Assembly (NCBI GenBank): GCA_963924555.1
Contig: OZ004589.1
Coordinates: 6,696,001 to 6,760,000 of the forward strand
DNA length: 64,000 bases
Source of the DNA: Crambe crambe
Taxonomy: Eukaryota; Porifera; Demospongiae; Poecilosclerida; Crambeidae
Direction: 5' to 3'
A model generated the notes under the pieces. It did not search any database, had not been told where the DNA came from, and saw nothing but the letters and a program-made list of their open reading frames with translations. The stretch's first letter is position 1. Each line of letters opens with the position of its first letter. Shown here in pieces: positions 1 to 64,000 of the stretch. Position numbers and translations under genes: made by a program.

Positions 1-5479
<5,479 letters not shown>

Positions 5480-5848
5480 ATTTTATCTCCATTATGTATA
5501 GGCTCCAATGTTATTAGTAGACTAAGACTAAACTGCATAATTATTGTTTGATTATTATGTCCCCCTGGCCCAGGGGTTGAGACTTATATTTTTTTCCTTG
5601 AAAAGGCTAGGCGCCGACTACGTGTACCCTCGGACTGTAGGGCTCTCAGGAAGGGAGGGTTAGGAGCTCGGACTGGCCTCGGCCTAGCGCGTCATCACGT
5701 GCACACAAAATTGAAATTTTGTCTTAGGCCATAGGCTATCAGGAAGAGGCCGGCGGCGACGATCTGCGAGGGGAAAACCTGTTTCTCGAATGTATATATG
5801 AACCCATGATTCTCTAACTTGACGAAAAGTAAGAAGATCTCTAAGGCC
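5480..5848. other. Intergenic, VCP 3' end to first TRAF gene
   Basis: Contains the VCP 3' UTR and the upstream region of the TRAF gene. The only structure noted is a short palindrome, CCCCTGGCCCAGGGG, at 5562-5576. No further gene is seen. Confidence 0.5.
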
Positions 5849-7556
5849 ATGCCAGGCTATAGACTTTCCCCAGATCAAATAAAGGATTCGGCTCTTTTTA
5901 ACAAATATAAGTGCCACCACTGTCAACTGCTTCTAAAGGACGCTCTCCAACCTTCTTGCGGTCACTGGTTGTGTGAATCTTGTGCGGAGGAGTTGCTATC
6001 ACAAGAGTAAGTCCACTGGGGGGAGGGGTGTTCTAAATTTCAAGGTTAAGGGGGACAGAATATCATAGGACCACCTAGGCATATTTCACTTTTTTTGTAC
6101 ATAGCCATCCACTTTGTCCGAATAAGAGCTGCAATGAATCTCTCAAAGATGGAGAAGATGCATCAGTAAGTTAAAGAGTACACAATATTTATCGCCTCAA
6201 TAATAAAATCCTTTGTATATAGCTTTTCCCTGACAAATTTGTTCGGAGAGAGATCAAGCGGTTTCATGTTTCTTGTGAGTGGGCATCAGAAGGATGTAAC
6301 TGGGAAGGAAAACTTGAAAGCTATGATGTTAGTTTTTATGTCTTCTATTTGAGCTGACATATTTATTATGTATTGTAGTGTGGTTTTATATGCAATAATT
6401 ATTTCAGCAACATCTGGGAGACTGTGGATTTGCTCTCCGAAAATGCCTGCAATGTGGAGATACCCTGCCTTCAGGAAAGCTCAAACATGAGTGTCCGAAA
6501 CAAACCACTGGATGTCCCTTAGCAAAACTTGGATGCAATTCAACCTCTGTATGTGTTTAGCTGGCATGCTCACATGATCATGACTAAGCATTCCATTTGT
6601 TACTTCCTCCATAGCTAATGAATGAAGGAGAATTAAGTGAGCATCTAAAGGTGTCTCATGCTCGACATCTAAGTCTCATAGTCAAAGCACTTGCGGGTAT
6701 GATGTCACAAAGTGAAGACAGCCATCTCCGTGACTCCATATCACACTTGAATCCAGAATCAGATCAAGGTTACGAAACAGGAAAGTTTCCTCCAGTTGTT
6801 GAAGCTGATCAAGCAATTTTTGCTTTGGGCACAAATGGGGCTAGTGATATAGTGAAAGATGGGGTGGGAAGTTCTGTAGTAAGAAAAGGACCTAAAGCAT
6901 CCTCCAGTAGCAGCCGGAAACAACTCTCTACAGCTGAATTGGAAGCAGAGTTCAAAAGCGAATTACGAAAAAAAGATGATGAAATAATGTCTTTAAAAGC
7001 CAATGTATCGAAGCTTGAAAGATTAGTAAAATCTAAGCATGCTGAATATGAAGATCGCGATTTCCGATTATCCCTTATTGAAAATAGTAATCATGATGGC
7101 ACAATGGTATGGAAAATCCCCCAGTTTAGTCAAAGAATGAGTGACGCACAGAGTGGAAAATACACCTCCATCTTTAGTCTACCATTTTATACATCTCGTT
7201 ATGGCTATAAGATGTGTCTACGCCTGTACATCTTGGGAGATGGAATCGGTAAAGGTACGTACATGTCCTTATTCTTCGTCATCATGAAAGGAGAGTTTGA
7301 TAATGTCTTGCATTGGCCTTTCACTCACAAAGTCACCTTTAAGCTGCTCAATCAAGGTAGTGGTCGTGATGTCGTTGATACTTTTCAACCTGATCCTATG
7401 AGCAGTTCATTCCGCAAGCCAAAATCAGACATGAACATAGCTTCAGGCTGTCCTCGTTTCGTATCCCACACTGAGCTAAGAAATAACGGCTTCATTGCTG
7501 ATGATACAATTTTCATTAAATGTATGGTTGATATAAATACCGTTAAGCATCCTTGA
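5849..7556 (+). CDS. TRAF-family protein 1: RING, TRAF zinc fingers, coiled coil, MATH
   Basis: Adaptor/E3 of the TNF-receptor/TLR signalling type. Exons 5849-6006, 6105-6165, 6223-6327, 6408-6548 and 6615-7556 join in phase to 468 aa. The RING occupies about residues 22-62 (C22, C25, C37, H39, C42, C45, C57). TRAF-type zinc fingers follow in exons 3-4 (CEW..GCNW, CLQCGDTLPSGKLKHEC). A Lys/Glu-rich coiled coil leads into a complete C-terminal MATH (TRAF-C) domain from about residue 310 (GTMVWKIPQFSQRM, LHWPFTHKVTFKLLNQ). Start chosen at MPGYRL, the first Met before the RING; an in-frame TTG lies upstream. The MATH domain is almost identical to that of the TRAF gene at 17905-19523, whereas the N-terminal halves have diverged. 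The exact orthologue among vertebrate TRAFs cannot be assigned by eye. Confidence 0.92.
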
Positions 7557-7747
7557 TTATGTACAACCATTCTGTGTGGTTTTTGTTAGTGATAATGACA
7601 TTGTAGTGGCTGTAATATGGGAGTGCCTGTGGTGGCTGCAACTTACTTCCTTTATATGCGGGGACGGCCATAAGTGCAAAGCGCATGCCCACTTCACTCA
7701 GTTCACGTCTCTAGCTAGACAGTGCTGGTGAGTATTTTTCTAGAAAA

Positions 7748-7925
7748 TGGCCAACAAAACAGATTTTATTGACGATGTTATTGAAACTGAAGAATTGACA
7801 GCGTCAGATCGTTTGTTGGCTGAGGAAGATCTAGAGCATGAAGACAGATTTGCACGATCCGAAGTTGAAGGATCTGCAAGAAGCACTGTATAAATACCAA
7901 GCATCCTTGATTACGTACAACCGTA
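7748..7925 (+). pseudogene. Collapsed TRAF-like relic: first exon fused to a TRAF 3' end
   Basis: 7748-7890 encodes a start (MANKTDFIDDVIETEEL) nearly identical to exon 1 of the TRAF-like gene at 16231, with similar upstream sequence. It runs into a stop after about 48 codons. The next bases (AAGCATCCTTGATTACGTA) match the 3' end of TRAF gene 1 near 7545-7570. The middle of the gene is therefore missing and head and tail were joined by deletion. It could still make a short peptide, but I consider it dead. Confidence 0.7.
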
Positions 7926-8189
7926 GTTTGCATTGTAGGGCATACTGTTTACATGTAGTCTGGCGTAGCCAGCACACCCCAAGCGCGAGGGGTAACACGA
8001 GTTGTCAGATTGGAATTTCCATTATGGTTTGCTTGTGGTCATGGTGCAGTGGTAAGCAATAAAATACATGCTGCAGTGACAGGACTATCAGAAGGCTCCT
8101 TGATGCACTTCAAAATCCAAGCATGTGCTCCCACTGTTGAAATCTTTAGTCTGTGATTTGGATGAGATTGTGATCCCTGAAGGGTTTAT

Positions 8190-8385
8190 GTGGGTGCTTC
8201 TCTCTGCATATGAAAGGAAAGCTGGGCAGTGTACTGGATAGCAGTAGTGTTCACTGTGGTTAGGTAATGACATTTAGGCTTCGGTAGATGGGTGCTTCTC
8301 TCCGCATATGAAAGGAAAGCTGGGCAGTGTACTGGATAGCAGTAGTGTTCACTGTGGTTAGGTAATGACATTTAGGCTTCGGTAG
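8190..8385. repeat. Perfect or near-perfect 98-bp tandem duplication
   Basis: The stretch beginning GGGTGCTTCTCTC is present twice head to tail (about 8190-8287 and 8288-8385), ending each time in GACATTTAGGCTTCGGTAGA. The few differences indicate a recent event. It lies in the gap between the TRAF relic and the transposon; no gene is seen. Confidence 0.8.
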
Positions 8386-8394
8386 ATGGGGCGG

Positions 8395-8684
8395 TAATAT
8401 ACTATCTAGTATGGGTAGATTATGCTAAAGTTATTCTACTCTACAATGCTCCAAAATTTCCCTCAAATGCACCAACTATTATTCTTAATGATTATGCTTG
8501 CCCATAGCGCTAAAGGTAGCTTTAGCCATTGCCATAAACTAACAGCTTGTAGTTGTCCATATCATTATCATATGTGAGAAAATCACAGGTAGGCACTGTC
8601 ACAGTGTAGCAAGAAACCACCTCGGGCAGTAGAGAGTGAAGTCTTTATTTTCATGCTTGATTCCAGGAGCCTAAGCCTAATGAT
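8395..8684. mobile_element. Dispersed MITE-like repeat, inverted relative to the copy at 37381-37809
   Basis: The stretch about 8495-8680 (AAGAAACCACCTC, AGTTGTCCAT and others) is the reverse complement of part of 37490-37640. The end near 8672-8680 (CCTAAGCCTAA) matches the terminal repeat of the better-bounded copy at 37381-37809. The hAT-like element at 8685 starts at its edge. Confidence 0.55.
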
Positions 8685-8989
8685 CATAGTTGCCAACCGT
8701 CCCGATTTGGCCGGGACACTCACGATATTATACCTCTTGTCCCGGTCCCGCCCGACATAGTGCTTTTGTCCCGACAGATAGAGCTACAAGGTAGTCTCGC
8801 GGGCCAAGGAAAGGATCGAGTCTGCTCCGCGAGGCTGTAGCATTATCTATTATGTCCCGACAGATAGAGCTACAGACTAGACTATAGCATTATTACGCAC
8901 GCTCAGCACACATCATGTGATCTGAAGTTATAAACAAATGACATCATGAAATCTATGGGGTGCCGTGTGTGTCAAAAACATTTTATATG

Positions 8990-9690
8990 TCTACTATATA
9001 AAGTATAGCTGTAGTATATAAAGTAAGCCACTCCTACATAAAGTAGAGAGCTACTATATAAAGTATAGCTGTAGTATATAAAATAGAGAGCTACTATATT
9101 AAGTTTAGCTCTAGTATATAAAATAGAGAGTTACTATATTAAGTTTAGCTCTAGTATATAAAATAGCTACTATATAAAGTATAGAAAATAGAGAGCTACT
9201 ATATAAAGTATAGCTGTAATATATAAAATAGAGAGCTATATAAAGTATAGCTGTAGTATATAAAGTAAGCCACTCCTACATAAAGTAGAGAGCTACTATA
9301 TAAAGTATAGCTGTACTATATAAAATAGAGAGCTACTATATTAAGTTTACCTCTAGTATAATGTAAGCTCCTAAATAGATCTAATATATAAAGTATAGCT
9401 GTAGTATATAAAGTAAGCCCCTCCTACATAAAGTAGAGAGCTACTATATAAAGTATAGCTGTACTTAAATGTAAGCTCCTACATTTAAAGTATGTCCCTC
9501 CTATATAAAGCAGAGATATACTTTATAAAGTATAGTTCTCTTATAAAGCATAGAACTACTTTATAAAGCATAGATCTATAAAGTATGTAAAGTAGATATA
9601 CTTTATAAAGTATAGTTCTACTATATAAAGCATAGAGCTACTTTATAAAGCATAGACCTAAGTATGCCTCTCCTACATAAAGTAGAACTA
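8990..9690. repeat. Left subterminal tandem array of the IS3EU-like element
   Basis: Units built from CTACTATATAAAGTATAGCTG, GTATATAAAGTAAGCC and CCTACATAAAGTAGAGAG in shuffled order. They are partly self-complementary and rich in TATATAAA. The same units appear in inverted orientation at 14890-15698. Such arrays often bind transposase or act as promoters; the role here is inference. Confidence 0.85.
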
Positions 9691-9761
9691 GTAAGTGTAT
9701 GATTGTCATATGAGGATCACATGAGTCACGTGACCTTAAGCACGTGGCCATTTTAAAAAAT

Positions 9762-11108
9762 ATGGCTGATGGTGGTAGTGCAATTGCACAGGCTTTGAAT
9801 TCGCTGGCAGGTACCCTTTCTCCACTCCACTCTCCTCTCACACCTACCCAGCCCCTTCAAGCACACTCCCATCCTACACCTGATGGCATTACTAGGTAAA
9901 ATTAACATTGTAGTGATACACTTTAAGTCTAGTTATTTCATAGAGGTCGTCCTTCAATTGATGTATCAAAAGATGATATAATAGCACTGAGAAAACTTAA
10001 CTACTCGTGGACTAAAATAGCACGCATGTTGGGTTTGAGCCGTTCAACTCTATATCGAAGGCTTGACGAATTTAATATTCCCATGAACGACTATGCTGAT
10101 ATTCCCACGGATCAATTAGATGAAATTATAAAGGATATTAAGCATAATTTCCCTAATGATGGAGAAATCATGGTACAAGGTCATATGCTACGTCTAGGAT
10201 TGAAGGTACCTCGGTCGTCGTTGCGTGCAGCCATTCACCGTGTTGACCATGAAAATACAGTAACCAGGTCTTCAAGTGTTATTAATCGCCGTATATATAA
10301 TGCAGCACATCCCAATGCTGTTTGGCACATCGATGGAATGCATAAATTAATTCGATGGCGTTTTGTTGTCCATGCTGGAGTAGATGGATTTTCTAGGATG
10401 ATTGTGTATATCAATGGTGCTGATAATAACAGAGCACAGACTGTCTTGGAACAATTTGTAAGTGCAGTTTCTTCATTTGGTTTACCATCACATATTCGAT
10501 CTGATCATGGAGGTGAAAACATAGATATTTGGAGATATATGCTTTCTGTTCACAATTCTAGTAAGTGTGTAATTACAGGCAGCTCAACACATAATGAAAG
10601 AGTTGAAAGGATGTGGCGGGATTTGGGTAAAAGTGTTACCAGTGTCTTCTCGTCTACATTTTGTTTCCTTGAGAGTGAGGGTATTCTAGATCCCTTAAAC
10701 GAAGTTGACCTGTTTAGTCTTCACTTCATCTTCTTGCCACGTTTAAACCATCGTCTACTTGAGTTCCAGGCTAGTTGGAACTTACATTCTCTGTCCACTG
10801 AGGGAAATATGTCTCCCTATCAATTATTTTTTGAAGGTATCAATGCCACTGACATTAATGATGTTGGTGAACTCACCCAATCTCAAACTGCAAATGTAGA
10901 CACAGATCTACCGGTGTCCAGCCAGCTCAACGTTCCTCCAAATAAGTTCATACCCTGTGACAGCCTATTGTTTCAATTACAGAGTTCATTCCAACCACTT
11001 CATTCATGTACAGACTTTGGGGTCAGTTTATATCGCCAAGTGATTCATTATATTGGTAATCATCTACAGTCTGGATGCTCAAATTGTGAAAGTCAGAATG
11101 GAGAATAG
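9762..11108 (+). CDS. DDE (rve-type) integrase/transposase of the IS3EU-like element
   Basis: Exon 1 9762-9895 (MADGGSAIAQALNSLAG...) and exon 2 9944-11108 join in phase to 432 aa. After the Ser/Pro-rich head comes a helix-turn-helix (about residues 52-85, SWTKIARMLGLSRSTLYRR). The rve catalytic core follows: WHIDGMHKLIRW (D about 175), RSDHGGEN (D about 232) and HNERVERMWRD (E about 266). The spacing and the VER motif fit an IS3/retroviral-type integrase fold. It should cut and join the element's ends in the nucleus. The first exon is homologous to exon 1 of the HECT gene at the other end. No interruption is visible. Confidence 0.9.
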
Positions 11109-11228
11109 TTCAGCATGCTATAGCTGTACACAACTAGTAATGGGAAAGTTGTATTATGTACATGTACAATTATATAGTTAGGTCAATCATATATATATTT
11201 TAAGAATAAACAGCCAGAATATATAGAG

Positions 11229-14200
11229 TTAAACTGTTCCAAAACCAAATGATCCAAGTATACATAAATCCATCTTGTCCCTGAATTCATCTTCATCCAA
11301 GATACCCATGTATCGAGGGAAAGTAATAGAGAGGTCACATGTGGACGCCCAGGGTAAACGATTATCTTCACTTGAAAAGTAAATTTTTGGGTCGGTAGGA
11401 AATCCAGCTGCTGGAATCTTCGATGAACCAGAATAAAACTGCAGAATACGTGATAAAGTGACATCCTGTCGATCTGCAATACAAAAAAATTGCTATTATA
11501 TTATATACTGCCCAGAAATTAGAGATGATAAATATAGATCACTAGTTCTGTTATTCACCTTTTGATTCATAAATGTAGTCAAACCAAAATAGTATGATGG
11601 CTTCTTCCTTGGTGCGGTTATTACTCCCATTATCAGAATAGTGTACAACAAAGGAGTCGCTAAGATAATCAGCAGTAATGTCATATGTCTTTGATGCTGC
11701 AAGTAGCCCCCACATTAGGTCAGGATGTGATGTCATCAAAGCATCAACTCCCAAAGTATCATACATACCCTTCTTCAGTTGCTCCAGCTCTGCATGAGGA
11801 TGGAATATGACATAATGTAACCAAACAGCCTTGACGAGGTTTTCCCTGTCCAAGACTTTGATTTGACAAATTGGTTTATTATAACCACAGGTAAAGAGGA
11901 AATCAAAGCTGTCCTTTTCAAACACTGATTGTAATTCTTCATTGGTATTTGCTGATAATATCTAAAGAAAACAAGATTAGGATTTATAATTGTGTCAGGC
12001 AAAAATAAATTATATAGCTAGCTTTTGTATGCATGCATGCCTCTTTCTCAACTCCCATAGCTACATAAATGTTATAGCTAGCAACTCACCTCTTTTAGAA
12101 TATGTTGGATAGTTACATCAGGAATATCTTCAACACATACTTTGCTTCTAACTTGATTGTAAACAATATAGTCAGCAACAGCCTTTGCAAAGCAAGAAGG
12201 AGCTTCACCTCCTTGAATAAGACTAGTAGAAATCATTTTACCAATAACTGAAAATTTATCTTTGTCAACTGCTTCAACATTGTGAATAGGAACAACATGA
12301 TCAGGGTATCCAATGAAAAGCCCTGACTTCTCAAAACAATCACGCATTAAAAAATGAAAAAATTCACGTCTAGGACCACCTTCGTCCACAGCTTGTTCAC
12401 CAATGAATACAACCCGAAACCTCTTGTATACATTAAAGGAAATCTTGGAAAACTGCTTGAATGCATCTTTAAAAAGATAAGCACGTCTAACATTAATTCG
12501 TTGGTAGTCATCTTCATTTAGACCGATCATAATACTTTGTTGGTGCTGTACGAGTAAATGTTTTGTTGACACGGGATCAAAGGGGTTATCTGTACTGAAT
12601 ATATACAAAAGTATGTTAAAATGTCTACTTCTACAGTTAAGACGAATAAACTCACCCATGGTTAGTTGAAATATGAATCGATGGTAAATCATCATCACTT
12701 TCAGATTCACTGTCTTTTGTTAAGTCAATCAGATTGATATATTGACTAAAGTGAAAGAGAAGAGATATAACTTCACAGTCTGAGATCAGTATATATATTT
12801 CTATTCAATAGAGCTAGACAAAAACACCATAGGTAATTGCACCTATTTATTCCCTCCTAATATTTGTTTATGAACGAACTTTAGGTGTAAGCCTGTAAGG
12901 TAACAATGTAGCTTATTTCACCTATAAGGGTCCAGTTTCACAACAGACGATGACTGGGACTGATTAACAGATGATAATCGGGGTTGAGATAATGTAACAG
13001 ATGAATCAGATGATGACCGGGGTTGAGATAATGAAAGCTGATTGGCAGATGAGGACCGAGTTTGACGAGATGAAGGCTGATTAGCAGATGATCGGGGTTG
13101 AGGCTGATTAGCAGATGAGGACTGTCGTTGAGGTGATGGAGGCTGATTAGCTGATGATGTCCGAGGTTGAGGTGACTGAGGATCATCATCATCAGAGACT
13201 TCATTCTAGAAATGATGTAAAAATCCTGGTAAATACCCCATAACCTTTCCATTAGCTTCTAAAATGCAGGGCATTAGAGCTTGGTCTATTTGCTTTGATT
13301 CATGTGTATCCACTTTTTAAAATTAATCAATTGCTCTTAAATTATTCCATAGACCCATCAACCACTAAAGAGAATTTGGTATTCAAGATAATTTCAGATA
13401 ATACTAGTACACGTTGAGATGATTCAAATAGCAATGTATCTAAATAAAGCACACCAGAGCCATTTATGATTTTTTAAAAAAATTTCAGTGATGAAATCAC
13501 CGATACCTAATATTTGTGTGTTATCATGATATTACTGTTGATGAACGTATGTTATAATATACTACTTGTCACAGAAAAACCCTGCAGTTTGTAAGAGGGT
13601 CTACCCAGTATTTATAGAGGCAAATGGACCAATAAAACTTTACTAGTGCAAGTATGCATGCTTACATCATAGCCTTTCAGAGAAGGCATATCCGCTTGTG
13701 CTAGAATGTAAGTAGTGTTCTTTTGCCCAGCAAGACGAGCAACTTGCTGAGCAGTCCATTTGAAAGAAGAACTCTGAGCGGGTATAACTAGTGTCCTAGT
13801 TCCCTCACCAGCGGGCTGAAGAAATACAAATGGAAATTCAGGATCACCTCCCATTGGAACTTGAAACACAGAGCGGATCTCACGCATAATATCATCCTCA
13901 CTCATTTCTGAAGTTAAGTGTATTTTCCCAATCAGTCCCATTCTTCCTAATTCAGATCGATATCGACCACGTGGATAACAGATTGACATGTTTGAGGAAT
14001 AGTTCTGCCTTGTCCATGGAAGACATATGATATCCCTATCCCAGGTTTGAACAGTTTTTTGTTTCTTTGGTTTTGAACCGCCTTGATTTCCCTTCCTTCG
14101 GAGGAAAGATGGCAATATGTGCGGAGTACGATAACTACATTTAAAAAATCACAAAATATACTGGGAAAACTATTGCTGCTAGGGGTGTGGCTAATAATGC

Positions 14201-14639
14201 CTACCACGAGTATATCTTATTAATAAGGCAGGTAGTTGCACTGACTGAGATGCTACAGTCAAAAACTAGTACTGACTAGCACTTCCTACCCTACAACTAA
14301 GGACAAACAAGATGCTCCCATTGCAGAGAAACTTAATCAATTTTTACAACCCAACTCCTTTCTAATTAACTCATGAATCATTCATAAGAGAATATACTTA
14401 TACAGATTGTCTGCATATGCAGACACTTGATAATCTTGCCTATGTTCCTAGCCACATTTCTGATTCAAATACCTGTTCGAAGTAACAGGAGGTATAGACA
14501 CAGGAGGTGTGGACACTGTCGTTTGAAGGGGCTGGAGAGGAGATTGGACACTTTGCTGAATGAGTGGAGAAAGAGCACCTGCCAGCGAATTCAAAGCTTG
14601 CGCAATGGAAGGAGTACTGCCACCACGGCCATCAGCCAT
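11229..14639 (-). CDS. HECT-domain E3 ubiquitin ligase carried by the transposon
   Basis: Seven exons on the minus strand (14473-14639, 13666-14134, 12922-13205, 12656-12745, 12090-12594, 11559-11961, 11229-11473) join with consistent phase to 720 aa. The head (MADGRGGSTPSIAQALNSLA) is homologous to that of the integrase. Exon 3 is a Ser/Gln/Pro repeat linker (SSANQPQ type). Exons 5-7 form a full HECT domain: N-lobe RVVFIGEQAVDEGGPRREFF and C-lobe LPWASTCDLSITFPRYMG with the catalytic Cys in STC. It ends DLCILGSFGFGTV. HECT enzymes take ubiquitin on that Cys and pass it to substrates. The gene converges on the integrase gene, their 3' ends about 120 bp apart. G2E3-like HECT proteins are the nearest relatives by feel. 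The role in transposition is unknown. Confidence 0.88.
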
Positions 14640-14710
14640 ATTGAAATAATAAATAGCCATGTGCTTAAGGTCACGTGAGGTCATGCAAGCTCATGTGATC
14701 CTCATGTGAC

Positions 14711-14875
14711 GATAGCCTTGTTTACACGTGCGCCCAACCCGGGTTGGATTCCAATCCACTTAATTGATATGGGTTGGGCTACCCGGATTGGAATCCGGGT
14801 TGGTACCGTTCACACGCGCACGCGAAGCGAATCCGGGTTAGAACCCCCGTGTAAACGGGGCTTATAGATTGTTTA
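14711..14875. mobile_element. Small inverted-repeat element inside the right end of the transposon
   Basis: GCCTTGTTTACACG near 14716 pairs with CGTGTAAACGGGGC near 14855, and the inside is a set of nested palindromes around AACCCGGGTTGG and ATTCGGATT-like words. The corresponding position in the left arm (near 9710) lacks it. It therefore looks like a MITE of about 150 bp inserted only into this arm. Exact ends and a target duplication were not resolved. Confidence 0.5.
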
Positions 14876-14889
14876 TGTAATTAACTTTT

Positions 14890-15698
14890 TGTTAGAGTGG
14901 CTTATACTTTATACTTTATATAGTAGCTCTCTACTTTATGTAGGAGGGGCTTACTTTATATACTACAGCTATACTTTATATAGTAGCTCTCTACTTTATG
15001 TAGGAAGGACTTACTTTATATAGTAGCTCTCTACTTTATGTAGGAGGGGCTTACTTTATATACTACAGCTATACTTTATATAGCTCTCTATTTTATATAT
15101 TACAGCTATACTTTATATAGTAGCTCTCTATTTTATATACTACAGCTATACTTTATATATTAGATCTATGTAGGAGCTTACATTATACTAGAGCTAAACT
15201 TAATATAGTAGCTCTCTATTTTATATACTACAGCTATACTTTATATAGTAGCTCTCTACTTTATGTAGGAGTGGCTTACTTTATATACTACAGCTATACT
15301 TTATATAGCTCTCTATTTTATATATTACAGCTATACTTTATATAGTAGCTCTCTATTTTATATACTACAGCTATACTTTATAATAGTAGCTCTCTACTTT
15401 ATGTAGGAGTGGCTTACTTTATATACTACAGCTATACTTTATATAGTAGCTCTCTACTTTATGTAGGAAGGACTTACTTTATATAGTAGCTCTCTACTTT
15501 ATGTAGGAGGGGCTTACTTTATATACTACAGCTATACTTTATATATTAGATCTATGTAGGAGCTTACATTATACTAGAGCTAAACTTAATATAGTAGCTC
15601 TCTATTTTATATACTACAGCTATACTTTATATAGTAGCTCTCTATTTTATGTAGGAGTGGCTTACTTTATATACTACAGCTATACTTTATATAGTAGA
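14890..15698. repeat. Right subterminal tandem array of the IS3EU-like element
   Basis: Inverted counterpart of the left array, built of AGCTATACTTTATATAGTAG, CTCTCTACTTTATGTAGGAG and GGCTTACTTTATATACTACA units. It is longer than the left array and shuffled differently, showing independent expansion after the last transposition or replication-slippage variation. Confidence 0.85.
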
Positions 15699-16139
15699 CA
15701 TATAAAATGTTTTTGACACACACGGCACCCCATAGAAATCCAGCGTGGCTTATTTTTCAGTGTGAAAGTCTTCTTATAAGATGTGAGTAGATGACAGAAA
15801 GATACCTATTTTTTTTTCTTTATAACTTTAGTGTCCAAATGGGCACAAGGCGAGCCAACTAGCCACTGGCTAACCTATCAGCACGCATCTCTACGGGCAA
15901 ACCATGGTTCTACCCTGATCTCTCAGTTTTGCTCGGTTTTTTCTATCGGTTTTGATACCTAACTTGAATCTACTTAGTTAATTACCTAGTTCTTACAACC
16001 TGCACATGCACGACACATTCCCAAGTTTAATCAAAATGGGCGTTTTTAATAAAAAAGTGGGCGTGGTCTATAAAATTTTCGCGCGCGCATAGCCTGTCCC
16101 TATATTCTATTTCCAGAAGTTGGCAACTATGCTAATGAT

Positions 16140-16230
16140 ATTCATACAGTAGCGGTACTCGCGGGGGTGTGGCTACACCAGACTACTATTTAAGTGCAAA
16201 GCGTGCAGAGTGTTTTTCTAGAAAATCAAA
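16140..16230 (+). promoter_or_regulatory. Promoter region of TRAF-like gene 2
   Basis: Short region between the transposon and the start codon. It contains TAAGTGCAAAGCG and TTTTTCTAGAAAAT, both shared with the sequence upstream of the relic at 7748 (AAGTGCAAAGCG near 7670, TTTTTCTAGAAAAT near 7735). Conservation in both copies suggests core promoter or 5' UTR sequence. The transposon insertion starts only about 100 bp upstream of the ATG. Confidence 0.45.
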
Positions 16231-17482
16231 ATGGCCAACGAAACAGATTTTATTGACGATGTTATTGAAACTGAAGAATTGACAACGTCAGATCGTTTGT
16301 TGGATGAGGAAGTTCTAGAGCATGAAGACAGATTTGCACAATCCGAAGTTGAAGCATCTGCAAGAAGCAATAGCACTGCTTCTAGGATCAGCAACTTTAG
16401 TAAGCGGAGCTCGCAAGCCAGTATCAAGAGCCGGCGAGCTTATGGTATTGATGCCAGCTTCGAAGAAGCACCTGAAGACGCAACTAACCACCCAGAGGTA
16501 ATGCCAAAAAAAATTTTGTTTACGTCTGCAGTTTTTTTGCTGACACGACTGTATTTTGCAAGCGTTATTTGCATGCAATTGAGACATAAATATTAATTAT
16601 AGCCGTGAATAATATTATATTATTATTATGTAGGAGAAAGCGACAGTTTTCCCTCGGACCTCAGGATTGAGACAGCAACACTCTTTGCTGCAAAATCCTC
16701 ATGGTTATCAAAGTGTACCAATTGTAAGTCCCATCAGTGAGAGTGAGAGTGATGGATTTACTACATCAGAGCCAATAAAACAGCCCCCTGACCGGTCTAC
16801 AACTGGAAGAAGTGACATGCTGGAACGTCACTCAGTATTACACTATCCACACAAAGACCAGGATAGAAAAGTTATCAGTCCTGTCAGTGAGAGCTACAGA
16901 TTCAATAAATGCCTATCAGAGCAAATACCTCAGTCTGTCTTGTCAATGGTCACAACACAAGACAATTTAGAGTTTGTATTGGAGTCAACTCAGACCAGCT
17001 TCTACGACTTCAAAATTCCAGATATTAGCACTGCACTGAAATTGAATTCCAAAATCAACAGTCCTCCATTTGTAGTGACCACAAAGGACACGAATGGCTA
17101 CAAAGTTAGCATGCAGGTATATTTCGGTCAAGATTATATGTCGGTTGCAATCGCAATTATGAAAGGGTCTACCAATAAACTCCCCTGGCCTTTTGATAGG
17201 AATGTTGTATTCCGATTGGTCAATCTTGATGGAAGCAGCGGTGGTGATAAGCTCAGAGCATTTCGTTGTGACATGAATGGATCACGCTTCAAAGACTCTC
17301 TCTCTAGACCCAAGTCGTCTGAGATAAATCCACCAATTGGATTTCCTTTCTTCATATCACGACAGTGCTTATTGCACAACAGTGGTTTCATTAGGAACAA
17401 TACCATGCATGTACAATGTTTGATACTACCCAAAGCAATTGAACTAAGAGTGTCTCCTGAAATGCCTGTTGTCATCAAATAA
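16231..17482 (+). CDS. TRAF-like protein 2: divergent MATH domain, no RING or zinc finger
   Basis: Exons 16231-16497 and 16634-17482 join at codon boundaries to 371 aa. The N-terminal half is polar, acidic and Ser-rich (FIDDVIETEELTTSDRLL...). The C-terminal part resembles the second half of a TRAF MATH domain: YKVSMQVYFGQDYMSVAIAI, LPWPFDRNVVFRLVN, RFKDSLSRPKS, GFPFFISRQCLL and NNTMHVQCLI. The aromatic entry strand of MATH (the W.I motif) is not obvious. The RING and zinc fingers of the neighbours are absent, so a ligase role is unlikely. It could be a decoy or adaptor that trimerises with the full TRAFs; that is inference. The closest relative is the gene at 20849-22641. Confidence 0.85.
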
Positions 17483-17904
17483 CTTATTGTAAAATCACGT
17501 TTATTTTCTTATCATGTCATGGGTAGGCGTGGTTGACCCTTAATATTATAGCCGCACCATAGCTAGGCGCTTGCGCAATGCGCATGCTGATATTTCCCTG
17601 GGAAAATCCCCGGGGAATTGCAAGTCCAGTCATTATTTAAAGCTATAACAGCAACAGTTGCTAACAGTACTGCCGTTTCATTCAATATGTATTATTATTA
17701 TCAGTAACACAGAGATATTTGGACCTAGTTTGCTTGTCCAACTACCATCTTGCGACGACCCAAAAGCCAGCTAGGTCCAGAAAAATAACATTTACACGGT
17801 GCAAGTCTCGAGAGAAGAATTGTTGCCGTGTATTACCTATAGTGTTCAAGCCTGAGGAACAGAGAAGAAGGAAGAACTGATCTTTATATACTATCATTGA
17901 AAAT
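17483..17904. other. Intergenic, TRAF-like 2 to TRAF 3
   Basis: No coding region seen. The stretch CGCATGCTGATATTTCCCTGG...CCCCGGGGAA near 17580-17620 is GC-rich and palindromic, and is probably part of the TRAF 3 promoter region. Confidence 0.4.
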
Positions 17905-19523
17905 ATGCCTGGTTACGACATTGAAAATATTATTTTCAAGGATCCTGAACTGCTGAGCAAATACACTTGCCCTGAATGCAAACTACTTTTGTTCGATGCT
18001 GTTCAGCCGAGTTGTGGTCATTGGCTCTGCCAGTCCTGTGCAGATACAATCATCGCCAGAGAAAAGTATATAATTAATTATAACCATCTGTCATTTATTC
18101 TCATCTTTCATTTATTACAATTCTCATCTGTCATTTATTCTCATCTGTCATTTATTACAATTCTCATCTGTCATTTATTACAATTCTCGCAGTGAACCAA
18201 GTTGCCCCAAAGAAAAGTGTGGTGAGCGATTTTCAGCTGAAGATAATGTATTGGTAAGTACAGGAAGCAAATTCTTATTGTATTAATTTTACTTTGGTTT
18301 TCTAATTGTAGTATTTCCCAGATCGCTTTGTCCGAAAAGACATTTTGGGCTTGTCTATCAGTTGTAAATTTCATCATATGGGATGTGACTGGGTTGGAAA
18401 GTTTGGTCAACTGGAGGAACACATCAAGACTTGTGACTACAGTTCCATTGAATGCGAATTCTGCCAGAAACTTTTTCGCTCCAATGAAATTGAGTCGCAC
18501 AAAGCTGGATGCCTCAAAGTTGCCAGAAAGTGTCCGCTGTCAGTGATAGGATGTGAAGTCAGTAAAGCAATGGCTGTTGAAGAGCTTGAAGAACACTTGA
18601 ATCTGAATGCAACCAAGCATTTGGAGATTCTAGTCGAAAGAATGCAATCTCTCGAGCAAATGACAAGTAAAAGAGGTCGTCAAGAACCTGAAGGATATGA
18701 GGACTCCGGATTCGGATCTCTCAATTTAGTGGAAAAAGACTGTGCCACAAGTTATTATAGTCCTACTGGTTCTGCATCCCCAAGAAGCATGCAGTTACCC
18801 AACATACAGAGAAAGTCTCCCTTTCCTCCAAAAATGGTGGAGCCAAGTGGAATTGAAAAACTACCATATGATTCTGACAGGAAATTGGCGGCTTTGAAGA
18901 GTGATATCAAGGTTAGTGTGATTAAAGAGCTTAAAACAAAAGATGAAGAAATTGCAGCTTTGAAGTTGACGGTGGCAAAGCTTGAGAAGTCTGTTCGATT
19001 GAAGACAGCTGAGTTCGAAGATCGAGATTTCCGATTGTCCCTGATTGAAAATAGCAACTATGATGGCACGATGGTGTGGAAAATCCCACAGTTTAGTCAG
19101 AGGATGAGTGATGCACAGAGTGGAAAATACACCTCCATCTTTAGTCTGCCATTTTATACATCTCGTTATGGCTACAAAATGTGTTTACGTCTGTACATCT
19201 TGGGAGATGGAATTGGTAAAGGCACATACATGTCCTTATTCTTTGTCATCATGAAAGGAGAGTTCGATAACGTCTTGCATTGGCCATTCACTCACAAGGT
19301 CACCTTCAAGCTCCTCAATCAAAGCCACGGACGTGATATTGTGGACACGTTCCAACCAGATCCCATGAGCAGTTCATTTCGCAAGCCAAAATCCGATATG
19401 AACATAGCCTCAGGGTGTCCTCGATTCGTATCCCACACAGAGCTCAAGACCGGGGGTTTCATTGTGGATGATACCATTTTCATTAAGAGCATTGTAGATA
19501 TATCCAGTATTAAGCATCCATAG
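17905..19523 (+). CDS. TRAF-family protein 3: RING, TRAF zinc fingers, coiled coil, MATH
   Basis: Exons 17905-18065, 18193-18253 and 18312-19523 join in phase to 477 aa. RING: CPECKLLLFDAVQPSCGHWLCQSC, continued in exon 2 (CPKEKCG). TRAF zinc fingers: CKFHHMGCDWVGKF, CDYSSIECEFCQKLF and CPLSVIGCEV. A Lys/Glu-rich coiled coil runs about residues 265-315, then a full MATH domain (GTMVWKIPQFSQRM to FIKSIVDISSIKHP). It is likely an adaptor/E3 for receptor signalling. Compared with TRAF gene 1, introns 3 and 4 are missing while the first two splice positions are shared. Intron 1 holds a tandem repeat of ATTCTCATCTGTCATTTATT (18080-18190). The MATH block is almost identical at protein level to gene 1. 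Confidence 0.92.
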
Positions 19524-20848
19524 ATTTTTTTTGTCTATAAAATACAATCAAGCTGCTTGTATTGAGTTTCTTATAACTAGCTATGTTCACAAAAATTTCT
19601 TGTGCCATTCATGACAATTATTTACAATCCTAGAAAATCAGGACTCAGGAGCTGTCATGCCAAGCCATGGAAGTCTCTATCCAGGTTTCTCCTCATAAAA
19701 AGTTTGCCTGTCTGTTGCACATTTGAGGATTCTCTGGAATAATATGACTCTGAACACTATAAGGAGAAAGAAACATATTTAAGTTCCCCAATCCCTTTGT
19801 GGAATAATGACCCTGAGCATGGAACGAGTGCATCAACATCTTTGGGGGGATGCCTCTGAAGGCTGTCAAGTTCCATCTGGATTCTGACATTCAACCAAAT
19901 GCTTATGCCTATCCTGGCAAGATGTTCAGGCCTATCGCCTGGCATGGGTGAGCTCTGATATCATAATGCTTAGAAGCATAGCTGGTAGTGCAAAGTGCCT
20001 GGGAATTGGGTTCACTACCTATTCATGTCTGGGTACATTGAGGTTAGTATGTTAATAACTTATCAAGGGTATTTCCCTGGTGAATACCAACATCTTAGTG
20101 GTGGTGTCCTCTTGTATGGTTTCAATATAAACAATGTGACTACTTATGATGATTGGCCATAGCCTATGGGTCAGCATTATTTCTTAAAGTGTGCAGTAAA
20201 TTGCAAGTCTGGTTGTCCAAATGTAAAGCACAAATTGACTGCAATAAAAACTTGCATCTATTGAGGAAAAGCCACACAAACAGCCTCAAGTTTACAGTTC
20301 TTTAGATTTTGCATCTTACATTGGACAACCAACTTGTAATTTGCTGTAGTTAGCTAATACTTAATAGATAGACATGCAATTAGTTTGAGAATGTATATTA
20401 TTTTTTTAATGTAGGAGCAGCTCAGGTGGGCCAAGTCTGCAGTGCATGTGCATTGCAACATCATTTTCATTGGGAGCGGAATATTTATAATGACAGTCTC
20501 ACAGACAGAAGGATTCCTACAACTCTTTGGCTAGCCTTGGGAATCTTGACGTAATTGCATTCTATATTATGCCAACCAAAAATTATCAAGTCGCCATGCA
20601 GCTATTTAGCAAACTAGGCACGCAGATGCTCAGCTGCTAGCCAAGTTGAGTACTACTCGAGTGTATACAAAACCACAGAGTTGTGTTTATGTGTAATGAC
20701 AAGGCCTAATACACTGTCCATTGCAGATTGGTAATTACGCCCATGCATGACGAAATCAACAAAACAGTGCATGACGTGACACTATAGAGTTGGTCAAACT
20801 TCACACTAAAGAAAGTGCAAACGTAGGCTAGACCGCAGACGACATCAC
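19524..20848. other. Intergenic, TRAF 3 to TRAF-like 4, with a foldback element
   Basis: No gene seen. Arms at about 20193-20227 (GCAGTAAATTGCAAG.. GGTTGTCCAA) and 20311-20347 (its approximate complement, TTGGACAACC ... TTGCTGT) form a foldback unit of about 155 bp, probably a MITE. The rest is featureless AT-rich sequence. Confidence 0.5.
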
Positions 20849-22641
20849 ATGGAATCAGATACAGCTGTTACGGATACTAAGACAATTACAACTGTTGACG
20901 CCGAGACTCAGACGGATGATCGTGAAGAGAGATTTGTGAGAAGTGGAAGTGAGTCTGGTTTCGCAAGAACTAGCAGCTCCGCTTCCAATCTTCCGAGGAA
21001 TGATAGTATCTCGAGCTCTGGATCTGTTTCCGGCTCCAGCGCTCTTGCTGTAAGTCTAGCTGAGATATTCTATGTAGCTACTAGTAGTAGACTGTAGAGT
21101 AAGCTTACAGCCATGCCGCAAAAGTGGCGAAAACTCATGACACTGTGTGTCGACAATACCCTCCAGGTTTGCACAATCAAAATCAACACCCACCACGATT
21201 ACCATACCCTCCATGAATAATTTTTGGCTACAAGTTTGGTGGTGTTTCAGTGCCTTCAGGCTCAGTCATAAAGAAGCATTGGTAAGATGAAGGAAGCAAG
21301 CAGCAAAGAGTTTGCAGCTATAAGGATGCAGATTAACCTAGAATTGCACAATTCAATCTGGCAGTAGCTATTAAATGTGTAAACAATCTTTGTGGCTTGT
21401 TACATGGCGGAATAACCACTGGAATAGCATAAATAAAAGGCTGCAGTCATTGTTATAGCTCACTCCCTCACCTACACATTAGTGTTCTTGAGTGCTAGTA
21501 TTGCATTCTGAGAAGTTCTTTTTACATCCTTTTGGGATCAGCAAGAAAACTGATTGCAAAAATTACATCTTAAATGCTATGCACAGTTCAAAATATATGA
21601 TGTACTCTTTCAGGAAATTTTTGTCAAGAATAATAGAAAAGAATAATGGGTCTACTGGAGGATCACTGCAGAATAGAATAATAGACCCAAAAAAGAACAT
21701 TTTACTAGATGATCACCTAATCAGTTCTGTGACATGCTGCAAATATGCATAAATTATCATAGTATTGTACAGATAAGGTAAATTAATTATGACTTATGAA
21801 CTCTAAACTACTGTCAATATCTTAAAGGTATCCTCCAACTTTAGTCTCAGTATATAGTTTCAGAAATACCCCACCATTCAGAATTTCTCCACTTTACCAT
21901 AGTAATTATTATAACAAGTGATTGCATGCTTAATCAGCTCCTTCCTACTTTAACTAATAGGCAATACCAGAGGCTCCAGTGCATCGAAGAAGACGTAATG
22001 ATGGTAATGATGCTGAATCAATTAGGAGTAATGATAGTCCTGATGAATTAATTAGAGCCTGTGAAGAATGCGGCAATCCTTCCTTTTCCGAGCGAGTCCC
22101 ACCGTTTCCCATGTCGAAACTCATGCTACAAAACGCAATGGATTTAATGTTGACTGCAACTCAGTCTCATATCAAGAATCTGATAGTTACTAATGTTCAT
22201 GAAAAGCTACAGACAGGTAGGATTGAAGAAAAGTGTATATTCACCATCCCCTCAACAGAGAAGCATGAGTACAATTTAGTCGTGAAAGTAGCAATACATG
22301 AAAGCGTAGCAGTTTCTATGGCGATCCTGAAGGGTGACAAAGATAAAGCTCTCATTTGGCCATTTAATAAGAGTGTCATATTCAGGGTGACTAATCAACG
22401 TGGAAAACCAGACAAAACAAGAATGTTTCGCTGTGACCGAAATGCGGTTCGATTCAAGGAGTCGCTTTCCAGACCCAAAAGTGATGCGAATCTCCCGTTA
22501 GGGTTTCCTAAATTCCTCTCACGACAGAGTTTATTGAATGAAGGCTTTGTATGGAATGATACTATGTGTGTGCAATGTATCATATTCCCAAAAGAAACAA
22601 AGCTGGCTCTTGATGCAGAAATGCCATCTGTCTTCAAGTGA
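20849..22641 (+). CDS. TRAF-like protein 4: divergent MATH domain, no RING or zinc finger
   Basis: Exons 20849-21049 and 21961-22641 join at codon boundaries to 293 aa. The head is Thr/Ser-rich and polar. The tail matches TRAF-like 2: YNLVVKVAIHESVAVSMAIL, LIWPFNKSVIFRVTN, RFKESLSRPKSDANLPLGFP and NDTMCVQCIIFPKE, ending EMPSVFK (EMPVVIK in gene 2). Same two-exon layout and intron position style as gene 2, so the pair arose by duplication. It lacks ubiquitin-ligase parts; a regulatory or decoy role is inference. The last part of exon 2 was copied into the tandem duplication (see 26173-26421). Confidence 0.83.
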
Positions 22642-22649
22642 TTCCACCC

Positions 22650-22800
22650 CAGATACTGTTTATTTGTTTGTTTATTTGATTGTTTGTTTATTTGTTTGTT
22701 TATTTGATTGTTTGTTTATTTGTTTGTTTGTTTGCTGTTGTCATTTATTATTATTACTATACTATTACATTATTTATTATTATTATTACAATTATAAATA
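22650..22800. repeat. TTTG/TTTA and ATT simple repeats in the 3' flank
   Basis: (TTTGTTTG, TTTATTTG)n at about 22660-22735, then ATT-rich sequence to about 22800. This is low-complexity DNA between the convergent TRAF-like 4 and protease genes. Confidence 0.8.
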
Positions 22801-22940
22801 ATATATTATTTATTACTATTGTCCTCCTTGTCAATATTTATCATAAGTCTCTTTTTTATTTTGTGCTTTATTGTTGCAAAAGTAGTATCATTAAGTGTGC
22901 AATTACAAAATTACATACCAAGAATAGGAAAAAGAATTGA

Positions 22941-23033
22941 CAACCTTTACCAAAATTGTTCTGCAGTGATAACCTTTACCAAAATTGTTCTGCAGTGATA
23001 TGAGACCTTTTACCGAATTGTTCTGCAGTGATC
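22941..23033. repeat. Three tandem copies of a ~26-32 bp unit at the protease 3' end
   Basis: CTTTTACC/CTTTACC + AAAATTGTTCTGCAGTGAT occurs three times just before the stop codon of the protease (which is on the minus strand). The second duplication unit has only one copy (about 26628-26652), so the array expanded after or was lost since the duplication. Confidence 0.75.
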
Positions 23034-23036
23034 ATG

Positions 23037-25289
23037 TCAGCAAGTGATTCCACACATATCACTGCTTGTGTATAAAAACAAGTTTGGTGTCAGTCGTCTG
23101 TGCTTCATGGGTAGAGTATCCATATGGATTCTGTCTAGACGGGCCATCTTAGTGATGAGGTAGTGCTTAATTTTCCACTGTGGAACCTGTGGACATTTCT
23201 GGAGGAGAAGAGCCAATGCACCACTCACAAATGGAGCTGCAAAAGAACTTCCTTGTGAGTACTTGTAGCAAGCACTGCGAAGTCTGCAGTTGAAAGGTAT
23301 GTGAGTCCATGGTGTACGAATGAACTCACCTGGAGCAAGAATATCAACACATTGACCCATATTGGTTCGTTCAAAGGCGGAAAAGTTGCTCCTGATTGCA
23401 CTGACCGTGATGACCCCGTGATGTGACCCGGGAGACAATTTGCAGGAATTCTTCGGCCTTCTGGGATGTGGTGAATTCCCTGCAAGGGCCACTACTGTTA
23501 CTTTGTTATTGATCAGTACATCGATGGAGCGCTTTATGCTTCTTGATTTCCGTCCATAAAAGGAGACTTGGAGAATAGCGGGTTTTTGTCTGACTTTAGT
23601 CTGATTGAGAATGCATTCCAATCCTAGAAGTATCAAACTTGTCGAAGAAGTGCCATTGCAATGCAGAGTTCGCACCGAACGCAAAGTAACTTTATGAGCC
23701 ACTCCGGTCGTGACTCCACCCACTAATCCTGCTACCCCTGTCCCGTGTCCATGGCAATCTCGTCCCCGTTGCTGCCTTACTGCAGGATCACTCCTGGCTG
23801 TGACAAGATCTATCGGATCACAGCCTGAAAACTCTGCCCTTCTATCAGTAAACTCTACATGGTTGTAATCAATCCCTGTGTCCATAACATACACATCCAC
23901 ACCCTCTCCACTCAGGTTGCACGGACGAGTGTATCTTCGATCTTGTGCCCCGTCAATGCTGTCAAGGGCCCAGTTATTCAGGAACACTGTTTGGAGGTTG
24001 CTGTCAGACTGCCCCAACCTGAACTGAGCATCTTCTTCCACATATGCCACTGATGGATGAGTTGTTACCTGATCAGAGAGAGAGAGGGCACCTCATAATT
24101 AATTATTAACAATCGACTTTTGCACACATGTCTATTGATACCAAAATCATCAGTTTATCGGTTTATCTGTATAACACACATATGTACACACAAACATTAT
24201 CTTATATAATATGAAAACTATAGGATTGTCCAAGTGTTTTTATAACCAGATAGTTAAGTTGTCATCATTACTTGATCACTTTTTAAATAATCATTTCTTT
24301 TAAAAATCAAAATCTACTGAAGTGGCAAGCGTGATCAGTAAGAGTTTGACTCAGTTGGTCAGCAAATGGCCAGGAATCGGTGCTCGAAACTTGTTACTCA
24401 AACTACCACTCCAACTACAGAAAACATTTTTAAACTCATCTTCAAGACCAGTACTCCTGTGAAACCATCTATAGTGACCAGTCACCTATGGGCCGGCCAG
24501 TGAGTCACCCATGGGCTGGCGGCGGTTTAGTTAAACCGGTTTATCAAGCGATGCAAACTGGTATTTCCGGGTGCAGTGACAGGCCAGGCCAACTAGTGCA
24601 GTTTTTCCACCTTGGAGTACTTATGTAAACCATTTGTCGCAGCCTGAACACGATGTGGGCAGACAATGAGACCACTAAATGATGTAGCTAAATAATCTAA
24701 GGCTAGCAGCTGCGGACTGAAACCTATATATCCACGCCACACATACTTAAGAGTTCACCACGTGCAAATTTGTACTAAAAAAAGTGGCTAAATGCAATTT
24801 GCCTGAGGCTAACTATTTTTTTACAATGCAGCAGGTTACTATTATTGTGAATCACATTTTCCTTGTGTGAATCATAGAGCTTAAGATGCATAAATTCATT
24901 TGGTGCTTTGCTATTTCTGTTAATTGCAGTAAATTCAATTATATTATTAAGTTAAATATTAATAATTACTTGGCAAAATTTAATCATGGCAGCTTATTGA
25001 GCAATAATGGACTTACATGATCCAGAGCTTGGAGAGATAGCTGAGCTGAAAATCCATAAAATGTCTCCTTCAAGATCCCACGTATCATGGCACTGAATCC
25101 AGGAAGGCTCTGGTTGGCATCCATCACCTCGAGATCTTCCATTAGATCTTCTGCTACTTCCCATTCTCTTGTGCCAATGATGTAGTAGCCAGGGATACGA
25201 CTGCTACTGGGGGCTTTGTACATCTTTGTAGCTATCAGTGAACTTACAAGGCTCAGGACCAATGTCAGAGTCAATGATGAAACTGACAT
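23037..25289 (-). CDS. Secreted subtilisin-like (S8, proteinase K-type) protease, copy 1
   Basis: Exon 1 25017-25289 and exon 2 23037-24068 join in phase to 434 aa. Signal peptide MSVSSLTLTLVLSLVSSLIA, then an I9-type propeptide (PGYYIIGT...SAQLSLQAL...VAYVEEDAQ). The catalytic domain has Asp in VYVMDTGID, His in DCHGHGTGVAG (codon 23745-23747), oxyanion Asn in VALAGN and Ser in GSSFAAPFVSGA. The enzyme should be secreted and self-processed like proteinase K and the PCSK9-type proteases. No C-terminal domain follows the catalytic domain. The gene is head-to-head with a SETD9 copy across about 210 bp. Confidence 0.9.
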
Positions 25290-25502
25290 GATTCTATGAT
25301 AAAATTCAATGCAATAAATGCAGCTAATTTTTGCAAATAGACTATTTATCTAGCAGCTGCAGCTGGATTATCAGCTCTATCGAGCGAGTTAGCTAGCTAC
25401 AATACTTACCACAATGAATTGTATAGAAAACAGAACCTTGCAGTAATTGCATGCACAATTTAATATTCCGGAAGGAGGAGGAGGTGGGGCTTAATAGGAA
25501 GC
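25290..25502. promoter_or_regulatory. Bidirectional promoter region, protease 1 / broken SETD9 copy
   Basis: Short divergent spacer, conserved almost base for base in the second unit (29164-29396). Shared words include AGCAGCTGCAGCTGG and TATCGAGCGAGTTAGC near 25351-25390, and CCGGAAGGAGGAGG (ETS-like) near 25468. Confidence 0.5.
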
Positions 25503-26172
25503 ATGGTGTGGAAGCATTGATTCCCTGGATAGCTCTGAAGTACCTAGCAAGATAGCTAGCTGTACATAAGTATGGTGTAGTTATGCTGCCTAGCTATTTT
25601 CTTTGCTGCTTGATGCATGCAGACAAGTGAAGCAACTGGAATTGAAGAGCAGTGTGCACAAAGAGACCCCAGCTCTCCTGCCTCTGTCAGAAACTGGATT
25701 CCAGGTTTCCTCCCTACACTGTCAAGGAATGGAAGAGGAAGGTCAAGAACCCATCCATTATGAACCCCCTCCTTCTCAAAGCTAGAAGAGCTAGGTTTTT
25801 CTCTGTCACTTGAAGGGAGCACAGTAGATAGAGAAGGGATTGGAGTGTTTGTATCTCAGAAGGAAAACTAGTTGGACTGTATCCTGTTAAGTTCTTCAGT
25901 GGTACCTGCTATGTAATTATTATTATAGGTACTGTGTACCTTCCTTTTGAACCTCTGTTCTTTCAGTCTCTGAGAAATCCCTTTATTTTCAAAGTATGAT
26001 TGATGGGAGATGCAGTGGCTTATCTTCAGGTTAGTTAAAAGATTCTTTTTAGTTGGTGTATCTTCTTCCCTTATTATAGATCATGTGCTTATAGAGATAC
26101 CATCAACCAATCTGACCTTACCTGGTTGTCGACCAATCCGGTGAATCCTTTAGCAATAGGACAAAAACCAGA
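25503..26172 (+). pseudogene. Truncated and deleted SETD9 copy
   Basis: Corresponds to exons 1 to mid-4 of the intact gene at 29397-30986. After MVWKH the frame meets a stop because bases present in the intact copy are missing. Further small deletions remove the ARSIV-like segment and the middle of exon 3. Exons 5-6 are absent because the duplication ended inside exon 4. This is a host-gene relic left by the tandem duplication. Confidence 0.85.
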
Positions 26173-26421
26173 TTCAGGGTGATCAATTAATAGACAAAAC
26201 AAAATTTTTTCGCTATGACCGAAATGCGGTTCGATTCAAGGAGTCGCTTTCCAGACCCAAAGGTGATGCGAATCTCCCATTAGAGTTTCCTAAATTCCTC
26301 TCACGACAAAGTTTATTGAATGAAGGCTTTGTACGGAATGATACTATGTGTGTGCAATGTATCATATTCCCAAAAGAAACAAAGCTGGCTCTTGATACAG
26401 AAATGCCATCTGTCGTCAAAT
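26173..26421 (+). pseudogene. TRAF-like 4 tail fragment at the duplication junction
   Basis: Encodes the last ~70 residues of TRAF-like 4 (RFKESLSRPKGDANLP, NDTMCVQCII, EMPSVVK) with no start or upstream exon. The region before it has decayed (ATTTTTTCGCTATGACC in place of TGTTTCGCTGTGACC). A partial copy created by the duplication. Confidence 0.85.
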
Positions 26422-26656
26422 GATTCCACCCCAGATACTGTTTATTTGTTTATTCGTTTGTTTGTTGTCGTTGTTGTTATTATTATTATTTATTATAAAT
26501 CATTATTACTATTACAATGGTCCTCCTCATCAATATTATCATAAGTCTTTTTTTTTTTTTTTTTTTTTTGCTTTATTGTTGCAAAAGTAGTACAAAATTA
26601 CATACCAAGTAGGAAAAAGAATTGACCTTTACCAAAATTGTTCTGCAGTGATCATG

Positions 26657-29163
<2,507 letters not shown>

Positions 29164-29396
29164 GATTCTATGAAATTAATATAAAATTCAATGCAATAAA
29201 TCCAGCTGATTTTTGCAAATAGACAATTTATCCAGCAGCTGCAGCTGGATTATCAGCTCTATCGAGCGAGTTAGCTAGCTATAATACTTACCAGCATGAA
29301 TTGTATAGAATACAGCTGAACCTTGCAGTAATTAAATCAGATGCATGCACAATTTAATATTCCGGAAGGAGGAGGAGGTGGGGCTTAATAGGAAGC
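29164..29396. promoter_or_regulatory. Bidirectional promoter region, protease 2 / SETD9
   Basis: Divergent spacer of 233 bp, conserved with 25290-25502. CCGGAAGGAGGAGG (ETS-like) near 29363 lies just upstream of the SETD9 start. No TATA box is clear. Confidence 0.5.
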
Positions 29397-30986
29397 ATGG
29401 TGTGGCAGAATTACAAGCATAGATTCTTTCCCTGGATAGCTCTGAATTGGTCCACCAGGTACATAGTGCCTAGCAAGATAGCTAGCTGTACATAAGTATG
29501 GTGTAGTTATGCTGCCTAGCTATTTTCCTTGCTGCTTGATACAGGCAAGTGAAGCAACTGGAATTGAAGAGCAGTGTGCACAAAGAGACCTCTGCAGTGA
29601 CCCAGCTCTCCTGCCTCTGTCAGAAACTGGATTCCAGTTTTCCTCCCTGCACTGTCAAGGAATGGAAGAGGAAGGTCAAGAACCCGTCCATTATGAACCC
29701 CCTCCTTCTCAAAGCTAGATCCATCGTCCTAGAAGAACTAGGTTTTTCTCTGTCACTTGAAGGGAGCACAGTAGATAGAGAAGGGATTGGAGTGTTTGTA
29801 TCTGATGACATCTCAGAAGGAAAACTAGTTGGACTGTACCCTGGTAAGTTCTCTCTGGTACCTGCTATGGTATAATATAATTATTATTATAGGTACTGTG
29901 TACCTTCCTTTCGAACCTCTGTTCTTTCAATCTCTGAGAAATCCCTTTATTTTCCGATGTGTCGACGGGTATATGATTGATGGGAGATGCAGTGGTATAT
30001 CCAACCTTATCTTCAGGTAGCTAAAAGATCTTTTTTAGTTGTCTTAATTCAAAGTTTATGTATTTCCTTCTATTAGATCATGTGCTTATCGAGATACTGT
30101 CAACCAATCTCTGTCATGTGACCTCACCTGGTTGTCGACCAATCCAGTGAATCCTTTAGCAATAGGACAACTTGTCAATAACCAGACCAGAGGCAAGTGC
30201 ACAGTAAATAGATGGGTTTATAAAGCATAGGGGATCTTATTAGAAGGGGGCTTATAAAGCATAGGGGATCTTATTAGAAGGGGGCTTATAAAGCATAGGG
30301 GATCTTGTTAGAAGGGGGCTTATAAAGCATAGGGATCTTATTAGAAGGGGGCTTATAAAGCATAGGGGATCTTGTTAGAAGGGGGCTTATAAAGCATAGG
30401 GATCTTGTTAGAAGGGGCTTATAAAGCATAGGGGATCTTGTTAGAAGGGGGCTTATAAAGCATAGGGATCTTGTTAGAAGGGGGCTTATAAAGCATAGGG
30501 ATCTTGTTAGAAGGGGGCTTATAAAGCATAGGGAGAAGGCTCAATATGTGGTGATAAAGCCGTTGATATAATTACATCTTAGCTTTTTTACACTAACTAT
30601 TAGTTTGTACAGCAATAATTAAAAAAATTAGCAGGCACGCATCATAATCCACACCCCTTTCCCCTCCCTCCCCTTATGTATTGGTTGAAGCAGATACTGG
30701 ACCTAATGTGGAATATGTGGAGATTTCTATTCCTGCCGACTTTCCTTGGACCTGGAGGAGATTTCTACCAAATGTTTTCTATAGCCCTCCAGCTGCTGGC
30801 ACTGACAATGATACAAGGTTAATCTAAGGAACCCGCCGCATGCAAGAAGGGACATTTATTTGTTTGTTTGTTGTTTTAATAAACTGCAGATTAATGAGGT
30901 GTATCGGTCTCATTACTACAAAAAATCTTCAAGCCAGAGAAGAATTGCTGTCCTCATACATCACTATGGTCACAGGCTCAGAGTGA
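29397..30986 (+). CDS. SETD9: SETD9-like SET-domain protein
   Basis: Exons 29397-29458, 29545-29843, 29893-30016, 30077-30192, 30694-30817 and 30890-30986 join in phase to 273 aa. The start MVWQNYKHRFFPWIALN matches the conserved animal SETD9 N-terminus. The SET domain follows: GIGVFVSDDISEGKLVGLYPGTVY, then PLFFQSLRNPFIFRCVDGYMIDG, NPLAIGQLVNNQ (the N-H-type motif region) and EELLSSYITMV. SETD9 is a putative lysine methyltransferase of unclear substrate. Intron 4 uses a GC donor (AGAG|GCAAGT) and contains a minisatellite. Its acceptor AAGCAG can be used at either AG with only one codon's difference. The first four exons are copied in the left unit as a pseudogene. Confidence 0.9.
30213..30537. 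repeat. 32-33 bp minisatellite in SETD9 intron 4
   Basis: About ten copies of GGGCTTATAAAGCATAGGG + GATCTTGTTAGAAGG, nearly identical. Absent from the truncated copy because the duplication stops before it. Confidence 0.95.
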
Positions 30987-31225
30987 ACAAGAGGAAACTT
31001 ATTTGGGCATACTGGAGAGAGGGCACGGGTATATAGACGATGGACAGACAGAGAGAAAGAGAAAGAAGAATCAACTTGGAGATGAATGGATACTGAACAT
31101 AATAACCCATTAACAATCATAGCTAATGCCCAGTCCAGTATATTCTTATGAAATACAAAAGGATAAAAAATTTTTTGAACAATAGCTATATACACTGTCA
31201 GTTGCTATGGAAACCTCTGATTGGG

Positions 31226-34200
31226 TCACTTTTGACTTTTGAACCTGTACTCTTGCAAGTCAGTTCTTACAACAGTGGCTCCTTCTGTGTTCCAATCAAC
31301 CGCTTCTCCATGCCTCAGTAGCTACAAAAAACAAAGAACCTTTAATATTAGTTGGTTATACAAATTGTGTTTCAGAGCTGTTTGGGCTGACCTGATAGTC
31401 CCCATAGTCTTCCTCATCATCATCAAAACTTGCAGCATCTTCTATCACTGTCTTCTTCCCCGGACCATATCCATAAGGGAGAAACTTCTTAGCCTATACA
31501 GTGCAGTACAGTGTAAGTGTGAGATAAGCCCTTATAGCGCATGCGCGGAATAATACATAGTGCGCGCGCGGCGTTAAAAAAGCGCCAGAATCTGGCGGGA
31601 CCGATAATCGAGTTCGAAAGTTATCAGAAGAGTATTATGATTTTGTTAGAAATGTTTCAGATCTAATGAGGACCGATAATACAAATAAATCGCGCGTATC
31701 GTTCGACATGTAGTTCATTTAGGGAATTCAGAAATGAACAAAGGTAAGTGCATGTGCTGTTCTAAGAGCTAGTAGCTACTCTGCTGGTAATGCAGCATGG
31801 TCAAGGGAGAGGCAATAGATGAGGGGATCACAGCTGTCTATTGATCCACTGTCCTTGCTGTCCATCAGACTGACATCACTAAATGGAATTTCTATTGTAT
31901 AGATCCCCAGAGTTGTGATTGGACCCATGGTGATACTAGATGGATACTCAATGAGTGTCATCCAACACTTGAGCAGTACCTCGACACAACAGCAATCATC
32001 TCACAGTTAAATCATCACCATCTGTTGACTTCGGATGAAGAGGAGACTTTAGTGTCATCTGATAAAGCAGCCAGTACAACTGATACTAATAAGGTCATCT
32101 TCATAAAACGCTTGTTGCCTAAGAAAGGACCTGATACACTCAGCAAATTCAAGAAATGTTTAGAGAATACAGCAGATGATACAGGACACGAGTACATTTT
32201 GGAAGAGATTATCAAAGCAGAAAGGAAGCGAAAAACAGAAAAGAAGCGAAAAGCAAGAAAAGGTGATGCTTTAATATTGTATTAAAAAGATGGAGGGTTC
32301 TCCCCAGGATTTATTAAAGGCATAGGGGCAAGACTGGCAAGATCATATAATTATCATGAAGAGTGTTCTGAAATGGCTCCTGGTGTAAAAACCAGCCACC
32401 AGTAAGGCACAGTGGCAGGATATAAGGCATAGCTGAAGGCACAGTGGCAAGATATAAGGCATAGCTGAAGGCACAGTGGCAGGATATAAGGCATAGCTGA
32501 AGGCATAGTGGCAAGACAGGAGGCATGGGGGGAAGAACTGAAGGCATAGGGGCCCACTATGCCTTAAGATACCTGGGGAGAACCCTGACGGTACTAACCT
32601 TTTTGAACTCAGCAATGTTTAAACTGATGTGCTATGGTGTAGATTTCAGGATGGTTGTCAGTAAAGAATGAGAAATAGGTAGTGGCTTACAAGGACCTAA
32701 GAAACCTGATCCTTTCATGTCCTAAACAATCAAATGCAGTTGGGTAAACCATAGAACAAAAACTTAATGTATCCACCTATCCCCAAACCTTCCTGACAAT
32801 CAACCTGCAATGGACAGTACGTGTAGCTCAAGTGGAACCTACCTCCAATAATGGACAATACAGAAATAACCTTCAAGGTCCCCAAATGTTTACATTCCGG
32901 GTAAAATTTTTGCACAAGTTTATGTTAAATTTTATACAGGAAGGAGTGTGGCACTCTACAAGCAACAGAGTATATATCGCTATTGCAAGAAAGAGGGCAA
33001 GGAGAACCGGTTCAAACAAACTAAAATTTCCAAGTGGTTAATTGTGAAGGAATGAGAATGATAATTGTACACCCCCCCAAACAAATAAACAAAAACAAAA
33101 ACAAAACAAAAAAAAAATTTTTTTCCCATGCTTTTATTATTTATTATTCACATATTTTTATCTACAGCATATGTGATGTGTTATATGTGATGTGTTATAT
33201 GTGATGTGTTATATAATTATTATTGCCAATATTATTTATTGTTTTATAATACAGTCAAAGTGTAAGAGGTTCACTTGTTAAGGAGTCGTCATTAATCTAA
33301 TTAATGACTGGTGTCACTTAGCGTCCCAGGAAGGACTTTCAAAGCATACCATAGTCTAACTGATGTTTGTGATCACATGTTGCAACATACCCTGGCTAGG
33401 AGCTTTGCTTTCTTATCTGACTCTGAAGGGTCATCGTCCTGAGGGTTGACCCCTCCCCCCACGAGGCTGGCGAGGGGTGGAGGGACATGGTGAAGGGCCG
33501 GCTTAGAGTTATTGGACACCTGGATCACGTAGCATGGAAGAACCTGGGCAGCATTGAAAACGACCCATTCACTGCCACAAGATGAGATGATAGAATGACA
33601 GTGGTAGTGGTCACCTAATAAAATAGTCTATTTCAGCCTCAACTACAGTGGGTGGGATGGGGGGAGGGGGAGGGACAAATTTTAGCTCATTTTAAGGCTG
33701 AGATTTTGATGGTGTTCACTGTGTTGGGATACAACATGATATACATGTAAGCTAGCTAGTCGGGAATCCAGCCAGGGACATATGGATGAAAGTTATTAAC
33801 GTAGATGAATATCCTATTTTACTACTGTCATGCACATATGAATGATGTTATTATCCTAAATGATGTTATTATCCTAAATGATGTCATTATCCTAAATGAT
33901 GTTATTATCCTAAATGATGTCATTATCCTAAATGATGTTATTATCCTAAATTCATTTATGCAGTAGACGCTATTCTTTCTTACTTGCTGTGTAGTGGTTG
34001 TCACCTTTGTATATTCTTCCAAGTAGAACAGCACACACTATCAAACGGTCGGAATCAGAGTAGCTGTCACACAATCACTAAATTAATGATCAGGAACTTC
34101 CCCTCTATGAAGGATTATTAGGGAATGGTTCTGGTATACATGATTGGACAATGGAACATCTCAATGTGGAATTTGACTGTTGCCAAGTAGCTTGCCTATT

Positions 34201-35748
34201 GTAACAGGTTTCAATTGATACATTTTGCAACAACTTGGAGAGGGAGGAGGAAGGGAGGGAGGGAAGGAGGGAGGGAGGGAGAGAGGGAGGGAGAGAGACT
34301 TTATTACTTTATTATTACTGGAAACTGAAGTCAGGAAATGGTGAGAGGTAGATGCCTAGACCAAGAGAAGAGCCACAACGAACTTTGACATTATTTCCAC
34401 TCCCTGGAATAACCAGTCCATGGTGCACTACAGTGGTTATAAGAGTGAAACAGTTAACAGCGAGATACTTACCAGATACTAAAGAGTGGTTTCTCAAATG
34501 ATGATACTTTACCATATTACATATTGTGGTTTTTCAAAGATGATGACACTTTACCATATAATATTGCTCACCAATAGAAGGTAGGCTCTTTGTCCTTGTG
34601 CCGTGGAAGGCAATTGATGGAGTGAGGTCGTACATCTGTGGATTAGCTCTTGCCTTCTTCCAGAGGTGTGTGGTCATCTCCTTCATCGCATGATGAAACC
34701 TCCTTGCCAAATCTCGTCTCATCACATTCTCAATCTGATAACATGCACAAGGTTCTACATACTGTTCTTTTTGACAGTAAAAACCTCATATAGTACCACA
34801 TTTACTCCCATTCCATATTCAAATTTTGTATCAGTCCTATGGAGGGTCATAGGTCATCCCTACATAGAGAGCGCTACAGCGCTCTCTGATTTGTACTTTG
34901 ACCTCCTGTTTTGGGTTCACCGCATGAGTAGGTTTGCAGTGGCTCATTAAACTGCAATGGATAATAGACTCTAACCTGTGCGATTCAATATCACAATGTT
35001 TATAAACAAGAAGGGATAATTATGGTTGCCAAGGGATTGGGACCTGAAATGCTTCACAATGTTATGCAGAACTATTTCCATGAAGATCTAGGTCCCAAAG
35101 AAAATTATTCATAATGAGTTCAGGGACTCCATTACGTATCATCCCATCCCCCCACCCCCACCCTTGAACTTTGAAAATTTAGTACCAGTTCATAATAAGG
35201 TATAACTTTCATTACACTGTACCCTAGTTATCTGCATCCCTTCCGGAAGCTTCTTCACTATCTCAGAGATTGGTCCAATATAATCCTTTGGCCTGTCATA
35301 GAATCTGTATTCTTCTTCCTTGGAGAGAACTTTCTCCTCTTCTTCCTCCTCCTCCCTCTTGCCAACAGATGCAGACTCAGCTGAAAAGTCACCCAATATC
35401 TGTGCATGTGTGCATGTATGCACATATGATGTATATGAGTGAGAGGTGTGCCCACTGTGTAGTTCCTGCCCTACATATGGCCATAACATACATACTTCAT
35501 CAGGAATGCTGCCTTTGGACTTCTTGTTGAAGCTCTCTTCCAGCTCCATCCTTTCTTTCCTCTCCTTTTCCTCCTGCTGTCTCCTCAGGGCTGCAGAATG
35601 TTTCTCTTCCACCAACCCTAGACCAAAAGAGTGCAGTGTAGAGGGACGGAGGGAGGGAGGGAGGGAGGGAAGAAATTACCATTCTTTCCACTCAGAAAAA
35701 AAAATTCCCCTTCTCTCTCTCTCTCTCTCTCCCCTCCCACCCCCCCCC

Positions 35749-35785
<37 letters not shown>

Positions 35786-36768
35786 GGCATATGTTCCTGA
35801 GTCAAGGTGATGAGATCAAATACCATCATCTCACCAATACGCTTCAACGACTCTTCCATCAGGAGGTCAAAGAGATTATCAGCATCCCGGTAATTGAAAG
35901 AGCCCAATTGGTTGGTCTCGATCTCAAAGATAGGTGGAACGCAAGGGTAGTTGTCAGGCAGACTAAAGAAGAGAAATAACATTTGAGAAGAGGAGGAATG
36001 TTTCCACCTTAAATATCTCTTTCTTCTGCCCCTAGTACAGTCAGGCCACAAAAAGGAAAGAAGCTCAGGAGGATCTTGTCTCACAAGCCGTCACTCACAA
36101 CATTTACCCTCAATGTTGCACCATGTCTGTTAGCTCACCTAAACCAAATCCTGATGACATCTTCTTCCTTGATCTCATCAGAAAGGAACTTTATCTTGAC
36201 GACAAAGCATGTGGCACTCTCATTCAGGGGAGTGAAGTCTTCGTCGTAGATCGACTTTAGCACTTGAATCTCGTCCTGCTGGAGAGTGTGGCACTCAAAA
36301 GGTGAAAGGTTGATAGTAGGAGGTGGTGTTCTGAGTGTATTCTGTAGTTAATCAGTCATTTATAATTACAGGAGCAGGGAAAGTTAGGGGAAATGAACCA
36401 GGTGGGAAGCAAGATAAACAGGTTACCTTGACATCCAGCATTTCACTCAGCTCTTTATTCAGTGATGTCAGAGCTTCAGCATCCTCGATATCAAAAATGG
36501 TGTCATGTAGGTCAAGCCCACTACTGTCCTGAAGGTCAACATGTAGGCTATGTTTAGTGTTGTCCTGATGATCTTCAGGCATCAGCTTTGATTCTAGCTG
36601 AGGAAGGGAGTTGATGGTATCCCCTGCAATAGGAGCCTTGCTTAATTTGGGGAAAATCCCTACTTATGGTAAAGGGTGATAGCTCTGTACATCAGCAGTA
36701 TTTACCTGCTATCGTAGCTGCACTGTACATCTAGTATTATTACCTGTTATCATTCCCGTGGAATCCAT
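31226..36768 (-). CDS. RWD + PARP catalytic domain protein (ADP-ribosyltransferase)
   Basis: Twelve exons on the minus strand (36744-36768, 36427-36623, 36139-36341, 35784-35962, 35496-35617, 35223-35399, 34572-34734, 34319-34427, 34005-34063, 33391-33614, 31392-31493, 31226-31321); every junction agrees in phase, giving 551 aa. An acidic head precedes an RWD domain (about residues 90-205: LQQDEIQVLKSIYDEDF, NYPCVPPIFEIE). A charged helix follows, then a PARP domain: AFHGTRTKSLPSI (His), GLVIPG, CGSSLGLGIYLSPFPDFSFHYS (Tyr), VCAVLLGRIYK, and GSEWVVFNAAQVLPCYVIQV (Glu). All three H-Y-E residues are present. The tail holds FLPYGYGPGKKT and an acidic DDDEEDYGDYQ patch. RWD modules resemble UBC folds, recalling the PARP-UBC proteins of fungi and plants. 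The CARD gene lies antisense in intron 11. Confidence 0.88.
31537..31733 (+). promoter_or_regulatory. Promoter region of the CARD gene
   Basis: GC-rich patch within a PARP intron just upstream of the CARD start. It holds the palindrome GCGCATGCGC (31537-31546, NRF-1-like) and TCTGGCGGGA (near 31590, E2F-like). It also has a CG-rich GCGCGCGCGGCG stretch. Motif names are inference from vertebrate consensus. Confidence 0.4.
31734..33055 (+). CDS. CARD-domain protein nested in a PARP-gene intron
   Basis: Exon 1 31734-31743 (MNK), exon 2 31903-32262 and a probable exon 3 32940-33055 join in phase to about 161 aa. If intron 2 is retained the frame ends at 32285 instead (GDALILY). Residues about 15-105 fit a CARD death-fold: LNECHPTLEQYLDTTAIISQL, HHLLTSDEEETL, VIFIKRLLPKKGPDTLSKFKKCL and GHEYILEEI. 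A Lys/Arg-rich tail (KRKTEKKRKARK) follows and could be a nuclear signal. CARDs assemble by homotypic contact in apoptotic and inflammatory complexes. The tiny first exon and exon 3 are the weak points; exon 2 is secure. Confidence 0.68.
32400..32530. repeat. ~33 bp minisatellite
   Basis: About four copies of GGCACAGTGGCAGGATATAA + GGCATAGCTGAA in the last intron of the CARD gene. Confidence 0.9.
32637..32817. mobile_element. MITE, copy b of the 28526-28681 element
   Basis: GTAGATTTCAGGATGGTTGTC at the start and CTGCAATGGACAG at the end match copy a. The internal sequence is about 25 bp longer. Diverged, so older or an independent subfamily member. Confidence 0.65.
33836..33955. repeat. 18-bp minisatellite in a PARP-gene intron
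   Basis: About seven copies of ATGATGTTATTATCCTAA, some with GTC in place of GTT. Confidence 0.95.
34235..34300. repeat. GGGA/GAGG simple repeat
   Basis: Purine-rich (GGGAGGGA)n in the PARP gene intron directly downstream of exon 8 in the sense of transcription. Confidence 0.85.
35700..35783. repeat. CT / C / CA compound microsatellite touching a splice donor
   Basis: (CT)n, poly-C and (CA)n ending exactly at the donor of PARP exon 4 (read on minus as GTGTGTGT). The donor is thus the first unit of the microsatellite. Confidence 0.9.
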
Positions 36769-36968
36769 TCTGCCATTAACTTCTGTTATGTGCAGAGGCC
36801 AAAAGCGGTGCCTGGGTGGGTTCTCTTATCTTGTATTGGTGCGCATTATAAGAAAGAATATTGACCTTTGACCCCAAACAATTTTTTTATTGTTCTAAGA
36901 AGGGAGAAAGGTTTCGTCTTTTGTCTCTCTTCTATTCTACAATTAAAGGCTCTTTGGCATTCTCTACA
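36769..36968. promoter_or_regulatory. Bidirectional promoter, RWD-PARP (-) / EFCAB14-like (+)
   Basis: The two start codons face away from each other across 200 bp. No TATA box is clear in either direction. Position alone supports the call. Confidence 0.55.
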
Positions 36969-48773
<11,805 letters not shown>

Positions 48774-50790
48774 ATAACTGTGTCCTATTATTCAGCTCTA
48801 TAAGAACATTAAGTTGCAGCTACATCTTTTATGACGTAATAATAATTATGGTCATTTCCCACTCTTTGTCAACCTGTTTCTTTCATCTTTCTTCTTGAAT
48901 TTTTTATCATAATAAATTATTGCACAAGATAACAAAGCTAAACTATTATATTTTAGCAGCTGCAATTACTAATTGTAATTACATTGGTTTATTGAGATAC
49001 CACAGCATGTATGCAAGAGTGACAATCCTTCGTCACAGGCCACGGAATTCAATACAGTGTGGGGGGCATCTAAACTGCCTGTATTTAGAAGGATTCTGAG
49101 ATCTTACAATGTCAAGTGCCTCTCTTTCATAGCAGTAACCATTATACTGTGCTGGAACTCATATTTAAAAAATTTTTTTATTAAACAGACAAAGGGGAGT
49201 GGTAGGTATCTGTTGTCATCAGAGTAACTCCATCACTGGCACCAATTATCACTTAAATATCAATGAAGTGAAGAAATTTTTGTATGATTTTGAGTCCAAT
49301 TAAAATGTGATTCATTTGTCAACAACCAAAAAATTTGAACCTCATAGAATTTCAGGCAGTATTATAGTAGGACAAAATACTTAGTGTTGTTGAGGCATGG
49401 TGGAGGGAGTGGCCGGCAAGACTCATTACAGGGTGGTCTGATTTGCGTCATGATGCTGTAATGTTGAATCTTGGTATATCATATTTTGAAGCACCATTCT
49501 AAACATCACTCTATATAATATATATTGTGATTTGAGGCCTCTGCATCTAATAATAACATCACATTATTAATGATTGCAGCAAATCAGTAAGCAATGATCT
49601 CAGTTTGTAGAGACTTTTTTATTATTATTATTATTGTGACTCAGCTTAATATGCAGAACTACGATTAACTCACTCTATGTGATTTGAGGCCTCTGCATCT
49701 AATAATAACTATTAATGATTGCAGCAAATCAGTAAGCAATGATCTCAGTTTGTAGAGACTTTTTATTATTATTATTATTATGACTCAGCTTAATATGCAG
49801 AACTCACTGTATAACACTACCTTAATAATTACTGATATTCCAAGCACTAGGCATGCTCCTTAGGAGTGTGGACTGTCTGTTCTCATCTTCCACTCATCAT
49901 GATAAAATAGTTACATCACTGATTATGCTAATAATCCTTATTTGGTAGTATTCTAAGAGCCATCACTAGGCTACAACCAAAAGAATGCTTCTCTTCCAGC
50001 TGGACAGGAGGCAGCTACATGAGGTCATTGACTTAGTCATACAAATTAATGATGAGGAAGTTAGTAGTGCATTATGAGCAGTGGCAGTACTGGGTCTTCA
50101 CTTCAATGCTTCTCTTCCAGCCAGACAGGAAGCTGCTGCATGAAAAGGACTTAGGTTATTGACTTAATCATGATGAGGAAGTTAGCAGTGCTGGATCCAT
50201 GGATCAGTATAATTATAATCATTATTAGCTATCATAATTCATGGAATTGGAAGTTATGATTGGTAGTCAAGGGATACTATTTGAGTATTTTGAAACATCC
50301 TGAAAAATTCAAATCTTGTCCAGGTACACTAGTATTTGGGATTCAGTTCTGGGGGTATTATCTTGGACTTCTAATGATATTTGCACCTGATAGCTTTTAG
50401 CACCAACTATTCCCTGTTCATACACCTAATTTAGTTATAGGCTACACTCGATTTTACTCAATACCATGGGTCCCAATTTCATAAAACTTCTATAATAATT
50501 ATTGAGTTTCATTTTCTTGCCTATAAAGTCTGCACCATTCGACTCGATTTTATCAGATCTCAACTTCCAACCAAAAGTATTCTTCTATAAGAATATAATA
50601 TATAACTTGAAAAAATAGAGAACTTGAATCACAGAAAATTGGAAAATCATTCTTGGTTCTTTAGCTACCAACCAACCAACCAAAAAAAAAAAGAAAGAAG
50701 ACAGCTCATTTTATCATAATAATAATAATACTGGAGAAAATCTCATCACTCTTCACACGAACTGAACAACAAGAGCAAGAGAGACTGAAA
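48774..50790. other. Gene-poor stretch with two local duplications
   Basis: No gene seen. Repeats: a ~150-bp unit (GATTTGAGGCCTCTGCATC ... TTAATATGCAGAAC) twice at about 49520-49665 and 49678-49805, and an 80-90 bp unit (AATGCTTCTCTTCCAGC ... GAGGAAGTTAGYAGTGC) twice at about 49983-50072 and 50105-50190. The rest is AT-rich. Confidence 0.75.
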
Positions 50791-53002
50791 ATGAATATCT
50801 GTTATTGTCATCTCCTTACAGCTTTCATCATTGTCATTTGTGCGTCATTTTTCTCGGCAGCACCCATCAGCAATAGTCTCAGAGGGAGGAGTCACCTTGA
50901 TAACTTGAGGGCAGGATTACAAGTACTCGATATTATAGCTGTGAGTAGTGGCATAATAATTACCAAAGCATAAACTTCCAGATTACTACAATGCAGAGCA
51001 TATATTTTGTCAGAAATTTATAGATTGAATATTAAAAGCTATCATGATTCTTTTCTTTAATAAACAGGTGAGGAAATTGAACACCATGCTCCAACTTCCA
51101 GAGAACGATCAAACAATTCTCCAGCCTGGAAACCGCTCGTCTCCAATCTGGCAGGCTCTGACGACGACTTGCCGATTCCAAGACACGCTGAATGCTCTGA
51201 GGGCGCTGCCCATAGCAGAGATGAGTCATGGTTTCAGCATCCTCAAGCCCATGACTCAACTTAGCATCACTCCATCTTGTCAGTGGGTGAGTGAGAGACT
51301 ATTATAAGGTGTGTGCAGCGAAACCTGCCTGCTTCTAGTGGTCTAGTGGTCTTAATAGGGAGGTGTGTGTTCCCTGTATGGAGGTCAAAATCAATTGAAA
51401 TGGCACTTTTGGAACACAACCAAGTGGTCTTTACAGAAGGGATACAAGGCAGGTCTCACTGTTTATAAAAGAAAAGGGAGGTGGTTTCTCTAAGGCTAGC
51501 TAGCTAATAGGGAGGGTGATCTCTCTTTGGGGATACAAGGTGGGGAGATAGAAATAGCTGGAAAACAGGACTTAGCTAATAGTGAGGTAGTCTCTCTTTG
51601 GAGGTTGGAATAGACCAGGTGGATACTCCCTTTAGCTAGGATAGGACATGGTGGAATGGCCCTATAATAGCTAATAAGGAGGTGGTCTCTTTAAGGAGAT
51701 TGAAATAGCAGGCATACCGTAGGTTCTTCTTGTGACATGGTGGAGTCAGTAGCCTTATAATAGAGAGGTGGTCTCATATCATTCTGATTTTTATCAAAAA
51801 TAGCCAATAGATCTACTTACTTGGGGACCAACATACGTCAGATTTCTTATCTCTTTGGAATTATTTTTTCTTTCTTACTCATGCCATAACTATACCACCA
51901 TAACTATACCAAGGCTGGTTGCCAAGGCTGGTTGCTACAGTACATAGCTACTAAAATTGGTATATACGTAGTCCATATCCTTCATATATACAAGTGTTGT
52001 CGTAACAACTAGTGAGTTAGACCGAATGTTATTGTTTATTGTTTTATAGCTGGCTATATTAGGAGCCCTTATTTTTTTCTTCTTCAAAAAAAAGTAACCA
52101 CAAATTTCCTGAAGCCAAAGAAAATCAGAATTCATGGAAAAACCGAAGGGAAGGGAGGGGGAGGCCGACATGTTACAACGTGTGCTATCATGTAATTATT
52201 ATCATCATGGGAAATTTCTCGTCTGAACATACAGTAGCTCAATTGAAAGTTGTTGTATGTCCGTTCCTTGTAGTCGTAGCTCCCTGGTGGGTTTGTTGTT
52301 ACATTTCCCCCCTCACTAATGAATACTCAGGAGGTAATTATGTCCATTGATACTCTTAAGGTTGCAATACAATCCTTTCAATGTAATACATGTCTTGTGG
52401 CTGTTGGTACTTTAAGCCAAATAATTCCACTGATATACAACACCATAATAGGAACTGAACTATTGGTATGTACATTAAGCTCTCCTAGAAGTTTCAGAAT
52501 TATTATCCCTCCCCCCCATCCACACACAAAAGAAAAGAAAAAGCTATGCTTATCATAAAGACAAACCTGCAAACTTGGACAACTCACAATCATGTACTGA
52601 TTAATGGAAAATGGGTTTTGGTCAATTTAATTAAGCTCCCAATAGTGACCTCTGTTGTCTGCCTGTGATATAAAGCAATGGACAGAGGTTGTTACCAAAT
52701 TCATGCTTTATGATTTTCCTAACACACCACACACACAGATTGAATTTGAACTCAGGAATCGCAGCAACAACTACAACATCTCCTTGAACTGTACAAACTA
52801 CGAAATAGAACAAATCTGCCACACTTTCAAAACCATCACTTTTTCTGACAACATGAAAGGCGATGTCGCATCTCGGCAGGAACGAGGACAAACCACTTCT
52901 AGCCCCCCCACTGATGCTGCCACATGGATTAGGGACAACATCGACACTGATCGAGTATTGCCAGAGGTTTTTGAAGTGATCAATGGAACAATAGGACACT
53001 GA
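50791..53002 (+). CDS. Small secreted helical protein A (unrecognised family)
   Basis: Four exons, all in phase 0 (50791-50940, 51068-51286, 52331-52465, 52739-53002), giving 255 aa. Signal peptide MNICYCHLLTAFIIVICASFFSAAP, then amphipathic, predicted-helical segments with scattered Cys (TTCRFQ, CQW, CNTCL, NCTNYEIEQIC) and several N-glycosylation sites (NRS, NIS, NCT). The C-terminal part NCTNYEIEQICHTF ... ATWIRDNIDT aligns with NCSKESIEKICKKW ... LSWIDDHFQAID of protein B. Phase-0 exons, a signal peptide and a four-helix-like pattern recall helical cytokines, but no known family is recognised and the cytokine idea is inference only. Confidence 0.75.
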
Positions 53003-54644
53003 TTAGACACTCAAATTAAAAAAAAAAAAAAAAAAAAAAAGAAGGTAACTCTCTTGGATACATAACTAATGTGATATGGACATTGCAGATAATTATATTT
53101 ATTTATTTATTTATTTATTTTCCCTCTACTCCAGTCATTTTGTATTATGATCATTGTTATGTAACTAATGACAACAACACATGCACTTATATATTATTAC
53201 TATATTATTTATTCTGCCAACTCTTGCTGTAATCTTGCTGTAATCTTGCTGTAATCTTGCTGTAATCTTGCTGTAATCTTGCTGTAATCTTGCATGGTTT
53301 AATGAGATTAATAGCAAAGGCTTATTGTACAAAATGATACAAATGTGTGTAATTTTATACGTAGCTGCCATGGAATAAGATGAATCCTTACTGTGACCAA
53401 TGCCCCTGTCACAGTCACACCTTAGAAAGGTGTAAGAAGCGGAGCTAGGACAGACAGCCATGGGTGAGAGTTCAGCCACCCTGTAATGAGACCACCTCTC
53501 TATTTAAGGCTGACATGGTGGAGTGGTCTTAATATATAGAGAGAGAGGTGGCTTCATTACAGGGTGGTCTCATTACTGGGTGGTCCTATTATATTATAGC
53601 CTAGTGCCAACCTCTTTAAGCTATAAAAGTCAGTAATTTATAGCACAAAAGGTGTAATATATTTAGAGGATGAAATACCCTTCCTGGGGTAAAATTGGAA
53701 ATAAAAGAATGATATTTCACACTATATAATATGGTAGCTATGCCTTAGCTACCACATCAAATTGTTACGGTGGAAGTTTTTAAAATTATAGCAAACACAT
53801 CATTAACTTCTTTGAATACCAATGGCTATCCCTCAGCTCTCTAATTCGATAATGTGCTCCTTCTCTTGGAAAAAAAAATGAAATCAATGTTCTTCCCTTC
53901 TTCATGTGAGAACATTGGGCACTCATTGAGTTAGTAGCTAAGCAAATCATAGCAACTATGAGATGATACAACATTGTCGGCTGGGAATGATTTCAAAACA
54001 TTCTTCTATTTGCATACAATAGTAGCGAGTGGAATAAAAATGATCTCATCTGAGACGAGTTGGAGACACTAATATTACACTGGATCATGTCCTTGCTTAC
54101 CAAAACTCTTGATTAGTCAATTTTTCTTGTTTGACAATAGGCAGCTCATTACAGAGGAACATAGCTAGCACTTTGAGAGAAGCTGTAAGGTTTAGGTGAA
54201 AAAAGGTCAAAATGATCTGACTATGACTTCAAAAATTAGTTAGAAGAGTTGTCTATAAAATTAAGGGTCTGGACCCCTGGAGCCCTGCCCTGCCCCCCTC
54301 TTCCTCCCCCTGGCTTATCCAATATTTGCATACTCTGAAAATCTTATGAAATGTAATGAAGCTGCCCCCTACTTCTCCACCATGTGCCAATAACAGCTCC
54401 TCCCTATCCCTACTTCTCTATCAATCAAGGTCACTTTTCCTGACCTATAATATGCAGATTTCACCGTAGCTAGCAATAGTCACTGAAATAAGAACTTCAC
54501 TACTTCACTGTGTGCTGCTACACAAACCTTTCCTTCCTGACACCACTTGCTACAACAAATCTTTCCTTCTCTTTCCTTCCTGCAGCTTCTAATTGCTAAA
54601 GCTGTGGTCAATCAAGAAGACATAGTAATACTTGCAAACTCTAG
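53003..54644. other. Intergenic with simple and tandem repeats
   Basis: Poly-A (53018-53040), (TTTA)n (53095-53120), seven copies of TTGCTGTAATC (53224-53292), and a MITE-like stretch near 53485-53590 where GAGACCACCTC and related words repeat in both orientations (GGTGGCTTCATTACAGGGTGG). No gene seen. Confidence 0.7.
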
Positions 54645-54843
54645 GTACTCGATCTAGCTGAAGCCATATACTCATCAATGTTTGAATACCTGACCCATGA
54701 TAAATTTTATGTGTCATTCTTCAAGGATCCCGATAAAATTCAAAAAGAAATGAAGGAATTCCCAAAATCTTGCAATTGCATTACAAACTATAAGCCAATA
54801 CAGGATCTTAGCTGTTTCATCTACAGTGAAAGGATGTCAAAGG
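54645..54843 (+). pseudogene. Orphan exon resembling the small secreted protein family
   Basis: After an acceptor (CAAACTCTAG) the frame reads VLDLAEAIYSSMFEYLTHDKF ... CNCITNYKPIQDLSCFIYSERMSK up to a possible donor (AAG|GTATTT). This is a helical, Cys-containing, phase-0 segment like the exon 2 of its neighbours (VRKLNTM, VSDLLKN). No signal-peptide exon was found upstream and no later exon could be joined. It is either a relic or an incompletely seen gene. Confidence 0.35.
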
Positions 54844-54911
54844 TATTTGAAAGTTGCACCATGCGCTCTTTCCTTTTTGTACTGGTACAGAAAATGGGGG
54901 TATTTAGCTAA

Positions 54912-56678
54912 GGAAGCGGACCTTAGGAAACTATAAGTCCTGTAGACTACTTTTGTACTTTATCATGCACAGTACTATGTAGCTAACACATAAAGGTGGA
55001 AAAATTTATTAGCTATGCTCCGTGGTATTTAGCTTTGTGGCTAGCTACTCACTATACAGTATAAAGACACGTACTCCATACACAAAAATAACCCAGTGTA
55101 ACCTCCAAAATTAATAGTGGACACAATTGGGATTGGAGGTTATTTTTGTATGGAGAGCTAAAGGTATTTTTAGATTATGACATTTTATATTCATCTGCTT
55201 TCCTCCATGTCAATGATCCAGACAGATTGTCACCATTTCATGCATGGGTACTTGAGAAGACATGTCTTCTCCACATTTCTGGGAAATGGGGGTGGGATGG
55301 GATAAGCTAAACAAGCTCGTTATTAGAAGGAGTGAAGGCCAATTAAGCTCGTGCTTTTGTTCAGGAAGAAAATTGAGGATTTTTCTTACTGCCCACACAC
55401 TAATCCTGTGGGTGTTAAGATATACTATTCTTAATGGACCTTGCGATAATTACTACCACCTCTTGTCATGCACTTTGCATCAGTTTGCATCATAAAGTAT
55501 CGCTGCTGTGTGGAATGTTTCAAGATGGATTATTGAATGTCTGTAGTTATCTTTGAAGCTCTTAATTGAATGACTAATTAATGTTCAAAGTCAATGCAAC
55601 AGCTAATGGTTTATCATTGTAGCTATATTTGGCTCAAGTAAAATTGTCAATAGCAGCAGCTAAGCTGACATGAAGAAAAAAATCTATGTATAGCTACCCA
55701 TGATGTGACGTGGTTGGCTATGAAATCTTTTCATGCAAAATACTAAGCAAAGTGAGTAGCTGTATTAAATGTTTTTGATGACGATTATATATGCACCTTG
55801 CAGGGGAAATGCTATTCCCCCTTACTATACTCATACTGCATAGGTGTAGGAAAGGGGGGGCAGGGGGGGCATTTTCCCCCCCCCACTTTTATAGATGGGG
55901 GGGGGCATTGCCCCCTCACATTCCACATTCACTTTTCCAGCTGCTATTGCATGCTTCTACACATTCACAAGGATTTAACAGATAAAATTGATGACGTTGA
56001 AATAGCTAAAGCTTGAGCCCCCCCCCCCCTTGATGGATAATAATTATAGCTTTATATACCTAGTCACTTGCATTAGTTTGCTGAATTGATAATTCTTATA
56101 CATTGAAAATATCTTAGCTGAGTAACACAATAATTATAGATAATCTTCCTGAGCCATCCCTTTTCTAGAATCCTGGCTACAAGCCTGTTATCAGTCTATC
56201 AATTATTATCTCCATTAGCTATGGATCATTGTGCTCTCACAAGTGAAGAGCATCTGCACTACTGTGGCCTATCTAACTGCAGCAAAATTGCTTGTATGCA
56301 TGTAAGTGAAAGATTGCTTGCTAATTGTAGCTAGCTGTCAAAGCCCAAAAGATTAAAAAAAATTTTTTTTTTGCTGTTTTGGAATAGCAGCCAAGCTAGC
56401 TAGCTACAGCGCGCGGGTCTATATCACGCGCGCGCTTGAAATCACAAAGGATATGACGTAATGTTATAATGTAGAGACAAAATTAATACTTTTTCTATGA
56501 TTATTATTATTCATTATTCAGAATAGGGAAAAGCCAGCAGTATATAAAGAAGCTGTTGGAACCTTTCCAACACAAGAAAAAAAGTTGATCTTCAATAATA
56601 TCTCTTAGAAGGAGAACCAATCAATCTTCATTCATTTCTTCTCTCCACACACATTTCACTATTAATAAACTACCAGAA
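54912..56678. other. Intergenic, with a G/C-tract element and a GC-rich palindrome
   Basis: Near 55845-56035 runs of G and C alternate (GGGGGGGCAGGGGGGGCA, CCCCCCCCACTTTTA), a pattern seen in short mobile elements of aquatic animals. Near 56410-56440 lies GCGCGCGGGTC...CACGCGCGCGC. TATATAAAG at about 56540 is a likely TATA box for protein B. No gene seen. Confidence 0.5.
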
Positions 56679-57454
56679 ATGGCAATGATCAAGAGTGTCT
56701 CTGTCGTTATTGCAGCCACCTTCCTAATTACGCTGCTTGCTCTAGCAGCTGGGGCTCCATTGCGAGTCAGACGGGAGAATACTGAGTGCAGCACTGAAAA
56801 TGGATGCTTAAGTGAAGTCTATACTGGATTGAATCTGCTCTTCAGACTATCGGTAAGTAAATAGCTACCTGACTAGTTGTAGTTACTTTTGCCTGTAGCG
56901 TTAGCTTAGCTCAAGCTCAAGCAGCTAGCTAACCAGCTCCACCTACTAATTACGTCACGATTAATAATTATTAATTTTTATTGCGATTGCAGGTCAGTGA
57001 TTTACTGAAGAATGAATTCAACACCACTCTTAATATTTCCGTCTTCAATCAAAGTCCAGAACTCATCTCAGCCTTGACTATTACTTGTGATCTTCACTAT
57101 GCCCAAACAGAACTGATCCCTACTTTTGCTAATTCTTCTGATAATGTTAGTATGGTTGTGAAGGTCCTAAATGATGCAAATGTGGATGATTCATGCCTCT
57201 GGCTGAATGAGACAGTATCGGACGGTCATGTAAACTGCAGCAAAGAAAGCATCGAAAAAATCTGCAAGAAATGGGAGAATATCCAACAGTTCAACACTAC
57301 CACAGAAAACATCGAGTCAACTCTGGGGTCCACAGTAATAAGCACCATAGAAGACACTGCCAGTCAGACCTTAAGCTGGATCGATGACCATTTTCAGGCA
57401 ATAGACACCACACGAATACAATTGACCAACACCTTGGATTCTTTGTACTATTAA
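56679..57454 (+). CDS. Small secreted helical protein B (same family as A)
   Basis: Exons 56679-56852 and 56993-57454, phase 0, 211 aa. Signal peptide MAMIKSVSVVIAATFLITLLALAAGAP, a possible basic cleavage site (RVRRE), then helices with Cys (CSTENGC, TITCDLHY, DDSCLW, NCSKESIEKIC) and many Asn-glycosylation sites (NTT, NIS, NSS, NVS, NET, NCS). The C-terminal NCSKESIEKICKKW and SWIDDHF match protein A. A TATA box sits about 140 bp upstream. The mature protein is secreted; partner unknown. Confidence 0.78.
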
Positions 57455-59679
57455 CTGCACAATGCAGTTGCCTACCAAGCCCCACTCTATCACCACTTGA
57501 CTTATAAAGGCTCAAACTTACCCATCTACTTCTCTTTATACACAGGAAATTATAGGTCTATATATCTTCACCAGTGTGAATGCGATTCACAGTAATTATT
57601 ATGATTATATTATTTATTTCATCTCACAATAATTAGAAACAGACTAACTGTAATAGCTCAATATCACTTTTTGTATAGATAGTTGAATTATCAGATTTAT
57701 TTTGATTGAACCACCCATTTACTTTGATTCTACCACAAAGTCAAGTCAATTATGTAGATACCATGCATGGTTTCCTACACACCCACTTTTGTAGCCAAGC
57801 CTCTTTTTGGAGCTCACAGTTGGAGATAGAATTAGCCTCGTCCCCAGGCCCCTCCCAGACGACGCTAAGATGGAATCTACTATGATAGCTACGCTTATTA
57901 TAGTGATGCTTGATTATAATTAGTAGCACCTGGCGGTCCCTCTTCAAAGTTTCCCATAGCCCGAGTCTCAGGGTGGTACACTGTAGCTATGCCTGCTTAT
58001 GTATGTTAGCTAATAATTATTCCCAGTTCTTGTTGATCTTGCAACTTACATTATATCCATGCGTTGGCTTCAATTTATTATTATCACTGCATGAATGTTG
58101 ATTTTCTCGTAGTTGAGCTAATCTAGCTAATCTACAGGGTTCCAGATAACTATCTAGCTATATACATACTATGCAGCAATGCGTCAATACAGGACTTTAT
58201 TTAATCAGCATAATAATATTATTGCCCTATTCCCCCCATGCACAGATATTATATAGGCCCACAGATGATGTTGCACTAGCTGATCCATGCAGTGTCCATT
58301 TTTTTGCTCATGTTTCAAACTGAGCTAAGATATAGCTATAGCTAGCTTTAATAAGCTATATCACGTGCTGCCTAAGGCCAGTGTTAATGATGTATTCATG
58401 TTTCTGATCAACTTGGCTCACTAAAGAATTAAGCATTATTATCCCATTATTCCACAACAGTCAAATTTGCTCAGAGCTAACCAAGTATCCTTATAGCCTA
58501 GCTCCCCCCCAAACTAAAATAGCTAGAACCCTCGTGTGCTTTGATTGAGAGCAGTCAGTCAGTCAGTCAGTCAGTCAGTCAGTCAGTCAGTCTGTCTGTC
58601 TGTTTGTTTGTTTGTTTGTTTGTTGTCATTTTGTAGCAACAAGAGTGACAGCTGGGAGTGATGCAATGGCTGGTTAGCTTCTTATAAGATTCCTCAGGAC
58701 TAAAAACTTCAGGGTACATGTAAAGGATGCACTAGAATTATTTTTCCTGAGTGTAGGATGGAACATCCAAATTCCCAGTAGCTATATGAAAGCTTGCTGC
58801 TCAAACAGAATTGCACAATTACATAGCTACACTGCTCCACAGAGTGTTAGCTATATTTTAGTTTGGGGGGGGGGGGGGGGCTATAACGATACTTGGTTAG
58901 CTCTAAATGTGGATTTGCAAATTTAACTGTTGTGCAGAACTCTAATGGGATAATGTCTTAATTCTTTAGTGAGCCAAGAAACATGAATATCATTAAGTTA
59001 ACACTTACAGGTAGCTATATAGCTAACTTATTAAAGCTACGTATTATATTCTGCACCTTTATACAGTGTTACCTGTGGAAGTGAAGATATTGTCTTGTAG
59101 TCTCACTCTGACAAGCTATTAGCTACTATATTGATGATATTTATTGGTTGTTTTTTGAACCTTTGTGCATTAGCTAATCCATGAAATTAACCCCAACATG
59201 CTATTAATGATAATAACAACAATAATCATATCACATTTTGTTTACATAATCATGTTGCTAAGCAACATAATAATGTTGTTGAGCAACATCCTTAACTACC
59301 ATGAGCATTTCCTTGGATAGAATTACATAATGTGTAATTGGTGGGTGTCAAAACTCTATTCCCAACTTCTGTAGTGTGTGTGCAAGCAGAGAATCTGATC
59401 ACCATTCAAAAACCTTGCTCAATAACTATAGTGATTAAAATTTAATTACAGTCATTATCTCAATTTCATACAGTACAGTAGACTTAATTTAGCTCATAAA
59501 TCTAGTCCCCAATTTTAAAGAGAACTTGGGAACACTGAATTTTGCAATGTCTCATAGTACTCAGTACTCCCAAACAGATTAGCTATATATAAAAGAGAGC
59601 CTTTCTTTTTTTTTTAACTCAGAAATTGACCTCAGACCTACAGTGATCTCCACAAATATCCACAACAAAATAACATAAA
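57455..59679. other. Intergenic, AT-rich
   Basis: Holds (CAGT)10 followed by (TTTG)n at about 58552-58625, a G17 run at 58863-58880, and an inverted pair GCAACATAATAATGTTGTTG near 59270. TATATATAAAAG near 59586 is a likely TATA box for the next gene. No gene seen. Confidence 0.6.
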
Positions 59680-60589
<910 letters not shown>

Positions 60590-60711
60590 ATTGTCATATC
60601 ATTACTTGTCTTTGCCAACTCTCATACTGATACCAAATCATTAGTTATCATGTAAAATTATCATTAGTTATCATGTAAAATTATTATAACTCTCAGATAT
60701 TATTATAGTCT

Positions 60712-60759
60712 GCGACCCTTACCAACCCAACCCAGGCCCCTTGGGTTGGTAAGGGTCGC
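60712..60759. repeat. Perfect 19-bp inverted repeat between convergent genes
   Basis: GCGACCCTTACCAACCCAA (60712-60730) pairs exactly with TTGGGTTGGTAAGGGTCGC (60741-60759) around a 10-base loop. It lies in the 295-bp gap between the 3' ends of protein C and the EGF membrane protein. Confidence 0.9.
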
Positions 60760-60883
60760 CGATACGCTCAGTTTCGAGTGTAAACCTCTAATTAAACGAC
60801 TGGGCCCTATATGTGTACGTGTACGTGTACGTGTGTAGATGAATCTGCGCGTGCGCAGTGATTTCGTGTAATGCAAATTAGTC

Positions 60884-62828
60884 TTAGAATTTAGACATTT
60901 CCATAAAAATGTTAGCTGTTTGATCCTGAGAGGTATCTTGAATAGGGAGACCTGCATCATCATCAGCCTTCTCCATGTCATTTGACTGCGCACTAGCGGA
61001 AGCCTTGCTTTCTTCAGCTGCAGTATCAGGACTGACATTCTCATTTAGGTCACTGGTAGTAGCAGTTGTGGTCTTTTGAGGAGCTACCACAGATGATTTA
61101 GGCTTTCCTTTCTTTTTTATCCTACATAATTATTGGTCAAAAAATATAAGCTGTGTGTTAACATAGGCAAAGGTTATAAGGTAAAGGTCATCAAAAATAT
61201 GTGATCATATTAAAGGACTTGTACTCGATTCAACTGTAACTTTGTTTGATACCCTTTACCCTTTATCACTCCAGATTACCAATAGCAGATATTTTGGATG
61301 GCTGAACTCACTCACCTCTTAGGTCCATAACTCCCATGTTTTTTGCTTGCTATGAATACGACAGCTCCAATGATTATTCCAACAGTGATGAGGAAAATAA
61401 TGACAACTACCACCACTATGATGGCCGTAAAACAAGGCATTCCACAAGCAGGCTGAACCACCTCTACACATGAATTCAATGTTATGTAAATACTGCAACT
61501 AGACGCTCTAGACAGCAAACTGAAAGAATATTCAGGATCATATGAAAAAATAGTGTTACCATAGTCATTTGGTACACTGCTATGAGAATTTAAAAAATCA
61601 ACAAAAAACTGTTTACACATAGACAGCTTTTAATATACCTTCACATGTGTTCCCTCTAAATCCTGCCTGACAAAGACAGATGATATCGCCTGCATCATTC
61701 CTTGAGCATGTCCCTCTGTTGCGACAGGGGTTACGGACATCACAGTCGTCTATAGCACAGGTATCCCCAGAATAACCAGCACTACAGTTACAGCTGAAAC
61801 CAGGAAAGATATTTGTGCAGTTTCCACCATTTTGGCAAGGATTAGAGGTACATTCATCGATATCCTCAGAGCAAAACCGCCCGGAAGAACCAGGAGGACA
61901 AATGCAGGTGAAGTCTGAAGTATTTGTGGCATTTTGAGAGCAAGAAGATATGCAGGCACCATTAGTGTCATAGAAGCTACAGCAACTTGCTATGCCTATG
62001 CACTGACGTAGTCCACCACAGGTTAACGCACACACTGCAAAGATACAGTAATTCACATTCAAGATATGAAAAACAGTCAAGACTCAACATAGCAAACTGG
62101 CATTTTCAAAGATGCAATATATTAGCCCAATCATGGTTTTGATACTGTAATGATATTCATATCCTCACTCCTATTAAGTCCCATGAATATTGATATATGT
62201 AGCCATTACAGATAATACTCATTAACAGTCATCATGCAAAATTATATATTCCAAATAGAAGACACCATTAAGTCTAGATTTTTTTTCCTTTGCAGAGTCC
62301 TTCCTTGGAGGTGATTAAAGGGGTCATCTTTTAAATCGTCCCTCTTTCTACACCCTTACCTGAACAGTGTTCACTGTTGTTGTTGTTATTTCCAGCTCGT
62401 CGAGGACTGAGACACAGAAAACAATCTCTCCGTAGAGTGCTATTCAAGGTAGCATCGGGTGGGGTGGTTACAGTGTTCTCAGAGCTTCCACTTACTACTA
62501 TTCCCCACACGTCACCACTAGCGCAACTAAACTCAAATTGTGACATGGTTAGACTGTCATTGAGGTAGTACTCTGCCACCACTGATACATGCCTGTATCT
62601 ACCTCTCATCCCTGCAGTTGCTTCGCACACCAGATTGTATTGCACGAGTTGGACTTCTACTGAATATGGCGTATCATCAGCAAGCCTTTCTGCTATCAAG
62701 CCATTTGCAGTGGGTGCAGTTGAGTTTCCCAAGTCTTCAGCTGTGAGCTTAGTACAAGACTGACCACAGACTGGAGTGATAAATCCGTTCAGACAGAGTC
62801 CTAAAACAAGTATGCATAAAGTTTTCAT
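60884..62828 (-). CDS. Type I membrane protein with EGF repeats
   Basis: Exons 62360-62828, 61639-62034, 61316-61463 and 60884-61121 (minus) join in phase to 416 aa. Signal peptide [22 protein letters not shown], then about 130 residues of unrecognised ectodomain (LAEDLG.., [28 protein letters not shown]) with glycosylation sites. EGF-like modules follow: [12 protein letters not shown], the calcium-binding type [16 protein letters not shown]...[12 protein letters not shown], and [15 protein letters not shown]...[13 protein letters not shown] membrane segment comes next ([27 protein letters not shown]), then a Lys-rich, Ser/Asp-rich cytosolic tail of about 90 residues. Head-to-head with small secreted protein D. 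A receptor or adhesion role is likely; the ligand is unknown. Confidence 0.87.
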
Positions 62829-63130
62829 GACTCTTGCTGGCTACAGCACAAAAAGTGTAACACTTTTTGTGGGCGAAAACTTACTGCGCATGGACGGACA
62901 TAAATTTTTTTTTTTTTTTTTTTTTCGGACATAAACCGAATGCGCATGCTCAAGAGCGTCCAGGGCTCCGTCTGGACGCCAAATATTACTCGATTGCTGT
63001 TTCTGACTGGCTCATAAACACATACCCATGGTTTCGTAAGTTCCTTGAGTATATAATAAGCCGAATGGAGGTTCTAGGCTACAACCCTCCACCAATCTAT
63101 CTTAGCTACCACTATAAACAATCTTAGTCA
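62829..63130. promoter_or_regulatory. Bidirectional promoter with two hairpins, EGF protein / protein D
   Basis: CACAAAAAGTG TAA CACTTTTTGTG (62847-62871) and GCGTCCAG...CTGGACGC (62956-62963 / 62972-62979) are perfect palindromes. A T21 tract (about 62908-62928) is flanked by direct repeats of CGGACATAAA, and TGCGCATG occurs twice (about 62885 and 62941). TATATAATAAG near 63050 could be the TATA box of protein D. Confidence 0.6.
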
Positions 63131-64000
63131 ATGTCCACATACTTTATTGTAATACTGCTAATAGCAGTGCCTGCTATCGCAGCAGGAGTGGATCCACCCT
63201 TGGAGTCTTCAGGGATGATGGAACCCAGGAATTTGAGCTGCTTGGAGGTGGAGTTAATGACAACCTCATCACCTCGACGTCCCTATGATTGCTCGATCAC
63301 CACCTTCCGGCAAGCACGTGCAGCCGTCTCATTCGAGAAAGGCTTAGATCTGATCCAGGATCTACATGACAGGAGCCTCAGGGTGAGTAAATATAGTGCC
63401 TCTAGCTAAACAGTTGCTATAATAGCTAATACAAGATTATGATCTGTTCAGTAGTTGCTCCTACATTCTATGGTTTTGTTGTTGTTGTTGTTGTTGTTGT
63501 TTTTAAATTTTGTTGCTTTTTTCTTTTCCCTTGTAGCATTTGATTGAGCAAACACAATGTCCCGACGAAACCCTCAGCTTGCTTAATATGCAGACTACGA
63601 AAATCTTCAGCACCATGGACTACAGGGTATGGTGGAATCAATAGCTAAAGTCAATGGACATGCTGCCTTGGTGCAGACCACCCTTGCTACAAACCACAGC
63701 AACGACATGCAGGCCTTGTACGACATCCTACAGGGGATAGCAAAGGAGAGATAATAATTTGTGCTATATTTCAATAATAACAGGTTCTCCTTTTTATTAA
63801 AAACAGCTTTCACCAGAATATTGCAGAAATTGTCTAACGACTCCCTTGCTCCAAAACAGTGCTTCATGACCCCCAATTTGAAGATCAATATTTTCTTCAG
63901 AGACTGCAACATCGTCAGCTACATCTCAAAGACAGTTTCACTTGAGATGAGAAGAGTAAGAAGGAACACGCGATCATGGATTGATGGTCAAGGGGTGATC
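63131..64000 (+). CDS. Small secreted helical protein D, gene runs off the window
   Basis: Exon 1 63131-63380 encodes a signal peptide (MSTYFIVILLIAVPAIAAG) and a Cys-containing helical start (NLSCLEVEL, YDCSITTFRQARAAVSF). Exon 2 begins at about 63538 (HLIEQTQCPDETLSLL). Near 63624 the frame ends (VWWNQ stop), while an open stretch in another frame continues (MVESIAKVNGHAALVQTT...YDILQGIAKER). A later exon from about 63806 reads FTRILQKLSNDSLAPKQCF...DCNIVSYISKTVSLEMRR...SWIDGQG to the window edge. The Cys segment and SWID motif match proteins A and B. Either splicing is misjudged or there is a frameshift, real or from sequencing. Confidence 0.55.

Follow-up and report, generated by a model that had tools for sequence, protein, structure and literature searches.

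An IS3EU-type transposon of Crambe crambe and its described relatives

The closest described relatives of the element analyzed here are the IS3EU/GingerRoot DNA transposons. According to the main text of their description, they have TA..TA ends, a 6-bp target-site duplication, and an IS3/IS481-like DDE integrase without the HHCC motif, and the string "hect" has no occurrence there (PMC10045372). Fungal IS3EU elements carry genes for an alpha-kinase and a TET/JBP enzyme (PMC12730594). An earlier note on this DNA took a transposase to be the sole gene that a DNA transposon normally has; in view of the fungal elements, this premise was too strong. The window, that is, the whole 64,000-nucleotide stretch of the sponge Crambe crambe considered here (contig OZ004589.1, positions 6,696,001 to 6,760,000), contains an element that has all the listed IS3EU/GingerRoot features and differs in having a HECT ubiquitin ligase as a second gene. 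It shares with the fungal elements an accessory enzyme gene in opposite orientation to the transposase, the 6-bp duplication, and the TAYGG..CCRTA ends, whereas the fungal accessory genes encode a kinase and a DNA dioxygenase, and that of this animal a HECT ligase (PMC12730594). None of the papers listed by the literature searches showed an IS3EU–HECT pairing. We conclude that this is quite probably an intact-looking autonomous IS3EU-type transposon, whose usual gene set comprises an HTH–DDE integrase and an opposite-strand HECT ligase as a working part.

The element occupies 6781 bp (8954-15734) and has TA..TA termini, with TATGGGGTGCCG at both ends; these two copies, at 8954 (+) and 15734 (-), are the only matches in the window at one mismatch or fewer, compared to 0.07 expected. 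Its inverted arms are complementary at 99% over the outermost 167 nt, 98% over 220 nt, and 88% over 355 nt, and it is flanked by the 6-bp duplication GAAATC (Table 1). By coordinates, the joined site is spanned at 15 other places; six of these were fetched and aligned, and in all six a copy of the host repeat crosses the insertion point without the insert and has one GAAATC. Sequence and end search bear out the exact duplication and matching ends claimed in the earlier note; it had proposed to look for polymorphic empty sites with a single GAAATC, and the empty sites found are paralogous ones. The exact duplication and the empty paralogous sites indicate that the element came in as one unit. 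In an exact search, the 18-base end TATGGGGTGCCG has no second occurrence elsewhere in the assembly; a search with its first 11 bases gave 99 places. The element family of the window is represented in the assembly by a single copy.

The predicted integrase consists of two exons encoding 432 aa without a stop and matches the Pfam families rva_4 (E 2e-72) and rve (E 2e-8), as well as HTH families. A zinc domain is absent from the best 25 Pfam families listed, and the scanned viral contigs gave no match to the integrase. Among the aligned elements with letters at the respective positions, the catalytic triad is retained in 26/26 (D), 27/27 (D), and 28/28 (E) cases.

The predicted HECT gene is convergent to the integrase gene. 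It has seven minus-strand exons with GT-AG borders, is open throughout, and encodes 720 aa, of which residues 426-718 match Pfam HECT (E 2.6e-17); no other Pfam family reaches even E 1. The HECT part comprises 380 aa, and its residues 25-379 can be aligned to HECT domains of solved structure, with pub2 as the best match (E 2e-13); the catalytic cysteine is kept as Cys685 in ASTCDL. Both the whole spliced DDE integrase and the seven-exon in-phase HECT gene with its catalytic Cys, as given in the earlier note, were therefore recovered as open gene models. Since the HECT domain is complete and retains the catalytic Cys, the protein is, by its sequence, a HECT-type ubiquitin ligase predicted to form a thioester and transfer ubiquitin. 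Like Rsp5/Pub2/NEDD4, E6AP, and HUWE1, it has a full-length HECT domain, the catalytic Cys in a TC motif, and a C-terminal GFG tail; unlike them, it has no known partner domains, contains an uncharacterised N-terminal domain and a motif resembling a SUMO-interaction motif (SIM), and resides in a transposon.

Table 1. Coordinates of the features of the element in the window
Feature	Position	Strand	Basis
Left target-site duplication GAAATC	8948..8953		sequence; single copy in 6/6 fetched spanning empty sites
Left terminal inverted repeat, AT-rich subterminal ~20-bp repeats	8954..9532	+	arm complementarity; tandem array 8990-9655
Promoter and start of integrase exon 1, inverted copy of 14562-14713	9702..9827	+	72% identity, E 4.7e-19
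Integrase exon 1 (MADGGSAIAQALNSLAG...)	9762..9895	+	gene model
Integrase exon 2, HTH and DDE core (rva_4/rve)	9944..11108	+	gene model, Pfam; DDE residues kept
HECT exon 7, catalytic Cys685 (11337-11339), C-terminal GFGTV	11229..11473	-	gene model, alignment to solved HECT domains
HECT exon 6	11559..11961	-	gene model
HECT exon 5, HECT N-lobe	12090..12594	-	gene model, Pfam
HECT exon 4, SUMO-interaction-like motif YINLIDLTKDSESESDDD	12656..12745	-	gene model; motif in relatives
HECT exon 3, Ser-rich linker with 39-bp repeats	12922..13205	-	gene model, repeat analysis
HECT exon 2, basic stretch and conserved N-terminal domain, model ubiquitin-like in look	13666..14134	-	633 relatives; AF2 pLDDT 89; weak fold matches
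HECT exon 1 (MADGRGGSTPSIAQALNSLAG...)	14473..14639	-	gene model
HECT promoter and exon 1, other arm of the inverted repeat with 9702-9827	14562..14713	-	alignment
Right terminal inverted repeat and subterminal repeats	15012..15734	-	arm complementarity, repeat analysis
Right target-site duplication GAAATC	15735..15740		sequence; single GAAATC in empty sites

Recurrence and co-divergence of the two genes

IS3EU-type relatives are numerous in the same genome. A Pfam HECT match lies within 2 kb of the integrase in 25 of 81 clusters (0.18 expected), and in all 25 the two genes are on opposite strands and convergent; the other 56 clusters lack a Pfam HECT match at this distance. With a local HECT profile, which gave 0 matches in reversed ORFs, HECT was found at 19 of 29 rank-chosen loci and, with longer flanks, at 22 of 29, the increase including L014. 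Only these 29 loci provide a count not chosen by HECT presence, as C10_3367, C12_339, C13_3201, C14_1050, C1_7571, C1_7745, C3_5288, C6_930, and the extension of L014 were added after a Pfam HECT match had been seen. Three of the 28 element sets yielded no HECT: the flanks of L010 and L028 were short, and the Pfam match in C3_5288 has a stop; L057 and L059, outside these sets, show HECT matches. Nine contigs of other assemblies, matched by exact length between two best-120 lists (0.06 expected), apparently hold the pairing as well.

In several relatives the element borders can be traced. One pair of inverted repeats encloses both genes in L004, L006, L012, and L030, and in L011 it encloses the integrase and a weakly matching HECT. 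The target duplication is exact in L030 (CAGCAC) and L011 (TAGATC), matches at 5/6 positions in L006, has 5 bp in L004, and is unclear in L012. Among the integrase-bearing pairs of 11-base ends, 2/11 contain a Pfam-grade HECT match; the remaining pairs, as far as they were read, need the local profile. Another family has near-identical recent copies with both genes. The scanned parts of L011 and L015 have no Pfam HECT match, and HECT is detected there by the local profile alone; these two elements are oriented divergently, and convergence is therefore no general rule of the elements. Two candidate ends were rejected: the outer inverted repeat of L018, which belongs to a different element with the 9-bp duplication CTCAACACC, and the first inverted repeat found for L015, which is internal.

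The earlier note had counted against its reading a HECT gene absent or decayed in all other copies, or ends not shared by them. Because the window family has no other copy in the assembly, both points were applied to the relatives only; these have the HECT gene and share the ends in an 11-base version. As the ligase is also present in numerous distant relatives within this genome, it appears to have long been a functional component of such elements rather than a stray passenger.

The catalytic Cys of HECT is kept in 24/25 element sets, with Ser at this place in C1_4537. A recent copy, L025, has a stop, and in L009 the HECT exon frames are open while the integrase is split by a stop. Distances between integrases correlate with distances between HECTs (r=0.55, permutation p=0.0002, 22 elements); the near duplicates L009, L027, and C1_7745, counted among the 25 catalytic-Cys sets, were removed before this test. 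The integrase and HECT trees contain five groups of identical membership, and two more differ only by L005, whose integrase comes from one clade and HECT from another. Deeper branches disagree with good support: (i) L021/L031 are placed with the L012-L018-L014-L030 group in the integrase tree (support 96) and with the six C elements in the HECT tree (96), and (ii) L011/L015 fall into the clade of the window in the integrase tree (87) and into the other large clade in the HECT tree (95). Old HECT exchanges, repeated gains, or long-branch error in half-filled alignment rows could each cause this disagreement, and hence one single gain of HECT is not established. Compared with only two host HECTs, the transposon HECTs have a support of 82, with one very long branch.

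The dN/dS analysis across copies proposed in the earlier note was run between families. Between the window and L004, pN is 0.29-0.32 and pS 0.74-0.78 for HECT, and 0.34 and 0.80, respectively, for the integrase; dS is saturated, so omega has an upper bound only. By these proportions, the divergence is strongly purifying. The near-identical copies of family C have at most three nonsynonymous and two synonymous differences in 368 codons, too few for dN/dS. Two further comparisons were not used, L051/L052 (an apparent misaligned end, with pN equal to pS) and L054/L055 (five differences only).

Possible roles of the ligase

The suggestion of the earlier note that the ligase helps the element is well supported by the recurrence of HECT beside divergent integrases, the correlated distances, the agreement of shallow tree groups, the purifying divergence, and the retention of Cys. 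As for its two proposed routes, the SIM-like motif would favour removal of host repressors, whereas the shared first exon may point towards action on the integrase. We regard a SUMO-directed role of the ligase, in anti-silencing or in clearing the transpososome, as plausible.

The SIM-like motif, predicted from sequence, is present in the window, L004, L006, L007, and protein P0001 of Dysidea avara; a pattern scan finds it in 3/11 elements (window, L006, and L007), the variant in L004 having been read by eye. SUMO-targeted ubiquitin ligases such as RNF4 are RING ligases with a SUMO-interaction motif; the predicted motif in a ubiquitin ligase is the common feature, and the difference is RING there and HECT here. 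P0001, named in its source as a G2/M phase-specific E3 ubiquitin-protein ligase-like protein and known here from its protein sequence alone, is 32% identical to the window HECT protein over 79%. It has the same order of parts: the end of the N-terminal domain, an acidic linker, the SIM-like YVNLLSSDEE, and HECT. Modelled alone, its structure had pLDDT 32 and was unusable. P0001 is the one protein with this annotation met in the analysis.

A SUMO-directed ligase is the single mechanism that we rate as most likely, though still tentatively. The ligase may be nuclear, given the basic stretch ahead of the N-terminal domain, and would be co-produced with the integrase from the same promoter and exon 1; its targets would be proteins at or around the transposon. 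Through the SIM-like motif, the HECT domain would reach SUMOylated proteins of chromatin or repair, whose ubiquitination and removal would relieve silencing or free the donor and target DNA. Assembly of the ligase with the integrase may be made possible by the N-terminal exon that they have in common. It is doubtful, if conceivable, that an animal IS3EU lineage has long possessed its own SUMO-directed ligase (ubiquitin-like domain, SIM, and HECT), sharing promoter and exon 1 with the integrase, co-made and co-assembled with it, and clearing SUMOylated silencers or the spent strand-transfer complex, so that transposition would be ubiquitin-dependent.

Another scenario, somewhat less likely than the SUMO-directed one, is that the ligase binds the integrase via a common N-terminal helix and ubiquitinates it, limiting its amount or dismantling the stable strand-transfer complex after insertion. 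A model is provided by ClpX, which dismantles the Mu transposase complex. The promoter and exon 1 are common to both genes as an inverted repeat, with 72% identity in the window and 99.1% over 221 bp in L004, and thus the integrase and the HECT protein begin alike (MADG...IAQALNSLAG in the window). The same exon-encoded starting peptide on both proteins, the common promoter, and the HECT distances that track integrase distances all argue for this scenario. However, the likeness of the two first exons could reflect a long inverted repeat homogenised by conversion; the shared exon 1 is seen in the window and L004, and no identical exon 1 was found in the other families looked at; and the SIM-like motif is left unexplained.

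Less likely again, the ligase may act independently of SUMO and change how histones or repair factors at the break are ubiquitinated, with substrate specificity conferred by the N-terminal domain. An all-protein search with the whole HECT protein gave only two matches among 7994 scored candidates, and therefore the N-terminal domain was taken as the search marker; it has 633 relatives, and no Pfam match at E 0.01 was obtained in 68 members. This scenario is favoured by the conservation of the domain (57-59% to L004) and by its AF2 model (residues about 84-207, pLDDT 89), which has the strand order of ubiquitin-like (beta-grasp) folds, with weak matches to known folds.

Service to the host, with HECT kept as a domesticated ligase (e.g., in immunity) and the surrounding transposon incidental, is very improbable: the open HECT frames beside the broken integrase of L009 speak for it, but the window copy arrived as a unit, both genes are present in near-identical recent copies from a different family, and the close pairs are convergent in 25/25 cases. 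Least probable of all is a single chance capture of a host gene by the window copy, the gene being useless to the element and not yet decayed; host-gene capture by DNA transposons is common and the window family is single-copy, but HECT recurs beside divergent integrases with agreeing shallow groups and purifying divergence, and its N-terminal domain hardly occurs away from integrases (14/17 places within 10 kb of one, compared to 0.19 expected).

If the ligase is needed for transposition or helps it, these elements would be a DNA transposon lineage with its own ubiquitin machinery. Were this true, both the escape of transposons from SUMO- or chromatin-based silencing in early-branching animals and the disassembly of eukaryotic strand-transfer complexes would become testable. 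HECT genes annotated as "G2/M phase-specific E3 ligase-like" are many in animal genomes; such elements are a possible origin of these genes, some of which may be transposon genes counted as the host's.

Structure of the window element

The element carries TATGGGGTGCCG, read inward, at both ends (2 matches; 0.07 expected), with GAAATC on each side. Its arms are long and AT-rich, contain internal repeats with a unit of roughly 20 bp (33 and 39 copies), and are 99% complementary in the outermost 167 nt, with further stretches at 98% (220 nt) and 88% (355 nt). The host sequence of both flanks is a dispersed repeat. The joined flanks, used as a query against the same genome (143 Mb, 119 contigs), gave 44 matches, 15 of which lie elsewhere and have coordinates that span the junction. 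All six spanning sites fetched (L076-L081) lack the insert and have one GAAATC in an uninterrupted repeat. These sites establish a real insertion with a real 6-bp duplication, and the matching ends and exact target duplication put forward in the earlier note both hold.

The reading of a whole spliced DDE integrase and a seven-exon HECT gene with agreeing phases and a kept catalytic Cys also holds as a gene prediction. The left gene has two predicted exons; its 432-aa product matches HTH families and contains a DDE integrase core (Pfam rva_4, E 2e-72; rve, E 2e-8). The right gene, convergent to it, has seven predicted exons that are bordered by GT-AG and agree in phase; its stop-free 720-aa product retains Cys685. 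The HECT domain scores above the Pfam cut-off (63.8 vs 23.9 bits) and can be aligned almost full length, C-terminal GFGT included, to solved HECT domains, those of pub2 and Rsp5 among them. N-terminal to it are a Ser-rich repeat linker, the motif YINLIDLTKDSESESDDD, a conserved exon of 156 aa that begins with basic residues, and exon 1. We take YINLIDLTKDSESESDDD to be similar to SUMO-interaction motifs, which makes it a candidate by sequence resemblance. A relative of this HECT is present in the sponge Dysidea avara.

An inner inverted repeat comprises the promoter and exon 1 of both genes (72% identity, E 4.7e-19), giving them near-equal promoters and a common starting peptide. In L004, a related locus of the same genome, the arms of this repeat are 99.1% identical over 221 bp, so that its integrase and HECT protein both begin MNNSSIEMLSNAIAVAIQQSATSNGTATLS. 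Other HECT proteins of this type have different short helix-like N-termini, judged by eye; no identical copies of these were seen on the integrases looked at. TRAF-type genes surround the window element.

Coordinates of the features (window positions unless a contig is named)
Feature	Position	Length	Strand
Transposon	8954-15734	6781 bp	
Catalytic Cys685 codon	11337-11339		
Four ORFs with TRAF/MATH domains	6615-7553, 16634-17479, 18312-19520, 21961-22638		
Two neighbouring subtilase (Peptidase_S8) ORFs	23040-24092, 26660-27763		-
Short TATGGGGTGCC-bounded pairs	G000:C6:4699924-4700646, 7048745-7049460, 7082472-7083211, and five others		
End pair enclosing L010	G000:C13:2615681-2637132	21 kb	
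L005	G000:C1:7029907-7035895		
L018	G000:C3:9514673-9520430		
C1_4537 (L060/L065)	G000:C1:4535300-4538300		

Recurrence of the pairing in the genome

The integrase has at least 104 matches in at least 81 clusters of its own genome, and Pfam HECT at least 120 in at least 71. A HECT match lies within 2 kb of 25 of the 81 listed integrase clusters (chance expectation 0.18), in every case on the opposite strand and convergent. The other 56, which include a number of partial integrase matches, have no Pfam HECT match at this threshold. Among the 29 next-best integrase loci (L004-L032, fetched by rank with about 1.5 kb per side), a local HECT profile was positive in 19, with 0 hits in the reversed-ORF control. 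Longer flanks add L011, L014, and L015, giving 22 of 29, a count in which L016, L017, L019, L020 (siblings of L015), L010 (L011-like), and L028/L029 stand at their original flanks.

In L004, L006, L012, and L030, a single pair of inverted repeats encloses both genes. In L011 both genes likewise lie within inverted repeats, but in divergent order and with a weak HECT match. In the ORFs of such divergent-order elements (L041/L011, L042/L015), a CUE/UBA-like stretch can be seen by eye ahead of HECT; the parts scanned gave no Pfam match for it.

A search for the 11-base end TATGGGGTGCC gave 99 places, against 6 for the reversed control; 19 facing pairs are less than 25 kb long. Exactly one integrase cluster is enclosed in 11 of these, two with a Pfam-grade HECT match inside. 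Eight others are short and MITE-like (281-1540 bp), contain no integrase match, and are probably non-autonomous derivatives. The 21-kb pair around one integrase (L010) perhaps holds nested insertions. L030 (G000:C6, duplication CAGCAC), also an IS3EU-HECT element, sits in a different copy of the window's host repeat, and its target is seen uninterrupted, with one CAGCAC, in the left flank of the window element (8890-8940). The region of element L018 lies between the arms of another inverted repeat, TAGTCTCGCGGGCC, which has the 9-bp duplication CTCAACACC; the start of this repeat also occurs in that flank (8792-8805).

Constraint and partly shared history of the two genes

Between the window element and L004, pN and pS are 0.29-0.32 and 0.74-0.78 for HECT, 0.31 and 0.77 for the N-terminal domain, and 0.34 and 0.80 for the integrase; synonymous sites are saturated, so purifying selection is strong and its magnitude inexact. 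Of 25 element sets (near duplicates counted), 24 retain the catalytic Cys. The exception, C1_4537, with an adjoining integrase, has Ser in its place (HTSSN), which may reflect either decay or a non-catalytic form.

Integrase distances are correlated with those of HECT (r=0.55, p=0.0002, 22 elements), also in the longer-overlap subset (r=0.47, p=0.0004, largest shuffled value 0.50, 17 elements). In trees built by a quick method, with SH-aLRT as the sole support, five groups have the same membership for both genes: the window element with L004/L008 (HECT 99, integrase 99), L011/L015 (98, 99), L021/L031 (96, 99), L014/L018/L030 (93, 94), and L014/L030 (83, 95). Two more, L006/L007 and C10/C12/C13/C15/C1_4537/C6 (further integrase/HECT sets), are discordant by the placement of L005 alone. 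The L005 integrase groups with L006/L007 and its HECT with C12/C6; its N-terminal domain is of the L006/L007 type, unlike its HECT. This locus is best read as one whose HECT part was exchanged between elements.

At deeper splits the two trees disagree. L021/L031 fall with the L012 group in the integrase tree (96) but with the C elements in the HECT tree (96); L011/L015 fall with the clade of the window element for integrase (87) but with the other large clade for HECT (95). Possible explanations are old exchanges, repeated gains, and long-branch error caused by half-filled rows (L011, L012, L015, L018, L030). Compared with two host HECTs, the 20 transposon HECTs group together, with a support of only 82.

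Proposed role of the ligase

IS3EU elements are characterised by TA..TA ends and duplications usually of 6 bp (PMC10045372). Fungal IS3EU elements carry alpha-kinase and TET/JBP genes (PMC12730594), whereas the window element carries a HECT ligase gene. Domain fusions with transposon parts are the subject of PMC12062965, in the searched text of which "hect" has 0 occurrences. No paper recognisable as a description of the IS3EU-HECT pairing came up in the literature searched; a Repbase entry may already show the second ORF.

The window element carries its integrase and HECT genes as one unit, the pair is retained in related elements that have diverged widely, and purifying constraint acts on both genes. 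We infer that the ligase aids the element in the nucleus. The role we tentatively favour is that it would act as a SUMO-directed ligase and remove host proteins. Ranked second, and rather unlikely, is that the ligase would turn over the integrase or clear the transpososome. Third, and somewhat less probable still, the N-terminal domain would pick other nuclear substrates.
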